Source: a virus. From it: a DNA stretch of 64,000 nucleotides. The stretch covers positions 62,001-126,000 of IMG/VR virus record IMGVR_UViG_3300025000_000061; one strand, 5' to 3'. Position numbers and translations under genes: made by a program. Position 1 is the first letter of the stretch; the number at the start of each line of letters is the position of its first letter. Below, one piece after another: positions 1 to 64,000 of the stretch. The notes under the pieces were generated by a model. The model was not told where the DNA came from and did not search any database. It was given only the letters and a program-made list of their open reading frames with translations.

Positions 1-1
1 A

Positions 2-343
2 TACAAATATGAAATAATTAATATTAAAACTGAGGAAATTAAAAAAGAAACAAAATCTGTAAAAACAAATAAAGTTTATTTCTATAAGATGATACCACAT
101 AAAATTAATTGGGAAATAACACATGATGATGAAATAATAAATCAAACAACTGATTCAGGTGATGAATCATATAAACTAATAATCAATGGATTAACTACTA
201 TTGTTATTCTTGATGACGGATGTAAGGGTGTAGCAAAGTGTTTGCCTAGTGATGAATATGATATGGATAAAGGAGTAGATATAGCTTACACGAAAGCATT
301 AATTAAATCTTATCAGAAAAAATTAAAGAGATTGGTAAAATAG
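2..343 (+). CDS. hypothetical protein, 5' end outside window
   Basis: The reading frame is open from base 2 to the TAA at 341-343, so the gene enters from upstream. The first in-frame ATG (89) has no ribosome binding site and is probably internal. The visible 113 residues are hydrophilic, with a Lys-rich first third and a Lys-rich C-terminus (KKLKRLVK). No family is recognised. Confidence 0.7.
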   Translation, partial: YKYEIINIKTEEIKKETKSVKTNKVYFYKMIPHKINWEITHDDEIINQTTDSGDESYKLIINGLTTIVILDDGCKGVAKCLPSDEYDMDKGVDIAYTKALIKSYQKKLKRLVK

Positions 344-353
344 TTTAATTCAA

Positions 354-407
354 AAATATTGATTTTAGAAACTGTTGATTTATAATGGTTTCTAAACTTC
401 AATATTT
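354..407 (+). terminator. stem-loop, likely terminator
   Basis: The arms AATATTGATTTTAGAAAC and GTTTCTAAACTTCAATATT are near-perfect reverse complements around a loop of about 15 bases, directly after the first stop codon. There is no clean T-run, so this may be a processing or transcript-stabilising hairpin instead. Confidence 0.55.
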
Positions 408-460
408 GCACAAAAGAGAATTTTTATCGTGATATAAAAGGAAAATAAGAGGTAATTTAT

Positions 461-736
461 ATGGAAAACTTATTAATTGGTACAATTATTATATATAGTG
501 TTATTAGTATGCTTATTTCTGGAATACATGTAGATTATTATATAAAAGAAAATATTAACCCATTCAAAGATGCCAAAGATTCAATTAAAGAAATAGAAAC
601 AATTGGTGATTTAATTATTTTTATACTATTATCTTATGCTTGGTTAATTGCAGTATTGTTTTATGGTATAGTGAAAGTATTCTATAATCGTTATACAATT
701 TCTTTAATGAATGTAAGAATAAAGAAGAAAGGATAA
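461..736 (+). CDS. small membrane protein
   Basis: This 91-residue protein has two predicted membrane segments, about residues 5-22 and 49-72, joined by a charged 25-residue loop, and a basic C-terminal tail. The start follows AAGAGG. It is the first gene after the stem-loop at 354-407. No family is recognised. Confidence 0.75.
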   Translation: MENLLIGTIIIYSVISMLISGIHVDYYIKENINPFKDAKDSIKEIETIGDLIIFILLSYAWLIAVLFYGIVKVFYNRYTISLMNVRIKKKG

Positions 737-741
737 AATAT

Positions 742-972
742 ATGAATAGATTGATTATTAGTAATAATCCTTCAGATTTTACTGTAATAGATCATACTTA
801 TCATGAAATTAAAGGTAATTATGAATTTTCATTTTATCAAAATCTAAATTATGGTGGTATAAGTAAATATGGTGAAATAGTTATTGATGATTTTGATATT
901 GATAAAGTGATTGAATATTTACAGTTAATGAAAAAGTTAGGGGATAGAAACAAAGAAAGGAGAGAAATATGA
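742..972 (+). CDS. hypothetical protein
   Basis: A 76-residue protein with a beta-rich N-terminal half and a basic C-terminus. It begins 5 bases after the previous stop, behind AAGAAAGG. Its TGA overlaps the next ATG (ATGA), so the two genes are probably translationally coupled. Function not recognised. Confidence 0.75.
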   Translation: MNRLIISNNPSDFTVIDHTYHEIKGNYEFSFYQNLNYGGISKYGEIVIDDFDIDKVIEYLQLMKKLGDRNKERREI

Positions 973-1433
973 ATCCAACAATTAAAAAACTCTTAGAAAC
1001 AAAACAACCTAAAATAACTACATTATCAGACAAAGAAAAAAGAATATATAAAACTGGTCTAACTATGTTAGGTGCAATTATATCTGATGATTTCTTTGAT
1101 ATTCCTAGATTACCTAAAGATAAATATTCTACTGAAGGATTATTTTATGAAATTACTTATTATGATAGTGATCAATTGTGGACACAAAGTGATGGACAAA
1201 GATTTCTTTTAGTAGTATATAAAATTGAAAAAAGTAAATTAGGTATGAGTTCTCGGTGTCCATTAAGAATTGATTTTAAAATTGTTGATGAAAAGAATTA
1301 TGGTATATATTTTTATGATCAGTCTGGACAGAGGACTGTAAAAAGAGATTTAATGTCTTGTGAAGATGGTAAGTATTATACTGAAATTGATAATTATGAT
1401 AGGGTTAAATTGAGTAAATTGGTGAATATTTAA
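969..1433 (+). CDS. hypothetical protein
   Basis: A 154-residue soluble protein whose ATG overlaps the preceding stop, with the ribosome binding site AAAGGAG inside the upstream gene. It carries a run of aromatic-rich strands (YEITYYDSDQLW). No conserved motif is recognised. Confidence 0.78.
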   Translation: MNPTIKKLLETKQPKITTLSDKEKRIYKTGLTMLGAIISDDFFDIPRLPKDKYSTEGLFYEITYYDSDQLWTQSDGQRFLLVVYKIEKSKLGMSSRCPLRIDFKIVDEKNYGIYFYDQSGQRTVKRDLMSCEDGKYYTEIDNYDRVKLSKLVNI

Positions 1434-1459
1434 TGGATAAATATGAGAAGGAGATAAAT

Positions 1460-1588
1460 ATGAATAAATTTATAAAAAGATTAAAGAAAAGAATTAAAAT
1501 GAAATTTTGTAAGCATGAATATGAATGGAAAGCATCTTATTTAGTGATGTTTCAACAATGTAAAAAATGTGGGAAGGTAATACCATAA
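1460..1588 (+). CDS. zinc-ribbon microprotein
   Basis: A 42-residue protein starting at an ATG behind AGAAGGAG. It has a basic N-terminal helix, then a C-x-H pair (CKH) and a C-terminal CKKCG knuckle about 18 residues later. The pattern suggests a single zinc ribbon. Its role is unknown. Confidence 0.7.
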   Translation: MNKFIKRLKKRIKMKFCKHEYEWKASYLVMFQQCKKCGKVIP

Positions 1589-1612
1589 GATAGATAATAA
1601 AAAAATCAACAC

Positions 1613-1636
1613 AAATCATTTCTTTCGTCATGATTT
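1613..1636 (+). terminator. small hairpin upstream of a promoter
   Basis: AAATCAT and ATGATTT flank a 10-base loop just before the promoter at 1642. The short stem makes this a weak call. Confidence 0.35.
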
Positions 1637-1641
1637 TAGTA

Positions 1642-1670
1642 TTGACAAAATACAAAAATAAATATAAAAT
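1642..1670 (+). promoter_or_regulatory. sigma-70-type promoter
   Basis: TTGACA at 1642-1647, a 17-base spacer and TAAAAT at 1665-1670. It lies 36 bases upstream of the gene at 1706 and just after a hairpin, so it starts a new transcription unit. Confidence 0.75.
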
Positions 1671-1705
1671 ATAATAAAACAAAATGAAAGGAGGATAGAT
1701 AAAAT

Positions 1706-1963
1706 ATGGGTAATTTAAACAAAGAAAAAATTAATAATTTGTTTCAACAAATAAAAGATGAGTTATTCCAAAATGAAATAGATGAAGAGTATAATAATTA
1801 TATGATAAAGGTTAAAGAATTGCAAAAAGGATTATGTGAATTAGATATTAAAGAAAGTCAACCAGAAACATATATCCATGCTAGAAATGATGAAATAGAT
1901 GGTTATGGTTATAAAAAGAAAAATAATTATTGCAATTGTAGTGGCAACGGTGGAATATATTAA
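1706..1963 (+). CDS. hypothetical protein with Cys-containing C-terminus
   Basis: An 85-residue protein behind a strong AAAGGAGGA site. The first 55 residues are charged and probably helical. The last 12 carry a CNC pair and Gly-rich residues. First gene of the transcript from the promoter at 1642. Function unknown. Confidence 0.75.
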   Translation: MGNLNKEKINNLFQQIKDELFQNEIDEEYNNYMIKVKELQKGLCELDIKESQPETYIHARNDEIDGYGYKKKNNYCNCSGNGGIY

Positions 1964-2021
1964 ATTAAAAATATTAAAATAAAAATAAAATAAAAATACA
2001 TAATAAAGGAGAAATGATTAT

Positions 2022-2229
2022 ATGTCATTCACATGTCAAATTTGTAAAACGCCTCAACCAGCAAGAAATAAACCACATAAAGTCTGAAACAAGAGATAGG
2101 CAATATATTAATTTAGATGCAAATGGTATTGCTAAAATTTCTTCAGGTTATGAGACAGTTAAGGAACAAAATTTATGTGAAAAATGCTGGATAAAAAGGT
2201 TTAATGGTTATAATTCTATACGTTCATAA
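2022..2229 (+). CDS. zinc-ribbon protein interrupted by a +1 frameshift
   Basis: Reading from ATG 2022, correctly spaced from GGAG at 2008-2011, gives MSFTCQICKTPQPARNKPHK then V and a TGA at 2085. Skipping the T at 2085 continues as ETRDRQYINL through GYETVKEQNLCEKCW to the TAA at 2227. Only the joined product has the two CxxC knuckles of a zinc ribbon. A start at ATG 2014 would leave 2 bases to the ribosome binding site and lose the first knuckle. The break sits at GTC-TGA, so programmed +1 frameshifting, a real mutation or a one-base sequence error are all possible. The function of the family is unknown. Confidence 0.6.
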
Positions 2230-2253
2230 TTAATAATAGAAAGGAGAATAAAT

Positions 2254-2667
2254 ATGTTAGAGTGGAAACAAGTAGAATTAGAAGATTCAATAAATGATGA
2301 AAATGAACAAGAATACAAAACAGAAAAGAAAATAATTAAAGGTGAAATATATTTCTTTCTGAAAAATGGATATATAGAAACTTCTTATAAAGAATATACT
2401 GATGCAGAAAAATCATTTGTAAATATGTATCCGACAGAATATGAAATATATGATTTAATGAGTGGAATAGATTTTGCTGATAATGTTGAATGTGGTGGTT
2501 TTATAGATTATGATGGTTCGATTGCACAAATATTTGTGGATGACTATAAAAGCAATTTAGGTATTTGGGATCATGGAATACATCAAGGGAAATTTTGTTT
2601 AGGGCAATATGATTTTAGAAAGTTATGTGAAAAATATAATATCGAAGTTAATTGGGCAAATAGATAA
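2254..2667 (+). CDS. hypothetical protein
   Basis: A 137-residue acidic protein behind GAAAGGAG. The C-terminal half has Gly-rich strands (CGGFIDYDGSIAQIF), which suggests a small beta domain. It is followed by the palindrome at 2675-2722. Not recognised. Confidence 0.78.
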   Translation: MLEWKQVELEDSINDENEQEYKTEKKIIKGEIYFFLKNGYIETSYKEYTDAEKSFVNMYPTEYEIYDLMSGIDFADNVECGGFIDYDGSIAQIFVDDYKSNLGIWDHGIHQGKFCLGQYDFRKLCEKYNIEVNWANR

Positions 2668-2674
2668 TACATAT

Positions 2675-2722
2675 ATACTAGATATAGTAAGCATGTAAGA
2701 GATATTCTACTATATCTAGTAT
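2675..2722 (+). repeat. perfect 15-bp AT-rich palindrome
   Basis: ATACTAGATATAGTA (2675-2689) and its exact reverse complement (2708-2722) surround an 18-base loop, followed by TAAAAA. It is a member of the intergenic palindrome family that shares a TACTATAT/TAGTA core. It could be a terminator or an RNA-processing site. Confidence 0.6.
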
Positions 2723-2780
2723 TAAAAACAACACAAAATCAGGCTTTTGTCACAATATTTAAGAAAGGGGAGGAATTATC

Positions 2781-2873
2781 TTGGAAAACAAATATCCACT
2801 TAAAGAATGTTATGAATGTAAATTTAATTATTGTTGGATTGATTATGGTGATTGCAAATTTATTGAAGGTTGA
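2781..2873 (+). CDS. Cys-rich microprotein, possibly truncated by a 16-bp duplication
   Basis: A TTG start behind GGGGAGG opens a 30-residue frame with ECYECK, YCW and GDCK cysteines. The stop lies at the junction of a perfect 16-bp tandem duplication (2857-2888). Removing one copy would extend the protein by about 18 residues, through a fifth Cys, to a TAA near 2928. It may be a decayed or shortened zinc protein. Confidence 0.5.
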   Translation: MENKYPLKECYECKFNYCWIDYGDCKFIEG

Positions 2874-2888
2874 ATTTATTGAAGGTTG
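2857..2888 (+). repeat. 16-bp perfect tandem duplication
   Basis: AATTTATTGAAGGTTG occurs at 2857-2872 and again at 2873-2888. The unit is not a multiple of three, and the stop of the microprotein at 2781 is created at the junction. Confidence 0.85.
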
Positions 2889-2949
2889 TATATCAAAATA
2901 TAAATATAGTTTATCAATTTTAGATTAAATTTAATAGGAGGAGAAAATT

Positions 2950-3300
2950 ATGCAAAAATATAGAAAGATACCTGATATTATTCTAGTAGAAATTTATAAA
3001 CTAGGAATGGAAGATGGATGGACAATTGAGTATTCAGGATTTTATTCTTATTGTAAAGAATTTAAGACAAGACAAGAATGTTTGGATTTTATTAAAAATG
3101 ATGAAGGTAAATTAGATTGTTATTCGGAAGATAGAGAATTAGATATTATATATGAAGATCCTATGCCATTTATTAAAACAACTGAAACTGAATATGATGT
3201 AAAAGAAGGAGATTATATTATTGTAGATGATAAAGGTAAAAAGTTACGTGTTGTTAAGAAAGATATATTTGAAAAGACTTATGAATTAATTGATAAATAA
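2950..3300 (+). CDS. hypothetical protein
   Basis: A 116-residue protein starting behind TAGGAGGAG. The C-terminal 40 residues (EGDYIIVDDKGKKLRVVKKDIFEKTY) look like a small barrel with a KOW-like rhythm, while the N-terminal part is mixed. No assignment is possible. Confidence 0.78.
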   Translation: MQKYRKIPDIILVEIYKLGMEDGWTIEYSGFYSYCKEFKTRQECLDFIKNDEGKLDCYSEDRELDIIYEDPMPFIKTTETEYDVKEGDYIIVDDKGKKLRVVKKDIFEKTYELIDK

Positions 3301-3327
3301 AAATTAAATATAAGGAGAAATAAAACT

Positions 3328-3606
3328 ATGATAGGTAAATGTGATGTTTGTGGAAAAGAAGAAGAAATTTATGTACGTTCTTCAACTATGGGTGCAATTA
3401 GTTTTGCCTATTGCAAAGATTGTTTACAAAAAGGTTTAGAACCTTACAATGCTGTAGTTGCTTATATTTCTTGTGTTGGTAGATTTCCAGATGATATTAA
3501 TGAAAATTATCAAAATTATGTTAGAAATATTTTAAAGGAATTAGGTATTAGTGAAGAACAATTTATTAAAGATGTAGATAAAATGAATGCTGAGTATCCT
3601 TATTAG
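3328..3606 (+). CDS. zinc-finger protein
   Basis: A 92-residue protein with CDVCG at residues 5-9 and CKDC about 21 residues later, a four-Cys zinc ribbon followed by a helical region. The start follows AAGGAG. Target and role are not recognised. Confidence 0.75.
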   Translation: MIGKCDVCGKEEEIYVRSSTMGAISFAYCKDCLQKGLEPYNAVVAYISCVGRFPDDINENYQNYVRNILKELGISEEQFIKDVDKMNAEYPY

Positions 3607-3627
3607 GGATTAAGAAAGGAATTTTAT

Positions 3628-3981
3628 ATGAACAAATACGAATATAAGATAGAATTTAATTGCAAGAGTAATGAATTACAAAATATTATTGATAAAATAA
3701 CAAATATAATCAAACATGAATTATCTCAACATATAGAAAATATTATGCCTACATTTACAGTTTTAGAAGAAAATGAATTAAGGTATTACGTAAATATTTC
3801 TTATGATGGATTAACTGTAACACAAGAAGAAAAAGAAATACCAATTGATCATCATGTTAATTATGCATGTTGGGATAGAAGTGGTTATGGTGGAGTATAT
3901 GCATATTCAAATAAAAGTATGGAACATGCAGAAGAATTAGCAAGAAAATGTTTTAAGCAAGGAGCAGGGTGTGTTAATTAA
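3628..3981 (+). CDS. hypothetical protein
   Basis: A 117-residue protein behind AGAAAGGA. The C-terminal half has a Gly-Tyr-rich patch (DRSGYGGVYAYS) followed by a helix with two cysteines. Not recognised. Confidence 0.75.
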   Translation: MNKYEYKIEFNCKSNELQNIIDKITNIIKHELSQHIENIMPTFTVLEENELRYYVNISYDGLTVTQEEKEIPIDHHVNYACWDRSGYGGVYAYSNKSMEHAEELARKCFKQGAGCVN

Positions 3982-4005
3982 TAAATATTTAGGAAAGGAG
4001 AAAAT

Positions 4006-4065
4006 ATGATAGTTAAAAAGTTTATGGATGTGCCTGAGTGGATTTTAAAATGTGTTGATTATTAA
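4006..4065 (+). CDS. 19-residue micro-ORF
   Basis: ATG at 4006 follows an excellent site (GGAAAGGAG, 7-base spacing) and encodes 19 residues ending in CVDY before a TAA. The strong initiation signal argues that it is translated. It could also act as a leader peptide for the next gene. Confidence 0.45.
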   Translation: MIVKKFMDVPEWILKCVDY

Positions 4066-4097
4066 AAATAATTTAATGTTAAAAGTGAGGTGATAAT

Positions 4098-4361
4098 TTG
4101 AATAATATAATTAAACAAATATTAAATGTCATTGGTGATCATGAAGGAAGTAAATTCACTTTAACTATTTGGCCTCCAGATGAGATATACATATCAATTT
4201 ATGAAACAGACGTATTAATTGAAATTAATAAGAAAGAAAAATGTGCTTATGTTAATACTGAAACAATGGAACATCATTTAACTTCAAGTATGTTAGATGA
4301 ATTAAGTCAAATTATTAAAATAATAGATAATAATATTGATGTAGTTTTAGGTTGTTTATAA
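4098..4361 (+). CDS. hypothetical protein
   Basis: An 87-residue protein with a TTG start behind GTGAGGTGAT. It has a beta-rich N-terminal half and a helical C-terminus (LDELSQIIKIIDNNID). No family is recognised. Confidence 0.72.
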   Translation: MNNIIKQILNVIGDHEGSKFTLTIWPPDEIYISIYETDVLIEINKKEKCAYVNTETMEHHLTSSMLDELSQIIKIIDNNIDVVLGCL

Positions 4362-4390
4362 AACAATAAAATAAAAGGAGAGATTATTAT

Positions 4391-4621
4391 ATGAAAAAAT
4401 ATAATTCTGAAATGTGGGGAAAGTTAGGAGAGTGTATTTATCTTAGATTTACTCCTAATTATGTCAAAAAAACAACTGGAAAAGATGCAGAAATTAAATT
4501 TTATTTAGCTGATGATTTTGATAAAAAATTTGGTGGTATGTCCTCTGTTCCTATTGAAGTAGCAGAAGATGTTGAAGGAAAATATGAAGCAGTTTGCGAA
4601 TATGGTATTGAGATTCGTTAA
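4391..4621 (+). CDS. hypothetical protein
   Basis: A 76-residue protein behind AAAAGGAGAG. It is soluble and rich in charged residues, with a Gly-Gly turn at the middle. It is followed at once by the palindrome at 4638. Not recognised. Confidence 0.75.
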   Translation: MKKYNSEMWGKLGECIYLRFTPNYVKKTTGKDAEIKFYLADDFDKKFGGMSSVPIEVAEDVEGKYEAVCEYGIEIR

Positions 4622-4637
4622 ATAAAAAAAGTATATA

Positions 4638-4679
4638 CTATATATTGTAGTTGACTATTATTTTGACTACAATATATAG
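4638..4679 (+). repeat. perfect 14-bp AT-rich palindrome
   Basis: CTATATATTGTAGT and its exact reverse complement flank a 14-base loop directly after a stop codon. Same family as the elements at 2675, 11241, 21174 and 27967. Confidence 0.6.
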
Positions 4680-4744
4680 AAAAATATTAAGATCAAATCT
4701 GAAATTTATTAAAATATTAACTATATTAAAGGAGATGGTTTATT

Positions 4745-4909
4745 ATGACAGTTAGCAAACCTGTTAAAATAGAAACAGAGATTGAAGATTTAACTACGGG
4801 ATGCACTTATATTTACAAAGGAACATTTATTGAGGATTGTAGAAAATATTTTCTATCACTATTTTATGGAAATAGACCTCATAAAATACTTTGGATTAAT
4901 CATTTATAA
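4745..4909 (+). CDS. hypothetical small protein
   Basis: A 54-residue protein from an ATG behind AAAGGAGAT. It contains two cysteines and a C-terminal aromatic and basic segment. No function can be assigned. Strong initiation context supports it as real. Confidence 0.68.
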   Translation: MTVSKPVKIETEIEDLTTGCTYIYKGTFIEDCRKYFLSLFYGNRPHKILWINHL

Positions 4910-4957
4910 AATATAAATATAAATATTTTGTAATAAAATTAAAGGAGATAAAATATT

Positions 4958-5425
4958 ATGAAATCAATATTTCAAAAACCAGTACATGAAAGAATTTACT
5001 ATGTTTATAATTACAGTGATGGTTCTGCATGTGTGAATTATGATGATAAATTCAAAGAACATATAAATATTTATGAAACAGATAAAGAATTTGAATTAAA
5101 TGAAGGAGAAAAAATTTGCATTGAAAGAGAACCACTTACTATTAAAGAAATTATAAAAAGTGTTGATGATAATAGTATTATTTATATTACAAGAGAAATT
5201 GAAAAGATTGAAGATTTAGAATATAAAACTAAAATTGAAACAGAAGTAGAAAATATAAATAAAGAAAATAAAGAATATAAAGAAAAAGATAGAGAAAAAG
5301 AAAAAATAAAAGAGTTTGATAAATTTAAATTAGAAATGCAAAATAAATATTCATTTAAAAAGTACAAATATGGATTTATTGCTTCAGTTGTATTAAGTTT
5401 ATATTTACTAATTAAAGTTATGTAA
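4958..5425 (+). CDS. coiled-coil protein with C-terminal membrane anchor
   Basis: A 155-residue protein. Residues about 75-130 form a long, highly charged Glu/Lys helix. The last 18 residues (IASVVLSLYLLIKVM region) form one membrane span. It is probably anchored in the host membrane with the coiled coil in the cytoplasm. Not otherwise recognised. Confidence 0.75.
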   Translation: MKSIFQKPVHERIYYVYNYSDGSACVNYDDKFKEHINIYETDKEFELNEGEKICIEREPLTIKEIIKSVDDNSIIYITREIEKIEDLEYKTKIETEVENINKENKEYKEKDREKEKIKEFDKFKLEMQNKYSFKKYKYGFIASVVLSLYLLIKVM

Positions 5426-5453
5426 AAATTAATTTTAAAGGAGAGAAATTATT

Positions 5454-5837
5454 ATGTACTTTATAGAAAATCAAGAAGAATTAATTGGTAAAACAATTGC
5501 CTATGTAAACATGAATCAGTTTGCAGAGCGTATTTTAATTGCAACGACTGACGGAGGAATCTTAACAGTTTCTCAAGAATCGGATGAATATAATACAGAA
5601 ATAGAAATTCATAGTAAAATAAATACTAAATATCATATTCTAAATTGTAAAAAACATAATAGATATATTTATGAAAATTTAATAAAGTATGGAGTATTTA
5701 CCGAAGAAGAATATAATGAATTTGTTGATGAACACAAAAGGAAACAACAAGAACAAGAGAAATTAAGATTAGAAAGACAAAAACAATTAGAATTAGAGCA
5801 ATATTTAAAATTGAAAGCTAAATATGAGAATAATTAA
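5454..5837 (+). CDS. hypothetical protein with coiled-coil tail
   Basis: A 127-residue protein. Residues 1-65 look like a small beta-domain, and residues 90-125 are a Gln/Glu/Lys-rich helix likely to form a coiled coil. The start follows AAAGGAGAG. Function unknown. Confidence 0.78.
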   Translation: MYFIENQEELIGKTIAYVNMNQFAERILIATTDGGILTVSQESDEYNTEIEIHSKINTKYHILNCKKHNRYIYENLIKYGVFTEEEYNEFVDEHKRKQQEQEKLRLERQKQLELEQYLKLKAKYENN

Positions 5838-5856
5838 AGGAGAAAAACAAATATAA

Positions 5857-6330
5857 ATGAGTAATTTAACTTGGGATGAATATTTCATATCTATCGCATA
5901 CATAGCATCATTAAGAAGTAAAGACCCTAAAACCAAAGTAGGTTCATGTATAGTCAATCAAGATAATAGAATTATTAGTACAGGATACAACGGTATGCCA
6001 AATGGATGTGATGATACTCAAATGCCCTGGGAAAGAGCAGATGGTTTAAAAGATAAAAATTGGTATGTGGTACACTCAGAGTTAAATGCAATATTACATA
6101 GTAAAGTAGATTTAGAAGGATGCAAAATTTATGTTACTCTGTTTCCATGCAACGAGTGTACTAAAGCATTAATACAGTCAGGAATTAAAGAAATAATATA
6201 TTTGTCTGATAAATACAAAGATAGAGAACAAACTATAGCATCTAAATTCATGTTAGATAATGCAGGAATTAAGTATAGAAGGCTAGTGTCTGATGTTAGT
6301 TTTGAAGTTAATTTAAAGGTTATTGAGTAA
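5857..6330 (+). CDS. dCMP deaminase
   Basis: Converts dCMP to dUMP and so feeds dTTP synthesis. The 157-residue protein has the zinc-dependent cytidine/deoxycytidylate deaminase signature: HSELNA (His73 and the catalytic Glu75) and PCNEC (Cys98, Cys101). It also has the N-terminal SKDPKTKVGSCIV and GYNGMPNG segments typical of dCMP deaminases. Length is normal for the family. Together with the dUTPase at 61056 and the reductase at 57738 it forms the phage's nucleotide-supply set, although the three are far apart. Start behind AAAGGAG. Free CMP-level cytidine deaminase activity is less likely. Confidence 0.93.
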   Translation: MSNLTWDEYFISIAYIASLRSKDPKTKVGSCIVNQDNRIISTGYNGMPNGCDDTQMPWERADGLKDKNWYVVHSELNAILHSKVDLEGCKIYVTLFPCNECTKALIQSGIKEIIYLSDKYKDREQTIASKFMLDNAGIKYRRLVSDVSFEVNLKVIE

Positions 6331-6338
6331 AATGATGG

Positions 6339-6367
6339 TTGACAAATAGTTAACAGAATGATAAAAT
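6339..6367 (+). promoter_or_regulatory. sigma-70-type promoter, GAATGA class
   Basis: TTGACA 6339-6344, 17-base spacer ending in AGAATGA, TAAAAT 6362-6367. The same spacer end recurs in the promoters at 16648, 19309 and 57447. Confidence 0.75.
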
Positions 6368-6389
6368 AATAAAAGGAGGATAATTATTT

Positions 6390-6488
6390 ATGTTGAATTT
6401 AAATTTACAGTTAGCAAAAGAAATTATTATTAAACAAAATGATGATGGTACACATAGTATTCAAGTAAAAATGGATGTATATGACTAA
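6390..6488 (+). CDS. hypothetical microprotein
   Basis: 32 residues from an ATG behind AAAAGGAGGA. It is the first gene after the promoter at 6339. The composition is ordinary and there is no motif. It is kept because of its very strong initiation signal. Confidence 0.5.
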   Translation: MLNLNLQLAKEIIIKQNDDGTHSIQVKMDVYD

Positions 6489-6518
6489 AATACAAATGAA
6501 TATATAGAAGGAAATTTT

Positions 6519-6608
6519 ATGTTTGCAAAAACAGTAATAAATTTAGATAAAATGGATATAAAATGTTTGGAAGGTATTGATGATAATTTATATACTGTGC
6601 AGTTTTAA
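6519..6608 (+). CDS. hypothetical microprotein
   Basis: 29 residues from an ATG behind AGAAGGAAA. Contains one Cys. It lies between two other microgenes on the transcript from 6339. No function is recognised. Confidence 0.45.
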   Translation: MFAKTVINLDKMDIKCLEGIDDNLYTVQF

Positions 6609-6649
6609 TGAATTGAAATTTAAAATAATTAATAAGGAGGATAAATACT

Positions 6650-6748
6650 ATGTCATTTAAGTTATCAGAAAAATATCTTAAAAGAAAACAAGAAGAATAT
6701 GAATTAAAATATGTTACATTCAAAGGTAAAGAAATACATATCAGTTAA
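6650..6748 (+). CDS. hypothetical microprotein
   Basis: 32 residues from an ATG behind ATAAGGAGGA. The sequence is Lys/Glu-rich (EKYLKRKQEEYELKY) and ends ITFKGKEIHIS-like. The frame continues, after the TAA, into the gene at 6776 with no further stop, so the two could be one interrupted gene. Confidence 0.5.
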   Translation: MSFKLSEKYLKRKQEEYELKYVTFKGKEIHIS

Positions 6749-6775
6749 ATAAAAGACAGATCGGTAACTTCGGAA

Positions 6776-6973
6776 ATGAAATTTGAAATGAGAATAAATT
6801 CATATGCACAAGATGATCTACCACCTAAATTAACTGATGAAGCATTAATTAATACTGCAAAATATTTTATGTCTCAATGTTCAAGACCAAAATTTCCATG
6901 TACTACTTATGATGAATCTTTGATACATAAGATTTTACCAGAGTTAATTAAAAGATTGGAAGAAAGATTATAA
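6776..6973 (+). CDS. hypothetical protein, weak start
   Basis: 65 residues, helical C-terminus (HKILPELIKRLEERL). The ATG at 6776 has no convincing ribosome binding site. The frame is open back to the stop codon of the previous microgene, so this may be the 3' part of a broken gene, may depend on readthrough of that TAA, or may start at the ATA at 6749. Confidence 0.6.
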   Translation: MKFEMRINSYAQDDLPPKLTDEALINTAKYFMSQCSRPKFPCTTYDESLIHKILPELIKRLEERL

Positions 6974-7001
6974 ATATAACGTAAAAGGAGAATAAATTAA
7001 A

Positions 7002-7178
7002 GTGAAATTAATTGAAAAATTACTTGAACTTAATAATGGGAATCAATTTAATGCAGAGTGTGACTGTCCATATAATTATCATAATGGTGAAATACCAGAA
7101 AATACATTTACACCTTATTGCGATGATGATGATGGTAGTGGTTGTGAAAGGTGTCATAATCAAGAATTAATAGATTGA
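7002..7178 (+). CDS. Cys-rich small protein
   Basis: 58 residues with a GTG start behind AAAAGGAG. Cysteines occur as CDC, then CDDDDGSGCERC-type spacing in the C-terminal half, so metal binding is likely. Function unknown. Confidence 0.6.
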   Translation: MKLIEKLLELNNGNQFNAECDCPYNYHNGEIPENTFTPYCDDDDGSGCERCHNQELID

Positions 7179-7227
7179 AATAAATAGTAGGATTTATTAT
7201 GAAAAAGAGGAGGAAGTTAAATCAACT

Positions 7228-7389
7228 ATGAGTAAAAAAGATAAAATTATGGAGTTAAAAATAAAGTCTTGCTATTCAATAGGTTGCATAATGGAAGTTG
7301 TTACTGCTATTAATGAATCTAAACTATCTTGTTTTGTTGAAAATAAATTAGACAAAGATAGTAATTATGTTTTGAGTATCTATAAATAA
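7228..7389 (+). CDS. hypothetical small protein
   Basis: 53 residues from an ATG behind GAGGAGGAAG. Contains three Cys in the middle but no paired knuckle. Not recognised. Confidence 0.6.
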   Translation: MSKKDKIMELKIKSCYSIGCIMEVVTAINESKLSCFVENKLDKDSNYVLSIYK

Positions 7390-7436
7390 TATTAATACCA
7401 ATGATAAGATTTGTAATAAAATTTAGGAGGATTATT

Positions 7437-7604
7437 ATAAAAAGATTTAAAAATCTTGATGAATTAAATTTATATCTTGAAAATATGTATGGTTACGATG
7501 AGGAAGAATCTATTTATATGCTTTTAGAAGATTTCGAAAAAATTAAAAAAGCATTAGAACATATAAATCGTGTTGTTCAAAATGTTGAAAATATTATTGT
7601 TTAA
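7437..7604 (+). CDS. hypothetical protein with AUA start
   Basis: An upstream in-frame ATG (7401) would place the ribosome binding site TTAGGAGG inside the coding sequence as Arg-Arg codons. The natural start is therefore ATA at 7437, 6-7 bases after AGGAGG, giving 55 residues that are mostly helical and acidic. This is one of about ten genes in the window that appear to start at AUA. No function is recognised. Confidence 0.65.
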   Translation: MKRFKNLDELNLYLENMYGYDEEESIYMLLEDFEKIKKALEHINRVVQNVENIIV

Positions 7605-7651
7605 GTTTAGACCAAAGAATCGTTTGATTTAAAAATAAAGGATGTGATAAT

Positions 7652-7924
7652 TTGATTGTAAAACTAATATTATCATTTTTATTTATGACAGTAATGATTA
7701 TCGGAATAATATTTAGTATTGTTGGTATTAAATTGATTTGCTATTTTATTGGTGAATATTATAATGATAAATTAAATGAAAATATTAAAAATAAGATTAA
7801 AATAATAAATAATATAATTAACAAAATAGCAAAAATATTTGATATTATAATCACTATAATAATTGCAATTAGTTTTATAGGAATATTAATACTTATAGGT
7901 TATACAATTTTATTTGCTAAATAA
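7652..7924 (+). CDS. small membrane protein
   Basis: 90 residues, TTG start behind AAAGGATGTG. Two long hydrophobic segments (about residues 5-30 and 61-87) separated by a basic Asn/Lys-rich loop. Likely sits in the host membrane. Function unknown. Confidence 0.72.
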   Translation: MIVKLILSFLFMTVMIIGIIFSIVGIKLICYFIGEYYNDKLNENIKNKIKIINNIINKIAKIFDIIITIIIAISFIGILILIGYTILFAK

Positions 7925-7975
7925 ATTATGATTAAAGTTACGTTTGAACACAATATTTCAAAAAAGGAGATTAAT

Positions 7976-8353
7976 ATGAGTGATTATATATCAACAAAAT
8001 GTATTAGATTACATACGCAACATCAAGATTTAGAAAGTATATTAAGTTATTTAGGTAAAAGTGAATTATATAATAATCTAAAAGAACAAGATAATTTAGA
8101 CATATATGAAATCAATGAAATATTAGAAAAAGAAAATATAAGAATAATAGAATATAAAAATATATATTACATTGATATTATTTTGCAAAATGAATATGGT
8201 GAGCAAGAAGTGAGTTTATATATATCATTTAATGAGATTAATAATATTATTATTGATGATTTTATTGATAAATACGGTAATGTAGAAATATTAGATATAA
8301 TTATATTAGCACATAATTGGTATAATTGTTGTGAAGAACCTTATAGTTGTTAA
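7976..8353 (+). CDS. hypothetical protein
   Basis: 125 residues from ATG 7976, which has a perfect site (AAAAAAGGAG, 7-base spacing). A 16-codon longer version from ATG 7928 has no ribosome binding site. Acidic and Ile-rich, ending in a CCEEPYSC tail. Not recognised. Confidence 0.72.
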   Translation: MSDYISTKCIRLHTQHQDLESILSYLGKSELYNNLKEQDNLDIYEINEILEKENIRIIEYKNIYYIDIILQNEYGEQEVSLYISFNEINNIIIDDFIDKYGNVEILDIIILAHNWYNCCEEPYSC

Positions 8354-8372
8354 ATAGAAAAGGAGAGTTAAT

Positions 8373-8573
8373 ATGGCAAACACAGATAAATTACAAAAAT
8401 TATTAAATAACTTAACTAAAATTAATTGTCCAATGCTAGAATGTAAATATTGTTTCATTAACGAAGAAAATGATGATTGGCCTGATTGTGAAAAACCCAC
8501 AACAATCAAAGATGGGTATCTTAAATGCCTTGGTTTTAAAGAAATAACTTGCCCATTTTTTGAATCGAGATAA
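8373..8573 (+). CDS. Cys-rich small protein
   Basis: 66 residues with cysteines in the pattern CPMLECKYC, C, C and CPFF, a likely small metal-binding domain. Strong AAAAGGAGAG start site. Not recognised. Confidence 0.7.
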   Translation: MANTDKLQKLLNNLTKINCPMLECKYCFINEENDDWPDCEKPTTIKDGYLKCLGFKEITCPFFESR

Positions 8574-8585
8574 GGAGGATATATT

Positions 8586-8753
8586 ATGGCAGATGTAATG
8601 TTTAAAATTTATAATCATTATGAAAAAGATGGTTTATATTTTATAGAAACAGATTATGGTGAGTTATATACAGAAAATAAAAAAGATTATGATAAAACAA
8701 TTGAAGATGGGTTTATTATTCTTAAATTAGATGAATACGATTATGATATATAA
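8586..8753 (+). CDS. hypothetical small protein
   Basis: 55 residues from an ATG behind ATAAGGAGGA. Acidic and Tyr-rich, no Cys. The start signal overlaps the end of the preceding gene, so the two are probably co-translated. Not recognised. Confidence 0.68.
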   Translation: MADVMFKIYNHYEKDGLYFIETDYGELYTENKKDYDKTIEDGFIILKLDEYDYDI

Positions 8754-8779
8754 TTTTAAAAATTAAAGGAAATAATCTA

Positions 8780-9391
8780 ATGATATTACTATTAAAATTC
8801 TGGACTAGTCAGTTATTTATGGATTATGATACTAGAGTTAAGTTTATTTATAATAATTTTTTAAAACTTAATCTATATAGTTTATTTATATTTGTAAGTG
8901 TTATGATTATAGGATTATTCGTTAATATTCATTATAGATTATCTTTAACTATTTCTATGTTTCATTTATTGTTTGTATTTATGATATCTATGGCTAACAA
9001 TAATGATTATTCTAGAATACTTACAAAAGAAAGAAAAATAAAACTAGAAGAAGAAAGATTGAAATGTGAAGAGCAAGATAGAATAGCAAGAGAGAATGAA
9101 AGAATCAGAAAAGAAAAAATTCATAAAGAATATGAAGATCAACAGAAAAGAATGCATGAAGAATTTATTAAATATTTTTTCAATAATTATTATATTTACA
9201 ATACAAATGATAATTTAAATGCATTGTTGACAATATTAGATTTGCCAATTGATACTAGAGATTTTAACATAATTAATAAGCAACATAGGAAATTAGCAAA
9301 ATTATATCATCCTGATATTTATAAAGACAATGGAATAAAGTTAAAAGAAATTAATGTTGCGTTTGATAAATTAAAGAAAATATTAAAGTGA
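8780..9391 (+). CDS. membrane-anchored J-domain protein
   Basis: 203 residues. Two predicted membrane spans lie at about 29-49 and 52-75, then a long charged helix (about 83-130), then a C-terminal J-domain-like segment with the diagnostic HPD tripeptide in KLAKLYHPDIYKD and a following helix. J-domain proteins stimulate Hsp70 (DnaK) ATPase, so this protein could recruit host DnaK to the membrane. The J-domain is at the C-terminus rather than the usual N-terminus. Helix I of the J-domain is not obvious, so a divergent or minimal domain is possible. Confidence 0.72.
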   Translation: MILLLKFWTSQLFMDYDTRVKFIYNNFLKLNLYSLFIFVSVMIIGLFVNIHYRLSLTISMFHLLFVFMISMANNNDYSRILTKERKIKLEEERLKCEEQDRIARENERIRKEKIHKEYEDQQKRMHEEFIKYFFNNYYIYNTNDNLNALLTILDLPIDTRDFNIINKQHRKLAKLYHPDIYKDNGIKLKEINVAFDKLKKILK

Positions 9392-9405
9392 GGTAGGATT
9401 AGTAT

Positions 9406-9957
9406 ATGAATTACTATGCTGGAATAGGTTCAAGAGAGACACCAAATGAAATATTAAAATTATTTGAAAAAGTAGGAAAGTTTCTTGCCAAGAAAGGTTT
9501 TATTTTAAGAAGTGGTGGTGCAGGAGGAAGTGATCAAGCATTTGAAAATGGGAATGATTTAGTTAATGGTAAGAAAGAAATATATTTACCTTGGAGAAAT
9601 TTTGAAGGTTCTGATTCTAAATTAGTTGTTAATGATGTAAAAGCATATAAATTAGCAGAGAAATTTCATCCTTATTGGCACAATTTATCTCAAGGAGCGA
9701 AAAAATTACAAGCACGTAATGGTCATCAAATTTTAGGATGGGATTTAAATACACCTTCTAATTTTGTAATATGTTGGACTGAAAAAGGCAAAGGTAAGGG
9801 TGGCACAGGTCAAGGTTTAAGAATAGCAAAGGCATATGAAATACCTGTATTTGATGCTGGAAGGTTTGATAATATTGATGAAATAAGATTGACATTAAAA
9901 GAATTTTTAATTCAGAATTCTAGTTTAGAAGAAATAGATATTAAATTAAAGGAGTAA
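9406..9957 (+). CDS. SLOG/DprA-like Rossmann protein
   Basis: 183 residues. The N-terminal AGIGSRETP and the SGGAGGSDQAFENG loop are characteristic of the SLOG (Smf/DprA/LOG) nucleotide-binding fold, followed by IYLPWRNF and a second Gly-rich loop GKGGTGQGLRIAK. Phage members of this group are common but their ligand is unknown. Relatives bind nucleotides or DNA (DprA) or sense nucleotide signals in defence systems. Role here is inferred only. Start behind AGGTAGGATT. Confidence 0.75.
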   Translation: MNYYAGIGSRETPNEILKLFEKVGKFLAKKGFILRSGGAGGSDQAFENGNDLVNGKKEIYLPWRNFEGSDSKLVVNDVKAYKLAEKFHPYWHNLSQGAKKLQARNGHQILGWDLNTPSNFVICWTEKGKGKGGTGQGLRIAKAYEIPVFDAGRFDNIDEIRLTLKEFLIQNSSLEEIDIKLKE

Positions 9958-9965
9958 ATATAAAA

Positions 9966-10127
9966 TTGAAATATATTAGTAAAACTATTAATTATTTAAT
10001 TTCACTATATTTTATTATCTTATTTATTTCTTTATTTTTCGGATATAAACCAACAAATGTAGAAATAGGATGTGCTTCTTTATTTGCTTCAATATTTTTC
10101 TTAGATTATGCTAATAATAAAATATAA
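9966..10127 (+). CDS. small membrane protein
   Basis: 53 residues with a TTG start shortly after AAAGGAG in the end of the previous gene. Two hydrophobic segments (about 8-24 and 34-49) with little else. Probably a membrane protein of unknown role. Confidence 0.6.
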   Translation: MKYISKTINYLISLYFIILFISLFFGYKPTNVEIGCASLFASIFFLDYANNKI

Positions 10128-10147
10128 TTAAAAAGGAGAGATTATTA

Positions 10148-10498
10148 TTGATTGAAAAAATATACAAATATATAAATAAAATAACCAATAGTTTAAAAAT
10201 ACACTTCTTAGATAGTGATGTAAAACAATTATTAATTAATAGAGGTTATATTCCTATAGAAATTATTTCAAAAAATAAAGAATGCTATCAAGAAACATAC
10301 AATGAATATATGTGGACTAATTATTGGACATATTCCTATGAAATAAAAGTAAAAAATATAGATAATTGCAAGTATTATATAATAACCGCTATTCATACAT
10401 TTAGCAGTAAAAATGATAGTGATAGTAGATATTATATAAAAGAAATAAAAGATATTAATGGTGTAATTAAAGATAATAAAACATATTATAATATTTGA
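10148..10498 (+). CDS. hypothetical protein
   Basis: 116 residues, TTG start behind AAAAGGAGAG. Tyr-, Lys- and Asn-rich with alternating strands in the C-terminal half (YYIITAIHTF). No motif recognised. Confidence 0.72.
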   Translation: MIEKIYKYINKITNSLKIHFLDSDVKQLLINRGYIPIEIISKNKECYQETYNEYMWTNYWTYSYEIKVKNIDNCKYYIITAIHTFSSKNDSDSRYYIKEIKDINGVIKDNKTYYNI

Positions 10499-10520
10499 AA
10501 GGGAAAGGGGGAATATAACC

Positions 10521-10688
10521 ATGATTGAAAAATCTTGTTATACTTGTATAAGTGCTGGCGTATCAAAAGAAAAGTATCCTTGTGATAAGTGCCACAATCA
10601 GAATAATTGGAGATATAGATATAGTGTTCAATCGTTGTGTTTGGTTGGAGTATGTTTAATAGCTGTTGGGATTATTGTTTTATTGTAA
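10521..10688 (+). CDS. zinc-knuckle microprotein with membrane span
   Basis: 55 residues behind GGGAAAGGGGG. N-terminal CYTC and CDKCH knuckles form a probable zinc site. The last 19 residues (LVGVCLIAVGIIVLL region) form one membrane span. Its small size and layout suggest a membrane-tethered zinc ribbon. Role unknown. Confidence 0.65.
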   Translation: MIEKSCYTCISAGVSKEKYPCDKCHNQNNWRYRYSVQSLCLVGVCLIAVGIIVLL

Positions 10689-10723
10689 ATATAAATAAAT
10701 AATAAAAAAGGAGATAAATACAT

Positions 10724-11008
10724 ATGAACAAATACAATGATGTAGATTGTTGCTTTGATTGCGTAAAACAATTTAATGATGAATTATGTAAAAATGATAT
10801 GTATTGTAAAACAAAAAATAATTGTAGTACAAATCATTGTAGTCCTGGTGCTTGTAAAAATTTTGAGAAGAAAGAAGCAATGGTAACTATCACAAAAGCA
10901 GAATATGAAGAATTAATAAAGGATAGTAATTTGTTAGAAGCACTTAGATGTACAGGAGTAGATAATTGGGTAGGATATAGTAGTGCATATGATCTTTTAA
11001 ATGAATAG
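10724..11008 (+). CDS. Cys-rich protein
   Basis: 94 residues. The first 45 hold nine Cys (DCCFDC, CK, CK, CS, HCSPGACKNF), likely two metal sites. The C-terminal half (MVTITKAEYEELIKDSNLLE) is a helical module of a type often seen in small phage proteins. Function not known. Confidence 0.75.
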   Translation: MNKYNDVDCCFDCVKQFNDELCKNDMYCKTKNNCSTNHCSPGACKNFEKKEAMVTITKAEYEELIKDSNLLEALRCTGVDNWVGYSSAYDLLNE

Positions 11009-11029
11009 GATGAAGAGGAGTAAATACAT

Positions 11030-11230
11030 ATGAAAGTAAAGATATTGTCTGGTCATAATAAAATTGGTGAAATAGTTGAAGCGAAGAGATATTGCGAATT
11101 AAATGAAGAAGAATTAGAAGAATCATTAGGTGGTTATGGATGGGAAAATGTAAATGGAATATTTATTCAACATAAAAGTAATGAATGGATATATATGTTA
11201 AATGAAGAAGTGGAGATTGTGGAAGAATAA
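11030..11230 (+). CDS. hypothetical small protein
   Basis: 66 residues behind GAGGAG. Starts with beta strands (MKVKILSGHNKIGEIVEAKRY), then an acidic Glu-rich stretch. It is followed by the palindrome at 11241. Not recognised. Confidence 0.72.
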   Translation: MKVKILSGHNKIGEIVEAKRYCELNEEELEESLGGYGWENVNGIFIQHKSNEWIYMLNEEVEIVEE

Positions 11231-11240
11231 TTTTTAGATA

Positions 11241-11282
11241 CTACATATAGTGGATGCAATAATAAAATACCACTATATGTAG
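11241..11282 (+). repeat. perfect 13-bp AT-rich palindrome
   Basis: CTACATATAGTGG and its exact reverse complement are separated by 16 bases between two genes. It shares the CTACATATAGT core with the elements at 21174 and 27967. Confidence 0.6.
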
Positions 11283-11305
11283 ATAAACTTTAGAAAGGAA
11301 AGAAA

Positions 11306-11722
11306 ATGAAAAAATACAATGAACCATATCAAGTAAATCAAATATGGGTATCTGAAACTAACCCTGAGCAAGATTTCTTTATTTATTGGGTAGATTATGA
11401 TAGAGTAAGTGATAATGCATATGATTATAATTATTATTCACACATACTTACTACAAAAATAAACAAAGAAGCATTTGAAAATTATGTTGCTAAAAAATTT
11501 AAATGTAATTCATTTGCTGACATAAAAAGAGAAAGCATATATCCTTATTCATGGTGGGGAGAGTATAAACCTAGATCATTAAAACAATTAGTAAAAAAGT
11601 ATAATATAAAATTATTAAAAACTCTTAATTATGAAGTAAATGATTATTGCAATATAGGTAATTATAGTTATAATTATAGTGTTAAAGATATTGAAAAAGT
11701 TATAGGAGAGGTAAGAAAATAA
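11306..11722 (+). CDS. hypothetical protein
   Basis: 138 residues, very rich in Tyr and Trp (SETNPEQDFFIYWVDYD and YPYSWWGEYKPRS). First gene after a palindrome. No family recognised. Confidence 0.75.
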   Translation: MKKYNEPYQVNQIWVSETNPEQDFFIYWVDYDRVSDNAYDYNYYSHILTTKINKEAFENYVAKKFKCNSFADIKRESIYPYSWWGEYKPRSLKQLVKKYNIKLLKTLNYEVNDYCNIGNYSYNYSVKDIEKVIGEVRK

Positions 11723-11741
11723 AATAGAAAGGAGATAATAT

Positions 11742-12281
11742 ATGGAAATTGGAGATAAGGTATTATTTTCAACAGGAAAAGAAGAATTAAAAAGTAATAT
11801 TGGAATAATCATTGCCTTAAAAAATAATAAATTCATAATTCTTAATAGAAGTTATAATTGTAATACTATTTATACTATTGAAGGGAATTATATTGATAGT
11901 ATAACTAATGTAAATAGAATCAGAGAAGATATAAAAACATATTATACACCTCAAATAGAAGAATTAAAATCTAAATTAAAAACTGTAACATCTGAAGAAA
12001 AAATACAAGAACGAATCAATAAATACAATGATATTAAAAATAGGATTATAGTAAATTGTGAAAGATTAATTGTTTGTTCAGATGACGATGAATTTGATAA
12101 TCGACTAAAGGAAATAGATAAACTGAAGAAACAATTATTTAGCATTGATTTAGAATGTGGTGATATTATCCGAAAAGAAAATGGTAGGATTAAATATGAA
12201 ATTAAAAAACTTGAAATCGAAATGAATGGTAGATTAAATAATATTAATGATGAAAGAATTATTAAAGCATTTGAGTTTTAA
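11742..12281 (+). CDS. hypothetical protein with small barrel and coiled coil
   Basis: 179 residues. The first 50 (IGDKVLFSTG, NIGIIIALKNNKFIILN) resemble a small KOW/SH3-like barrel. Residues 70-170 are a long charged helix. Strong AGAAAGGAGAT start. Role unknown. Confidence 0.75.
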   Translation: MEIGDKVLFSTGKEELKSNIGIIIALKNNKFIILNRSYNCNTIYTIEGNYIDSITNVNRIREDIKTYYTPQIEELKSKLKTVTSEEKIQERINKYNDIKNRIIVNCERLIVCSDDDEFDNRLKEIDKLKKQLFSIDLECGDIIRKENGRIKYEIKKLEIEMNGRLNNINDERIIKAFEF

Positions 12282-12318
12282 TAAAAAATACATAAAACAT
12301 TAGCTAGGAGGTAATTTT

Positions 12319-12489
12319 ATGGACTTGGAAACTGCTTGTAAGAATTATGAAGAAGAGTATCATAGAAATGTTGAAGAATTACATCAATTAAAAACACAGG
12401 TACAAAATATGATTGAAAATTTATTTATTGATGGATTCACTACAAATACTAAAAAAATGATGGTTGAGATTTTAAAAAAATGTAGGTAA
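12319..12489 (+). CDS. hypothetical helical protein
   Basis: 56 residues from an ATG behind GCTAGGAGGT. The first 35 residues form a charged helix (CKNYEEEYHRNVEELHQLK). Not recognised. Confidence 0.65.
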   Translation: MDLETACKNYEEEYHRNVEELHQLKTQVQNMIENLFIDGFTTNTKKMMVEILKKCR

Positions 12490-12542
12490 ATAATGTTAAA
12501 ATAAAAGACACATTTGATCGTAAAATCAGAAAGGAATAATAT

Positions 12543-12788
12543 ATGAAAATAGCAGAAACATATACATACTATGTTATTTACAATATAACTAAAGAAGAAT
12601 ATTACTCCGATATTGTAGATGTAGGACATTACAGGATTGAATATAAATTTAATAAATTAATTAGTGAAGCAATCCTTTATAATACAAGAAAAGAAGCAAA
12701 TGAAGATATAAGAGAATGGATAAATAGAAACAGTACAGATAAATATATTGTTAAAAAGATTAGATTAGATTATTCTATAAATAATTAA
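12543..12788 (+). CDS. hypothetical protein
   Basis: 81 residues behind AGAAAGGAA. Tyr-rich N-terminal half, then a helical segment with a Trp. No motif identified. Confidence 0.72.
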   Translation: MKIAETYTYYVIYNITKEEYYSDIVDVGHYRIEYKFNKLISEAILYNTRKEANEDIREWINRNSTDKYIVKKIRLDYSINN

Positions 12789-12804
12789 AAAAGAAGAAAA
12801 TAAT

Positions 12805-13134
12805 ATGAAAAAATATAAATTAATAAAATCAAAAAACAAAGAAAAAATATTTACTGTTACAATTGAAGCAGATTCAAACGATGGAGATTATATCACAGCA
12901 ACTAGTGATTATAATGAATTAGAATTTGAAGAAATAGTAGATGAATTAATTAGATTAAAGAAATATTATGGTGATTCACATCAATTTGAAGATTTTTATA
13001 ATACTGAATATAATATTGATATTCCATATAGTGAATATGGTAGATGCCATACATTATCTTCTATTGAAATTTATTGTATTGAGAATGGACAATATTATGA
13101 AGTTGAATTAAATTTAAATGATGTTGTTTTCTGA
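12805..13134 (+). CDS. hypothetical protein
   Basis: 109 residues, acidic, beta-rich. The ribosome binding site AAGAAG is weaker than that of its neighbours. Contains a CHTLSS turn near the C-terminus. Not recognised. Confidence 0.7.
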   Translation: MKKYKLIKSKNKEKIFTVTIEADSNDGDYITATSDYNELEFEEIVDELIRLKKYYGDSHQFEDFYNTEYNIDIPYSEYGRCHTLSSIEIYCIENGQYYEVELNLNDVVF

Positions 13135-13168
13135 TAATTAATTAATAAATTATAAGGAGAAAATAATT

Positions 13169-13606
13169 ATGGAATTTAAATATGAATCAGTTAATAATAC
13201 AATACTTAATATGTTATATTTGCCTAATCAAATTGAAATTGAATGTGATTTTGTACTTACTAATGAAGATACTATATTTAAAGGTAAATCAAAAATTATG
13301 AGAGGTGAAGAATATATAGAAATTAAAGGTAGTCTAATAGATTATATTACTTCTGTTACTAAAAATTCTAATGTTATTTATATGTCAGACATTCCTAGTG
13401 AATATGAATGTAATCTTAGTAATTTACCAAAAAAGAATATGAAGAAAGATATTATAGATATGGATATTAATATTAAATTTCCTAGAGTTAAAATATCACC
13501 TAATATTGATATTACTATGTCTTATGATACTTCTAATTTAATAGGTAATATTCATCCATTGTATGATTATAAGAGTAGGGATATAATGATTTTAAGTTGT
13601 GATTAA
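13169..13606 (+). CDS. hypothetical protein
   Basis: 145 residues, mostly beta, behind ATAAGGAGA. Cys and Pro are sparse. It resembles no family I can name. Confidence 0.75.
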   Translation: MEFKYESVNNTILNMLYLPNQIEIECDFVLTNEDTIFKGKSKIMRGEEYIEIKGSLIDYITSVTKNSNVIYMSDIPSEYECNLSNLPKKNMKKDIIDMDINIKFPRVKISPNIDITMSYDTSNLIGNIHPLYDYKSRDIMILSCD

Positions 13607-13629
13607 TTGGTGTAAAGGAGATATTAATT

Positions 13630-13866
13630 ATGTCAATTATTGATTATAGTTACTACACTATACCATTAAAAAATATTAAGAAACATCAAAAATTTATATT
13701 ATATTCAATAAATAATCTTTCTAATGCTATAGGTTATAATAATGCTGTAAAATTAGTCATGCAATCAATATTAATAGAAATGTTAATGTATGATTGGAGA
13801 TATGTTTATCATTATGATGTTAGTTATTGGTGTGATGAGATTATGAAGTATCCTGTTATAAATTAA
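13630..13866 (+). CDS. hypothetical protein
   Basis: 78 residues, aromatic-rich, with a central amphipathic helix (AIGYNNAVKLVMQSILIEMLM). Last gene before the hairpin and promoter at 13871-13934. Function unknown. Confidence 0.72.
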   Translation: MSIIDYSYYTIPLKNIKKHQKFILYSINNLSNAIGYNNAVKLVMQSILIEMLMYDWRYVYHYDVSYWCDEIMKYPVIN

Positions 13867-13870
13867 AAAA

Positions 13871-13896
13871 CATCACAAATAATTAGATTTGTGATG
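13871..13896 (+). terminator. stem-loop terminator
   Basis: CATCACAAAT, six bases, then ATTTGTGATG: a perfect 10-bp stem after the stop codon and just before the next promoter. The tail is only weakly T-rich. Confidence 0.6.
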
Positions 13897-13905
13897 ATTT
13901 AGGTA

Positions 13906-13934
13906 TTGACAGAATAATAAAATAAATATATAAT
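13906..13934 (+). promoter_or_regulatory. consensus sigma-70 promoter
   Basis: TTGACA 13906-13911, 17-base spacer, TATAAT 13929-13934: both hexamers match consensus. Drives the RNA ligase gene. Confidence 0.82.
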
Positions 13935-13971
13935 AAGTATAAATTATCGAGAGAGGAGATAAAAATAATAA

Positions 13972-15270
13972 ATGAGTTATAATGCATACATAGTTAAAAT
14001 TAAAACTATCAGAAAACATTCAAATGCTGATAGACTTCAAGTTGCAACAGTGTTTGGAAACGATGTTATTGTAGGATTGGATGTTAAAGAAAATGATATG
14101 ATGCTATATTTTCCTACAGATGGTAGACTTAATGTAGAGTATTGTAGAGTAAATAGACTTCTTAGAGAAAAAGATGAGCAAGGTAATAATATTGGTGGTT
14201 ACATGGATGAATCAAAATGTCATGTCACAACAATAAAGTTAAGAAATGAAAGATCGGATGGCCTCTTAATGCCAATAAAAAGTTTAGAGAAATTTACTGA
14301 TATAAATACCTTAAAAGAAGGAGATACTATTTCAACTCTTAATGGGATATTAATATGTGAAAAGTATATTCCAAGAGGTAAGAATAGAAATAAAACAGAA
14401 GTAACGCCTAAAGAAAAGAAAAAGAAGAAAACTGATACAATATCTTACCCATTCTTTGAAGAGCATAGGGATACATCTCAACTAGCATATAATACAGCAC
14501 AATTTAAAGAAGGTGATTTATGTGTGATTAGTTTGAAGCTACATGGAACATCGGGTCGTAGTACATATACTATTAAAGAAAAGAAAAAATTGCTTCCATA
14601 TTGGTTATATAAAACATTGCAAATTGTGAAAATAAAAATACCAAATAAAAAATCATGGGACTATATTTCAGGAACAAGAAGGGTAATACTAAAAAATTAC
14701 GATAATGGATTTTATGGAAATGATAATTTCAGAAAAGAATGGCATGATTTTTTTGTTGATAAATTACATAAAGGCGAAACTGTTTATTATGAAATTGTAG
14801 GATATGTAAATGAAAATACAACTATTATGCCTGAATGTAACAACAAGAAAACTAAAGATAAAGAGTTTATCAAACAATATGGAGAAACTACTAGATTTAC
14901 ATATGGTTGTGAAGTAGGGCAAAATGATATTTATGTATATAGAATGACTAAAACAGATGAAGATGGTAAAGTGGTAGAGTATTCAACAAAATATACTCAA
15001 ATTAGATGTGAACAAATGGGAGTAAAATTTGTACCAGTGTTTGATAAATTTATATTTACTACAGTTGATGATTTAATGGAAAGAGTTAATACATATGTTG
15101 ATGGTGTTGATCCTATTGGTAAAAATCATATTAAAGAAGGTATTGTTGTTAGAATTGATGATCGTGAGAAATTTACTGCATTTAAACACAAAAGTTTTAT
15201 GTTCAAACTTTTAGAGGGCATTATTAAAGCAGACGATATTGTTGATATGGAAGAATTGGAATCTGCATAG
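13972..15270 (+). CDS. RNA ligase with N-terminal OB-like domain
   Basis: Predicted to seal RNA ends through an enzyme-adenylate. The 432-residue protein has a beta-rich N-terminal domain (about 1-135; HSNADRLQVATVFG, GLDVKENDMMLYFP) like the OB domain that precedes the ligase core in Rnl5-type (Deinococcus-like) ligases. The core has motif I KLHGTSGR with Lys189 as the adenylated residue, motif III/IIIa TVYYEIVGY, motif IV KEGIVVR and motif V FKHKSFMFKL. A KKKK-rich linker lies at about 147-153. Together with the kinase-HD gene at 15712 it forms an RNA repair group, most plausibly against tRNA-cleaving host defences. The exact end-type preference is not visible from sequence. Confidence 0.9.
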   Translation: MSYNAYIVKIKTIRKHSNADRLQVATVFGNDVIVGLDVKENDMMLYFPTDGRLNVEYCRVNRLLREKDEQGNNIGGYMDESKCHVTTIKLRNERSDGLLMPIKSLEKFTDINTLKEGDTISTLNGILICEKYIPRGKNRNKTEVTPKEKKKKKTDTISYPFFEEHRDTSQLAYNTAQFKEGDLCVISLKLHGTSGRSTYTIKEKKKLLPYWLYKTLQIVKIKIPNKKSWDYISGTRRVILKNYDNGFYGNDNFRKEWHDFFVDKLHKGETVYYEIVGYVNENTTIMPECNNKKTKDKEFIKQYGETTRFTYGCEVGQNDIYVYRMTKTDEDGKVVEYSTKYTQIRCEQMGVKFVPVFDKFIFTTVDDLMERVNTYVDGVDPIGKNHIKEGIVVRIDDREKFTAFKHKSFMFKLLEGIIKADDIVDMEELESA

Positions 15271-15282
15271 AATTATAAAATA

Positions 15283-15327
15283 ATTATACTTATATCTTAC
15301 TTTCTTACAATAAGATATAAGTATAAT
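15283..15327 (+). repeat. perfect 17-bp palindrome between RNA repair genes
   Basis: ATTATACTTATATCTTA and its exact reverse complement flank an 11-base loop, right after the RNA ligase stop. It may attenuate or process the transcript between the ligase and the next gene. Confidence 0.65.
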
Positions 15328-15345
15328 ATAAAAGGAGATAATATT

Positions 15346-15699
15346 ATGTGTGATTTAGACAAGAGATTTAAAGAAGTGCAAGAATTAAGGGATGAATTAA
15401 ATACATATCATACAGAATTACAAAGTAATCTAAGTGTTGTTGATAAAGAAATAGTAGATTTGGAACATTATATAGAATTTTATAATTTTAATGCATCTCA
15501 AGGATTTAAAGCATATAAAATGTTGCAGGAAAGATTAATTAAAAGAAGAGAGATTAAAAAATCAATTGAGAAATGCAATATTATATGGAATGGTAATGTA
15601 AGAGATTTCGCAATAGGGAAAAGTATAGACAAGCAAATGAAAAGCATTGAAAATAAGAAATATACTGCTAGAGTATTAAAGGAATTATTTGAGAATTAA
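15346..15699 (+). CDS. coiled-coil protein
   Basis: 117 residues, almost entirely helical and charged (KEVQELRDELNTYHTELQSN). It sits between the RNA ligase and the kinase-HD gene, 12 bases from the latter, so it may be a partner or simply a passenger. Function unknown. Confidence 0.75.
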   Translation: MCDLDKRFKEVQELRDELNTYHTELQSNLSVVDKEIVDLEHYIEFYNFNASQGFKAYKMLQERLIKRREIKKSIEKCNIIWNGNVRDFAIGKSIDKQMKSIENKKYTARVLKELFEN

Positions 15700-15711
15700 G
15701 GAGTTGGTTAA

Positions 15712-16644
15712 GTGGAAAAACCAAAACTAATTTGCCTCGTTGGATTACCAGCATCAGGCAAGTCATTTTATGCAAAACAATTAGCAGAACAATATAGTGC
15801 AAAAATATACTCATCAGATCAATTAAGAATAGAAATGTTTAACGATGTTAATGAATGTGATAGAAATGAAGAATTATTTAAGGAATTAAAATTAAGAGTA
15901 AAAAGTAGTTTATCTAAAGGTGAAAATGTTATTTGGGATTCTACTAATATTTCATATAAAAAACGTAAAACAATATTAGAAGAAATGAGAAAATATAATT
16001 GTGATAATATATGTTATTTGATTGCTACTCCATATGAGAAATGTTTAGAACAAAACATACATAGAGAAAGAAAAGTGCCAGAGCATATCATTAGGAAAAT
16101 GTATATGAATATTAATATACCTCAGACATATGAAGGATTTAATGAAATTAATATTATTTATAATACAAATAATATGATGTTTGATGTAAAAGAATTATTA
16201 TATTCATTAGATTTTATAGATCAAGACAATCAATATCACACATTAACAATCGGAAGACATTGTAGAAAATGTGCTGATAACATTAAAAATATGATGTATT
16301 ATAATAAAATAGTTAATGAAAATTGTGAAAATTTATATTTAGCAGGTTTATTACATGATATAGGTAAATGTTTCTGTAAATCATTTAAGAATAGTAAAGG
16401 CGAAATTACTGAAAATGCTACATATTATCAACATCATTTAGTATCTGCTTATGATAGTTTGTTTTATTTAAAAGATTTAGGTGTGAGTAAAGATGATATA
16501 TTAGAAATTACTAATTTAATTCAATGGCATATGAGATTATTTAATGAAACTGAAAAATCTAAAAAGAAATTTATTAGTATGACTAGTCAAGGATTTTATA
16601 ATGATCTATTGTTATTGCACAAGGCCGATATTAATGCAAAATAA
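15712..16644 (+). CDS. 5' polynucleotide kinase fused to HD phosphohydrolase
   Basis: 310 residues with two domains. Residues 1-155 form a Pnkp/T4-Pnk-like P-loop kinase: GLPASGKS (11-18), SSDQLRIEMF, WDSTNISYKKR (lid and substrate region) and a RERKVPEHII segment. Residues 175-310 are an HD-superfamily phosphohydrolase: HTLTIGRHCRK, LLHDIGK with His215-Asp216, YYQHHLVSAY and IQWHMRLF. T4 Pnk pairs its kinase with a different phosphatase fold, so an HD domain here probably plays the 3'-end or 2',3'-cyclic phosphate-removing role, which would make RNA ends ready for the ligase at 13972. GTG start behind AAGGAG. Confidence 0.88.
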   Translation: MEKPKLICLVGLPASGKSFYAKQLAEQYSAKIYSSDQLRIEMFNDVNECDRNEELFKELKLRVKSSLSKGENVIWDSTNISYKKRKTILEEMRKYNCDNICYLIATPYEKCLEQNIHRERKVPEHIIRKMYMNINIPQTYEGFNEINIIYNTNNMMFDVKELLYSLDFIDQDNQYHTLTIGRHCRKCADNIKNMMYYNKIVNENCENLYLAGLLHDIGKCFCKSFKNSKGEITENATYYQHHLVSAYDSLFYLKDLGVSKDDILEITNLIQWHMRLFNETEKSKKKFISMTSQGFYNDLLLLHKADINAK

Positions 16645-16647
16645 TAG

Positions 16648-16676
16648 TTGACAATATATTAATAGAATGATAAAAT
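16648..16676 (+). promoter_or_regulatory. sigma-70-type promoter, GAATGA class
   Basis: TTGACA 16648-16653, 17-base spacer ending ATTAATAGAATGA, TAAAAT 16671-16676. Starts the transcript of the AUA-initiated gene at 16706. Confidence 0.78.
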
Positions 16677-16705
16677 AATAATAAATAAAAAGGGAGGTTA
16701 ATCTT

Positions 16706-17755
16706 ATAAAAACGAACATATTTATACCTAAAACTATCAAAGTAGGTTTTCAAAATCGTAATGATACATACACAAAGAAACTAGCATACGTTATCTATTA
16801 TGATCAAAAAGGCAAATTAAGGAAAGAAGTTAGCTGGAACGGCTGGAGGGATAATAAAATTGAACCACAAGAATTTGTCAATGAACCAATTTCAGGATTT
16901 GTATTAAATAAAAAAGCAGGAGATTATTCTACTCATTGGAATCATCGACAAGCATATTGTAGAGTATATGACATCAGGGACTTCGAATTTGAAATTACAA
17001 TAGAAAATCTTTTATATATCCTAGAAAACACTTCATCAATTAAAGGGAAAGGATTAGAAGGAGAATTTGTTTATGGATGGGACGGAAAGGATTTATTATT
17101 AATTCCTTGTGATTCACCTGATTATAAAGAAATGGTTAAACTTAACAATTTAAGACATGAAAAGAAAAAGTTTGATAGTAAGAATATGATTTTAGGTGCA
17201 ACATATAAAAATAATAAAAATAATGAATTAATTTATTTAGGAAGATTTTATGAAAGAAATGGTGACAATAAAGAATCAAAATCATACTTCTTTTATGACA
17301 GAAATTCAAAATATAATTATTATAAAGTTACTACTATTAAATCTTTGACAGGAAATATAATTGATATAGTAGATGAAAATTGTATTGAAGATTATTCTAA
17401 TTTAATGGATGAATTATTAAAAAGTAATTATTATTCTACTAGAGAACAGAAATATGATGAATATATGAATTATACATTAATTGAATTTAAAGAAAGTTTA
17501 AATAAACATGCATATTCATATCATAGATACTATGTTCAAGTTGAAGATAAATATGTAAAATATCATATAGAAAGATATAGAGGTTATAGTTATTATAATA
17601 GTGATTATAAATATAATGTTTATGCATTAAGCAAAGGACACAAGGATGAAGTAATTATTAGAGATGCATCAATAGAACAAGTATTCAATAAAATAAAACC
17701 TAAATATTTAGTTACATATGATAAAAATAAAAATATAATTAAGGAGTGGAAGTAA
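16706..17755 (+). CDS. conserved phage protein of unknown function, AUA start
   Basis: The coding frame is open and protein-like for 142 codons upstream of the first in-frame ATG (17132). It begins at ATA 16706, 8 bases after AGGGAGG (16691-16697). The result is 349 residues. The N-terminal segment (FIPKTIKVGFQNRNDTYT, KLAYVIYYDQKGKLRKE, YSTHWNHRQAYCRVYD, GKGLEGEFVYGWDGKDL) belongs to a family I recall from many Firmicute phages, always without known function. The C-terminal 180 residues are Tyr/Lys/Asn-rich and variable. This is the clearest AUA-start case, because a promoter, ribosome binding site and conserved N-terminus all agree. Confidence 0.82.
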   Translation: MKTNIFIPKTIKVGFQNRNDTYTKKLAYVIYYDQKGKLRKEVSWNGWRDNKIEPQEFVNEPISGFVLNKKAGDYSTHWNHRQAYCRVYDIRDFEFEITIENLLYILENTSSIKGKGLEGEFVYGWDGKDLLLIPCDSPDYKEMVKLNNLRHEKKKFDSKNMILGATYKNNKNNELIYLGRFYERNGDNKESKSYFFYDRNSKYNYYKVTTIKSLTGNIIDIVDENCIEDYSNLMDELLKSNYYSTREQKYDEYMNYTLIEFKESLNKHAYSYHRYYVQVEDKYVKYHIERYRGYSYYNSDYKYNVYALSKGHKDEVIIRDASIEQVFNKIKPKYLVTYDKNKNIIKEWK

Positions 17756-17757
17756 AC

Positions 17758-18186
17758 ATGTTAAACAAACAAAATATAAATGATGAAAAGATTATGCAGT
17801 TAAAATTTCAGATTCAAGAGAAGAAGAAAAGTTTAAAAACTAAGAAAAGATTTACACCTTTAACAAATTGTAATTTAGAATTGGATGGAGTAAGATATAA
17901 TATCCAAGTTCCGAACAAGGAAATATTAACTACTTTATTGGTTAAATTGAATATGTATAGGTTGTCTATTATTGATCCATATTTAGAATTAATAGATGAT
18001 TTTATTATTTCTGGATATACTGTTGATGAATGGATTAAGGATATTAAATTAAAATTGGAAATTTTGAGGTATGAGGAAGAGGATAGAAAGTTGAAGGAGT
18101 TAGAAAGGAAACTTCATCAATTGCTCAGTGTCGAAAAGAAAGTAGAATTAGAAATTGGTGAGATTGAAAGTTTAATTGGTGAATAG
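17758..18186 (+). CDS. hypothetical protein with C-terminal coiled coil
   Basis: 142 residues from ATG 17758. A longer GTG version would start inside the ribosome binding site AAGGAGTG. The middle (LDGVRYNIQVPNKEILTTLLVKLN) is beta then helix, and the last 45 residues are a charged coiled coil. Function not known. Confidence 0.76.
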   Translation: MLNKQNINDEKIMQLKFQIQEKKKSLKTKKRFTPLTNCNLELDGVRYNIQVPNKEILTTLLVKLNMYRLSIIDPYLELIDDFIISGYTVDEWIKDIKLKLEILRYEEEDRKLKELERKLHQLLSVEKKVELEIGEIESLIGE

Positions 18187-18199
18187 TAAATAAATAAAT

Positions 18200-18247
18200 T
18201 ATACCATATAGGGTATGATAATAAATAAACATACCTTATATAGTATA
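18200..18247 (+). repeat. 18-bp palindrome with wobble pairs
   Basis: TATACCATATAGGGTATG and CATACCTTATATAGTATA pair over 18 positions with two G-U-compatible mismatches around a 12-base loop. The preserved RNA pairing suggests selection at the RNA level. Confidence 0.6.
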
Positions 18248-18269
18248 AAATCAAATGAGGTGAATTGAT

Positions 18270-19013
18270 ATAGATAATAATATTGATGGATATGCAAAAT
18301 TAATTACTAATCAAAAAGGTGAGTTATTATCTATTATTGAATTAAATTGTAATAATAAAGCATTTCAACAATATTTAGAGGATTCTCCAATAGAATATTT
18401 TAAGGATATAGAATATGATAATAAAAATTCTGCCATTTTAATAACATTTAAATTTAAAAGTGAAATATCATATTCTTATGAGGGCATAGAAGAGTATGAA
18501 GATTGGGTAGAAATAATTGATGAAATATTATTAGAATCTAATTATAAAGATAAGATTATTAATAATGTGAAAGAGTTATTAAATATTTTAACAAGTATTA
18601 AAAACAATACAATTGTATTTCAAAATAATTATTATGAATATAATAATTATTATTTTGAAACAGCAGGAGAGTTAGAGAAATATATTTATGAACAACTTTA
18701 TGATTTTATAAATGATTATGAAGAATATTTTGAAGATGACGATATAATAAATGTGAAATTACATAATGAAATAATGGATTATATTAATAATTATAATTTT
18801 TATTTTAAACCTATTGATATAGAATTAACAGGAAACAATGGTGTAGATTATATTAAGATTACTCAAAATTATAATCAATTTAATAATAATACTGTTTTTA
18901 TTGAAATAGGTTATTGTTGTGTTGTTATTTTTAAGAAAGTTGTTCGTGTTGAGTTTTTGACAGGATTATTTAATAAGATTTTTGTTGAAGGTATTTTAAA
19001 TATTAATGAATAA
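18270..19013 (+). CDS. hypothetical protein with AUA start
   Basis: The only ATG/GTG/TTG start (GTG 18567) lies deep inside a continuous coding frame with no ribosome binding site. ATA at 18270 follows GAGGTGA by 6 bases and gives 247 residues. The protein is acidic and rich in Asn, Ile and Tyr. No domain is recognised. Confidence 0.7.
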   Translation: MDNNIDGYAKLITNQKGELLSIIELNCNNKAFQQYLEDSPIEYFKDIEYDNKNSAILITFKFKSEISYSYEGIEEYEDWVEIIDEILLESNYKDKIINNVKELLNILTSIKNNTIVFQNNYYEYNNYYFETAGELEKYIYEQLYDFINDYEEYFEDDDIINVKLHNEIMDYINNYNFYFKPIDIELTGNNGVDYIKITQNYNQFNNNTVFIEIGYCCVVIFKKVVRVEFLTGLFNKIFVEGILNINE

Positions 19014-19069
19014 AAACAATAGCAAATTTATGTTTCATTGTGAATTTAATAGAAGGAGGGAAAATTTTT

Positions 19070-19279
19070 ATGTACACTTATATTATATGTATGAAAAATG
19101 GCAAAGAATATAAAATCAAATGTGATTTTAATTTTAAAGATTTAATTGATAATATAATGTCGAAAAATCAAAATGAAATTAAACTATTACATTTTAATGT
19201 AGTAGATTCCAAAGATAGAATTGTTGCTATAATAGGTGGTGAGGTATCAAGTATTGAGTATTTTGTTAAAATTAATTAG
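19070..19279 (+). CDS. hypothetical small protein
   Basis: 69 residues from ATG 19070, correctly placed after AGAAGGAGGG. A longer frame from GTG 19040 would read through that site. The protein begins with beta strands (YTYIICMKNGKEYKIKCDFNF). Not recognised. Confidence 0.75.
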   Translation: MYTYIICMKNGKEYKIKCDFNFKDLIDNIMSKNQNEIKLLHFNVVDSKDRIVAIIGGEVSSIEYFVKIN

Positions 19280-19308
19280 TAAGATTAAAATGTTGTAGAA
19301 AATAATAG

Positions 19309-19337
19309 TTGACAAGATGGTATTAGAATGATAAAAT
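19309..19337 (+). promoter_or_regulatory. sigma-70-type promoter, GAATGA class
   Basis: TTGACA 19309-19314, 17-base spacer ending TTAGAATGA, TAAAAT 19332-19337. Serves the gene at 19376. Confidence 0.75.
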
Positions 19338-19375
19338 AATTATAAGTAAAAAAATAAAATGGAGGAATACATATT

Positions 19376-19732
19376 ATGAAAAAGAAAACTATGAGAGTTA
19401 ATATCCAAATGAAGGATGGTTCAGAACTTAAACAAGTTGATATATTTAAAAATAGAGAATTAGGAGATAGTATAGTTTCTACTAAATTAGAAATTGAAAA
19501 ATTGCTTAATTATGAGAATGATAAAAATGTATATTTTGGTGGGAAATATATTCAAGGTGGAATTATTCCCAAGCAAATAAGTAAGTATGAAATTATTGAA
19601 GATGAAAAAGAAATATCATTAGTATTGTTAAATTTTATTAAAGAAAATAATCATGTGTATAATTTTAATTCAAATGATGTAATGAATTTTATAATTGAGA
19701 ATAGACAAGAAATATTAAAAATATTGAGGTAA
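19376..19732 (+). CDS. hypothetical protein
   Basis: 118 residues behind ATGGAGGAA. A beta-rich N-terminal half and an acidic helical C-terminus. Single gene between a promoter and the palindrome at 19747. No family recognised. Confidence 0.75.
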   Translation: MKKKTMRVNIQMKDGSELKQVDIFKNRELGDSIVSTKLEIEKLLNYENDKNVYFGGKYIQGGIIPKQISKYEIIEDEKEISLVLLNFIKENNHVYNFNSNDVMNFIIENRQEILKILR

Positions 19733-19746
19733 ATTTAGAGTAGAAA

Positions 19747-19793
19747 ATACTATATTTAGTAATACATATTTAATAAAATACTAGATATAGTAT
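19747..19793 (+). repeat. 15-bp AT-rich palindrome
   Basis: ATACTATATTTAGTA and TACTAGATATAGTAT pair with one wobble-compatible mismatch around a 17-base loop. Closely related to the element at 2675. Confidence 0.58.
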
Positions 19794-19848
19794 TAATATA
19801 AATGCTGAATTTTATAATGAAATAATAATAAATTGGAGGGATATATTT

Positions 19849-21150
19849 TTGGAGTTAATTTATGAGACGGATAATGGAAAACTTGTTCATGGTGATAATA
19901 TTGAAGTAATGAAAGAATATGAAGATGATACATTTGATAGTGGTATTTCAGATTTTCCTTATGATTTAAAATTTATGGGTAAGAAATGGGATAATACAGG
20001 ATATTTTTATAAATGGTGCAAAGCAAGAGCAATTCAATTATATAGAATAATTAAACCAGGAGGATATGTTTGTATATTTGGTCATCCTAAGACAAATCAT
20101 AGAATGAAATGTGCTTTTGAAGATGCAGGATTTCAAATTGTAGAAGAAATTGACTGGATTTTTGGTACTGGATTTCCTAAGAATCAGGATATAGGAAAGT
20201 TGTTTGATAAAAAAGCAGGAAAAGAAAGAGAAATTATAGGTAAATATAAAACACCAGAAGGTGGTCAAATTTTATCTACTTATAATAATTGGCAAGATGA
20301 AGATTTAAAAAACGGAGAGCAAGAAAGAAGGATACCTAATATTACATTACCTACAACAGAACAAGCACAAAAATGGAACGGATGGAAAACGTCAGGTTTA
20401 AAACCAGCACATGAACCTATTACAGTATTTCAAAAACCATTAGAAGGCACATATATAAATAATATAAATATACATAATTGTGGTGCAATGAATATTGATG
20501 CTTGTAGAATTCCTACTTCACAAGATGATAAAGATATTATCAATGCAAAAGCATCTAAAAATCCAACAACTAACTATTCAGATAGTGAAAATAAAATATA
20601 TGGTGCATATGCAGAAGATAAATCAATGCCAGCAAATGAGATAGGTAGATTTCCAGTTAATATTATTCTTGATTCTTTTATGGGAGAAATATTAGATGGT
20701 CAAAGTGGGATTACAAAAAGTGGAAAAGTAAAAGAAAATAAAAATGCATACGAAGGTAAATCTAATACAGGATTTTTAAGAGGGATTACTACAATGCAAA
20801 ATCAACATGGAGATTCAGGTGGTGCGAGTAGATTTTTCTTAAAGATTGATACAGATGATTTTGTACCATTTTATTATTGTGGGAAAGCAACTAAAAAAGA
20901 AAAGGGTGAAGGGAATACTCATGTTACTGTTAAACCTAAACAATTAATTAAATGGTTAATAAAATTAGTTACTCCTATTGATGGTAAAACAATTGATATT
21001 ACAGCAGGAAGTGGAACGCATGGATTAAGTTGTGAAGAATTAAATAAAGAAGAAGGATATAATTTAAAATGGATTAATATTGAGTTGTTGAATACTGAGA
21101 AAGAACCATACTGTGAAATTGCAAAAAATAGGATTAAAAGTGTAATATAA
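19849..21150 (+). CDS. DNA amino-methyltransferase (beta class)
   Basis: 433 residues, TTG start behind TTGGAGGGA. The catalytic motif IV region appears first (SDFPYDLKFMGKKWD, residues 34-48), with FGHPKTNHR and the TGFPKNQ segment following. The AdoMet-binding motif I is near the C-terminus (DITAGSGTHGLSCEEL). Motif IV before motif I is the beta-class order of N6-adenine and N4-cytosine methyltransferases. The usual DPPY is DFPY here and motif I reads TAGSGT rather than FAGSGT, so activity is likely but not certain. It opens the DNA-modification island. No partner restriction enzyme is visible, which fits a self-protection role. Confidence 0.87.
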   Translation: MELIYETDNGKLVHGDNIEVMKEYEDDTFDSGISDFPYDLKFMGKKWDNTGYFYKWCKARAIQLYRIIKPGGYVCIFGHPKTNHRMKCAFEDAGFQIVEEIDWIFGTGFPKNQDIGKLFDKKAGKEREIIGKYKTPEGGQILSTYNNWQDEDLKNGEQERRIPNITLPTTEQAQKWNGWKTSGLKPAHEPITVFQKPLEGTYINNINIHNCGAMNIDACRIPTSQDDKDIINAKASKNPTTNYSDSENKIYGAYAEDKSMPANEIGRFPVNIILDSFMGEILDGQSGITKSGKVKENKNAYEGKSNTGFLRGITTMQNQHGDSGGASRFFLKIDTDDFVPFYYCGKATKKEKGEGNTHVTVKPKQLIKWLIKLVTPIDGKTIDITAGSGTHGLSCEELNKEEGYNLKWINIELLNTEKEPYCEIAKNRIKSVI

Positions 21151-21154
21151 AAAT

Positions 21155-21217
21155 ACATATAACTATACATATAACTATATGTAGTATGTATTATAATTTT
21201 AAACTACTACATATAGT
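21155..21217 (+). repeat. 13-bp palindrome preceded by a 12-bp tandem repeat
   Basis: ACATATAACTAT occurs twice in tandem from about 21155, running into ACTATATGTAGTA (21174-21186), whose exact reverse complement is at 21205-21217. It lies between the methyltransferase and QueD genes. Confidence 0.6.
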
Positions 21218-21282
21218 AAAAAATCATTACAAATTCGCAGTTTTATTCAAAATATTATCACAAAAAAGGAGAAATTAAATTT

Positions 21283-21696
21283 ATGTATTCAATTCAATCA
21301 GAAATAACATTTAATTCAGCTCATTTCCTACAAAATTATAAAGGTAAATGTAGTACAATTCATGGTCACAATTGGAAAGTTATAGCAGAAGTGCAATCAG
21401 AAAAATTACATAATGATATGGTTATGGATTTTAAGGAATTAAAAAATTATTTAAAAGAGATAGAAAAATTATTTGATCATAAATTAATTATTAAAAAAGA
21501 CAGTCTAAAAGATAATACTATTCAATGTTTAAAAGATGAAGGTTTTGAATTGGCAATTGTTGATTTTAATACAACAGCTGAAAATTTTGCAAAACATATC
21601 TATTACATATTAAAAAATAAATATAATTTAAATGTAAGGAAAGTAAATATATATGAAACTGAAAATAATAAAGCATCTTATTGGGAAGGAAATTAA
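21283..21696 (+). CDS. queD: 6-carboxy-5,6,7,8-tetrahydropterin synthase (QueD)
   Basis: Converts dihydroneopterin triphosphate to 6-carboxytetrahydropterin in 7-deazaguanine synthesis. 137 residues, normal length. The zinc ligands His14, His27 and His29 (SAHFL and HGHNW) and the catalytic Cys23 (GKCSTIHGH) are all present, as is the C-terminal IYETENNKASYW segment. It sits at the head of a queD-queE-queC run with 3-base gaps. No GTP cyclohydrolase I is seen in the window, so the host or another phage region must supply the first step. Confidence 0.93.
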   Translation: MYSIQSEITFNSAHFLQNYKGKCSTIHGHNWKVIAEVQSEKLHNDMVMDFKELKNYLKEIEKLFDHKLIIKKDSLKDNTIQCLKDEGFELAIVDFNTTAENFAKHIYYILKNKYNLNVRKVNIYETENNKASYWEGN

Positions 21697-21699
21697 ATT

Positions 21700-22338
21700 A
21701 TGAATGTAATTGAAAAATACATAAGTGTTGAAGGAGAGGGAATATTTCAAGGTTATCCAACTGTATTTATAAGATTTACAGGATGCAATTTAAAATGCTC
21801 ATATTGTGACAGTTTATATGCACATGATGTAGAAAATAGTAGTAAATATAAAATTACTAATATATTAAGTTATATATTAAAAACAAAAATAAAAAAAGTT
21901 ACACTAACTGGTGGAGAACCTTTATGTCAAGACAATATTTATAAATTAATTAATATATTACTATATAATAAAATTAATGTGAATATAGAAACTAATGGCT
22001 CTATATTAATAAACAATATAAATAATAATGCAGTTATAACTATGGATTACAAACTTCCATCAAGTAATATGGAATCATTTATGTTATTAGATAATTTAAA
22101 GTTACTTAAATTAGATGATGTATTAAAGTTTGTTTGCTCAGATGAAAATGATTTAAAAACTGCATTAAATATTATTAATAAATATACTCCACAATGCAAT
22201 ATATATTTTAGTCCTGTATTTAACACTATACAACCAAAAAGAATAGTTGAATTTATATTAGATAATAAATTATTTAATTGTAGAATGCAATTACAAATCC
22301 ATAAATATATTTGGGGCAAAGAAACGAGAGGTGTTTAA
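21700..22338 (+). CDS. queE: 7-carboxy-7-deazaguanine synthase (QueE)
   Basis: Radical-SAM enzyme that converts 6-carboxytetrahydropterin to CDG. 212 residues, with the QueE-type CX3CX2C cluster motif (Cys29, Cys33, Cys36 in FTGCNLKCSYCD), the preceding SVEGEGIFQGYPTVFIRF signature and the TLTGGEPLCQ AdoMet-binding loop. It follows queD after 3 bases and precedes queC by 3, so co-translation is likely. Confidence 0.94.
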   Translation: MNVIEKYISVEGEGIFQGYPTVFIRFTGCNLKCSYCDSLYAHDVENSSKYKITNILSYILKTKIKKVTLTGGEPLCQDNIYKLINILLYNKINVNIETNGSILINNINNNAVITMDYKLPSSNMESFMLLDNLKLLKLDDVLKFVCSDENDLKTALNIINKYTPQCNIYFSPVFNTIQPKRIVEFILDNKLFNCRMQLQIHKYIWGKETRGV

Positions 22339-22341
22339 TTT

Positions 22342-22980
22342 ATGAAAAATGACAAATGTGTTGTTGTATTATCAGGTGGTCAAGATTCAACAACTTGCTT
22401 ATTTTGGGCAATAAAAAATTTTAATTATGTTGAAGCAATAGGTTTTGATTATGACCAAAAACACAGGTTAGAACTTAGATGTGCAAAAGAAATATGTGAT
22501 AAACAAAGTATTAAATATACTGTACTTGATTTAAGTTTACTTAATCAGTTGACAATTAATGCACTTACAAGAGATGATATTATTCCTGAAATGGTAAATG
22601 GAAAATCTACTGCATTTGTAGATGGTAGAAATCTTCTTTTCTTAACTTTTGCTTCAATTTATGCAAAACAAAAAGGTATAAATAATATTATTACAGGTGT
22701 ATGCGAAACTGATTTTAGTGGGTACTCCGATTGCAGAGATATATTTATTAAATCATTAAATGTAACATTGAATTTAGCAATGGATTATAATTTTGTTATT
22801 CACACTCCTTTAATGTGGTTAAATAAAAAAGAAACATGGGAATTAGCAGATAAATTGGGATGTATTGATATTGTTAAAAATGAAACATTAACTTGTTATA
22901 ATGGAATTGTAGGAGATGGATGTGGTGAGTGTCCGGCTTGTAAATTGAGATTGAAAGGTTATGAAGAATATTTAAAATGA
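22342..22980 (+). CDS. queC: 7-cyano-7-deazaguanine synthase (QueC)
   Basis: ATP-dependent enzyme that converts CDG to preQ0. 212 residues. SGGQDST at 11-17 is the PP-loop, YDQKHRLEL and VDGRNLLFL are family motifs, and the C-terminal zinc site uses the four cysteines in CYNG and CGECPAC. It completes preQ0 synthesis from the queD and queE products. No QueF-like gene is seen, so preQ0 itself or a derivative made elsewhere is the probable DNA base. Confidence 0.95.
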
Positions 22981-23007
22981 TAAAATAAATAATATTGATT
23001 AAAATAG

Positions 23008-23037
23008 TTGACAAATATATTAATATTGTGTTAAAAT
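23008..23037 (+). promoter_or_regulatory. sigma-70-type promoter
   Basis: TTGACA 23008-23013, 17 bases, TTAAAAT 23031-23037. It separates the que genes from the DUF6884/transglycosylase unit. Confidence 0.7.
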
Positions 23038-23065
23038 AAATCAACAAATAAAATATAGAAAGGAA

Positions 23066-23491
23066 ATGAAACTGATTAAAATTGCATTAATTAGTTGTAC
23101 AAAGTTAAAACAAACATATCAATGCGAAGCACAAGAAATGTATTTACCATCACAATTATTTAAAAAAGCATCTTACTATATCAAACAACAGAATTATAAT
23201 AATTGGTTTATACTTTCTGCAAAATATGGTTTACTTAATCCTAGTGATTTAATTGAATCATATGATTTAACTCTAAATAATATGAAATCAATAGAAGTTA
23301 AAAAATGGTCGCAAAAAGTATTTAATCAGTTAATTAATTATGATATTTATGAAATTGATTTTTATGCTGGTGAAAAATACAGAAAATATCTTATTTCATT
23401 ATTAGAACAAAGAAATATTATATGTAATATCCCATTAAAAGGATTAGGTATAGGTCAACAATTAAAATTTTATAAGGAGGCAATAATATGA
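23066..23491 (+). CDS. DUF6884 family protein
   Basis: 141 residues. ISCTKLKQTYQCEAQEMYL, SQLFKKASYYIK, WFILSAKYGLL, YDLTLNNM and the final LKGLGIGQQLKFY match the pattern I associate with DUF6884. Its place between QueC and the transglycosylase suggests a role in 7-deazaguanine DNA modification, but the biochemical function is not known to me. The ATG at 23066 is only about 1-2 bases from GAAAGGA, so the CTG at 23072 could be the true start. Confidence 0.75.
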   Translation: MKLIKIALISCTKLKQTYQCEAQEMYLPSQLFKKASYYIKQQNYNNWFILSAKYGLLNPSDLIESYDLTLNNMKSIEVKKWSQKVFNQLINYDIYEIDFYAGEKYRKYLISLLEQRNIICNIPLKGLGIGQQLKFYKEAII

Positions 23492-23709
23492 AAATTAATA
23501 ACAAATGGAAAATAAATAAAGGTGATGATGTGACAATTAAAGCACAGGGTATTACTGTAAAAGGAGATGTTTTATCAGCAGAATATTATGAAGATGGTGG
23601 ATGGTATATTGAATTAATTAATGCTAATGTCCCTGGTGGATATAGTTATTATAAACAAAAATATGATGGTGGAAATGTAGTGAATGTTCAAAAGATGGTG
23701 ATTAATTGA
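23488..23709 (+). CDS. hypothetical beta-rich small protein
   Basis: 73 residues, ATG overlapping the end of the DUF6884 gene, behind AAGGAGG. It looks like a small all-beta domain (KGDDVTIKAQGITVKGDV, GGWYIELINANVPGG). It is sandwiched in the modification unit, so an accessory or DNA-binding role is possible. Not recognised. Confidence 0.72.
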   Translation: MKINNKWKINKGDDVTIKAQGITVKGDVLSAEYYEDGGWYIELINANVPGGYSYYKQKYDGGNVVNVQKMVIN

Positions 23710-24515
23710 TTTTATATGTGTCAAAAACAAATGATAAATTAAACACAAAAGAATTAAATACTGAATTTCTTTCTGAATATTTATGTTTAAATCCTAAATA
23801 TAATGTATCTATTAAAAATCCAAATGTTAAAGTATTACTAGATTCTGGTGCTTTCCAAGATAAAGAAAAAGAAAAAAGATTGTCTTTACAAGAAGCATTA
23901 AATAGACAGTTAAATTTTGAAAAAAAAGTAGGTTTTATATCTGAACGTATCGTTGCCTATGATTATATAGGCAACGTAAAAGAAACTATAGAAGCAAATA
24001 AATTCTTAGTAGAAAAGAGAGAAGAATTAGAACCAAGACAATTAGTATTAATGATTCAAGGAAATACTACACATGATTACATACATTGTTTAGTAGAAAC
24101 TTTATTAATAACGAAATCAGAAGATTGTATAGGATTTGGTGGAGTTGCATTGGCTGGTAGAGAAAATAATACTAAATTTAAATTATTAGATGCATTTAAA
24201 ATTGGATTGCCGATAATTTATAATAGTGGGATAAAAAACATACATATCTTTGGAGTGGGTAGTTTTACAGTATTAAAAGAGATTACTAATATAAAAAACA
24301 TATTTAAACAGTTATATATTGATACTGATGAATTAAATATAAGTTGTGATACTGCTGCTTTTGAAATTAGATCGACAATGGGAAGTGTGATAAATTTAGA
24401 AGAAGAGAAATGGGAAAAGGTTTATACAAAAGCACAAAAATACATAAATTATCATCCAGCAGATTTAACTATAGAAAATATTAATAAAGCATTACAAATT
24501 ATAAGTAAAATATAA
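23706..24515 (+). CDS. DpdA-like DNA-guanine transglycosylase (TGT superfamily)
   Basis: Predicted to exchange guanine in DNA for preQ0 or a related 7-deazaguanine. The 269-residue protein carries DSGAFQ at 46-51, the counterpart of the DSGGFQ motif of tRNA-guanine transglycosylases. It also has the barrel-like segments RIVAYDYIGN, GFGGVALAGR and IHIFGVGS, and SCDTAAFEIRS near the end. It is shorter than tRNA-acting TGTs, as are phage DpdA proteins. Linkage to queD, queE and queC is the known context for phage 7-deazaguanine DNA modification. TTG start overlaps the previous stop. A tRNA substrate cannot be excluded from sequence alone. Confidence 0.82.
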   Translation: MILYVSKTNDKLNTKELNTEFLSEYLCLNPKYNVSIKNPNVKVLLDSGAFQDKEKEKRLSLQEALNRQLNFEKKVGFISERIVAYDYIGNVKETIEANKFLVEKREELEPRQLVLMIQGNTTHDYIHCLVETLLITKSEDCIGFGGVALAGRENNTKFKLLDAFKIGLPIIYNSGIKNIHIFGVGSFTVLKEITNIKNIFKQLYIDTDELNISCDTAAFEIRSTMGSVINLEEEKWEKVYTKAQKYINYHPADLTIENINKALQIISKI

Positions 24516-24521
24516 ATCAAC

Positions 24522-24539
24522 ATAAAACAGTAGTTTTAT
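24522..24539 (+). terminator. short hairpin after the transglycosylase gene
   Basis: ATAAAAC, a 4-base loop, then GTTTTAT. Only 7 bp, so a weak call for the end of the transglycosylase transcript. Confidence 0.35.
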
Positions 24540-24612
24540 AGCAAAATAATAATATAATTAAATAAACAAAATAAACTATAATTAATCTGTCGTTTAATGA
24601 GAAAGAATTATA

Positions 24613-24621
24613 TGTTATAAT
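24613..24621 (+). promoter_or_regulatory. extended -10 promoter
   Basis: TG, one base, TATAAT (24616-24621) forms an extended -10 element about 20 bases before the Mom-like gene. No good -35 is visible. Confidence 0.4.
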
Positions 24622-24643
24622 AATATTAGGAAGGGTGAAAAAC

Positions 24644-25387
24644 ATAAAAGTAATTAATATTTCAAAAGAAGAAAAATTAGATAAAAAACTATATACAGTA
24701 AAAAATGTTCCTATGGAGACTGTAAAGGAAATTTGTAAAAACAAACACTATTTACATAGAGTGCCACATATTATTGCTAGTTATGGACTATATAAAAACG
24801 ATTTATTATTAGGAATTATAACCTTCGGTATACCACCAAGTCCTTACTTAATGAAAATATGTGGTGAAGAATATAAAAGTAATGTTTTAGAATTGAATCG
24901 TCTTTGGTGTTATGATGAATCTCCTAGAAACTCTGAAAGTTATTTGATTTCACAAGGTATTAAACTATTAAAGAAAGATAAACCTGATATAAAGATATTA
25001 ATTTCATTTGCAGATACGAGACAAAATCATTTAGGATACATATATCAAGCATCAAATTGGTATTTTACAGGATGGTCTATTCCAGGTGGAGGAAGTATAG
25101 TTATTAATGGCAAAGAGGTTCATCCTAAGAATTTAAACAATAAATATGGGACTAGTGATTTAGAAAAATTAAAAGTAATACTTAATACAGAAAATATTCA
25201 TTATCGTCCAAGGAGTAAAAAATGTAGATATGTATATTTTATTAGTAAAGATAAAAGAGAAAATGCATTATTAAAAACATTATGTAAATATGAAATACAA
25301 AATACATATCCAAAAGAATTTCCGAAAGAAACTGAATATAAGACTCAAAAACAAAAACTACTTGATAAAAATGTAGACGGTTTTTAG
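24644..25387 (+). CDS. Mom-like DNA-modification protein
   Basis: About 247 residues. The core HYLHRVPHIIASYGLY, LGIITFGIPPSP, CGEEYKSNVLELNRLW, SESYLISQGIKLL, ISFADTRQNHLGYIYQASNW matches the Mom family, GNAT-like proteins typified by phage Mu Mom, which converts adenine in DNA to a methylcarbamoyl-type base and blocks restriction. The gene directly follows the 7-deazaguanine genes. A GTG at 24635 abuts AGGAAGG with no spacing, while ATA 24644 is well spaced, so the start is probably AUA. Mom-related proteins with other acylation targets exist, so the exact substrate is uncertain. Confidence 0.83.
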   Translation: MKVINISKEEKLDKKLYTVKNVPMETVKEICKNKHYLHRVPHIIASYGLYKNDLLLGIITFGIPPSPYLMKICGEEYKSNVLELNRLWCYDESPRNSESYLISQGIKLLKKDKPDIKILISFADTRQNHLGYIYQASNWYFTGWSIPGGGSIVINGKEVHPKNLNNKYGTSDLEKLKVILNTENIHYRPRSKKCRYVYFISKDKRENALLKTLCKYEIQNTYPKEFPKETEYKTQKQKLLDKNVDGF

Positions 25388-25447
25388 ACATAGTTTTGAT
25401 TGGGTTAAATTAAATTAACAAAATGCAAAAATAAATATAAATACATG

Positions 25448-25476
25448 TTGCAAAACCAAAATAATAATGTTATAAT
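25448..25476 (+). promoter_or_regulatory. sigma-70-type promoter with extended -10
   Basis: TTGCAA 25448-25453, 17-base spacer, TATAAT 25471-25476 with an upstream TG. Precedes the zinc protein gene at 25509. Confidence 0.68.
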
Positions 25477-25508
25477 GTTATTAATAAAATTATTAGGAGG
25501 TTTTAATT

Positions 25509-25655
25509 ATGCAAAAATGTGAAGTATGTGGAAAAGAAACAGAAAATTATTGTATTTGTGATAGTTGTAACTCTGCTTATTGTGTTGAACATATAGGTCA
25601 ATTTAATGAATGTCCTTTATGTGGAAAGGAACATACATTTAAAGAGAATTTTTAA
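25509..25655 (+). CDS. zinc-binding microprotein
   Basis: 48 residues behind TTAGGAGG. Cysteines run CEVCG, CICDSC, YCVEH, CPLCG with two His, enough for two zinc sites in a B-box or HIT-finger-like arrangement. First gene of its transcript. Role unknown. Confidence 0.72.
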   Translation: MQKCEVCGKETENYCICDSCNSAYCVEHIGQFNECPLCGKEHTFKENF

Positions 25656-25679
25656 AGTATAATAAAAGGAGTGTTAAAT

Positions 25680-26093
25680 ATGAGTTATAAAATTTACATT
25701 GGAGATTCTAAATGCACAAAATGTGGTAAGTCTCATAAGAAAATCTTTGAGATTGATGGTAAACCATACGGATCAAGTTGTGCAAAAGATATTATTGGTA
25801 AAGAATTAACTGCTCCTGTATGGTTGTATGAATTAGCAGAACAACATGTGCAAAGTAGAATAAAAAGCAACGATATTGAAAATGTCGAAGATTTTGAAGT
25901 TAATTTTTGGAATGAATTGCCTGATGACAAAAATACAATATTGGGTAGAAGTTTTAATAATTTATTTGAGAGTTATATTTATCATAAAACAATCAAAATT
26001 AAAGGAAAATCAGTAAAAGTTGATTGGCAACATGAAATAGTTGGTTATTTGCATAATAGACATGCAGAAATTACATTTAATACAATCAAATAG
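25680..26093 (+). CDS. zinc-finger protein
   Basis: 137 residues from ATG 25680. An upstream GTG (25671) lies in the ribosome binding site AAAGGAGTG. N-terminal CTKCGKSHKK and GSSCAKDI give a three- or four-ligand zinc site with KPYG between. The rest is helical. Likely nucleic-acid binding. Not recognised. Confidence 0.75.
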   Translation: MSYKIYIGDSKCTKCGKSHKKIFEIDGKPYGSSCAKDIIGKELTAPVWLYELAEQHVQSRIKSNDIENVEDFEVNFWNELPDDKNTILGRSFNNLFESYIYHKTIKIKGKSVKVDWQHEIVGYLHNRHAEITFNTIK

Positions 26094-26204
26094 TTTAAAA
26101 TATGTTAAATTTGGTTTATCACGTTTTTTATCGATCAAATATTCAATTTAACTCACTTATACTTCCATTTGCTATGTAGTATAAATGTCATAATAAAATA
26201 ACGG

Positions 26205-26348
26205 TTTTGTCACAATATAGGTAAAATTACGCAATATCGTAATGTATCTGATTTTACCCATAATAATGTCAGCAAACCCTTATAATACAAGGGTTAGAGA
26301 GCATTTTTATACTTAAAATAAAAGTATAAAATAAATATTGTGACAAAA
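26205..26348 (+). ncRNA. candidate multi-branched structured RNA
   Basis: The 296-base gap at 26094-26389 has no gene but strong secondary structure. A perfect 14-bp closing stem pairs TTTTGTCACAATAT (26205-26218) with 26335-26348. Inside are three further perfect stems: GGTAAA/TTTACC with nested ATTACG/CGTAAT (26220-26258), AACCCTT/AAGGGTT (26275-26295) and TTTATACTT with its complement (26306-26330). This resembles a multi-helix junction, so a non-coding RNA, riboswitch-like leader or processing element is possible. Identity not recognised. Confidence 0.45.
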
Positions 26349-26389
26349 GAAAGATTTTGTTCAAACTTTAAAGGAAAAAGGAGGAAATT

Positions 26390-26932
26390 ATGAACAAAGA
26401 ATACATAAAGTTTTTAAATTTTAGAACAGAATTAATTGAATTATTAGATAAGTATAGATACCAAATATCAGGTACAAATCTTGATGATGGCTCAATGAAT
26501 ATAGAAAATAAAAATGGTATTGCTTATATATTAAGAGATTCTTATTCAGATTACGAAGCATTGGATTTTGACTGGAATATATTATCTACAGATTATATAT
26601 TAAATATGTTCCCAGAAGATAATAATTCGCCTATTAAAAATAACAATATTGGTATATTTACTAATAATTATGATAAAGTTTCTATGTTATTTGATGATCT
26701 ATATAATCAAAATAAAGAAAATGTAAAGAGATTCAGAAAGAGCAAAGAAGAAATAAATTTATTATTAGAAGATGATAGATATTTTGTTTGGATTAAACCG
26801 ATAGATAATTCAAGAGGTCATAGATGTTCAAAAGTTGTTTATATTGATAGGAATTTAACATTAAATGAGTTACAATATAATGTTATGCCTATTTGTTGTT
26901 ATTGTAAAAGAGAAGATGTAAAGGTGTTTTAA
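26390..26932 (+). CDS. hypothetical protein
   Basis: 180 residues behind AAAAAGGAGG, downstream of the structured element. Acidic, with a central helix and a C-terminal CCYCK cluster. No family recognised. If the upstream RNA is regulatory, this gene is its first target. Confidence 0.77.
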   Translation: MNKEYIKFLNFRTELIELLDKYRYQISGTNLDDGSMNIENKNGIAYILRDSYSDYEALDFDWNILSTDYILNMFPEDNNSPIKNNNIGIFTNNYDKVSMLFDDLYNQNKENVKRFRKSKEEINLLLEDDRYFVWIKPIDNSRGHRCSKVVYIDRNLTLNELQYNVMPICCYCKREDVKVF

Positions 26933-26965
26933 ATAAATATAAATAAAAATAAGGAGGAAAATAGT

Positions 26966-27127
26966 ATGGTAATGAAACCTGAAGAATTTGATAGTTTATA
27001 TTTATCATTTTTAAATGGTAATGAATTAACTAGAGAGGAAGTTAAAAATTTGTTTGATACTTTTGGAGAATTAATAAATGAGTATAAACGATTATTGGAA
27101 GAATTTAATAAAACCGTAGGAGGGTAA
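26966..27127 (+). CDS. hypothetical small protein
   Basis: 53 residues from an ATG behind ATAAGGAGGA, ending one base before the exonuclease ATG, with that gene's ribosome binding site (TAGGAGGG) inside its last codons. Helical. Probably co-translated with the exonuclease. Not recognised. Confidence 0.7.
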   Translation: MVMKPEEFDSLYLSFLNGNELTREEVKNLFDTFGELINEYKRLLEEFNKTVGG

Positions 27128-27128
27128 T

Positions 27129-27704
27129 ATGAAAAGAATTGATGTAATGACTGATATTGAAACATTAGGTAAAGATTCTGATTCTACAATATTTCAAATA
27201 TCTGCAATAGCTTTTAATATTGAAAGTGGAGAATACATAGATAAATTTAATATGATTGCTGATATTGAAAAGAATAAAATAATAAATGTATCAGGTAGCA
27301 CAATAAAATGGTGGTTAAATACCGATAAAGAATTATTAACAAAACTACTTAATAATGGAGAATATTCAAGTGAAGAAATACTTAAACAATTTCATATATG
27401 GTTAAATTCATTAAGTGAAGATATGAAGAATGTTTATTTATGGGGTAATGGTATTCTATTTGATAATAAGATGTTACAATGTCAAATGAAAAATATCAAT
27501 TTAGATTATCCTATATTTTATAGGAATGATAGAGATATGAGAACATTAGTAGAATTAGCAAGTCATAAGGTAGGGATTCAAACAGAAAAGGAATTTAGAG
27601 ATAAATATAAAAATCCAGATTTAATTGCTCATGATGCTTTTGATGATGTCAAGGGACAAATTGATATTGTTATTAAATGCCATAATATATTGATGAAAGG
27701 ATAA
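27129..27704 (+). CDS. DEDD-family 3'-5' exonuclease
   Basis: 191 residues. Exo I motif MTDIETLG (Asp and Glu), Exo II region YLWGNGILFDNKML and Exo III AHDAFDDVKGQ give a DEDDh catalytic set. The pattern and length resemble the Rv2179c/exonuclease VIII-like 3'-5' exoribonuclease group of many phages. The substrate could be RNA or ssDNA. It lies upstream of the ligase-PARP unit but under separate control. Confidence 0.85.
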   Translation: MKRIDVMTDIETLGKDSDSTIFQISAIAFNIESGEYIDKFNMIADIEKNKIINVSGSTIKWWLNTDKELLTKLLNNGEYSSEEILKQFHIWLNSLSEDMKNVYLWGNGILFDNKMLQCQMKNINLDYPIFYRNDRDMRTLVELASHKVGIQTEKEFRDKYKNPDLIAHDAFDDVKGQIDIVIKCHNILMKG

Positions 27705-27711
27705 TATAATT

Positions 27712-27933
27712 ATGAACAATTATAAACTTATGGAAGAATATATTCAATGGAGAAAAGATACTGGTAAATTTAGACATGAATTAAGAGATATAATTGTAAA
27801 TGATAATGGTGTAATTAAAACAGAGAAGAAGATGGCATGTGTTATAAATACTTCACCTGAAGATTGGAAAGAGTTTTGTGAAGATAGAGATATAGAATAT
27901 GAAGGTGAAATGAAATTGTTGGCAATGTGTTAG
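27712..27933 (+). CDS. hypothetical small protein
   Basis: 73 residues beginning 7 bases after the exonuclease, behind AAAGGATAAT. Charged and helical, ends in a Cys. Last gene before the promoter at 27947. Unknown. Confidence 0.72.
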   Translation: MNNYKLMEEYIQWRKDTGKFRHELRDIIVNDNGVIKTEKKMACVINTSPEDWKEFCEDRDIEYEGEMKLLAMC

Positions 27934-27946
27934 TATGTAGAAAATC

Positions 27947-27974
27947 TTGACAAATTATCAATAGTAATTACTAT
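27947..27974 (+). promoter_or_regulatory. promoter overlapped by a palindrome
   Basis: TTGACA 27947-27952, 16-base spacer, TACTAT 27969-27974. The -10 lies inside the left arm of the palindrome at 27967-28015, so a DNA-binding protein there could repress it. Confidence 0.5.
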
Positions 27975-28015
27975 ATGTAGTATTAAAAATATATAAAAAT
28001 ACTACATATAGTAAT
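27967..28015 (+). repeat. perfect 18-bp AT-rich palindrome
   Basis: ATTACTATATGTAGTATT and its exact reverse complement flank a 13-base loop. It is the longest member of the intergenic palindrome family and lies before the lipoprotein gene. Confidence 0.65.
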
Positions 28016-28062
28016 AATATCATGATCAAATTCCTCTTTTATATTAACTTGAAAGGAGAATT

Positions 28063-28344
28063 ATGAAAAAATTATTAATCATTTCTTTACTAACTACTTT
28101 TTTATTAACTGGGTGTGGTATGTCTAATAGTAATAATACAAAACAAATGGCATATTTTAAAGATACAGGTGTTGTTATAAAAGATTCAATGGATAGAGAA
28201 TACCATATAATTAAAGACCCAAATGATTATTTGTATTTTCGTACTGATGTAGTATATTATAGTATTTCGCCTGTATTAGATAAAGATGGTAAATATACAA
28301 AAGATATAAATACAATTAAAGAGATGTACAGAATAGAAAAATAA
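28063..28344 (+). CDS. lipoprotein
   Basis: 93 residues. A classic signal peptide (KK, then a hydrophobic core) ends in the lipobox LTGC, with Cys18 as the lipidated residue. The mature part is about 75 residues, Asn-rich then beta-rich. Expected to be anchored outside the host membrane, where phage lipoproteins often act in superinfection exclusion, but that role is inferred. Start behind GAAAGGAG. Confidence 0.85.
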   Translation: MKKLLIISLLTTFLLTGCGMSNSNNTKQMAYFKDTGVVIKDSMDREYHIIKDPNDYLYFRTDVVYYSISPVLDKDGKYTKDINTIKEMYRIEK

Positions 28345-28362
28345 AAAGGAGAAAAAATACAT

Positions 28363-28695
28363 ATGATAACTCAATTACCATGTGGCTGTTCAACTATACC
28401 TATCAATAAATTTGCTAAAGTTAAAGAAATATTATTAGCAGGAAAAGCAATTATAACTGATAATCCAAATTATGAAGAATCAGAAATAGTTATGTTCCAA
28501 TTAAAAGATGGAAATGTATTTTCAGTAGTTATGTTTTCAGATGATACTCAAGGAACTGTTAATTTTGATATGAAAAAAGCATTAAATGTTTGTAAAGAAT
28601 TATGGGATGATGGTTATGATTTTTGCTATGGAGAGCATATGAATTTTGTTATTGGTGAAGAAAGTAAAGATAAGAAAGATGAAAATAATAGTTGA
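28363..28695 (+). CDS. hypothetical protein
   Basis: 110 residues behind AAAAGGAG. N-terminal CGCS, then a beta-helix region (EIVMFQLKDGNVFSVVMFSDD) and a charged C-terminal tail. Its TGA is embedded in the -35 box at 28692. Not recognised. Confidence 0.75.
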   Translation: MITQLPCGCSTIPINKFAKVKEILLAGKAIITDNPNYEESEIVMFQLKDGNVFSVVMFSDDTQGTVNFDMKKALNVCKELWDDGYDFCYGEHMNFVIGEESKDKKDENNS

Positions 28696-28709
28696 CAGAA
28701 TGATAAAAT
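28692..28709 (+). promoter_or_regulatory. collapsed promoter remnant
   Basis: TTGACA and TAAAAT are separated by only GAATGA (6 bases), against 17 in the otherwise identical promoters at 6339, 16648 and 57447. It looks like a deletion derivative that cannot work as a normal promoter. Confidence 0.6.
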
Positions 28710-28714
28710 AATAG

Positions 28715-28743
28715 TTGACAGATTGTAAATAAAAATGTATAAT
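28715..28743 (+). promoter_or_regulatory. consensus sigma-70 promoter of the ligase-PARP unit
   Basis: TTGACA 28715-28720, 17-base spacer, TATAAT 28738-28743, a perfect match, 30 bases before the ligase start. Confidence 0.85.
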
Positions 28744-28772
28744 ATGATTAAATTAAAAAAGGAGGTTATAAT

Positions 28773-30101
28773 TTGCAAGAAATATTAAGTATTGTTAATC
28801 AATTAGCAAGTACATCTAGTCGTTTAGAAAAAGAATCTATTTTAAAGAGAAATCAAGATAATCAATTATTCAAAGACATTCTTACATTCGTTTATAATAC
28901 TTTAGAAGTAAAAACAGGTATTAAACGTAAAAAACTTGAGAAGAAAGTAAAATCTAAACCAACAGTAACTATGAATAATTTTTATGATTTAAGAGATTAT
29001 TTATCTAATCATAATACTGGTTCAGATGAAATAATTGCAAATATTCAACAATTTTTATCTCAGCAAGAAGATAATATAAAAGAATTATATATTCAAATTA
29101 TTCTTCAAGACCTACGTTGTGGTTTAAAAGAAAAAACTATTAATAGTGCCTTTGGATATGAATTTATTTATATCCATAAATTAGAGAAAGGAGAAGTAGC
29201 AGAAGAAAAACATCTTAAATGGCTTAAAAGTAAAGAATTTGGTATATATAGAAAGTTAGATGGGTATAGAAGTGAAATTGAAGTAGGTAATAATAAGGTT
29301 AAGATAATGTCCTCTGGTGGTGAAATATATAAAGAATTAGTCGATATTGAAAAAGTATTATCTGAAACTGATTTACCACATGGAGTATTTGTTTGCGAAT
29401 TATTAGCAGTAGATGATAATAATACAATGTCTAGAATAGAAAGATTTAATAAAACTGGTTCTATTTTAAGAAAAGATGGAGAAAAGCATGGAATAGAAGT
29501 TAATATATTTAATTTTATTCCTGATGACGGATTTTATAAAGGTTATCATCCTATGACTTGTAGAGATAGAAAGAATCTAGCAAAAAAATTGATTGATAAG
29601 ATTAATTCTCCTTTGATTAAAAATATTGATCCTTTCTATATTGGAAAAGATATTGCTCAAATTGATTATTGGTTTGAAAAAATGATGGATCAAGATGATG
29701 AGGGAATTATGGTTTTGCCTTTAGATGCAAAATATTATGGTAAAAAATCATATCAACAAATGTTAAAGGTTAAGACAGAAAAAGAAGCTGATGTGGTTAT
29801 AGTTGGTTTTGAAAAAGGTGAAAAAGGTAAGGAATTTGAAAATACTTTAGGTAAAATAATTGTAGATTATAAAGGTAAACCAGCAAAAGTAATGTGTGGT
29901 TATAAAGTAAAATATAATCCAGATAAATATGATAATAGGATGGTTAGAGATTATATTTGGAATCATCAAGATGAATTGATGGGTAAAATTGTTAAGGTAA
30001 GATATACAGATGAAAATGTTAATGAAAAAGGTGAATTGGATTTAAGATTATGTAGATTGATTGAGTATAGAGATGATAAGAGTGAACCGAGTTATAATTA
30101 A
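28773..30101 (+). CDS. ATP-dependent DNA ligase
   Basis: Seals nicks in duplex DNA. 442 residues, TTG start behind AAAAGGAGG. The N-terminal helical domain contains LQDLRCGLKEKTINSAFG, the segment that precedes the core in T4-type ligases. The adenylation motif is YRKLDGYR with Lys161 as nucleophile. Motif III region GVFVCELLAV, motif IV DDEGIMVL and motif V QQMLKVK follow, then an OB-like domain ending RLCRLIEYR. Size and order match T4-like phage ligases. It is the first gene of a unit with a macrodomain protein and a PARP, a pairing that recalls ligase-PARP partnership in eukaryotic strand-break repair. Confidence 0.94.
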   Translation: MQEILSIVNQLASTSSRLEKESILKRNQDNQLFKDILTFVYNTLEVKTGIKRKKLEKKVKSKPTVTMNNFYDLRDYLSNHNTGSDEIIANIQQFLSQQEDNIKELYIQIILQDLRCGLKEKTINSAFGYEFIYIHKLEKGEVAEEKHLKWLKSKEFGIYRKLDGYRSEIEVGNNKVKIMSSGGEIYKELVDIEKVLSETDLPHGVFVCELLAVDDNNTMSRIERFNKTGSILRKDGEKHGIEVNIFNFIPDDGFYKGYHPMTCRDRKNLAKKLIDKINSPLIKNIDPFYIGKDIAQIDYWFEKMMDQDDEGIMVLPLDAKYYGKKSYQQMLKVKTEKEADVVIVGFEKGEKGKEFENTLGKIIVDYKGKPAKVMCGYKVKYNPDKYDNRMVRDYIWNHQDELMGKIVKVRYTDENVNEKGELDLRLCRLIEYRDDKSEPSYN

Positions 30102-30130
30102 CAATAAATAAATTAAAAGGAGGAAATATT

Positions 30131-30550
30131 ATGATTATTAAAGAAGAACAAAGGGATTTATTTTCAGTACCACATGGTTATTATTTTGCTCATTGTATCT
30201 CAGGAGATTTTGCATTAGGTGCAGGTATTGCAGTTAAATTTAACGAGTTATATAATATGCGTAAAAAATTAAAAGAAGTCACAGATTTTGAATATGATAA
30301 TTGTGCAATTCTTATTGATAATGTATTTAATCTTGTAACAAAACGAAGATCATTTCATAAACCTACATATGATAGTTTAAATGAAGCATTAGTAGATATG
30401 ATGGAACAAGTTAAAGAATTAGGTGTTGAAAGAATTGCTATGCCTTTTATCGGATGTGGACTAGATAAACTTTCTTGGAGTATTGTTAAGGAAATGATTG
30501 AAGAAGTATTTGAAGATGTTGATGTTGAAATTTTAGTTTGTTATTTATAA
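30131..30550 (+). CDS. TARG1-like macrodomain ADP-ribosyl hydrolase
   Basis: 139 residues, a single macrodomain. AHCISGDFALGAGIAVKF and PFIGCGLDKLSW are the ligand loops. The LVTKRRSFHKPTY and GCGLD segments align with human TARG1 (OARD1), and Lys71 and Asp112 match its catalytic Lys84 and Asp125. TARG1 removes ADP-ribose from acidic residues, and its bacterial DarG relatives remove it from thymidine in DNA. The gene lies between the DNA ligase and a PARP with gaps of about 30 and 13 bases, so it is probably the eraser for that PARP. It could also be an antidote to a host DarT toxin. I am confident of the fold and less so of the target. Confidence 0.92.
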   Translation: MIIKEEQRDLFSVPHGYYFAHCISGDFALGAGIAVKFNELYNMRKKLKEVTDFEYDNCAILIDNVFNLVTKRRSFHKPTYDSLNEALVDMMEQVKELGVERIAMPFIGCGLDKLSWSIVKEMIEEVFEDVDVEILVCYL

Positions 30551-30563
30551 GAGAGGTGGATAT

Positions 30564-31778
30564 ATGCAAAATCCATTATATTTAGTTAAAGTAGAACCAG
30601 GAGAAAATAATAATAAATATTACCAAATGCTGGATAACGGCGATGGAAATTTTATTTGTAAATATGGTAGAATTGGCAATTCAGGTTATCAGACAAAAAC
30701 TTATCCTATATCTAAATGGGAATCTCAATATAAAAGTAAGATAAAAAAGGGTTATATAGACCAGTCAAGATTAGTTGCGGAAACTATTGTTACTCAAAAT
30801 AAGAAAAAAGAATACCTTGATATTGACAATCCATCTATAGCACAAATTGTAACAAGATTACAATCTATGGCACGACAAGCAATTAAGGATAATTATACTA
30901 TTAATTCTCAGAATGTTACGCAGGTTATGATCAACGAAGCACAGTTAATTTTAAATAATCTAATTGATGCAGATGATATTGAATTATTTAATAAAATACT
31001 AGTTGATTTATTTAAAACTATCCCTAGAAAAATGGGTAAAGTTAAAGATTATTTAGCAAAAAGTGATAAAGATTTTAGTGAGATTATTCAAAGAGAACAA
31101 GATTTACTTGATGTAATGAAAGGTCAAGTTGTTCAACAATCTATAGTTAAAGATGAAAATAATGAAGATGATACATATGAAATGCCAAATCAAACAATAT
31201 TAGAAGTATTAGGATTACAATTTGAAGAAATTACTCAAGATGAAAAAGAATTAATTAAGAAAAATCTTGGTGGTATTAGTGATAAATTTTATCAAGCATG
31301 GAGAGTTATTAATATTAAGACACAAAAGAAATTTAATGAGTTTATACAGAATAATAATATAAAAGAAAATAAATTATTATGGCATGGATCAAGAAACGAG
31401 AATTGGTGGAGTATTATTAATTCAGGATTAGTTTTAAGACCATCTGCTGTAATCACAGGCAAGATGTTTGGATATGGTATTTATTTTGCACCTAAAGCAA
31501 GAAAGTCATTTGGTTACACTTCTTATCATGGTTCATATTGGGCAGGAGGAAATTCTAATTCTGCATTTATGAGTTTATATGATGTAGCATATGGCAAACC
31601 TTACGATGTACATTCTTTTGATAGTCAATATCATAATTTTAACTATGAGTTATTACAAAAGTATTGTAAAGATGCTAATTGTCTACATGCTCATGCTGGA
31701 AGTATGCTTAGGAATGATGAGATTATAGTTTATAAAGAAGAACAAACTACTATTAAGTATTTAGTTGAATTGAGGTAA
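30564..31778 (+). CDS. WGR-domain poly(ADP-ribose) polymerase (PARP)
   Basis: 404 residues with the domain order of the catalytic half of eukaryotic PARP1. Residues 5-65 are a WGR-like domain (YYQMLDNGDGNF, CKYGRIGNSG). Residues about 90-195 resemble the helical regulatory domain (VTQVMINEAQLIL, LFKTIPRKMG, REQDLLDVMK). Residues 220-404 are the ART domain: LLWHGSRNENWWSI with His274, TGKMFGYGIYFAP with Tyr307, and NDEIIVY with Glu386. This is a complete H-Y-E triad, and the Glu favours polymer formation. WGR domains sense DNA breaks, so DNA-end-triggered ADP-ribosylation of nearby proteins or DNA is the likely activity. It is co-transcribed with DNA ligase and a TARG1-like hydrolase. Phage PARPs are rare and the biological target is unknown. 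Confidence 0.93.
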   Translation: MQNPLYLVKVEPGENNNKYYQMLDNGDGNFICKYGRIGNSGYQTKTYPISKWESQYKSKIKKGYIDQSRLVAETIVTQNKKKEYLDIDNPSIAQIVTRLQSMARQAIKDNYTINSQNVTQVMINEAQLILNNLIDADDIELFNKILVDLFKTIPRKMGKVKDYLAKSDKDFSEIIQREQDLLDVMKGQVVQQSIVKDENNEDDTYEMPNQTILEVLGLQFEEITQDEKELIKKNLGGISDKFYQAWRVINIKTQKKFNEFIQNNNIKENKLLWHGSRNENWWSIINSGLVLRPSAVITGKMFGYGIYFAPKARKSFGYTSYHGSYWAGGNSNSAFMSLYDVAYGKPYDVHSFDSQYHNFNYELLQKYCKDANCLHAHAGSMLRNDEIIVYKEEQTTIKYLVELR

Positions 31779-31810
31779 TATGATTGGTCGGATTGTTGAG
31801 TAAGGTATAA

Positions 31811-31854
31811 TCAAGGGTGAAATAATAAAAATAAATAATAAAATTCACCCTTGA
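31811..31854 (+). repeat. 11-bp inverted repeat touching the replication promoter
   Basis: TCAAGGGTGAA (31811-31821) and TTCACCCTTGA (31844-31854) are exact reverse complements around 22 AT bases. The right arm overlaps the first four bases of the -35 box at 31851. It may be an operator, or a terminator of the PARP transcript fused to the next promoter. Confidence 0.6.
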
Positions 31855-31879
31855 CAAATATATAAAATACTAATATAAT
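31851..31879 (+). promoter_or_regulatory. consensus sigma-70 promoter of the replication operon
   Basis: TTGACA 31851-31856, 17-base spacer, TATAAT 31874-31879. It is followed by a purine-rich leader of about 110 bases before the first gene at 31996. Confidence 0.82.
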
Positions 31880-31995
31880 AATGGAGGGTTGAAGGAGGAA
31901 AGACAAAAGAAGAAGGAAAGGATTAAAAAGAAAGGAAAAGTTAAAGTAAGTAATAAGACAAAAAAATTTAAAAGAAAAGGAGAAATGATTATTTT

Positions 31996-32268
31996 ATGGT
32001 AGAAATTAAAGTCAATCCGTACAAATCAGTTGTGGTTTTAGACAGTGAAGGTGAAGAAATCACTATTTCAGAAGGAGATCAAGTACAATTCTGCCTTGAT
32101 TCTGGATTAGTAAAGAAAGGGAGAATCACAAAATTACAAGGAAAGGGTGATAAATTAAAAATACAATTGTTGCCTAGTGAAAAAGAATGTGAGGAAATTT
32201 GGCCTATAGTTGTGATAAGTGATGGAAGTTTGAAGTTACAAGATGATAGTGATGAAGAAGATGAATAA
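31996..32268 (+). CDS. hypothetical barrel protein with acidic tail
   Basis: 90 residues, first gene of the replication operon, behind AAAAGGAGAAATG. The core looks like a small SH3/KOW-type barrel (EGDQVQFCLDSGLVKKGRITKL, DKLKIQLLP). The last 10 residues are almost all Asp/Glu. A role in replication or transcription is suggested only by position. Confidence 0.76.
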   Translation: MVEIKVNPYKSVVVLDSEGEEITISEGDQVQFCLDSGLVKKGRITKLQGKGDKLKIQLLPSEKECEEIWPIVVISDGSLKLQDDSDEEDE

Positions 32269-32336
32269 GGGTTAAGATTTAGTTAAATTAGTAAATTAAT
32301 AAAATAAAATAAATAAAATGGAGGAATATTATACAT

Positions 32337-33326
32337 ATGGCTAAAACTAAACATGGTTTACAAGAAACAGTTGGTGTCTATCAAATTAGAGGAATTGTTA
32401 ATGGAACAGAGAAGGAAAAATTCTATGTAGAAAAGAAAACTAAAACTCAAAAAGATATGAGAATGATTAATTTTGGATTGGAAATAGAACCTAATAAAAA
32501 TATCTATTTTAATCTCAATGGTATGGTTAAAGATGAAGTGTATTTTTCTACCAAAGATAACGAAGGTAAAACTGTTACTGAAAAAGTTAAATGGGACAAA
32601 AGAAAAACATTTAATAAAGAAAATTATAATCTCATAGGTCTTAGAATTGGTCTTGAAAAAGATAATGATGGTAAAAATATTCAAGAAACATTAGTTGAAT
32701 TTGATGCCTGTGAAAAAATTAGTAAATTGCTTAATGATGATATGAGTGTTTTTACTAAAGGCAAAATTGAATTTGGTAGTTTCGATGGAAAAGACAATAA
32801 AGTTCGTACTATAAAATTTATACCTCAACAAATGTCTTTATGTTCTAAAGATATTGATTTTACAGATGAAAATTTTGAAATCAAATCTGATTTTAGTCAA
32901 CAAATAGTTTTTATGGGTATTGAAAAGAAAGACGATGTTTTTATTGTTAAGGCGAAAATTATTACTTATTCATCTATTGAAGAAACGGAATTTATTATTA
33001 AGGATAAAGATTTAGCACAGTTGTTTAAACAAAAACTAAAACCTTACAATGCTATTCAGGTACATGGGCATATTGAAGTAGCTGAAAATGTTGAGGAAAT
33101 AAAAGATGATGATACTTGGGGTGAAAGTGATCCAACTCAAAGAATAAATACCCCTACACGTAGAGATTTAGTTATAACTGGTGCTAAAGGTAAAACTCTT
33201 GATACAACAACTTATACTAAAGAATTAATTGAGGAAGCAATTCAAAAGTTAGAACAATCCAATAATGCACAAGGGGATTGGGGTTCTAGTAATAGTGTTA
33301 CTGATGCAGAAGATGATGAATGGTAG
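32337..33326 (+). CDS. probable single-stranded DNA-binding protein
   Basis: 329 residues, beta-rich, with two regions that look like OB folds (about 10-160 and 170-250), then a low-complexity linker and an acidic tail ending DAEDDEW. Acidic C-terminal tails with a terminal aromatic are typical of SSBs, which use them to recruit partners. It is followed immediately by a Sak4-like ATPase, a pair seen in other phage recombination/replication modules. No sequence signature proves SSB function, so this is inferred from architecture and context. Confidence 0.66.
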   Translation: MAKTKHGLQETVGVYQIRGIVNGTEKEKFYVEKKTKTQKDMRMINFGLEIEPNKNIYFNLNGMVKDEVYFSTKDNEGKTVTEKVKWDKRKTFNKENYNLIGLRIGLEKDNDGKNIQETLVEFDACEKISKLLNDDMSVFTKGKIEFGSFDGKDNKVRTIKFIPQQMSLCSKDIDFTDENFEIKSDFSQQIVFMGIEKKDDVFIVKAKIITYSSIEETEFIIKDKDLAQLFKQKLKPYNAIQVHGHIEVAENVEEIKDDDTWGESDPTQRINTPTRRDLVITGAKGKTLDTTTYTKELIEEAIQKLEQSNNAQGDWGSSNSVTDAEDDEW

Positions 33327-33390
33327 AAATACCATTCATAAATAAATTATTAATTAATAAAATAAAAATAAATGGAGGAATATTATACAT

Positions 33391-34548
33391 ATGGCAACTG
33401 CAAGAAAAGGTGGCAAAGTTCAAAGTAAAATTCAAATGTTATTGTTTGGACTTCAAGGATCAGGGAAAAGTACTATTGCATCACAATTTTTATATTTAAA
33501 ACGTCCAGATGGAAAACCATTAAGAGTTTTATATTTAGATGGAGAATCTGGCTCAATTGACGATATGCTTGAAGCAATAGAAAATGATAATATAAATTTA
33601 GAAAATTTATATATTGTTTATACTCAATCATTAAAAGAAGTAAATCAATACATAGAAAAAGCAACAAAAAAAGAACCATTTTATGAACTTGATGATAAGG
33701 GAAAAGAAGATTTTGACAAAATGATATTAGATGCAGATGGTGAACAATTTATACCAGATGCTATTGTTGTTGATGGAACGTCAGTTTTAAATTTGGCAGT
33801 AAAACAAGGTATAATTGAATTTAGTAAAAAAAGAGCAAATGTTAAAGCAGAAAGAGATAAATTACTAGGTGAAGAAAAATTCGTAAAAGTTGAAGGAGCA
33901 GGTATTGAATTAAAAGACTATAATACCATTAATTTTAAAGGACAAGATTTAGTATTAACCTTAACTGGAAGTGGATTGCATTATATTGTTACTGCCAGAG
34001 AAGTTGATGAAAAAATATCTATTAAAGATTCTGAAGGGAAAATTACTTCTATTTCAACTGGTAAAAAGATACCAGAAGGATTTAAAGGTATGGGATATAA
34101 TGTAAAAACAGAAATGAGATTGTTTAGAGAAGAAGATGATATGGAGTTAGTTAAAGCACATGTTATTAAAGACAGAACTAAAACATATCAAAACGGTGAA
34201 ATAGTAGAAGACCCTTCATTGTTTGCTTTTCAAACAGTAATTGATAAAACTAAAGATCATAAAGATGTTGTTGTGCAAAATAGATTGCATGATGCTATTA
34301 AACAAGAATTAAAAGAGACTGAAAAAGAAATATTGGGTAACGAAATTGACGAAGAAACAATTGACAAAAATAATATTGATGATATTGAAATATTAAAAAA
34401 TCAATTAATGGATAAATTAAAGTCCTTAAGTCCTAAAGAAAAGGAAACTGCTAAAGAAAAACTTAGAGTTAAGGGATTACCTATTAGTTTTAAAAGTGTA
34501 ACTAATATAGATATTATTAAAAATGCTTTGTTAGTAATGGAAGAATAG
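33391..34548 (+). CDS. Sak4/RecA-like ATPase
   Basis: 385 residues. The N-terminal P-loop LLFGLQGSGKSTIA (about 17-30), VLYLDGESGS and the Walker B-like IVVDGTSVLNL place it in the RecA-like AAA_24/Sak4 group of single-strand annealing ATPases. The C-terminal 100 residues are charged and probably bind partners. The position after the SSB-like gene supports a recombination or replication-mediator role. It shares a 26-bp identical initiation region with that gene. Alternative: another RecA-fold ATPase of unknown role. Confidence 0.78.
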   Translation: MATARKGGKVQSKIQMLLFGLQGSGKSTIASQFLYLKRPDGKPLRVLYLDGESGSIDDMLEAIENDNINLENLYIVYTQSLKEVNQYIEKATKKEPFYELDDKGKEDFDKMILDADGEQFIPDAIVVDGTSVLNLAVKQGIIEFSKKRANVKAERDKLLGEEKFVKVEGAGIELKDYNTINFKGQDLVLTLTGSGLHYIVTAREVDEKISIKDSEGKITSISTGKKIPEGFKGMGYNVKTEMRLFREEDDMELVKAHVIKDRTKTYQNGEIVEDPSLFAFQTVIDKTKDHKDVVVQNRLHDAIKQELKETEKEILGNEIDEETIDKNNIDDIEILKNQLMDKLKSLSPKEKETAKEKLRVKGLPISFKSVTNIDIIKNALLVMEE

Positions 34549-34564
34549 AATAATATATAATATT

Positions 34565-34603
34565 ATATAAGCCAAGATTATTATTTTCTTGGCTTATATT
34601 TTA
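34565..34603 (+). terminator. rho-independent-like terminator inside the replication operon
   Basis: ATATAAGCCAAG and CTTGGCTTATAT form a perfect 12-bp stem with an 11-base loop, followed by TTTA. No promoter is seen after it, so it probably attenuates rather than ends the operon. Confidence 0.65.
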
Positions 34604-34618
34604 ATAAAGGTGGGAATT

Positions 34619-35056
34619 ATGGCAAAAAAATTTGATAGAAAAATTTTATTTAATTATCTACAAGATAAATATGGTATTACCAAATTACCAAAACATTTCT
34701 TTATTAAAATGTCCAATATTTTTAATGGTAAATTAGATGGTTTATCAAAACCTATTTTACCTGAACATATGTATGATATGTGGATAAAAAAATCTGCTTA
34801 TTTAGACAAGATTAATAATAATAATATTACTAAAGGAAAAAAAATGGATGCATATGTTAGGTTAAATTATGACTTAGCTGTACTAATGTCTAAATATGAT
34901 AATTATTTAGAATGGTTAGATAAACAAAAAGCATTATCTTCAGAAAATGAAAGTTTAAAAGAAAATGTTTCTGTTACTGATATATTATATAAACAAAATA
35001 ATAATGAAGTAATAAATAATAATAGTATAGAAGATTTATTGGATGATTTAATATAA
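34619..35056 (+). CDS. hypothetical protein, replication operon
   Basis: 145 residues from ATG 34619 behind AAAGGTGGG. A TTG 30 bases upstream lies in the terminator stem and is rejected. Helical, with a Trp/Lys-rich middle and a C-terminal acidic motif IEDLLDDLI of the kind that docks onto partners. The position just before the helicase makes a helicase loader or adaptor possible, but this is only inference. Confidence 0.74.
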   Translation: MAKKFDRKILFNYLQDKYGITKLPKHFFIKMSNIFNGKLDGLSKPILPEHMYDMWIKKSAYLDKINNNNITKGKKMDAYVRLNYDLAVLMSKYDNYLEWLDKQKALSSENESLKENVSVTDILYKQNNNEVINNNSIEDLLDDLI

Positions 35057-35071
35057 AGGACGTTGATATAT

Positions 35072-36661
35072 TTGAATAACGATTTAGGAGATTTAAAAGA
35101 TGTTTTAATTAATGTTCAAAATGAAATGTTATTAACAGGATGTTTCTATAAAGAACCTGATTTATACATAAAATATGGTCATTTTATTAGAAGTAAATAT
35201 GATTATGCTGATGATGCAATGAAATTTTATTATGATTGTTTTGAATTAATGTATAAAACATTTTCTCAAACAGTTGACGAATTTAAAGTAAATACATTTA
35301 TGACACAAGATGCAGAAAGATTTAAAATTTATAGTAATTATGGTAGATACGAAACAATAAAAAAAATAATGGATATTGTAGATACTAACGATGTTGATAA
35401 TTATTTTGAAACAGTTAAAAAATATTCTTTAGCAAGGGAATACCATAGAAAAGGTTATCCAATTCAAAAAATGGTTAAACATCCTCGTTTTCAATCAATG
35501 ACAGCAGAACAAGTTTATAAAACTATTAAAGCAGGAGCAGATAAAGTTAGTACAGTAATATTATGCAATAAAGAAAGTATTGTTATTAATAGTGGAGTAA
35601 GTGATACAATAGATAATTATTTAATTACTCCACAGATGGGTTTAATAACATCTTGGCATATGTTTAATGAAATGTTTAGAGGTTGTAGATTAGGAAAAGT
35701 ATTATTTGATGGTTTATTATCAAATGAAGGTAAAACAAGAAAATTAATGTTATTAGCAGCTTATATAACATTAATAAAAAATGAAAAATTTTTTTTAGCA
35801 AGTAATGAAATGGATGAAGAAGATTTAAGGAGTTGTTTAATAACTACAGTTTTAAATAATAAAGAATTTAAAGAAGTACATGGTATTAATATAACTAAAA
35901 AAGAAAGAGAAGTTGTTCTAGGATTATATAAAGATGACAAAACTAATGAATTTATACATAGATATGCAAATGAAAAGGGAGAATTTATTGAAAGTAAAGA
36001 AGAATATATAAAGAGAGTTGTTAAAAATTCTAAAGAATATCAATTAGTTCAAAAAGTTGCTCAATGGGTTGATAGTAAAAGAGAAACACAATTATTTTTT
36101 AAAGATGTTGGTAATGACTATTCTGATGTAGCATTAGAATTTGAATTTAAGAAACATCAAATGATTTATGGTATTAAATATGGTGGATATGATACACTTA
36201 AAGGATTTCATGTTGATGATTGGCAAACTATAAAACAAACTGCAACAAAATTAAAAGAATTAATGAAAGAAATTGGTATGTTTTTATATGCTGTATTCCA
36301 ATTAACTGATGATGCAGTATTTACAGATATATTTGATTTAAGTAGTAACAATATAGCTAATTGTAAACAAATTAAACATATTGCTGATCATTTAAGTATG
36401 GGTAAAAGATTAAATAAAGAAGATTATCATAAGTATAAATATATACCTATAGGATGTTGGGGGCAAGAAACATTTGAAAATCTTAATCCTAACAAAACTT
36501 ATTATGGTGTAAAAGTAGATAAAAATCGTGGTGGTAACAAATCAGGAATAATGCTTTTTGATGTTAATTTAGATTATAATACATGGGAAAATATTGGAGC
36601 ATTAGTAAAAACAAATTATAATATTAATGAAACTAAAAAAAATAAAAATAAAAAAGGATAA
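35072..36661 (+). CDS. DnaB-like replicative helicase
   Basis: About 529 residues. TTG 35072 is better spaced from AAAGGACG than TTG 35063. The N-terminal 170 residues are helical. The core has LITSWHMFNEMFRGCRLGKVLFDGLLSNEGKTRKLM-type Walker A context, with NEGKT in place of the usual GxGKT. FFLASNEMDEEDLRSCL fits the strand-helix after it, and a C-terminal LTDDAVFTDIFDLSSNNIANCKQIKHIAD fits motif H3/H4 of DnaB-type ATPases. Directly upstream of primase and the polymerase, the usual place of the fork helicase. The divergent P-loop keeps confidence moderate. Confidence 0.66.
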   Translation: MNNDLGDLKDVLINVQNEMLLTGCFYKEPDLYIKYGHFIRSKYDYADDAMKFYYDCFELMYKTFSQTVDEFKVNTFMTQDAERFKIYSNYGRYETIKKIMDIVDTNDVDNYFETVKKYSLAREYHRKGYPIQKMVKHPRFQSMTAEQVYKTIKAGADKVSTVILCNKESIVINSGVSDTIDNYLITPQMGLITSWHMFNEMFRGCRLGKVLFDGLLSNEGKTRKLMLLAAYITLIKNEKFFLASNEMDEEDLRSCLITTVLNNKEFKEVHGINITKKEREVVLGLYKDDKTNEFIHRYANEKGEFIESKEEYIKRVVKNSKEYQLVQKVAQWVDSKRETQLFFKDVGNDYSDVALEFEFKKHQMIYGIKYGGYDTLKGFHVDDWQTIKQTATKLKELMKEIGMFLYAVFQLTDDAVFTDIFDLSSNNIANCKQIKHIADHLSMGKRLNKEDYHKYKYIPIGCWGQETFENLNPNKTYYGVKVDKNRGGNKSGIMLFDVNLDYNTWENIGALVKTNYNINETKKNKNKKG

Positions 36662-36669
36662 TAATTGTT

Positions 36670-37713
36670 ATGGATATAAAAAGATTAAAACAATATATTT
36701 TCAACAATAATAAAGTAGATTATATTCTTTCACAAATTGGTTGTAAAAATATTGTTAGACATAATGATTATTATACATGTGCAAATTATGATGGAGATAA
36801 TACTAAGGCTATATGTCAATATTTTAATTCTGAATATCTGAATTGTATAAATTATACTAGAGATATTAAATACAATAAGACAAATAATCATTCAACTAGT
36901 ATAATAGACCTTGTTTGTTACAATAAAAAAATAAATATTTTTCAATGTGTTAAATATCTTTGTGATATTTTGGGATTAGATTATTATGAAATGGAAAACG
37001 AGGATGATATACCTGAAAGTTTAAAAATGCTTCAAATGCTTTATGATATGAAATCTGGTGAATATATTGAAGAAAATTATAAATTACAACCAATAAGTGA
37101 AAAAATACTTAAATATTATAAACCGTATGTTAATGATATGTTTGCTAATGACAACATATCTTATGAAATACAAAAATATTTTGAAATAGGTTATGACGAT
37201 GAAACTAATTATATAACTATTCCTATTAGAGATGAACTTGACAATTTGGTAGGAGTAAAAGGAAGATATTTTGGAAATAACAATGAAGTTGAAAATAAAT
37301 ATATTGCATTAGAAAGATATGCGAAATCAAAAATATTATATGGATTAAATAAATCAATTAGACATATAAAAAATAGTGGAAAATGTTATATTTTAGAGGC
37401 TGAAAAATCAGTAATGAAATTATTTGGTTATGGATATTTAAATTGTGTTTCAATAGGAGGGCATCAAATATCAAGAACACAATTAAATAAGTTAGTAGGT
37501 ATGTGTATTGATATTATAATTTGTTTCGATAAAGATGTAGAAAAAAATATTATATTAAATGAATGTAAAAAAATAAAAGAAAAAGGAGTAAATAAAGTAT
37601 TTTATTTATTAGACAAAGATAATATTTTAGAAGAAAAAGAAGCACCATGCGATGATCCAAAAAGGTGGGAAATATTATTACATAATAATATTTACGAATA
37701 TAAAGAAAATTAA
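36670..37713 (+). CDS. DnaG-like DNA primase
   Basis: 347 residues. The N-terminal 110 residues carry scattered Cys and His (GCKNIVRHNDYYTC, CQYF, LVCYNKKINIFQCVKYLCDIL) resembling a degenerate CHC2 zinc domain followed by its helix. The TOPRIM part has the Glu motif YILEAEKSVMKL and the acidic motif IIICFDKDVEKN. Makes RNA primers for the polymerase III-type enzyme downstream. Shorter than cellular DnaG because the C-terminal helicase-binding domain is missing. Confidence 0.87.
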   Translation: MDIKRLKQYIFNNNKVDYILSQIGCKNIVRHNDYYTCANYDGDNTKAICQYFNSEYLNCINYTRDIKYNKTNNHSTSIIDLVCYNKKINIFQCVKYLCDILGLDYYEMENEDDIPESLKMLQMLYDMKSGEYIEENYKLQPISEKILKYYKPYVNDMFANDNISYEIQKYFEIGYDDETNYITIPIRDELDNLVGVKGRYFGNNNEVENKYIALERYAKSKILYGLNKSIRHIKNSGKCYILEAEKSVMKLFGYGYLNCVSIGGHQISRTQLNKLVGMCIDIIICFDKDVEKNIILNECKKIKEKGVNKVFYLLDKDNILEEKEAPCDDPKRWEILLHNNIYEYKEN

Positions 37714-37729
37714 ATAGAAGGAGAATAAA

Positions 37730-39487
37730 ATGGATTATATACTTATAGGGAATAATGATATACATAATATTAAAGAGACAATATTAAAAAATCGTGGTAT
37801 TAAAGATATTGATACATATTTAAATTTAAATCAAAATGTACTTTATGATTATTCATTATTAGATAATATAAACAAAGGAGTAGAATTATTAAAAAAAATA
37901 ATAGAAAATAAATTACCTATATATATAGTAGTTGATTGTGATCCTGATGGGTATTGTAGTGCAAGTATTTTATATGATTATATAAAAACAAATTTAAATT
38001 ATACAAATTTAATATATATATTACAAGAAGGCAAAAAACATGGATTATCAAAAGAAGTAATGAATATTTTATTAGCAGAAGATCAGAAAATAGGATTAAT
38101 AGTATTACCAGATGCAGGTACAAATGATATAAAACAATGCAAAGAATTATTTGATATTGGTTATAGTATTTTAATTTTAGACCATCACCAAAAGGAAGAA
38201 GATAATTCATTCGCCATTGTCATAAATAATCAAGCATGTGATTATCCAAATAAAAATTTATGTGGGGCAGGAATTGTATATAGATTTTTATGTGCTTTAG
38301 ATGATGAATATTGGTTATCAAATGCCAATGATTATATTGATTTAGTTGCTTTAGCTAATATATCAGATGTTATGGATTTAAGAGAATGTGAAACTAAATA
38401 TTTAGTTGATACTGGATTAAATAATATAGTCCATCCTTTATTTTTAGCATTGTTAAATAGACAAAATTATAGTATTAAAAATATAGAATTTCCAACAATT
38501 AATGATATTTCTTTTTACATAACTCCTTTAATAAATGCAATGATAAGAATTGGTACGAAAGACGAAAAAGATTTAATGTTTAAAGCATTTATTAAAGAAT
38601 ATGATGAATTTGAATACAAACCTAGAAAATCAAAAAATAATCCAGAACCAACAATAATTATGGAATCAATTTATGATAGAGTTGCTAGATTTTGTATAAA
38701 TAATAAAAGTAAGCAAGCAAAAATACAAAATAAAAGTGTAGATGAAATATTAACTGTTTATGATGAAAGTAATAAAGTAAATTCAATTTGTTTTATTAAT
38801 GCTACTAAATTTGAAAATGTATCTAAAGATTTAACTGGTCTTATTGCAATTAAAATAGCAGATAAATATAGTAAACCTTGTCTAATATTAAGAAAAGATA
38901 AATATAAAAGTAATGATAGTGACATAATTTTTAGTGGAAGTGCTAGAAATATTAATGATAGTTTTATAGAAGATTTAAAATCTGAACTTGAAAACAGTAG
39001 TTTATTTGAGTCATGTACTGGACATTCTAATGCCTTTGGTACTTCAATTAAAAAAGATAATATACCTATAGCAATACAATATTTTAATAATAAATTTAAT
39101 AATATAAGTAATATAAAAACTCATAAAGTAGATTTTATTTTTGATAAAAATATAAATTATAAAGTAATTAAAGATATATATAGTATTAAACATTTATTTT
39201 CAGGATTTTTAAAAGAACCATTAATAGTAATTGAAAATATTAATGTAGATTTAATGAGTTTCGATATATTTGGTAGTGATGAAAAAAAACATTGGAAATT
39301 TCAAAATGATGTAATTGAATACATAAGATTTAATGTACCAGAAAATGATGAGATGCTTTTATTAGACACTTTTACTTATAGTAATATAATAATGAATATT
39401 ATAGGAAAAACAAATATTAATGTATATGGAAGTAAAACAACACCACAATTTATTATTCAAGATTATATGATTATTAATAAAGAATAG
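37730..39487 (+). CDS. RecJ-like DHH-family exonuclease
   Basis: 585 residues. IVVDCDPDGYCSASILYDY (Asp69, Asp71, Asp73), VLPDAGTND (Asp128) and ILDHHQKE (Asp151-His152-His153) are the DHH phosphoesterase motifs, and a DHHA1-like region follows (FSGSARNINDSF, CTGHSNAFG). Predicted 5'-3' single-strand DNA exonuclease for repair, recombination or primer processing at the fork. Located between primase and polymerase, which fits replication. A nanoRNase activity is less likely at this size. Confidence 0.87.
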   Translation: MDYILIGNNDIHNIKETILKNRGIKDIDTYLNLNQNVLYDYSLLDNINKGVELLKKIIENKLPIYIVVDCDPDGYCSASILYDYIKTNLNYTNLIYILQEGKKHGLSKEVMNILLAEDQKIGLIVLPDAGTNDIKQCKELFDIGYSILILDHHQKEEDNSFAIVINNQACDYPNKNLCGAGIVYRFLCALDDEYWLSNANDYIDLVALANISDVMDLRECETKYLVDTGLNNIVHPLFLALLNRQNYSIKNIEFPTINDISFYITPLINAMIRIGTKDEKDLMFKAFIKEYDEFEYKPRKSKNNPEPTIIMESIYDRVARFCINNKSKQAKIQNKSVDEILTVYDESNKVNSICFINATKFENVSKDLTGLIAIKIADKYSKPCLILRKDKYKSNDSDIIFSGSARNINDSFIEDLKSELENSSLFESCTGHSNAFGTSIKKDNIPIAIQYFNNKFNNISNIKTHKVDFIFDKNINYKVIKDIYSIKHLFSGFLKEPLIVIENINVDLMSFDIFGSDEKKHWKFQNDVIEYIRFNVPENDEMLLLDTFTYSNIIMNIIGKTNINVYGSKTTPQFIIQDYMIINKE

Positions 39488-39497
39488 GATGTGAAAT

Positions 39498-42400
39498 ATG
39501 TCAAGTAGTTTACATAATCACTCTATGTACAGTCTCCAAGATGCTTTCGGTACTCCAAAAGAAATGTTAGATAGAGCAAAGGAAATAGGATTAAAAGCAT
39601 TTGCTATCACAGAGCATGGTAATGCTTATTCTTGGGTATATTTTGATAAAATAAAAAAAGAATATCCTAAAATTAAAATTATTTATGGTGTAGAATTTTA
39701 TGAATGTTTTAATATAAATATTAAAGATAAAGATAATAAATATTTTCATTTAATTGCTCTTGCAAAAAATGAACAAGGTAGAAAATCATTAAATGAATTA
39801 ATTACTAGAAGTGAATTTGAAGGTAAATATTATAAACCTAGAGTAGATTTAAATATGTTAAAAAATCATGCAGAAAATTTAATTATATTAAGTGCATGTT
39901 TAGCAAGTAAAATATCTAGAGAAAATGATTATGATAAATGTATAGAATACATTAAAGAATATAAAAGTATTTTTCCATATTTTTATTTAGAAATGCAATC
40001 TCATAAACATGTTGATCAAGAAAAGTATAATCAAAAAATACTTAAACTATCACAAGATACAAATACTCCTTTTACAATCACAACAGACAGTCATGTTGCT
40101 ATTAAAGAACATCTAAAATATCAGGCAAGACATGTGCAAATTGCAAGAGATGCAGATACTATTTCTGAATCTTACGAAGGTTGTTATATACAATCAGATG
40201 AAGAAATTCATGAAATTATGGATAGTCAAATTGGTAAAGAAAATGTTGAATTAGGTTTAAAAACTTCTGATGATATAGCAGATTTAATTGAAATAGTAAG
40301 TATGCCATTTCAAGAACCTCAATTGCCAACATTTCCTTTACCAGATGGATTTAAAACTAATAAAGAATATCTTCAACATTTAACGCAAATTGGTTGGATT
40401 AATAGAAAATATGACAAACGAACAACAAAAGAACAAGAAGTAAGAAAAGAAAGACTGGAATATGAGTTGGATATTATAGATAAAATGGGATATTGCGGAT
40501 ATTTTCTTATAGTATGTGATTATATTAATTTCTGTAAAGAAAATAATTATCCTATTGGTTCGAGAGGTTCAGCAGGTGGAAGTTTGGTATGTTATTTATT
40601 AGGTATTTCTACTTTAGATCCAATTGATTATAATTTGATTTTTGAAAGATTTTTAAATCCAGAAAGAGTATCAATGCCTGACATAGACCTCGATTTTGCA
40701 TATAAAGAAAAAGTTATTGAATATTTAATGCAAAAATATGGTGAATTAAGAGTGTGTCAAGTATTAAATTTAGCATCAATAACACCTGTAGTAGCAATTA
40801 AAGATGTTGGAAGAGTATTAAAAGATGAAAATGGGAAACCACTTATATCTAGTGCGACAATAAATAGTATAAGTAAATTGTTTACTGAAAAAGAATTTGA
40901 TAAATGTATGGAAATTAATGATACTGCCATAAAAAAATATACTAGTGAAATTTATAATGAATTATTTGATATTGCAAAAATGTTAAGTGGCAGAATAAGA
41001 CATGTTTCAACTCATGCAGGAGGAGTTGGAATTGTTGATACTTCAATATTTGATTATATGCCAATGAAATTAGGAGATAAAGGAGAACATGTAATTCAAG
41101 TTGATAAAGTAATGATAGAAGAAATAGGTATCATTAAATTTGATATTTTAGGATTAAATACACTTGTAATTATTGATGGTGTTAAAAAACGTGTTGGACT
41201 TAGTGATTGGGATATAGACCCTAATAATCTAGAATTTTTACATGATGAAAAAATGTATCAATTGCTACAAAGTGGAAAAACAAATAATGTATTTCAAGTT
41301 GAATCGCAAGGAATGAAAGATTTATTATTAAGACTTAAACCAACGTCATTAGAAGATATTTCAGCAGTTTTAGCACTATATCGTCCAGATAGTATGAGTT
41401 ATTTAGAAGATTATATTTATTATAAACACCATCAAGATGAAATTAGATATATACATGAAGATATGATACCAATATTAAAAACTACTAATGCTCAAATGAT
41501 TTATCAAGAGCAATTAATGGAAATAGTAAGAACATTTGGTGGAAGAACATATGGTGGTAGTGACAAATTTAGAAAGGGGATCGGTAAAAAAGACCCCGAA
41601 CTTGTTAAAAAAGAATCTGATAAATTATATGAAGAAATAATAAACAATAATTATGATGAAAAAATAGCTAAAATAATTAGTGATGATTTACGTTCTAAAG
41701 GATCTTATATGTTTAACAAATCGCATTCCGCATTATATGGTGTCACTACACTTCAAACAGCATATTTAAAAGCACATTATCCAGTTGAATTTTATTGTGA
41801 AGTATTTAATGCTTGTGAAGGTAATAATGGTAAACTTAACAAATATTTAGTTGAAGCACAGGAATTAAATATTAAAGTTTTACCTCCACATATAAATAAA
41901 TCAGATTATAAGTTCAATGTTCATGATGGACAAATATTATTTGGTCTTAATTCTATAAATCAAGTTGGAGAAAAAATTGTAGAAAATATTATAGAAGAGC
42001 GTAGTAATGGTAAATATGAAGGTTTAGATAATTTTATGAATAGAGTATTAAATATTTCAATTGCACAATTAGTAATGTTAATTAAATCTGGTGCATTACC
42101 AACAAAAAATAAAAATAATATGTTATTAAGATGTGCTGATAGATATACACAATCAGAAAAAGAATATAAATCTTATACAGATGTTAAAAGTTTACCTTCA
42201 TTACTAGAATTAAAAACAAAATGGGGTATAGATACAGATACTATTAAAGATAAACAAGAAAGACTAGTATTATATAATCAAAAAAGAAAGATAGAACATG
42301 AAACAATAAAATATCAAGAATGGATAAAAAAAATAAATGATAATAAAAAAGAAGCAATAGAAATATTTAAAAATAAGTATATGCAAAATGAACAGTTTTG

Positions 42401-42773
42401 GGAATTCGAAGCACTATCTATTTTTCTTAGTGATAATCCTTTTGTTGATATTGTTCAATATAATAATGAAAATTTTTATGAATGTGAAAATGGTGATGAA
42501 TGTGTAATTATAGGTATTATTTCAAGAATACAAAAGAAAAAAGATAGACATAAAAGAGATTATGCTTATATAAATGTATATGAAAGCAATGGATTATTAG
42601 AAGGTATTGCTTGGTCAAGTGTTTATTCTAAATATATTGATTTAATAAAAAAGAATAATAAACTTGCTTTTTATTCAGAAAAATCTAGTGATGATAATTT
42701 TATTATTAAAAAAATAAAAACAATTAATGAATGGATTAATGATAGAAAATTACATAATGTAATTAATATTTAA
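39498..42773 (+). CDS. dnaE: DNA polymerase III alpha subunit (DnaE-like)
   Basis: 1091 residues, the largest gene here. N-terminal PHP domain (SLHNHSMYSLQDAFG, AITEHGNAY) with the metal-binding His residues kept. The catalytic PDIDLDF is at 394-400 (Asp397, Asp399 region), preceded by GSRGSAGGSLVCYLLGI. RHVSTHAGGVGI and MIYQEQLMEI are further C-family motifs, and a C-terminal OB-like region (CVIIGIISRIQKKKDR) is present. A cellular-type replicative polymerase rather than the usual phage A or B family enzyme. No separate proofreading subunit is linked, so proofreading may come from PHP, the DEDD exonuclease or the host. Confidence 0.95.
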   Translation: MSSSLHNHSMYSLQDAFGTPKEMLDRAKEIGLKAFAITEHGNAYSWVYFDKIKKEYPKIKIIYGVEFYECFNINIKDKDNKYFHLIALAKNEQGRKSLNELITRSEFEGKYYKPRVDLNMLKNHAENLIILSACLASKISRENDYDKCIEYIKEYKSIFPYFYLEMQSHKHVDQEKYNQKILKLSQDTNTPFTITTDSHVAIKEHLKYQARHVQIARDADTISESYEGCYIQSDEEIHEIMDSQIGKENVELGLKTSDDIADLIEIVSMPFQEPQLPTFPLPDGFKTNKEYLQHLTQIGWINRKYDKRTTKEQEVRKERLEYELDIIDKMGYCGYFLIVCDYINFCKENNYPIGSRGSAGGSLVCYLLGISTLDPIDYNLIFERFLNPERVSMPDIDLDFAYKEKVIEYLMQKYGELRVCQVLNLASITPVVAIKDVGRVLKDENGKPLISSATINSISKLFTEKEFDKCMEINDTAIKKYTSEIYNELFDIAKMLSGRIRHVSTHAGGVGIVDTSIFDYMPMKLGDKGEHVIQVDKVMIEEIGIIKFDILGLNTLVIIDGVKKRVGLSDWDIDPNNLEFLHDEKMYQLLQSGKTNNVFQVESQGMKDLLLRLKPTSLEDISAVLALYRPDSMSYLEDYIYYKHHQDEIRYIHEDMIPILKTTNAQMIYQEQLMEIVRTFGGRTYGGSDKFRKGIGKKDPELVKKESDKLYEEIINNNYDEKIAKIISDDLRSKGSYMFNKSHSALYGVTTLQTAYLKAHYPVEFYCEVFNACEGNNGKLNKYLVEAQELNIKVLPPHINKSDYKFNVHDGQILFGLNSINQVGEKIVENIIEERSNGKYEGLDNFMNRVLNISIAQLVMLIKSGALPTKNKNNMLLRCADRYTQSEKEYKSYTDVKSLPSLLELKTKWGIDTDTIKDKQERLVLYNQKRKIEHETIKYQEWIKKINDNKKEAIEIFKNKYMQNEQFWEFEALSIFLSDNPFVDIVQYNNENFYECENGDECVIIGIISRIQKKKDRHKRDYAYINVYESNGLLEGIAWSSVYSKYIDLIKKNNKLAFYSEKSSDDNFIIKKIKTINEWINDRKLHNVINI

Positions 42774-42787
42774 AGGAGAGTGAAATT

Positions 42788-45013
42788 TTGAGTTTTATTA
42801 TTAAAGGTTATATTTCTAGACAACAACCATTTTTTCAAAAAGGATCATTTAAAATGTATGGTTTTTGTCCTAATGATACATATTTAGATAAAGTATCTTT
42901 GTCTGATTATGGTAATATTACTATAAAAGGTGAATTACCATCATTAGTTGAAGGTAAAGAATATAAAATAGAAGTAGAATATGAGAAAAAAGGTCAATAT
43001 GAAAGTTATATTGTTAAAAGATTTTTAAATAATCCTATGGATATGAATGAAAACGAAGCATTTAATTTCTTATCAGAACTTGTTGGTATTAATTTAGCAG
43101 ATAATATATTAAGAGCATATCCTGATTTTATAAAATTAATAATACAAGGAAAAGAAAATGAAATTGACACTAGTAAAATTTACGGAGTGGGAGAAGCTGT
43201 TTTAAAAAGAATAAGTAACAAGATTAATCAAAATATTTTGTTTTACAATATAATTAGTGAATATAAAGAATATGAATTAACCTTAAACCAAATTCAAAAA
43301 ATATATGATGCATTTAATTCCTTTGATTTATTAAAAGAGAAAATGAATGAAAACCCATATCAATGTTTATGCTCAATAGCAGGTATTGGATTTACGATAG
43401 CAGATAATAAAATATTAAATAAAAACAAATCATTAATTAAATCAAGATATAGAATGGCAGAATGTATTATGTGTATATTAGAACAAAATGAAGAAAAAGG
43501 ACATACATGGATTAAATCAAATGAATTATATTCTGAATGTAGTAAGTTAACTCCACAATGTATGCAAGAATTTAAAGGTGTACTAGAACATAATGATAAA
43601 ATTTATTATGATATAGAAAATAAAAAAGTATCAAAAAAACAAACATATTACTGTGAAAAAGAAATAGCAGAGCGAATAATGAACATATCATTAAATCCAA
43701 GAGAATTAGATATTGATTATAGTAAGTATAATATGATTGGAGATATTAAATTAACTGATAAACAGATATTATCTTTAGAATATACTTGTAAATATAATTT
43801 TTATATATTGGCAGGATTTGCCGGTGGAGGCAAGACCTTTAGCACAAATGCTTTACTTGATATGCTGGATGATAATAATTATTCATATATACTATTAACT
43901 CCCACAGGCAAAGCAGCTAAAAATTTCTATAAAAATACAAATCGTCCAGCAAGTACAATACATCGTGGATTAGGTTTTAATCCAGCAGAAGGATTTATTT
44001 ATAATGAAAAAAATAAATTACCTTATGATTTTATTATTGTAGATGAGGCAACGATGATTGATGTGTATTTAATGAGAAGTTTATTAAGAGCAGTAAATGA
44101 AAAACATAGTAAATTAATATTTATTTGTGATCCGGCTCAAATACCTAGTGTTGGTTGTGGCAATTGTATTCAAGATATAATTAACAGTAATATATTCCCC
44201 ACTATTTTTTTAGATAAAGTATTTAGATATAAAGATGGTGGATTAGCAAAAATTGCCACTGATACAAGAAATGGAAGTAGTTTTTTGAATGATGATGGGA
44301 TACAAAAATTTGGTGACGATTTTATTTTTATATCAACTTTAAAAGATACATTAGTAGATAAAATAATTAGTGCATATAAAAAAATGCAAAATAAGGGTGG
44401 TTCTGTAGATGACATTATAATCATATCTGCATATAATGTTGGCGATTATGGTACATATAAAATAAATTCACTGATTCAAGATTTAGTTAATCCTTCAAAT
44501 GGTAAAATGGAATTAAGTTATACAAGAAAAAAATTTGAAATTAAATTTAGAGAAAATGATAGAGTGATGCAAATAGTTAATAATTATAAAGCACCTATTT
44601 TTGAACATGAAGATCAAACAAAAAATAAAGAAGAATATACTGTTGTATTCAATGGTGATGATGGACGAATAATAAAAATAGGAGTAAATAAAAAAGGCCA
44701 AAAATATATGGTTGTTGATTTTGATGGACAATATGTTATATATAGAAACGATGATATATATGATTTACTATTAAGTTATTCAATTTCTGCTCATCGTGCT
44801 CAAGGTTCAGGTTATCCATATGTTATAGCTATTACTCCACCAACACATAAATTTTTTTTAAATAGAAATTTATTATATGTAATATATACTAGAACTAAAG
44901 AATTTATGTATAATATTGGTACAATTGATACAATTGACTGTGCATTAAAGAAAAGTGAGAATTTAAATAGGAAAACTCATTTGAAAGAATTGTTAATAAG
45001 ATTAAATACATAA
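42788..45013 (+). CDS. RecD/TraA-like SF1B helicase
   Basis: 741 residues, TTG start behind AAAGGAGAGTG. The N-terminal OB-like and helix-hairpin-helix regions precede motif I GFAGGGKT (343-350), Ia LTPTGKAAKNF, II IIVDEATMID, III LIFICDPAQIPSVG, IV region VFRYKDGG, and V/VI YSISAHRAQGSGYPYVI with YVIYTRTKEF. This is the RecD2 pattern of 5'-3' helicases that act without RecBC. Last gene of the replication operon. Probably assists fork progress or recombination. Confidence 0.93.
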   Translation: MSFIIKGYISRQQPFFQKGSFKMYGFCPNDTYLDKVSLSDYGNITIKGELPSLVEGKEYKIEVEYEKKGQYESYIVKRFLNNPMDMNENEAFNFLSELVGINLADNILRAYPDFIKLIIQGKENEIDTSKIYGVGEAVLKRISNKINQNILFYNIISEYKEYELTLNQIQKIYDAFNSFDLLKEKMNENPYQCLCSIAGIGFTIADNKILNKNKSLIKSRYRMAECIMCILEQNEEKGHTWIKSNELYSECSKLTPQCMQEFKGVLEHNDKIYYDIENKKVSKKQTYYCEKEIAERIMNISLNPRELDIDYSKYNMIGDIKLTDKQILSLEYTCKYNFYILAGFAGGGKTFSTNALLDMLDDNNYSYILLTPTGKAAKNFYKNTNRPASTIHRGLGFNPAEGFIYNEKNKLPYDFIIVDEATMIDVYLMRSLLRAVNEKHSKLIFICDPAQIPSVGCGNCIQDIINSNIFPTIFLDKVFRYKDGGLAKIATDTRNGSSFLNDDGIQKFGDDFIFISTLKDTLVDKIISAYKKMQNKGGSVDDIIIISAYNVGDYGTYKINSLIQDLVNPSNGKMELSYTRKKFEIKFRENDRVMQIVNNYKAPIFEHEDQTKNKEEYTVVFNGDDGRIIKIGVNKKGQKYMVVDFDGQYVIYRNDDIYDLLLSYSISAHRAQGSGYPYVIAITPPTHKFFLNRNLLYVIYTRTKEFMYNIGTIDTIDCALKKSENLNRKTHLKELLIRLNT

Positions 45014-45043
45014 GAATATTATTAAAATACTAAAATAAATATG

Positions 45044-45072
45044 TTGACATATATCCACCAATCATTTATAAT
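45044..45072 (+). promoter_or_regulatory. consensus sigma-70 promoter
   Basis: TTGACA 45044-45049, 17-base spacer, TATAAT 45067-45072. It is followed by a structured leader of about 190 bases before the gene at 45260. Confidence 0.82.
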
Positions 45073-45112
45073 ATAAATAAAAAATAATTAAGAAAACAAA
45101 TAAAAATAATTA

Positions 45113-45178
45113 AAAGTGTTGATTTTGCAGAATTATCTAAAACTACATACATCACAAACCCTTATAAATCAACACTTT
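45113..45178 (+). other. leader stem-loop with 40-base loop
   Basis: AAAGTGTTGATTT (45113-45125) pairs perfectly with 45166-45178. The loop carries most of CAAACCCTTATAA, a 13-mer also found in the structured element at 26273. The rest of the gap 45014-45259 holds the promoter at 45044 and a weak AAATCG/CGATTT hairpin. Candidate leader RNA. Confidence 0.5.
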
Positions 45179-45259
45179 CTAATTATCAATATTTGCACAA
45201 AATCGATGTTTTGTAACGATTTACCAAATTAAATAAAATACTTAAAGGAGAATAATTAT

Positions 45260-45589
45260 ATGAAACAAAGAATCACACCACAACAACTTAATGAATTATC
45301 ACCTACACAAAAATCAAACTTATTTAATTGGTGGAAATCAAAAGGAATTAAAATGGGAGATATTTATTATTTAAATGTTAACGGAGAAGAATCTGTTAGA
45401 TGCATTCTTTTTGATTGTGATGGGTTAAGTTTTGAAGGGACGAAAGTAAATTATAAATATTATCCATTATTAAATATTGGTCAAATGATTGAATTATTAG
45501 ATGATTTAAATGCACCTTTAGTCAGAGTAAATGGAGTAAATAAATTATGTGATTTTCTTTGGAAAGAAATTAAAGAGATATTAAAATAA
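45260..45589 (+). CDS. hypothetical protein
   Basis: 109 residues behind AAAGGAG. Starts with ITPQQLNELSPTQKSNLFNWW, a segment seen at the N-terminus of small phage proteins. Then a small beta region and a helical C-terminus. Function unknown. Confidence 0.78.
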   Translation: MKQRITPQQLNELSPTQKSNLFNWWKSKGIKMGDIYYLNVNGEESVRCILFDCDGLSFEGTKVNYKYYPLLNIGQMIELLDDLNAPLVRVNGVNKLCDFLWKEIKEILK

Positions 45590-45612
45590 AGTTTATAAGG
45601 AGATTAATTAAC

Positions 45613-46029
45613 ATGAAAAAGACAATTGAATTCACAGCAATTAATTCTGGCGATCAAGAATGTTTCTGTTGGAATGTTGATATAGAAACATTTAAAAGAA
45701 TAAAAGGTAGAGAACCAGATGTATTTGATTATGTTAAAATAGATAGAACAGATATTGATAACTATAAACCAATAGGAGATAAAATTAAATTATATCCAAA
45801 TGATATTTTTAAGGGTGAAAAAATTAAAATAAAAATTGAAGTAGAAATATTAGAAGTAATATGTAGTGATTGTGGTAAAGTATTAAAACTATCAGAATTA
45901 AAACCACCTAATAAATATGAATAACATAATGATTATTATTGTGATGATTGTTTAAATACTTGTTCTGTATGTGGAGAATTATTTGCAGATTATTATAATG
46001 AAGGTAAATGTGATAGTTGTGCAGATTAA
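45613..46029 (+). pseudogene. zinc-finger gene interrupted by an in-frame TAA
   Basis: ATG 45613 opens 103 residues ending CSDCGKVLKLSELKPPNKYE, then TAA at 45922-45924. The same frame continues for 34 codons with CDDCLNTCSVCG and CDSCAD before TAA 46027. The cysteine pairs on both sides belong together as one multi-knuckle zinc domain, so the stop splits a single gene. A nonsense mutation, stop readthrough or a sequence error would all explain it. The upstream 103-residue product may still be made. Confidence 0.65.
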
Positions 46030-46053
46030 TAATAAAAAGGAGATTAATTTACT

Positions 46054-46332
46054 ATGAATGATATTTTAACTAAACAAATAGATATTATAATGAACAATAA
46101 AAAATCAATTAAAGAAAAAATGACTAAACTATTCAAAGAAGAAATAGAAGAAGATGAAAAACTAAGTAAAATTGAAGACACCTTGAATATATCTATTTCA
46201 ACTTGTAAAACATGTCGTGGTACTGGTGAAATTTCTGATAGTAGTGGTTATGGTGGATGTTCAGTATCATATTATTCATGTAGTAAATGTAATGGTAAAG
46301 GTTATATAATTAAAGAGAAGGGAGAAAATTAA
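46054..46332 (+). CDS. DnaJ-type zinc-finger protein
   Basis: 92 residues. C-terminal CKTCRGTGE and CSKCNGKGY are the CxxCxGxG repeats of the DnaJ central zinc domain, here as a single pair without a J-domain. The N-terminal 45 residues are a charged helix. May bind unfolded protein or nucleic acid. Role unknown. Start behind AAAAGGAG. Confidence 0.8.
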   Translation: MNDILTKQIDIIMNNKKSIKEKMTKLFKEEIEEDEKLSKIEDTLNISISTCKTCRGTGEISDSSGYGGCSVSYYSCSKCNGKGYIIKEKGEN

Positions 46333-46333
46333 T

Positions 46334-46657
46334 ATGGAAAATTTAGAAACACAAGTTTTAAAAAGAATACAAAATATAGATTTAAATATGCTTAATAATA
46401 TTATTGATAAGTTAGCAATGTATGGAATTATATTTTATAATAATTATGGAGAATTTGAGTTTAATAAATTCAAAAATGATTGTTATAAAACACATAAATT
46501 ATTGTATAAAAATAATAAACCAGATCCAGATATAGGAATTAAATATCAACTATGTGATTTTATGAGTGCAATTCAATCTATCGTTGGGATAAGAAATTTA
46601 GCAGAGTTTATGGGTAAAAAATTGAAATATACTATCTATATAGAAAGAAGGTTTTAA
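46334..46657 (+). CDS. hypothetical protein
   Basis: 107 residues, beginning one base after the DnaJ-type gene's stop, so probably co-translated. Helical N-terminal half, Tyr-rich. Ends with a basic IERRF tail whose codons contain the next gene's ribosome binding site. Unknown. Confidence 0.75.
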   Translation: MENLETQVLKRIQNIDLNMLNNIIDKLAMYGIIFYNNYGEFEFNKFKNDCYKTHKLLYKNNKPDPDIGIKYQLCDFMSAIQSIVGIRNLAEFMGKKLKYTIYIERRF

Positions 46658-46659
46658 TC

Positions 46660-47052
46660 ATACGAAAAATTAAAAGTAGTTTAATAGATGATAAACACAA
46701 AGATGATGAAGAAATAGAAAATGAAAAACAATACATAGAAAATGAAGATGATTCAAGTAGTGAAGAATCCACATCGCAAAGCAAATGTCCTAACCTAATC
46801 ACAGAAATAATTAAAACTAAATGGAAAGTAAATGAAGGACTTGAAAGTGAATATGAAATATATATGGAGTATCCAAGAAGTACGTGTAAAGATAATTCAG
46901 TAAAAGGCATAGTCGGTTGTTGCGGTGTTTTAAAATGGTGTGATAAAAAATTAAAGAAAGATAAAAAAGAAGGAAATGAAAAAGATAGTAAGTTAGTAGA
47001 AGAAATTAAGAAGGTTAAGAAAAAACAAAAAGAAAATAATAAAGGAGATTAA
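46660..47052 (+). CDS. hypothetical Lys-rich protein, AUA start
   Basis: The first in-frame ATG (46864) would cut off 68 residues of continuous coding sequence. ATA 46660 lies 2 bases after the previous stop and follows AGAAAGAAGG, giving 130 residues. An acidic Ser-rich N-terminal half, GIVGCCGVLKWC in the middle and a Lys-rich C-terminus. Function not recognised. Confidence 0.68.
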   Translation: MRKIKSSLIDDKHKDDEEIENEKQYIENEDDSSSEESTSQSKCPNLITEIIKTKWKVNEGLESEYEIYMEYPRSTCKDNSVKGIVGCCGVLKWCDKKLKKDKKEGNEKDSKLVEEIKKVKKKQKENNKGD

Positions 47053-47056
47053 ATAT

Positions 47057-47665
47057 ATGAGAAAAATATCAACAATTATTACAAATGAAGATCAATTGAA
47101 AAATCCTGTTATGGTTTATTCTGTAATTATACAATGGATGCGTGAAGCAGGTGAAGATTTAATAGATACTAATGAAAGTTTTATTAATGGAAAAGATATT
47201 CTTCAATGGATGCTTAATAAAGATATTGTAACTAAAGAAAAATATAATTATATTATTCAAAATAATGAAACTTGGATACAGGATTTATTATTAGGGTATG
47301 AAACTGGATTGTTAAATGGAGAATGTGATTTTCCTTCTAATTATAAAGCATATCAAATTATTTCTGAATATATATCAGAATCAAAAGAATTAAGAGAAAA
47401 ATTTATATATTATTTTTGCACAAGTTTTGATGAAGATAATGGAGATGAAAGTAGAGGATTTATGGGTGGAAGTTATGATGCAGAAGATGGATATCCAATT
47501 TGCTCTCATATTCTAGAATATGACTTACAAACAGATACAATGACAAAAGAAGAATGGTTAAAACAAAAATGGAATGCAGATATTTCATTTACTGATGAAT
47601 ATAATTATTTAAAAGAAATGAGTTTTAAAGAAGCAGATAAATTGAGTGAAGAATTAAATAATTAA
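47057..47665 (+). CDS. hypothetical protein
   Basis: 202 residues, acidic, behind AAAGGAG. Mostly helical, with a Gly/Asp-rich loop (SRGFMGGSYDAEDGYP). No family recognised. Confidence 0.77.
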   Translation: MRKISTIITNEDQLKNPVMVYSVIIQWMREAGEDLIDTNESFINGKDILQWMLNKDIVTKEKYNYIIQNNETWIQDLLLGYETGLLNGECDFPSNYKAYQIISEYISESKELREKFIYYFCTSFDEDNGDESRGFMGGSYDAEDGYPICSHILEYDLQTDTMTKEEWLKQKWNADISFTDEYNYLKEMSFKEADKLSEELNN

Positions 47666-47692
47666 AATTAATTAATAAAAAGGAGAATTATC

Positions 47693-48400
47693 ATGAACAA
47701 TTATCTACAAACAATCATAAACAAATACAATGAATTTGATACATATTTAAACACTATCAACATTAATGATTTTAAACAATATTCCAGAGAAGAATTAACT
47801 AAATTCGCAAAAGAATTGCCTTCATATTTTTCATTTAGATATTTAACATCGGAAATAAATGAAATCATTGAAGAAAAGAAATTACAAGAATATCCTGAAT
47901 TACTTGGTGTACATCATTATCCAGAAATAAAAGAATTAAATTTTATATCTGAAGAAGATAAGATTAAACTAGATGATTTTTTAGTAGAATGGGGATGGAA
48001 TTCTTATTTGCATGAATACACTCCTAAATTTCGCAATATATTTAAAGAATATAAACTTGAAATTGTTAATAAAATACTAGACTTTTTAGTATCAAAACAA
48101 ATATTAGATAAATATTATAAGATGTATATATGTTGTGATTATATTATTGTAGATGAAGAAAAAATCAATAAATATTTAAGAGCGTTTGAATTAAATGAAC
48201 GTATTGATTTATCAGAAGAAGAAAGAGAAGAACATTGTGAATTATATAATAGATTAGATTATCTTAATTTTGTTGATTTTTGTCCTGAATGTGATAATGA
48301 GGTTGAAATTACAAAAGAATTAATCATGGAAACAGTTAATAATCCATCTTATTTGTATAAGATCATTAAACAAAGAGATAAAACTTATGATAATGTTTAA
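47693..48400 (+). CDS. hypothetical protein with C-terminal zinc knuckle
   Basis: 235 residues, charged and helical, with FCPECDNEVEI near the C-terminus. Start behind AAAAGGAG. Possibly binds nucleic acid, but no family is recognised. Confidence 0.77.
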   Translation: MNNYLQTIINKYNEFDTYLNTININDFKQYSREELTKFAKELPSYFSFRYLTSEINEIIEEKKLQEYPELLGVHHYPEIKELNFISEEDKIKLDDFLVEWGWNSYLHEYTPKFRNIFKEYKLEIVNKILDFLVSKQILDKYYKMYICCDYIIVDEEKINKYLRAFELNERIDLSEEEREEHCELYNRLDYLNFVDFCPECDNEVEITKELIMETVNNPSYLYKIIKQRDKTYDNV

Positions 48401-48418
48401 AGGAGTGAAAAATTATTT

Positions 48419-48793
48419 ATGTATTACTTTGTAAGTATCAAAAATTTCGATAATCAAATTTTACATCCTCGTATACCTAAAAATAGAATGAACAATGAAG
48501 ATGAAGAAATTGAAAGGATATGTGTATCTCAATCTATAGATGGTTGTCTTGTTGCTACATATTATGGTGTAGGAGATATAATTTATGTTCATACTTGTGA
48601 ATCAGATAAAGTCATATCTCCTACACCTGAACAAGTTGAAGATGCTCCATTTACTGGTGAACAATGGATTATTGAGCCAGTTGAAATGAAATTATTTATG
48701 AAGTTAGAAATAACTGAAAAAATTGATAGAGTTATTGGGAATGCTGATTTAAGTATTGATACATATCGTTATCGTGTTTATAATGATGAATAA
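48419..48793 (+). CDS. hypothetical protein
   Basis: 124 residues, all-beta in appearance (YFVSIKNFDNQILHP, GCLVATYYGVGDIIYVHT). It resembles small phage proteins of unknown function. Start behind AAAGGAGTG. Confidence 0.76.
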   Translation: MYYFVSIKNFDNQILHPRIPKNRMNNEDEEIERICVSQSIDGCLVATYYGVGDIIYVHTCESDKVISPTPEQVEDAPFTGEQWIIEPVEMKLFMKLEITEKIDRVIGNADLSIDTYRYRVYNDE

Positions 48794-48827
48794 AAGTATA
48801 ATATAATAATAAACAAGGAGTTTAAAC

Positions 48828-49205
48828 ATGTTATACACAACATATTTCAGTAAAATGAATAAACTATCTGACAATGTAAAGAAACTTGCAATCACAAGAT
48901 TTCCACCAAAATCATTTAATCCAAATAAATATCCTAACACTTACGTAGTTAAAGATTTAGCACCTTATGCAGAAATACTTTTAGATTATAAAAAAGATAA
49001 TGATTGGGGTAGGTATATTGAAAGGTTTAATTTGCAGATGCAAAAAGACGAAAAAATGATTGTTTGTTTAGATAAATTATATTTAAAACTATCACAAGGT
49101 AAAGATTATGCTTTAATATGTTATGAAAAAGATTATATTCATTGTCATAGATACCTGATTGCAAAATATTTAGAAAGTAAAGGGATTAAGTGGAAGGAAA
49201 TTTAA
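48828..49205 (+). CDS. DUF488 family protein
   Basis: 125 residues. The C-terminal ALICYEKDYIHCHRYLIAKYL is the hallmark of DUF488, and the N-terminal half has ITRFPPKSF in the expected place. DUF488 proteins occur widely in bacteria and phages. Their activity is unknown, though the conserved Cys and His suggest metal or nucleotide binding. Start behind AAGGAG. Confidence 0.86.
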   Translation: MLYTTYFSKMNKLSDNVKKLAITRFPPKSFNPNKYPNTYVVKDLAPYAEILLDYKKDNDWGRYIERFNLQMQKDEKMIVCLDKLYLKLSQGKDYALICYEKDYIHCHRYLIAKYLESKGIKWKEI

Positions 49206-49449
49206 AAAATACCATATTACGAAAATACGGAAAACATTATAAATAAAGGGTTTGTAAGCATCAAAATCGTGTCCAAACCGACATTTTGACATGATTTATT
49301 AGAAAAGTTGGTAAATAATACATAAAATAAATACTCTCTTCCGAAGGATTGTATACTATTACATATTATGCTTCTCTCACCAACTCCTCTAATGGAATTA
49401 TAACCATATTAGGAAGAAAGTATTCTGGTAAATATAAGGAGATGATATT
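49206..49449 (+). other. gene-free region with hairpins
   Basis: This stretch of about 244 bases has no open reading frame. It has a 10-bp stem AAATCGTGTC/GACATGATTT (49264-49297, one wobble pair) and a 7-bp outer pairing AGTTGGT/ACCAACT (49306-49385). It also carries AAGGGTTTG (49246-49254), the reverse complement of the CAAACCCTT shared with 26273 and 45155. Candidate leader RNA or regulatory DNA. Not recognised. Confidence 0.4.
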
Positions 49450-49797
49450 ATGGAATTAGTAAGAGCATATAAACTTGAAAAATATATGGAGATAAAAATA
49501 AACAAAAATCTATTTGAAAATAAATTTAAGTTTCTTAATTATCCCAAAAAATATAAATTAGGTGCAGATTTAACACTAGATGCTAATTTATTTTATGGTT
49601 TAAATAATGATGATTTAAAATTTAAAATGATAATAAATATGAAAGAATTTGATAACTTTGATATTGTTGTTAGATTAATTAGTTGGGATTGGTTTGAAAA
49701 GAATTCAGACTATATTATTAGAATTTTAAAAACAAATAAAAATGAAAAAGTAGATTTTCAAGAAGAAATGAAATATTTAAAATGTAGAGTATTATAA
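49450..49797 (+). CDS. hypothetical protein
   Basis: 115 residues behind AAGGAGATG. Lys/Asn-rich, with alternating strands and a WDWF segment. First gene after the hairpin-rich gap. Unknown. Confidence 0.75.
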   Translation: MELVRAYKLEKYMEIKINKNLFENKFKFLNYPKKYKLGADLTLDANLFYGLNNDDLKFKMIINMKEFDNFDIVVRLISWDWFEKNSDYIIRILKTNKNEKVDFQEEMKYLKCRVL

Positions 49798-49819
49798 TAT
49801 TAGAAAGGATGTACCATAT

Positions 49820-50041
49820 ATGTTTAAATGGTTAAATAGAAAGTTTACTAAAAACTACACTGAAGTACCTTTATTATTGGTGGAATTTGACTTAGATAAG
49901 TATAAAACAAATGGTGCAAAAAATTCATGCATGATTAGAATTCATCCTGAATTAAAAGGTGATAAATACATTCAAACAGAAATAAATAAAGTTATTGACT
50001 ATATCAGAGAAAATTATGATATGGAAAAATTAAGTAAGTAA
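49820..50041 (+). CDS. hypothetical small protein
   Basis: 73 residues, basic N-terminus (MFKWLNRKFTKNY), then strands and an acidic helix. Start behind GAAAGGATG. Unknown. Confidence 0.72.
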   Translation: MFKWLNRKFTKNYTEVPLLLVEFDLDKYKTNGAKNSCMIRIHPELKGDKYIQTEINKVIDYIRENYDMEKLSK

Positions 50042-50075
50042 ATCTTTCATTTATAATAAGTAGGAGGTAATAATT

Positions 50076-50219
50076 ATAAAAGAAATACTTTTAGAAGTAT
50101 GGGTGACTGTAGAATCAAAAGAAATTGCAAAAGAAATTGCACATGATATTCATGAAATATTAAATGATAATGGTATAACTAATAATATAAATGTAACAGA
50201 TGAAAAATATGAAAATTAA
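50076..50219 (+). CDS. small helical protein, AUA start
   Basis: No ATG, GTG or TTG fits, but ATA 50076 follows TAGGAGG by 8 bases. It opens 47 residues with a clear strand-helix-strand pattern (ILLEVWVTVESKEIAKEI). Unknown role. Missed unless AUA is allowed as a start. Confidence 0.6.
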   Translation: MKEILLEVWVTVESKEIAKEIAHDIHEILNDNGITNNINVTDEKYEN

Positions 50220-50240
50220 ATTTTTTAAGGAGATAATATT

Positions 50241-50366
50241 ATGACATTTTTAAGATATTGCCCTTATTGTGGTGGATTAAATCATGAATCAATAGAAACA
50301 GATAACTTATATGAAGAAAAATTTATATGTTTGGATTGTGGTAAAGAATTTATTGATTATAGTTAG
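50241..50366 (+). CDS. zinc-ribbon microprotein
   Basis: 41 residues behind TTAAGGAGAT. CPYCGG and CLDCGK, about 20 residues apart, form a classic four-Cys zinc ribbon with almost nothing else. Probably a nucleic-acid or protein-interaction module. Role unknown. Confidence 0.72.
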   Translation: MTFLRYCPYCGGLNHESIETDNLYEEKFICLDCGKEFIDYS

Positions 50367-50378
50367 TGAGGTATCTAT

Positions 50379-50666
50379 ATGACAGATAAAGAAAAACTAA
50401 ACTTTAAAGAAAAATATCAAAATAATCCTGTTGCTTTTGTTGAAGATTTTTATAATATAAAATTACATACTTGGCAGAAAACATTGTTAAAAGCTATAAT
50501 TGCAAAAGATAAAATTGTTTCGCATTTTATTCCTTATAGATATGGGAAAGCAATACTACAAAAAGGACAATTAGAGTACATGAAAGCAATGGAAATGGAT
50601 TTTAATATATTGACTAAAGATGGTATTGAAGTATATGAAAAAGGTATATTAGTTAAAAAATATTAA
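50379..50666 (+). CDS. hypothetical protein, terminase-N-terminus-like
   Basis: 95 residues. NPVAFVEDFYNIKLHTWQKTLLKAI resembles the segment just before the ATPase in large terminases and some helicases. A basic YRYGKA follows where a P-loop would be, but there is no ATPase domain. It may be an independent small phage family or a remnant. Start behind GTGAGGTAT. Confidence 0.68.
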   Translation: MTDKEKLNFKEKYQNNPVAFVEDFYNIKLHTWQKTLLKAIIAKDKIVSHFIPYRYGKAILQKGQLEYMKAMEMDFNILTKDGIEVYEKGILVKKY

Positions 50667-50706
50667 ACATGATGATAATAAATTATATTAAAAAGGGGTT
50701 AATAAT

Positions 50707-51102
50707 ATGAATTGTTGTAATAAACAATGTAGTTACAAAGAATTAAATGGTGGAGATGAAATTTCAGATTTTTATTATTGTAAATATGTTGGTGTAACAA
50801 TGGATAGAGGAAATGAGAAATGTTTATTAGATAGATTTGAACGAGAAGCATATCAAGAAGCATTAGAACAATTCAAAACATCTAAAGAATTTGCTTTTGC
50901 TGACGAAAATCTAAGAATGGAAGAATTTTATAATACAGCAATTATAGCACTTGAAAAACAAATACCGATGAAAGTAAAATACCCAATTAATATAAATGGA
51001 AAATGTTATGAATTAGTTACATATTGCTTTTCATGTGGTGAAAAAGTTAAAGATATGAAATATTGTTGTAACTGTGGACAGAGGTTGGATTGGGAGATAT
51101 AA
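50707..51102 (+). CDS. zinc-ribbon protein
   Basis: 131 residues. N-terminal NCCNKQCSYKEL and C-terminal CFSCGEKV...YCCNCGQRL, the latter a typical zinc ribbon. Between them is a helix. Start behind AAAAAGGGG. Unknown role. Confidence 0.77.
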   Translation: MNCCNKQCSYKELNGGDEISDFYYCKYVGVTMDRGNEKCLLDRFEREAYQEALEQFKTSKEFAFADENLRMEEFYNTAIIALEKQIPMKVKYPININGKCYELVTYCFSCGEKVKDMKYCCNCGQRLDWEI

Positions 51103-51129
51103 AAATATAAAGAAGGAGGATTAATTAAT

Positions 51130-51315
51130 ATGTATTTTGTAAGTTACAGTTGTGGAGGGGAAGAATTATTATTATGTAAATCATATCCTAGTAAAGCAAT
51201 AATATTTAACGATATAGAAAATGCTAAAATTGCAATTTCACAAGAAATTAATAGAGATGAATTTAGATTGAAACATAATTATAAAATATTAAAGATTGTT
51301 TGCGAACAAAAATAA
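51130..51315 (+). CDS. hypothetical small protein
   Basis: 61 residues behind AGAAGGAGGA. N-terminal strands with SCGGEELLLCKSYPS, then a helix. A small single-domain protein. Not recognised. Confidence 0.72.
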   Translation: MYFVSYSCGGEELLLCKSYPSKAIIFNDIENAKIAISQEINRDEFRLKHNYKILKIVCEQK

Positions 51316-51334
51316 TTAAAGGAGAATGAATAAT

Positions 51335-51538
51335 ATGGATACAGTATTTGCTCCCATACTACAATTTGAATATACAAACTGGAAAGGTGAAACAAGTTTA
51401 AGAAAAGTTATTCCTTATAAATTTTGGTTTGGTAGTACAGAATTTCATAAAGAAGAACAATGGATGTTACATGCTTATGATATTGATAAGGGTGAAGAAC
51501 GAAATTTTGCATTGAAAGATGTGATTAGGTTTTTATAA
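51335..51538 (+). CDS. hypothetical small protein
   Basis: 67 residues from ATG 51335, 10 bases after GGAG; ATG 51326 is too close to the site. Trp-rich beta protein (FEYTNWKGETSLRKVIPYKFWFG). It resembles a WYL-like strand pattern only loosely. Unknown. Confidence 0.72.
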   Translation: MDTVFAPILQFEYTNWKGETSLRKVIPYKFWFGSTEFHKEEQWMLHAYDIDKGEERNFALKDVIRFL

Positions 51539-51551
51539 GGGGTGATGAATT

Positions 51552-51686
51552 ATAAATAAAAATATTCCTATAGAGTGTGAAAATTGCTTATGCTTTAATT
51601 GCAAAAAGAAAAATATATGTAATATATGTATATATTGTTTAAATATAGAGTATCATCCTATTTATGATTGTGAGGAGGTTAATTAA
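51552..51686 (+). CDS. Cys-rich microprotein, AUA start
   Basis: ATA 51552 follows GGGGTGATG and opens 44 residues with eight Cys (CENCLCFNCKKKNICNICIYC, here in several short knuckles). Its last codons contain the ribosome binding site of the next gene. The Cys density supports a real metal-binding protein. Confidence 0.6.
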   Translation: MNKNIPIECENCLCFNCKKKNICNICIYCLNIEYHPIYDCEEVN

Positions 51687-51687
51687 T

Positions 51688-52131
51688 ATGGTCAATAAAA
51701 TACTTAAGGATAAATTAGAAAAAAGGATTATTAAAAGTCAAGAAGAAATTAAACAAAATCAAATATTAATAAAATTAATTGATTCATATCCAGATTTAAA
51801 AATATACTCTAATAGATGGAATAAAGAATACTTTTATTCCAAATTAATTAATGAGATAGTTACAGATGTTGAATTTGCTAATGGTTGTGGATGTTGTGCA
51901 GACACTCCTTTATATGCAAAGTTTTTTGTTGATATTGATGGGATTAAGGTATATGCTGATCCTGTTGAAATATGTATAGGAGAAGGTAGTTATAATGGTA
52001 GTGGGTATATTAATACGGAAACATGGAGAGATATATTAGTAGCATTAAGTATTAATAAAAATATATTTAATAAAGTAGAAAAATATTTAGAAGATAATAA
52101 ATTTGAACCATATGAAGATGATGAAGATTAA
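51688..52131 (+). CDS. hypothetical protein with Cys-Gly cluster
   Basis: 147 residues from ATG 51688, 8 bases after GAGGAGG. A longer frame from ATG 51664 would read through that site. Contains NGCGCCADTPLYAKFFVDIDG, a recognisable but unnamed phage segment, and a helical acidic C-terminus. Confidence 0.76.
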   Translation: MVNKILKDKLEKRIIKSQEEIKQNQILIKLIDSYPDLKIYSNRWNKEYFYSKLINEIVTDVEFANGCGCCADTPLYAKFFVDIDGIKVYADPVEICIGEGSYNGSGYINTETWRDILVALSINKNIFNKVEKYLEDNKFEPYEDDED

Positions 52132-52146
52132 GGAGAATAAAATAAT

Positions 52147-52869
52147 ATGCAAAAACTATTAGTTAATAAAAAAGACAAACAAAATTTCTATTATAAGATA
52201 GATAATTTTATTAATAAAAATATAAAAATTAATCCAGATAGTTATTTATCTAATAAAATAGAATCATATGAAGAATTAAAAAATCGTATTATTGAAAAAT
52301 TAAATAATGCTAGAATTGACGATACTATTTTTATTTATAGTGAAGATGTAATAGATAATTCAAGAATTTATATTAAACCATTTTTAATATTTGAATGTAT
52401 AGGAAAACACAATGTAATTATAGAAGTAGGAATAAGTAAAGATAATTGGTATAGGATAGATGATGACACTGAAGAAAAAATATTAATTTCTAAATATAAT
52501 GAATTAAATATTAAATATAAATATGAATCACAAAAATATGACGATTATGCTTTACACAATAAAATATTAGAATTTTATAAACAAATAATGTTGCTTAATT
52601 TTAATACAAAAATGATTGCTACATTAGATGAATATTTAAAATTTTCATTATATGAAAGTTATAGATATACATCGTATAATTATAAAGATGTGCTTAAACA
52701 AGAATTAAATATTAAACCAAAAAATTATGAGCATCAAAATGAATTAATAAAAAAAATATTACCAAGAATGATTAACAATCTAAAAAATATTATTAAAAAT
52801 AAAAAAATAGATTATGATGAATTAGATTACAAAACTCAATCAATAGAATGGAAAGAATATAAAATATGA
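52147..52869 (+). CDS. hypothetical protein
   Basis: 240 residues, Lys/Asn/Ile-rich, mostly helical with a beta section in the middle (FLIFECIGKHNVIIEVGI). Start behind TAAGGAGA. The next gene overlaps the stop region closely. Unknown. Confidence 0.77.
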   Translation: MQKLLVNKKDKQNFYYKIDNFINKNIKINPDSYLSNKIESYEELKNRIIEKLNNARIDDTIFIYSEDVIDNSRIYIKPFLIFECIGKHNVIIEVGISKDNWYRIDDDTEEKILISKYNELNIKYKYESQKYDDYALHNKILEFYKQIMLLNFNTKMIATLDEYLKFSLYESYRYTSYNYKDVLKQELNIKPKNYEHQNELIKKILPRMINNLKNIIKNKKIDYDELDYKTQSIEWKEYKI

Positions 52870-52879
52870 GGTGCAGTAT

Positions 52880-53458
52880 ATGAATGATAAAATAGATTAT
52901 AGATATAGAATTATAGTAGAAAAACTTAATAGTAAATTAAGTTATAATAAAGATAAGAAAGATATTGATTCTGCTGTGGTGAATTGTATTGAAGAATTTA
53001 ATAAAAATAATAAATATAATTATATTATTAATGATTTATCTGAAGATTATTGGAAACGCAAAGAGATAATATTTACTAATAATTATATTTGCCCTGACGT
53101 ACATATGCTAATTAGTTGGGATACTATATATTGGCAGGTTAAAGAAATATATTATACATATGAAAAATCAGAAATTCAATCATATCAAGATAGATTGATT
53201 AATTTATTATCAGAAATACTTTTGTATTGTTATATGTTAGACATAAGAGGAGAAAAAATACATTTAAATTTGGATTGCAATAAGGATTTATGTATATGGA
53301 ATGATAAAACTATAATAAAAATTATGAGTAATAAAAATGATTATATTAGTATAGAAAATATAGATTTATTATGGAAAAATATTGATGATTATAAGAATAT
53401 ATTAACTAAACTTATGAAGATTAGATATTATTTAAAATCAAAATTGAAAGGTAAGTAA
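52880..53458 (+). CDS. hypothetical protein
   Basis: 192 residues from ATG 52880 behind GAGGTG. A GTG at 52871 overlaps that site. It resembles the preceding gene in composition and layout, so the two may be diverged relatives or partners. No motif recognised. Confidence 0.74.
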   Translation: MNDKIDYRYRIIVEKLNSKLSYNKDKKDIDSAVVNCIEEFNKNNKYNYIINDLSEDYWKRKEIIFTNNYICPDVHMLISWDTIYWQVKEIYYTYEKSEIQSYQDRLINLLSEILLYCYMLDIRGEKIHLNLDCNKDLCIWNDKTIIKIMSNKNDYISIENIDLLWKNIDDYKNILTKLMKIRYYLKSKLKGK

Positions 53459-53463
53459 TTAAC

Positions 53464-53727
53464 ATGAAAACAGGAAAAAAAATAATACTTAAATATTGTA
53501 ATAATATTAAAACTGGTGATATAGATCATTTGCAAGCATCTATAGATATTAAAAATGCGTTAAGGAAAAACATCATTGATAAAACATATTTAATAAGTCA
53601 TTGTCCTAGTGCATTTGGATTAGATGATTTTATTGGTGAATGTGAAAAGGAATATGTATCAACATATTCTAAGCAAATTAAACAATGTAAATTATGTTGG
53701 GATAGAGCATTAGAATATAAAAAGTAG
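53464..53727 (+). CDS. Cys-containing small protein
   Basis: 87 residues. HCPSAFGLDDFIGEC and CKLCWDRAL give four Cys and one His in a spacing I recall from other Firmicute phage proteins of unknown function. Probably zinc-binding. Start is only 5 bases after the previous stop, behind AAAGGTAAG. Confidence 0.76.
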   Translation: MKTGKKIILKYCNNIKTGDIDHLQASIDIKNALRKNIIDKTYLISHCPSAFGLDDFIGECEKEYVSTYSKQIKQCKLCWDRALEYKK

Positions 53728-53759
53728 ATTATATCAAAATAAGAAAAGGAGGTTTACTT

Positions 53760-53948
53760 ATGGATAAATTAATTAGGCAAGCAAAACAATATATAAAAGA
53801 CAATAATGGTTTAGTAGAAATTAAAGAACTTACAAAATGGAAATCACAAGGAATTATAAAAGGTATTCGTAAAGTAGCATTTTCTTCATTTATGTTTGAT
53901 AAATACGTTATTTTTGCAGATGATACTTATGAAACTATTTGGGTTTAA
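53760..53948 (+). CDS. hypothetical small protein
   Basis: 62 residues behind AAAAGGAGG. Helix followed by strands (IRKVAFSSFMFDKYVIFADD). No family recognised. Confidence 0.72.
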   Translation: MDKLIRQAKQYIKDNNGLVEIKELTKWKSQGIIKGIRKVAFSSFMFDKYVIFADDTYETIWV

Positions 53949-53981
53949 TACTAATATATTTTAAGATTGGAGGTGAATATT

Positions 53982-54161
53982 ATGAACGAATTAATGAGTA
54001 TTATTCTTAATGATGAGAAATTAAATAATATGTATAATACAGATGCGATATTTCATACAGCAATTGAAACAGCAATTATTAATAATTTATCAGTAAAAGA
54101 ATCTCTAATTTTTGCAATTAAGTGTTTATATGAATCTAAAGAAGCATTAATGAAAATATAA
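53982..54161 (+). CDS. hypothetical helical protein
   Basis: 59 residues from ATG 53982, after TTGGAGGTG. An upstream TTG is part of that site and is rejected. All-helical in appearance. Unknown. Confidence 0.7.
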   Translation: MNELMSIILNDEKLNNMYNTDAIFHTAIETAIINNLSVKESLIFAIKCLYESKEALMKI

Positions 54162-54217
54162 AACTGGTTATAAATGGTGTAAGAATTTAATCTTAATGAT
54201 AAAGGAGAGATATAAAT

Positions 54218-54577
54218 ATGACTAATAAAGATAAACAAATTGATTCAAAATGGAATAAAAGAATAAATAAACATAAAAGATATAAGAAAATTTATTCATG
54301 GATTATTAAAAAACTTGCATTGCATTTACTTAAAACAAGTAATTATTTAAAAGAGGAAGATTTAATACATAAAGAATTAACTATTACATATAATCCTGAA
54401 GGTTTTGACACCTATCCGTCATGTAAAAGTAATTTAAAACAATGGTGCTATAGTAATAAGAAAAAATATATTGGTAGATTTGCCGAATATGGTGTGTATG
54501 GAGATAGTGAAGAAGAAGTTTATTTAAATGTTATTAACGTAATATTATTTAAACAATATAGGTATCCATTTTGTTAA
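54218..54577 (+). CDS. hypothetical protein
   Basis: 119 residues with a very basic N-terminal 30 (DSKWNKRINKHKRYKKIYS), then a mixed domain with YPSCKSNLKQWCYS. The basic stretch suggests nucleic-acid binding. Start behind AAAGGAGAG. Unknown. Confidence 0.75.
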   Translation: MTNKDKQIDSKWNKRINKHKRYKKIYSWIIKKLALHLLKTSNYLKEEDLIHKELTITYNPEGFDTYPSCKSNLKQWCYSNKKKYIGRFAEYGVYGDSEEEVYLNVINVILFKQYRYPFC

Positions 54578-54619
54578 TTTGAAATTATTTGATTAAACAT
54601 AGAAAGGAGGTTTTATAAT

Positions 54620-54907
54620 ATAAAACCATTTATCAAGTATAGAAAGATAATAGGTTATATATTAACTTCATTATCTTTAGCTATTACATTATTTATTGTA
54701 ATATTATTAGCAAAACCAAATAATCTATATACAATGTTTACTATAGGTGCTATATGTCAAGCATGTTTTATAATTGGTATAAGTTTTGTTACAACAGAAA
54801 TGGAGTTAGAGATTAAACAATTAAAAAATAAAAAAAAAGAGGATAAAATATGCCTATACAATTTTGTTTTAAATGTTTTTCACCAACTAATTCAAAATAT
54901 TATGTAA
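54620..54907 (+). CDS. membrane protein, AUA start
   Basis: The AAAGGAGG at 54603-54610 has no ATG, GTG or TTG after it, but ATA 54620 opens 95 residues with two clear membrane spans (ILTSLSLAITLFIVILL and FTIGAICQACFIIGISFV) and a charged tail. The frame runs 58 bases into the next gene before stopping. Confidence 0.62.
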   Translation: MKPFIKYRKIIGYILTSLSLAITLFIVILLAKPNNLYTMFTIGAICQACFIIGISFVTTEMELEIKQLKNKKKEDKICLYNFVLNVFHQLIQNIM

Positions 54908-55176
54908 GTATGAAAGTATTATGTGGTGAATGTGCAAAACTTCATGGAGAAGAAGAAATTAAGGAATTAAATAAACAAAAAGAAGAAATTAATAATAAAA
55001 TACAAAATATAAGAAAACAAATAAACGAAGCAATTATAGCAGATTGTAAACATGAAAATGCATTCGACACTAATTATGGATTTGTTACTAAAGATGGATT
55101 TACTACTATATGGAGATGTCCTGATTGTGATTTTACTTTTAATAAATTACATGAATTTAAAAGAGGTGATATATAA
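54850..55176 (+). CDS. zinc-finger protein
   Basis: 108 residues. N-terminal CFKC...CGEC knuckles, a coiled-coil helix (EEIKELNKQKEEINNKIQNI), then DCKH and CPDC at the C-terminus: two zinc sites joined by a helix. Its TAA overlaps the next start codon. Unknown role. Confidence 0.76.
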   Translation: MPIQFCFKCFSPTNSKYYVSMKVLCGECAKLHGEEEIKELNKQKEEINNKIQNIRKQINEAIIADCKHENAFDTNYGFVTKDGFTTIWRCPDCDFTFNKLHEFKRGDI

Positions 55177-55781
55177 TACTTCTAAACGAAAATTATAATA
55201 AAAACGAATCAAGAGAACATTATGAATTAAAGCAAATTTCAAAATACATACTATTTTCAAAAGGTTACAACTGTATAGCAACCGAAGTACAATTCCCTAA
55301 ACAATCTTATTATCTTAGAGACTATGATTGGTTTAATTCTAAAGCAATAACTAAAAATATTATTGATGTAATAGGAATCAAAGGCAATCTACTAAATCTT
55401 AGAGAGAATAATGTGGATGGTTACAAAGTTATGGGTATCGAGGCAAAAGCAAGTTATCAAGATTTTCTAAATGGATTTTGTTGTCAATGTGAATATACAT
55501 ATTTGATTGCACCGATAGGGGTTATACCTGTTGAAAAACTTCCACCCAAAATTGGTCTTATTGAATGCAATCTTGAAAAATATACTATTAAAAATAGAGT
55601 AAATAAATTTGAATTCAAAGGTATTGTTACAACTAAGCAATGCTCAAGCAGAAGAAAAGAAATATATAAAAGGGATGATATTTATAGAGTAGATACTTTA
55701 AATATCTTAAGAAAAATTGCATATCGCAACACTATCAACGATTTATTTAAGAAAAATGAAATATTAATTAAAGGATTATAG
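55176..55781 (+). CDS. PD-(D/E)XK nuclease, MmcB-like, AUA start
   Basis: 201 residues when started at ATA 55176, which overlaps the previous TAA and follows AGAGGTGAT. The only conventional start (GTG 55413) would remove the first 79 residues, including an active-site Asp. Glu37, Asp64 (NIIDVIGI) and Glu89-x-Lys91 (GIEAKAS) form the PD-(D/E)XK pattern. The following CEYTYLIAPIGVIPVEKLPPKIGLIE strand-helix is typical of MmcB-like/VRR-related nucleases. Loss of the Asp in a shorter version is good evidence for the AUA start. Target is unknown. Confidence 0.72.
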   Translation: MLLNENYNKNESREHYELKQISKYILFSKGYNCIATEVQFPKQSYYLRDYDWFNSKAITKNIIDVIGIKGNLLNLRENNVDGYKVMGIEAKASYQDFLNGFCCQCEYTYLIAPIGVIPVEKLPPKIGLIECNLEKYTIKNRVNKFEFKGIVTTKQCSSRRKEIYKRDDIYRVDTLNILRKIAYRNTINDLFKKNEILIKGL

Positions 55782-55792
55782 AGGAGGAAATT

Positions 55793-55987
55793 ATGGAAAA
55801 TATAACTTTAAAAATTGCAATAGAATCCTACAAATTTGGATTTAATACTACATATGATGGAGATAATCATACTGTCTTATTTGGAACAGAATGTAATCAT
55901 TGTGGTAATTATTTTGAGTATGGTAAAATGGATTATTATTGTCCTAAATGCAGATATGAAAAAGAAGGAATAAAAGGAGTAAATTAA
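55793..55987 (+). CDS. zinc-ribbon small protein
   Basis: 64 residues behind GAGGAGG. CNHCGNYFEYGKMDYYCPKCRY is a complete four-Cys zinc ribbon at the C-terminus. The N-terminal 30 residues are helical. Unknown role. Confidence 0.77.
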   Translation: MENITLKIAIESYKFGFNTTYDGDNHTVLFGTECNHCGNYFEYGKMDYYCPKCRYEKEGIKGVN

Positions 55988-55989
55988 TC

Positions 55990-56139
55990 ATGATGCCAGA
56001 AAAATGTCCGTACTATTCAAATTTTAAATGTCCATATGTTGGAATAGTATTTTGTTCTTCACCATGTTTTGATTGTTATGTAGGTGAATTATTATCTAGT
56101 AATGTAGGGATAGATATAGAAAGTGGAGAAATCAAATAA
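55990..56139 (+). CDS. Cys-rich microprotein
   Basis: 49 residues behind AAAGGAG in the previous gene's end. CPYY, CPYV, FCSS, CFDC: six Cys within 32 residues, suggesting a tight metal site. Unknown. Confidence 0.65.
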   Translation: MMPEKCPYYSNFKCPYVGIVFCSSPCFDCYVGELLSSNVGIDIESGEIK

Positions 56140-56189
56140 TATTAAATAATTAATAATAAAAACTAAATAATAAAAAGGAGAAATGTAAT

Positions 56190-56384
56190 ATGAAACATTA
56201 TTCTTGTCCTGTTTGCAATATTATTTCTAGTGAAAAATTGTGGAATGAATCTACAGTAAATAAATATGGATGTGATATTGGATTAATTCAGACAGAAGAA
56301 AAAGATGAATTATTATATGTTTGTCCAGAATGTAGAGAAATAAGTGATGGGTATAAGATTAATTTTGTGTATGAAGATGAATAA
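56190..56384 (+). CDS. zinc-ribbon small protein
   Basis: 64 residues behind AAAAGGAG. SCPVCN and VCPEC, 36 residues apart, form a likely zinc ribbon with a beta insert. Unknown. Confidence 0.74.
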   Translation: MKHYSCPVCNIISSEKLWNESTVNKYGCDIGLIQTEEKDELLYVCPECREISDGYKINFVYEDE

Positions 56385-56422
56385 TAATATAAATAAAATA
56401 AATAAAAGGAGAATAATTAATC

Positions 56423-56566
56423 ATGTATGCAGATAATGAATTTCTTACTGCTTTAACTAACAAGTTATTGGAATTGGCAGATGAAACTACTGATATTCAA
56501 ACAGAGCAAGAATTAAGAAATATGGCAGAATTAGCAATTAATACTTGTGTAATACAGAAAGGGTAA
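56423..56566 (+). CDS. hypothetical helical microprotein
   Basis: 47 residues from an ATG behind AAAAGGAGA. All-helical and acidic. Its last codons (AGAAAGGG) supply the ribosome binding site of the next gene. Unknown. Confidence 0.65.
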   Translation: MYADNEFLTALTNKLLELADETTDIQTEQELRNMAELAINTCVIQKG

Positions 56567-56573
56567 AATAAAT

Positions 56574-56978
56574 ATGCTAACAAAACCAAACTTAGGATGG
56601 ACACATCTCCAACTAGATAATTTTTCAGAAAGAGCAAGTTATTTAACTGATGTTCCTAATGACTGTTTAGATTCTTTTATTTATGGTTTAAAAAATAATG
56701 TTCCTATTGCTATTTATTTTGATGCAGAAGGTTATGATTATCATTTAGTTTCTTCATGGAATAGCAGTTATATTATAATGGATAAAATAAATGCAACTAT
56801 TACAATTGATAAAAACATAGAAGAATTAGCAAAAGAATTAATAGATGATATTGAAAATAATTTTGAAGATTGGTTAAATTGGGAATGCTATGATGATGGT
56901 GAGTATGTAGAAACTAATAGAGATGTATTTAAGGAAAAGTTAAGTATATTAAGGTTTGAATTGAACAAAAGAAAATAA
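56574..56978 (+). CDS. hypothetical protein
   Basis: 134 residues, acidic, Trp- and Tyr-rich. NLGWTHLQLDNFSERASYL at the start, a Cys at 32, then a helix with DWLNWECYDDGEYV. Not recognised. Confidence 0.75.
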   Translation: MLTKPNLGWTHLQLDNFSERASYLTDVPNDCLDSFIYGLKNNVPIAIYFDAEGYDYHLVSSWNSSYIIMDKINATITIDKNIEELAKELIDDIENNFEDWLNWECYDDGEYVETNRDVFKEKLSILRFELNKRK

Positions 56979-56993
56979 GAAAGGAGATTAACT

Positions 56994-57422
56994 ATGGCAA
57001 AATTACACAAATTAGAATTATATATCATAGATTACAATGATAATTATAAAAATTTAGAAGAAATAATACAGGATATAGATAATTCTATAGATTGTAGTAT
57101 TAATCATTTTAATGCACAAGAAGTAAAAATAAATTGGCATGATGAAATAGATTTAAATTATAGTAATTGCCCTGTTGATAATTTTAGAAATTATTTTGAA
57201 GGAAATGAAAATATATTTAAAGAAGAAAAATGTATATACAAAGAAGAATTAATTGTAAATACTAAAGATTGGGCATGTGAATTAATGAAAAATAATAGAT
57301 GTTTTATTGGAGAATGGGATGATTTTTATTTAGGTGATAATAATTATTGGCATTTTGATGGTGAATGGTGCTGTGAATATTTTAATCCAGAAGCAGATTG
57401 TTGTAGACCAAAAAAAGAATAA
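56994..57422 (+). CDS. hypothetical Trp/Cys-rich protein
   Basis: 142 residues behind AGAAAGGAG. The C-terminal third is unusual: FIGEWDDFYLGDNNYWHFDG, EWCCEYF, DCCRPKKE. The paired cysteines suggest metal binding. Unknown family. Confidence 0.75.
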   Translation: MAKLHKLELYIIDYNDNYKNLEEIIQDIDNSIDCSINHFNAQEVKINWHDEIDLNYSNCPVDNFRNYFEGNENIFKEEKCIYKEELIVNTKDWACELMKNNRCFIGEWDDFYLGDNNYWHFDGEWCCEYFNPEADCCRPKKE

Positions 57423-57446
57423 TATTATAAGAATAGAAAATAAATC

Positions 57447-57475
57447 TTGACATTTTATTAATAGAATGATAAAAT
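57447..57475 (+). promoter_or_regulatory. sigma-70-type promoter, GAATGA class
   Basis: TTGACA 57447-57452, 17-base spacer ending ATTAATAGAATGA, TAAAAT 57470-57475. Probably drives the microgene at 57504 and the ribonucleotide reductase. Confidence 0.76.
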
Positions 57476-57503
57476 AACATTAGTTTTAAAGGAGGTGATT
57501 ATT

Positions 57504-57680
57504 ATACCAGATATTTCGATGTGTGACAATGATAAATGTGAAAAATCATTAGATTGTCTTAGATTTTTAGCAGAACCAAGTAAATATCAGAGTTATATTT
57601 GTGGGATAGAAAGTATTTGTAATAAAGAAAATGGATTTGAGTATTTTTTAGAGGTAAAGAGGTTGAGTAAAGTTGTTTAG
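57504..57680 (+). CDS. Cys-rich small protein, AUA start
   Basis: A GTG at 57495 lies within AAAGGAGGTGATT, so ATA 57504 is the sensible start, giving 58 residues. Seven residues from the N-terminus begins a Cys series (MCDNDKCEKSLDCLRFL, CGIESICNK). It lies just upstream of the ribonucleotide reductase and may be co-transcribed. Unknown role. Confidence 0.62.
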   Translation: MPDISMCDNDKCEKSLDCLRFLAEPSKYQSYICGIESICNKENGFEYFLEVKRLSKVV

Positions 57681-57737
57681 GTAATAGGATAAATAGAATA
57701 ATAAAATAAATATAAAATAAGGAGGGTTTTATTCAAA

Positions 57738-60050
57738 TTGAAAGTTATTAAAAGAAATGGAGCAATAATTGAATTTGATGAAAATAGAATTATTGATGCA
57801 ATTGAAAATGCCATGAGAGAAACAAAGATTGGATTAGACATTGAGATAAGTAAATTAGTTGCTAAACAAATTAAAAACCAAAATATAGATATTATTCAAG
57901 TTGAGAAAATACAAGATATGGTAGAAGAATTTCTTATGGATACAAATAGAAAAGATGTAGCAAAGAGATACATATTATATAGAGAAAATAGAAATAAAAA
58001 AAGAAAAGTTAATAAAAATTATAATGGATTATTAAGTGAAGAATTTATAAGTAAATATAAACATAAACCATCTCCAATGAATCAATTAGGTAATTTTGTT
58101 TATTATAGAACTTATTCTAGATGGTTGCCAGAAGAACAAAGAAGAGAGTATTGGTGGGAAACTGTAAAAAGAGCAGTTGAATATAATTGTAGTCTTGTAC
58201 CTACTACTAAAGAAGAAGCAGAAAAACTATATGATAATATATTTAATTTACGTCAATTTTTAAGTGGAAGAACATTTTGGGTTGGTGGCACAAAAGTAGC
58301 ACAAAAATATCCATGTGCAAATTTTAATTGTGCATTTGTAATATTAGATAACATTAAAGCATTTGAAGAATTATTTTATTTACTAATGGTTGGAACAGGA
58401 GTAGGAGTAAGAGTATTAAAATCAGATGTAAATAAATTACCAAGAATTAATAATAATATAGAAATTGTACATAAAGAATATAATCCATTATCTAAAAATA
58501 AAAGAGAAGATAATACTTCACTAGAATTTAAAAAAGATATTGCAAAAATTATCATTGGTGATTCAAAAGAGGGTTGGAGTAGAGCATTATTTTATTATAT
58601 GGATATATTAACCAATAATTATTATGAAAATATTAAATTAATTATTTTTGATTATGACAATGTAAGACCAAAAGGAGAAAGATTAAAAACATTTGGAGGC
58701 ACTGCTTCTGGACATGAAAGTATTAAAAATATGTTTAAAAAGATACATATAATTGTTTGTAATTCAAATAAAAAGTTAACTCCTTTAAATTGTTTAGATA
58801 TTGCAAATATAATTGGAGAAAATGTAGTTGTTGGAGGAGTAAGGCGTACAGCAGAAAATGGTTTGATTGATCATAATGATGATGAAGTAATAAATGCAAA
58901 AAATAATTTATATATACAATTAGATGGACAATGGATTGAAAATAAAGAAATATCTCATAGAAAAATGAGTAATAATTCAATATTTTATACTGAAAAACCC
59001 ACAAGAGAAAAATTACATTGGCAAATAGAAAAAATGAGATATTCAGGTGAACCTGCTTTTGCAAATGCTGTAGCAGCTTTAATAAGAAGATTTGATTTCG
59101 AAGGACTTAATCCATGCTTTGAAATTTTGTTGAGATCAAGAGGATTATGCAATTTAATAACATTAAATGTATTTGCATTTGTTTATAATGGAATATTAAA
59201 TGTGGAAGAATTATTAAAAGCACAAATATTATCAGTTAGAGCAGGTTATAGAATGACTTGTGTAAATTTAGAATTACATGAATGGGACTTAGTACAAAAA
59301 GAAGATAGATTATTAGGTTGCTCATTAACTGGTTGGCAGGATATGGTCAATGCAACAAATATGACATTAGATAAGCAAAAAGAATTATTAAAAAAACTTA
59401 AAAATATTGCCATAGAAGAATCGAAAAAATACTCTGCACAATTAAATATGAAAGAACCATTATTAGTTACCACTGTGAAACCAGAAGGGACTTTGAGTTT
59501 ATTACCAGGAGTATCAAGTGGGGTGCATTATTCTCATTCACCTTACTATATTAGAAGAATTCGTATCAATTCAAACGATCCTCTAGTAAAAGTTTGTGAA
59601 GAATTAGAATATCCAGTTTATTATGAAGATGGAGAAACAAAAGAAAATAATAATACTAAGGTAATAGAATTTCCTGTTAAAGCACCACAAGGAAAAACAA
59701 AATATGATGTATCTGCAATTGAACAATTAGAAATATATAAAATGTTTCAAGAATATTATGTTCAACACAATACCAGTATTACAGTTCATGTAAGAGATTA
59801 TGAATGGGATGATGTAGAACAATGGATATGGGATAATTGGGATAGTGTTATAGGAGTGTCCTTTATATCTTTAAATGATAGTTTTTATCCATTAATGCCA
59901 TATGAAACAATCACAGAAGAAGAATATAATAAGAGAATTAAAGAAATGAATTTATTTATACCATCATTGCTTTCAAAATATGAAAAAGAAGAAGTTGAAA
60001 TAGATATTGGTAATGAAGGTTGTGAATCAGGGGTTTGTCCAATTCGCTAA
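57738..60050 (+). CDS. adenosylcobalamin-dependent (class II) ribonucleotide reductase
   Basis: Reduces ribonucleotides to deoxyribonucleotides using B12. 770 residues, TTG start. Residues 1-85 are an ATP-cone. The core includes a conserved Cys near residue 198 (NFNCAFVI), and NPCFEI with Cys460 and Glu462 plus Cys471 in GLCNL. These match the radical Cys, acidic residue and partner Cys of the monomeric Lactobacillus leichmannii enzyme in spacing. TVKPEGTLSLLPGVSSGVHY is a substrate loop, and the C-terminal CESGVC (Cys762, Cys767) is the redox relay. The monomeric form needs no second subunit, and none is seen. An HNH endonuclease gene follows directly. Confidence 0.93.
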   Translation: MKVIKRNGAIIEFDENRIIDAIENAMRETKIGLDIEISKLVAKQIKNQNIDIIQVEKIQDMVEEFLMDTNRKDVAKRYILYRENRNKKRKVNKNYNGLLSEEFISKYKHKPSPMNQLGNFVYYRTYSRWLPEEQRREYWWETVKRAVEYNCSLVPTTKEEAEKLYDNIFNLRQFLSGRTFWVGGTKVAQKYPCANFNCAFVILDNIKAFEELFYLLMVGTGVGVRVLKSDVNKLPRINNNIEIVHKEYNPLSKNKREDNTSLEFKKDIAKIIIGDSKEGWSRALFYYMDILTNNYYENIKLIIFDYDNVRPKGERLKTFGGTASGHESIKNMFKKIHIIVCNSNKKLTPLNCLDIANIIGENVVVGGVRRTAENGLIDHNDDEVINAKNNLYIQLDGQWIENKEISHRKMSNNSIFYTEKPTREKLHWQIEKMRYSGEPAFANAVAALIRRFDFEGLNPCFEILLRSRGLCNLITLNVFAFVYNGILNVEELLKAQILSVRAGYRMTCVNLELHEWDLVQKEDRLLGCSLTGWQDMVNATNMTLDKQKELLKKLKNIAIEESKKYSAQLNMKEPLLVTTVKPEGTLSLLPGVSSGVHYSHSPYYIRRIRINSNDPLVKVCEELEYPVYYEDGETKENNNTKVIEFPVKAPQGKTKYDVSAIEQLEIYKMFQEYYVQHNTSITVHVRDYEWDDVEQWIWDNWDSVIGVSFISLNDSFYPLMPYETITEEEYNKRIKEMNLFIPSLLSKYEKEEVEIDIGNEGCESGVCPIR

Positions 60051-60090
60051 TAATAAAATAAAAAATAATAAAATAAGAAAGGAGAATAAT

Positions 60091-61017
60091 TTGTCAGCAA
60101 AAATCAAAATTAATATAGAAGAAGTAAAAAGGGAAATGTATAATATTAAAACAATTAAAAAACTTGGTGAAATATTTAATTGTGGTAGAAATTATATGAG
60201 TAAATATCTTTTACAGAATAATTTATACGAAGAATATTGTTCAATACACAACAAACAACCAAAAACTCAAAAAGAATATTGTATTATTTGCAATTCAGAC
60301 AATCAAGTGAATAAATATAAAGGAAAACCATATTGCAAAAAACATTTTAATCATATGGTTAGATATGGTGAGGTTGTAGAAAAAACTATATATGATAAGA
60401 ATGATTATATCTTTGAAAATGATATTGTTAAAATTGTATTACGTGATAAATATCAAAATATAAATGGTTATTGTATTATTGATAAAGAAGATTATGATAA
60501 AGTTAAAAACTATAAATGGTATAAATCATATGGTTATTGTAAGACAAAAAGTATCATTAAAGATAATGGAGTTTCCATACATAATGTAATTATGGATAAT
60601 TTAGAACATATTGATGAGATAATATATGATCACAGAAATAAAGATAGATTAAATAATAAAAAAGAAAATTTAAGATTAGCCACACAACAAGAAAATACTA
60701 TGAATATGGGAATGAAAAATACAAATACTAGTGGAGTTACTGGTGTTCAACAATATAATAGAGATTCAGAATCAAAATGGGATGCAAAAATAACTTATAA
60801 ATATAAACCTATTCATTTAGGTAGATACTTAGATTTTGATGAAGCAGTTATAGCAAGATTAGAAGGTGAAGCAAAATATTTTAAAGAATATTCACCTAAT
60901 TTTAATAAAGATACAAATACTATCTGTTTAGATTATATATCATATGATAGTAAATTACATAGATACATAGAGATGTCATTAGACGGTAAAATACTTATAG
61001 ACAAAACTATAAAATAA
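60091..61017 (+). CDS. free-standing HNH endonuclease with AP2 domain
   Basis: 308 residues from TTG 60091, behind AGAAAGGAG. A longer frame overlapping the reductase gene lacks a start signal. The N-terminal region has a helical DNA-binding-like segment (TIKKLGEIFNCGRNYMSKYL) and a CIICNSDN/YCKKHF zinc-like patch. The HNH core is SIHNVIMDN, then YDHRNKDRLNNKKENLRL. The C-terminal GVTGVQQYNRDSESKWDAKI and HLGRYLDFDEAVIAR form an AP2/ERF-type DNA-binding domain. This domain set is typical of phage homing endonucleases, which often sit beside reductase genes. Confidence 0.9.
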   Translation: MSAKIKINIEEVKREMYNIKTIKKLGEIFNCGRNYMSKYLLQNNLYEEYCSIHNKQPKTQKEYCIICNSDNQVNKYKGKPYCKKHFNHMVRYGEVVEKTIYDKNDYIFENDIVKIVLRDKYQNINGYCIIDKEDYDKVKNYKWYKSYGYCKTKSIIKDNGVSIHNVIMDNLEHIDEIIYDHRNKDRLNNKKENLRLATQQENTMNMGMKNTNTSGVTGVQQYNRDSESKWDAKITYKYKPIHLGRYLDFDEAVIARLEGEAKYFKEYSPNFNKDTNTICLDYISYDSKLHRYIEMSLDGKILIDKTIK

Positions 61018-61055
61018 ATAAATAAATAAATAAAAACAAAAGGAGAATAAACTAC

Positions 61056-61541
61056 ATGAATAATAAAATTAACTGTACATTAGACGATCAAAATATAACT
61101 CTTCCCAAATATGAATCAATTTGTGCTTCAGGAATGGATTTAAGAGCATGGAAATATTCAATCCCTCATTTCTTAAAAGAAACAAATGATTTCCCCGAAC
61201 AAGGTCTTGATTTATATCCAGGTGATAGAATTTTAATTAAAACAGGATTACATATTGAATTTCCACCAAATACAGAAGCACAAATTAGACCGCGTTCTGG
61301 TTTAGCATTGAAAAACGGTATTTCAATCGTTAATTCTCCTGCCACAATTGACGAAGATTATCGTGGTGACATAGGAGTTATTCTTATTAATATGGGAGAT
61401 GAACCATTTAATATTAAACAAGGCGATAGAATTGCTCAACTTGTATTCCAAGAAGTTAAAAAATATGATTTAAAAATTGTTGATAAATTATCTGAAACGG
61501 TACGTGGTCAAGGTGGTTTTGGTTCTACTTTAATTAAATAA
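61056..61541 (+). CDS. dut: dUTPase (trimeric type)
   Basis: Hydrolyses dUTP to dUMP, keeping uracil out of DNA and feeding thymidylate synthesis. 161 residues with all five motifs: I ASGMDLRAW, II RPRSGLALKNG, III VNSPATIDEDYRGDIGV, IV GDRIAQLVF and V RGQGGFGST. Pairs functionally with the dCMP deaminase at 5857. Start behind AAAAGGAG, end followed by the terminator at 61556. Confidence 0.96.
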   Translation: MNNKINCTLDDQNITLPKYESICASGMDLRAWKYSIPHFLKETNDFPEQGLDLYPGDRILIKTGLHIEFPPNTEAQIRPRSGLALKNGISIVNSPATIDEDYRGDIGVILINMGDEPFNIKQGDRIAQLVFQEVKKYDLKIVDKLSETVRGQGGFGSTLIK

Positions 61542-61555
61542 TTAGATTAATAAAG

Positions 61556-61595
61556 TTTAGCAGAGGTAAACATAAATTAAAAAACCTCTGCTAAA
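61556..61595 (+). terminator. stem-loop terminator after dUTPase
   Basis: TTTAGCAGAGGT and ACCTCTGCTAAA form a perfect 12-bp stem with a 16-base AT loop. The stem is unusually GC-rich for this genome. It separates the nucleotide genes from the promoter at 61654. Confidence 0.72.
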
Positions 61596-61653
61596 TTACA
61601 ATAATCACTAACATTAAACAATAATAAATACAAAGAAAAATGGAAATAATATC

Positions 61654-61682
61654 TTGACAAAATATAAAAATAAATGTAAAAT
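61654..61682 (+). promoter_or_regulatory. sigma-70-type promoter
   Basis: TTGACA 61654-61659, 17-base spacer, TAAAAT 61677-61682. Begins the last transcript of the window. Confidence 0.77.
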
Positions 61683-61709
61683 ATAAACACAAGAAAGGAC
61701 AAACTTTAA

Positions 61710-61976
61710 ATGGAAGAAAAAGAATCAAATATTTTAAACAATCAAAATAAGCCCAAAGAATTCAAATGTATCAAAGAGAAATGTTTTTTATATTTTAATA
61801 GTGACGATTACTATGAAGTTTGTCAATTAATCAGTAAATATGTGTTATTAGACAAATGTTATGGTATTAAAGAAATACCTAATAAAAAAGAAGAAGTAGC
61901 ATGTAAAATTGCAAATTTAATAAAAGAATTAGACTGTCTTAATGAATTAGAAGAATTAATTAGGATCAATCAATAA
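61710..61976 (+). CDS. hypothetical protein with Cys residues
   Basis: 88 residues behind AAGAAAGGA. Contains CIKEKCFLYF and two further Cys, and a helical acidic C-terminus (ELDCLNELEELIRINQ). Possibly metal-binding. Unknown. Confidence 0.75.
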   Translation: MEEKESNILNNQNKPKEFKCIKEKCFLYFNSDDYYEVCQLISKYVLLDKCYGIKEIPNKKEEVACKIANLIKELDCLNELEELIRINQ

Positions 61977-62024
61977 TAAAATAATAATATAAAATAAAAA
62001 ATATAAAAAGGGGGATACTGATAC

Positions 62025-62705
62025 ATGATAACTACAAAAACAACTAAAGAAAACTTCATTAAAAACCTAATCAATAAATTAAATAGTGAGAATGAAGATA
62101 GAATCCATCACAATAAAAAACCAATTGATGTATGCTATATAGTATCAGTAATTGACCAACAAATAGAAAAATGTAAAGAATTTATAGACGATATTACTAA
62201 GCATACATATCACATTAACGGTTATGATGAAGATAATTCTGGAGGTTATACAAATGGTAAAATTAAAATATTAATTGAAAAATCAGACGAAGAAAAAGAA
62301 TCAGAACATTGGGCAGATGCGTATTATAATTATTGCTATTATATAGAATTCCTATATGATGAAAGACATTGGGGATATTGTGAATGTACTCCTGAAGATG
62401 AAGGATACAATGAAAAACATCAATGTTGTGGAAATGGCTGTGATTGGAATTCCCCTGCTTTTAGAATAGAAAAAATAACCGATTTAAATTATTGCACATG
62501 GGATGGTTTAGAAAAAGATTATTGGGAATATCAAGAAAATTTCGATTTAAATGAAAAAAATAAAAATAAAGAAGTAGAAAAATTTAAATTAGAGCAAGAA
62601 AAACAATATTTAAGAGATAGGATTAAAGAATTACAAGATGAATTAGATAGATTAGATAATAAAGAAAAGCAAAAAGAATATGGTAATTTAACAATAGTAA
62701 AATAA
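62025..62705 (+). CDS. hypothetical protein with Cys cluster and coiled coil
   Basis: 226 residues. A helical N-terminus, then an aromatic and Cys-rich middle (HWGYCECTPED, HQCCGNGCDWNSPAF), then a long charged coiled coil (about 175-220). Start behind AAAAAGGGGG. Resembles no named family I know. Confidence 0.77.
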   Translation: MITTKTTKENFIKNLINKLNSENEDRIHHNKKPIDVCYIVSVIDQQIEKCKEFIDDITKHTYHINGYDEDNSGGYTNGKIKILIEKSDEEKESEHWADAYYNYCYYIEFLYDERHWGYCECTPEDEGYNEKHQCCGNGCDWNSPAFRIEKITDLNYCTWDGLEKDYWEYQENFDLNEKNKNKEVEKFKLEQEKQYLRDRIKELQDELDRLDNKEKQKEYGNLTIVK

Positions 62706-62736
62706 TAATAGAGAAAAAACAAAGGAGAAATTATAT

Positions 62737-63477
62737 ATGTCACAATTAATCGAAACAAATACCATTAATCCTCATATTGCTATTCAAAATCCAGAAAACA
62801 TTTGCTTTAATTGTCTTCAAGAAGGAAATGTACACATAATTCATATTCCTGCACTTAATCATGGTGGTAAATTTCAATTATTTTCATCTCGTCTGCAACT
62901 CTGCCCGACATGCTACAATCTCACAAATCCTATATGGTGGAAGTTAGAAATCATAAAATCATATTCAGAATATAATATGTTGCAATTGAATTACAAATAT
63001 GAATCAGAAATATTAAATTTTATAAATCAAATGCCATTAGCAGGACAGGAATTATTCTATGCTAGATATGGAAATGGTATAAATTGCGATTTAATGCAAG
63101 GTCAAGATTGGATAGATTGTGCGTTAGATAAACTACCACATGAGAAATGTAAAGAGTATGGTTATTACTCTCTAGAAGAAAGAAAAGCATATTATGATAA
63201 ATTTCATATATGCGATAAAGTTAGAATTGTTGTTAAAGATAAAGATAATTATAAAGAATCAAGATGTCCATTTGGTGCATTTGGTAATGATGATGGAACT
63301 TCCGAAGGTCATAAACCACATCATCAATGTTATGAATGTCAAATGTTTGAAACTAGAGATAGTGAAAGTGAGATAAAAGTTATGGATAAAGAAGATTTTG
63401 AGATATATGAGTTAGAAAATAAGTTAGCATTGAAAATATTACTAAAAAAAAGAGAGGTAGATAAATTATATGACTAA
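62737..63477 (+). CDS. zinc-binding protein
   Basis: 246 residues with two Cys regions. ICFNCLQEGN with LCPTCYNL (residues about 26-65) forms one zinc ribbon. CPFGAFG...HHQCYECQMF near residue 190-210 forms another. The middle is helical and aromatic-rich. Overlaps the next gene by 8 bases. Unknown role. Confidence 0.8.
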   Translation: MSQLIETNTINPHIAIQNPENICFNCLQEGNVHIIHIPALNHGGKFQLFSSRLQLCPTCYNLTNPIWWKLEIIKSYSEYNMLQLNYKYESEILNFINQMPLAGQELFYARYGNGINCDLMQGQDWIDCALDKLPHEKCKEYGYYSLEERKAYYDKFHICDKVRIVVKDKDNYKESRCPFGAFGNDDGTSEGHKPHHQCYECQMFETRDSESEIKVMDKEDFEIYELENKLALKILLKKREVDKLYD

Positions 63478-63670
63478 ATTTGAAAAATATATGAACATTC
63501 TTTTTAAAACATGTGGAAGTATATTTTTACTTTATACTATATTATATTTATTAAATTATTATCAACCAAGTAAAATAAGCATAGCATTTCATATGTTTAT
63601 CATCGGAGTATTTTGTTTATTAGCAAAATTTACAAACAATAAGAAAAATAAAAAGGAGGAGAATATTTAA
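63470..63670 (+). CDS. small membrane protein
   Basis: 66 residues overlapping the previous stop. Two membrane spans (ILFKTCGSIFLLYTILYLL and ISIAFHMFIIGVFCLLA) and a Lys-rich cytoplasmic-type tail. Unknown. Confidence 0.75.
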   Translation: MTKFEKYMNILFKTCGSIFLLYTILYLLNYYQPSKISIAFHMFIIGVFCLLAKFTNNKKNKKEENI

Positions 63671-63671
63671 T

Positions 63672-63950
63672 ATGATTAAAGTAATTGAAACCAATTTGTC
63701 TATAGATAATAATGACAATATAGCAGATCATCAATCAAGAGTAATCGAGATAGAAAGTTGGGATAGTTTCATTGAAGAAATAAAAGAATGTAAAACAGTA
63801 ATTAGAAATTCAATCTTAGGTTGCATGAGTGGTTGCACAATACCTAGAGAATCAAAAGTAGAAAATCTTAAATATGATGATAGAACATTGTCATGTGATG
63901 TTTATAATTATATAGGTATGAAAACAAAGAAATTAGTTTATAGAATTTAA
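63672..63950 (+). CDS. hypothetical protein
   Basis: 92 residues, one base after the previous stop, behind AAAAAGGAGGAG. Acidic, with CMSGCTIP in the middle. Unknown family. Confidence 0.75.
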   Translation: MIKVIETNLSIDNNDNIADHQSRVIEIESWDSFIEEIKECKTVIRNSILGCMSGCTIPRESKVENLKYDDRTLSCDVYNYIGMKTKKLVYRI

Positions 63951-63984
63951 TTAATAAAACAATAAAATAAAAGGAGAATAAAAC

Positions 63985-64000
63985 ATGAATAAAATAATGA
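63985..64000 (+). CDS. start of the next gene, truncated by window end
   Basis: ATG 63985 lies 8 bases after AAAAGGAG and begins M-N-K-I-M. Only five codons are visible, so nothing can be said about its product. Confidence 0.5.

What the first reader, a model, noticed from the sequence alone, without database searches (positions are those of the whole stretch)
28692..31778. Phage operon of DNA ligase, TARG1-like ADP-ribosyl hydrolase and WGR-PARP
Seen: one consensus promoter, then a T4-type ATP-dependent ligase, a macrodomain that keeps the TARG1 catalytic Lys and Asp (Lys71, Asp112), and a PARP with WGR, helical-regulatory and ART domains and an intact H-Y-E triad (His274, Tyr307, Glu386). 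Known: in eukaryotes PARP1 senses breaks and recruits a DNA ligase, and TARG1 reverses the mark. Inference: this is a compact break-sensing, marking, erasing and sealing module in a phage. It could protect replicating phage DNA, modify host proteins, or counter ADP-ribosylating defences such as DarTG.
Basis: partly seen in the sequence, partly recalled or inferred. Interest (0 to 1): 0.93.

Follow-up and report, generated by a model that had tools for sequence, protein, structure and literature searches.

The report
Phage PARP, TARG1 eraser, ligase operon
A bacterial virus carries, in one operon, a DNA-break-sensing enzyme of the PARP type, the matching eraser of its mark, and a DNA ligase; related viruses keep the first two side by side and repeatedly swap in different ligases, so this looks like a working, so far undescribed, phage version of the PARP repair cycle known from animals.

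Summary
The three ORFs are where stated, behind a perfect TTGACA-N17-TATAAT promoter. The middle protein is a genuine TARG1-type macrodomain (AlphaFold pLDDT 93, Foldseek best hit human TARG1, catalytic-pocket residues kept). The third is a (Y/W)GR-helical-ART PARP with H274/Y307/E386, nearest PARP1/PARP2 on DNA breaks. The first is an ATP-dependent DNA ligase. Comparison changes the weight of the parts. The core is a writer-eraser pair: in 35 of 41 dereplicated relatives a macrodomain gene lies directly upstream of the PARP gene (28 within 60 bp; 7 with an insertion between). The ligase is looser: near the PARP in 17 of 20 evaluable members of the window's own clade, but at least 12 kb away in 13 of 24 genome-scale records. 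Within that clade the slot was refilled repeatedly (two ATP-ligase types, NAD-dependent LigA, or ligase downstream; at least 11 changes on the PARP tree), and another macrodomain class replaces TARG1 in three relatives. Distant phage PARPs and Bacteroidota PARPs mostly lack both neighbours. Most likely it is a break-activated, reversible ADP-ribosylation cycle in phage DNA replication/repair. Substrate and joint function with the ligase are inferred, not shown.

The parts
28715..28743 (+). perfect sigma70-type promoter TTGACA-N17-TATAAT heading the operon
   Evidence: 12/12 match, one of 4 perfect copies in the window
28773..30101 (+). ATP-dependent DNA ligase, 442 aa, TTG start; motif I KLDG with Lys161
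   Evidence: PF01068 7.5e-11; PHROG 114 3.4e-71; PDB 6rau/6rar 1e-15; Lys161
30131..30550 (+). TARG1/OARD1-type macrodomain ADP-ribosyl hydrolase, 139 aa; Lys71, Asp112, His21, Cys22, Ser24, Thr70 kept
   Evidence: Foldseek 4j5s/4j5q, TM 0.89-0.92; residue counts
30564..31778 (+). PARP: WGR (YGR) domain about 4-68, helical domain about 90-193, ART domain about 211-404; H274, Y307, E386
   Evidence: Foldseek top hits PARP1 4opx and PARP2 6x0l on DNA breaks
31851..31879 (+). second perfect promoter, start of the next transcription unit, bounding the operon

Best explanation
A phage-encoded, reversible ADP-ribosylation cycle for DNA breaks. SHOWN from sequence or structure prediction: a PARP with the PARP2/3-like layout (WGR, helical domain, ART; no zinc fingers) and intact H-Y-E triad; a TARG1-type eraser with intact catalytic Lys and Asp; a DNA ligase; all in one predicted transcription unit in the replication region. 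INFERRED: the WGR domain docks on nicks or ends in replicating phage DNA and releases the helical block, as in PARP1-3. The ART then puts ADP-ribose on the PARP itself, on proteins at the break, and/or on the terminal DNA phosphate. The TARG1 eraser removes the mark, limiting the signal and returning a clean 5' phosphate. The ligase seals the nick. The link is chemically plausible: human PARP3 mono-ADP-ribosylates DNA-end phosphates and TARG1 reverses this (PMC5725667), and several ligases including T4 ligase can join PARP3-modified gapped DNA (PMC5843604).
For: Macro directly upstream of PARP in 35/41 dereplicated clusters, intergenic gaps mostly 0-13 bp, although other neighbours shuffle freely. 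The eraser slot is refilled by another macrodomain class in L010, L012 and L233. A ligase lies close to PARP in 17/20 evaluable members of the window's clade, with in-situ replacement: window and L003 share 90% PARP and 82% macro but 36% ligase; L010 and L012 share 95% PARP but 33% ligase; L015 and L022, nested beside L009, carry NAD-dependent LigA in that slot. At least 11 ligase-slot changes on the PARP tree. Ligase directly after PARP in other lineages: L072, L202, and one or two genes off in L019, L089, L107, phi4:1, L085. Foldseek top hits for the PARP are PARP1/PARP2 bound to DNA breaks. Literature: PMC5725667, PMC5843604.
Against: In 13 of 24 genome-scale records the ligase (LigA) is 12 kb or more away (with positions), so the ligase is not obligatory. 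Replication genes cluster anyway (DnaE is also a frequent neighbour), which weakens the ligase link. Of the distant phage PARP lineages only L202 has a ligase next door and none a macro. In one sub-clade the adjacent macrodomain has lost its catalytic Asp, so erasing by it cannot be general. The active-site loops of the PARP model are below pLDDT 50. No biochemical data exist.
Confidence: 0.5

Rival explanations
1. Host-takeover ADP-ribosyltransferase with its own limiter. The PARP modifies host proteins (as T4 Alt/Mod do with RNA polymerase), and the macrodomain confines or reverses the mark; the ligase is only a replication gene that happens to be transcribed together.
For: Characterised phage ARTs act on host machinery, and phage PARPs were proposed to do so (PMC7824862, PMC9503650). 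The ligase is unlinked in many relatives.
Against: The WGR break-sensing domain is kept in every aligned relative (G35, R36, K59, K62, G63, Y64 invariant). The gene lies in the replication region, whereas phage ARTs thought to be injected sit with head or packaging genes (PMC9503650). Repeated ligase replacement in the slot.
Confidence: 0.22
2. Counter-defence or toxin-antitoxin use. The macrodomain reverses DarT-type thymidine ADP-ribosylation of phage DNA, or PARP plus macro form a break-triggered NAD-draining device against competing phages with the macro as antidote.
For: The macro matches the DarG model in PADLOC (7.5e-15) and DarG structures. Human TARG1 reverses DarT marks and rescues DarT toxicity in bacteria (PMC8501950).
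Against: TARG1 is a much closer relative than DarG (39% against 20-22% identity). An anti-DarT role does not explain the strict pairing with a PARP. The PARP finds no match in PADLOC.
Confidence: 0.16
3. Mere co-location: three independently useful DNA or NAD genes share a promoter because replication-module genes cluster in phages.
For: Ligase unlinked in 13 of 24 genome-scale records; DnaE and others are frequent neighbours too.
Against: Macro-PARP adjacency in 35/41 lineages while all other neighbours vary, class-preserving replacement of both partners, and retention of the order despite genes inserted between them.
Confidence: 0.12

Closest known systems
Eukaryotic PARP1/2/3 - TARG1 - DNA ligase III/IV break-repair network
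   Same: Same three enzyme classes; WGR-helical-ART layout as PARP2/3; TARG1 with catalytic Lys and Asp; PARP3 DNA-end marking is reversed by TARG1 (PMC5725667)
   Different: Here in one phage operon; no zinc fingers or BRCT; YGR instead of WGR; about 39% identity (TARG1) and weak similarity (PARP); the ligase is phage-type; no biochemistry
DarT-DarG toxin-antitoxin system
   Same: ADP-ribosyltransferase plus a macrodomain of the TARG1-like group as adjacent writer and eraser
   Different: The transferase is a WGR-PARP, not DarT; the macrodomain is closer to TARG1; no evidence of toxicity; located in a phage replication region
Phage PARPs (Cellulophaga phi4:1, XacN1, Klebsiella 05F01; phage PARPs reported in PMC4245714, PMC7824862, PMC9503650)
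   Same: Homologous PARP proteins in phages
   Different: No macrodomain neighbour found; 24-41% identity; only phi4:1 among those annotated has an ATP ligase two genes downstream
Phage TARG1-like macrodomains (Bacillus phage G, Lactobacillus LP65, Fusobacterium Fnu1)
   Same: Same macrodomain type, 40-43% identity
   Different: No PARP or ligase annotated next to them, and none of these records is among the PARP hits
Viral ART/sirtuin-hydrolase pairs listed in PMC9503650 (ART-ARG of Aeromonas phages, sirtuin-Macro of Streptomyces phage Moab)
   Same: Writer and eraser encoded as a pair in phages
   Different: Different writer and/or eraser families; no PARP-macro pair or ligase slot is described in the section read

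Membership tests
PARP (DNA-dependent PARP1/2/3 type) | ART domain with H-Y-E triad | tested here: met
   PF00644 2.2e-23; H274, Y307, E386 invariant in alignment A1
PARP (DNA-dependent PARP1/2/3 type) | N-terminal WGR domain | tested here: met
   PF05406 8.3e-6; signature is YGR; K59, K62, G63, Y64 invariant
PARP (DNA-dependent PARP1/2/3 type) | helical regulatory domain between WGR and ART | tested here: inconclusive
   No PARP_reg match in Pfam; predicted helices 90-193 and Foldseek alignment to PARP1/2 over more than 460 columns, TM 0.58; Pfam misses it in most bacterial PARPs (PMC5966428)
PARP (DNA-dependent PARP1/2/3 type) | activation by DNA breaks and use of NAD | not testable with these tools
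   needs enzyme assay
TARG1/OARD1 macrodomain hydrolase | TARG1 fold | tested here: met
   Foldseek 4j5s, 4j5q E 1e-16 to 1e-15, TM 0.89-0.92; phmmer 2.5e-26
TARG1/OARD1 macrodomain hydrolase | catalytic Lys84 and Asp125, pattern TKx(30,35)Px[IL]GxGxD | tested here: met
   T70-K71 and P105-F-I-G-C-G-L-D112; pattern from PMC6397177
TARG1/OARD1 macrodomain hydrolase | ADP-ribosyl hydrolase activity | not testable with these tools
   needs enzyme assay
ATP-dependent DNA ligase | nucleotidyltransferase domain with motif I KxDG | tested here: met
   PF01068 above cut-off, Lys161 in KLDG, PHROG 114
DarTG | DarT-type transferase next to DarG | tested here: not met
   the transferase is a WGR-PARP with no PADLOC match

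The most novel reading that the evidence does not exclude
A phage-borne PARP-TARG1-ligase cycle in which ADP-ribose is placed reversibly on phage DNA 5' ends, protecting them from host nucleases until erased and sealed; in one sub-clade the eraser has become a catalytically dead partner that keeps the nucleophilic Lys but lacks the resolving Asp, and so might bind or trap the mark instead.
Probability: 0.2. Interest if true: 0.9.

Novelty: new variant of a known kind. Interest (0 to 1): 0.72.

Why it matters
Reversible ADP-ribosylation of DNA ends by PARP3-type enzymes and its removal by TARG1 are known mainly in vitro, and their purpose is debated. A phage that has reduced PARP, TARG1 and ligase to one operon, with natural replacements of two of the parts, offers a minimal, genetically accessible system to ask what the cycle is for. 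It also suggests that writer-eraser coupling of a PARP exists in phages, outside eukaryotes.

Tried and rejected
A first clustering suggested ligases between macro and PARP in L049, L051, L052 and L053. The L051 gene is a GIY-YIG/NUMOD homing endonuclease (Pfam) and the other three have the same GIY-YIG-like N-termini, so they were not counted as ligases. 'The ligase is a universal part' was rejected. Anti-DarTG as the main function was considered and set lower. Bacterial PARG (PF10021) gave no hit in 24 records, but no control rang either, so absence is not shown. Rfam and tRNA searches of the window were empty. No intrinsic terminator was found after the PARP gene by the scan. Literature searches found no description of a phage PARP-macrodomain-ligase operon; the library is open access only, so this is not proof of absence.

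Full report
WHAT IS THERE. The window is bases 62001-126000 of a 151,782-base IMG/VR virus record. The three ORFs lie on the + strand at 28773-30101, 30131-30550 and 30564-31778 with gaps of 29 and 13 bp. They follow a TTGACA-N17-TATAAT promoter at 28715-28743, 12 of 12 positions matching; only four such perfect sites occur in the 64 kb. Another perfect promoter at 31851-31879 opens the next unit. Pfam finds an ATP-dependent DNA ligase, a Macro domain, and WGR plus PARP catalytic domains.

THE ERASER. The 139-aa protein matches human TARG1/OARD1 at E 2.5e-26 over nearly its whole length. AlphaFold2 on 30 relatives gives pLDDT 93, and Foldseek puts eight TARG1 entries first (TM up to 0.92), DarG macrodomains next. 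Lys71 and Asp112 align with TARG1 K84 and D125; the pocket residues H21, C22, S24 and T70 match H32, C33, S35 and T83 (residue roles from PMC6397177). The published TARG1-like pattern is met exactly.

THE WRITER. The 404-aa PARP has a YGR-type WGR domain, a helical middle part and an ART domain; H274, Y307 and E386 are invariant among 41 aligned sequences. Sequence hits are PARP2/PARP1; Foldseek of the AF2 model (pLDDT 76, active-site loops poor) puts PARP1 and PARP2 bound to DNA breaks first. The absence of zinc fingers makes the layout PARP2/3-like.

THE LIGASE. 442 aa, motif I KLDG (Lys161), PHROG 114 'ATP-dependent DNA ligase' 3.4e-71, nearest solved structures 6rau and 6rar. The record shows no NAD-dependent ligase.

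RELATIVES. 72 viral loci encode the PARP; 46 clusters at 90% identity. In 41 clusters with room upstream, 28 have a macrodomain gene within 60 bp upstream of PARP and 7 more have it 0.7-1.3 kb upstream with an insertion between. The inserted gene of L051 is a GIY-YIG/NUMOD homing endonuclease by Pfam; those of L049, L052 and L053 have similar N-termini. Other neighbours (primase, DnaB, DnaE, anaerobic RNR, ERCC4 nuclease) move about. The pair also occurs in contigs from Clostridia genomes (Ruminococcus bromii L088, Lacrimispora L091, Lachnospiraceae L092, [Clostridium] citroniae L129), but the Bacteroidota PARPs found have no such neighbour, nor do most distant phage PARPs.

TWO KINDS OF REPLACEMENT. 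(a) Eraser slot: L010, L012 and L233 have a different macrodomain class in the same place; nine loci (8 clusters) have a TARG1 derivative that keeps K71 but has lost D112 (to N or G), H21 and C22. (b) Ligase slot: within the well-supported 21-row clade of the window's PARP, 17 of 20 evaluable rows have a DNA ligase within 2.6 kb of PARP: two ATP-ligase types only 31-40% alike, NAD-dependent LigA (L015, L022, L024, L073), or an ATP ligase downstream (L019, L089). L010 and L012 are 95% alike in PARP and 33% in ligase; window and L003 90% and 36%. At least 11 changes of state are needed on the PARP tree. Outside this clade ligases sit next to the unit in L035, L061, L170, L072, L202 and, one or more genes off, in L107, Cellulophaga phi4:1 and the 595-kb LR756511. 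In 24 genome-scale records, 4 have the ligase within 1.5 kb, 4 within 3.6-6 kb, 13 at 12 kb or more, and 3 show none (against positions; records may be fragments).

INTERPRETATION. The stable pair is writer plus eraser; the ligase is a frequent, exchangeable third member in the window's clade. Keeping the enzyme class in each slot while the gene itself is exchanged argues for function, although phage replication genes do cluster, and that is the main caveat for the ligase. Known chemistry links all three: PARP3 marks DNA-end phosphates and TARG1 removes the mark (PMC5725667), and ligases including T4's join ADP-ribosylated gapped DNA (PMC5843604). Break-activation, substrate and joint action remain inference.

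NOVELTY. Phage PARPs and phage TARG1-like proteins are each known (PMC4245714, PMC7824862, PMC9503650). I found no description of the PARP-macrodomain pair or the ligase slot in the papers searched. It is filed as a new variant of ADP-ribosylation writer-eraser pairs.

LIMITS. Gene calls in the relatives are mechanical ORFs; most relatives are metagenomic contigs; the first scan used peptides of the window's own PARP and so favours close relatives; the wider tree is a quick one.

Noticed in passing
L006:6244-6246, L007:10310-10312: Two contigs from different samples carry the PARP gene with an in-frame TGA at codon 104 while the close relative L069 is intact: a natural nonsense variant, so the PARP may be dispensable in some populations (or the codon is read through).
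   Followed up: partly
L035, L042, L048, L050, L057, L058, L060, L061, L066 (macro gene upstream of PARP): Macrodomain partner keeps the nucleophilic Lys but has lost the resolving Asp and the HC motif; possible reader, inhibitor or trap instead of eraser.
   Followed up: partly
L051:9109-9993; also L049, L052, L053: GIY-YIG/NUMOD homing endonuclease gene inserted between macro and PARP; confirmed by Pfam for L051, the others by similar N-termini.
   Followed up: partly
L063:8071-9318 and 9989-11209: Two different PARP genes (about 35% and 56% identical to the window's) almost next to each other in one 290-kb virus record.
   Followed up: no
L085:4960-6549 and 6933-8081: In the 595-kb phage LR756511 a WGR-PARP is followed by an ATP-dependent ligase whose N-terminal segment looks WGR-like by eye; Pfam does not confirm a WGR there.
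   Followed up: partly
L236:3614-4180 (G000 129614-130180); L087:6983-7558: Cytidylyltransferase-like (PF01467) proteins that look like NMN adenylyltransferases: one elsewhere in the same virus record and one just upstream of PARP in Clostridium tagluense. NAPRTase-family genes occur in 8 of 24 virus records: possible NAD resupply.
   Followed up: partly
window 6355, 16664, 19325, 28697, 57463 and 7 one-mismatch copies: Recurrent element AGAATGATAAAAT (12 against 2.7 expected by shuffling), several copies within promoter-like TTGACA sites, one just before the operon's promoter; possibly a phage regulatory site.
   Followed up: partly
window 28063-28344: Small lipoprotein-like ORF (signal with LTGC box) two genes before the ligase; might be a superinfection-exclusion lipoprotein. 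No Pfam match.
   Followed up: no
L010:5759-6061, L014:11217-11690, L019:1989-2297, L086:9210-9680, L089:9211-9516: Conserved small protein of unknown function directly downstream of PARP in several relatives, between PARP and ligase in L019 and L089.
   Followed up: partly
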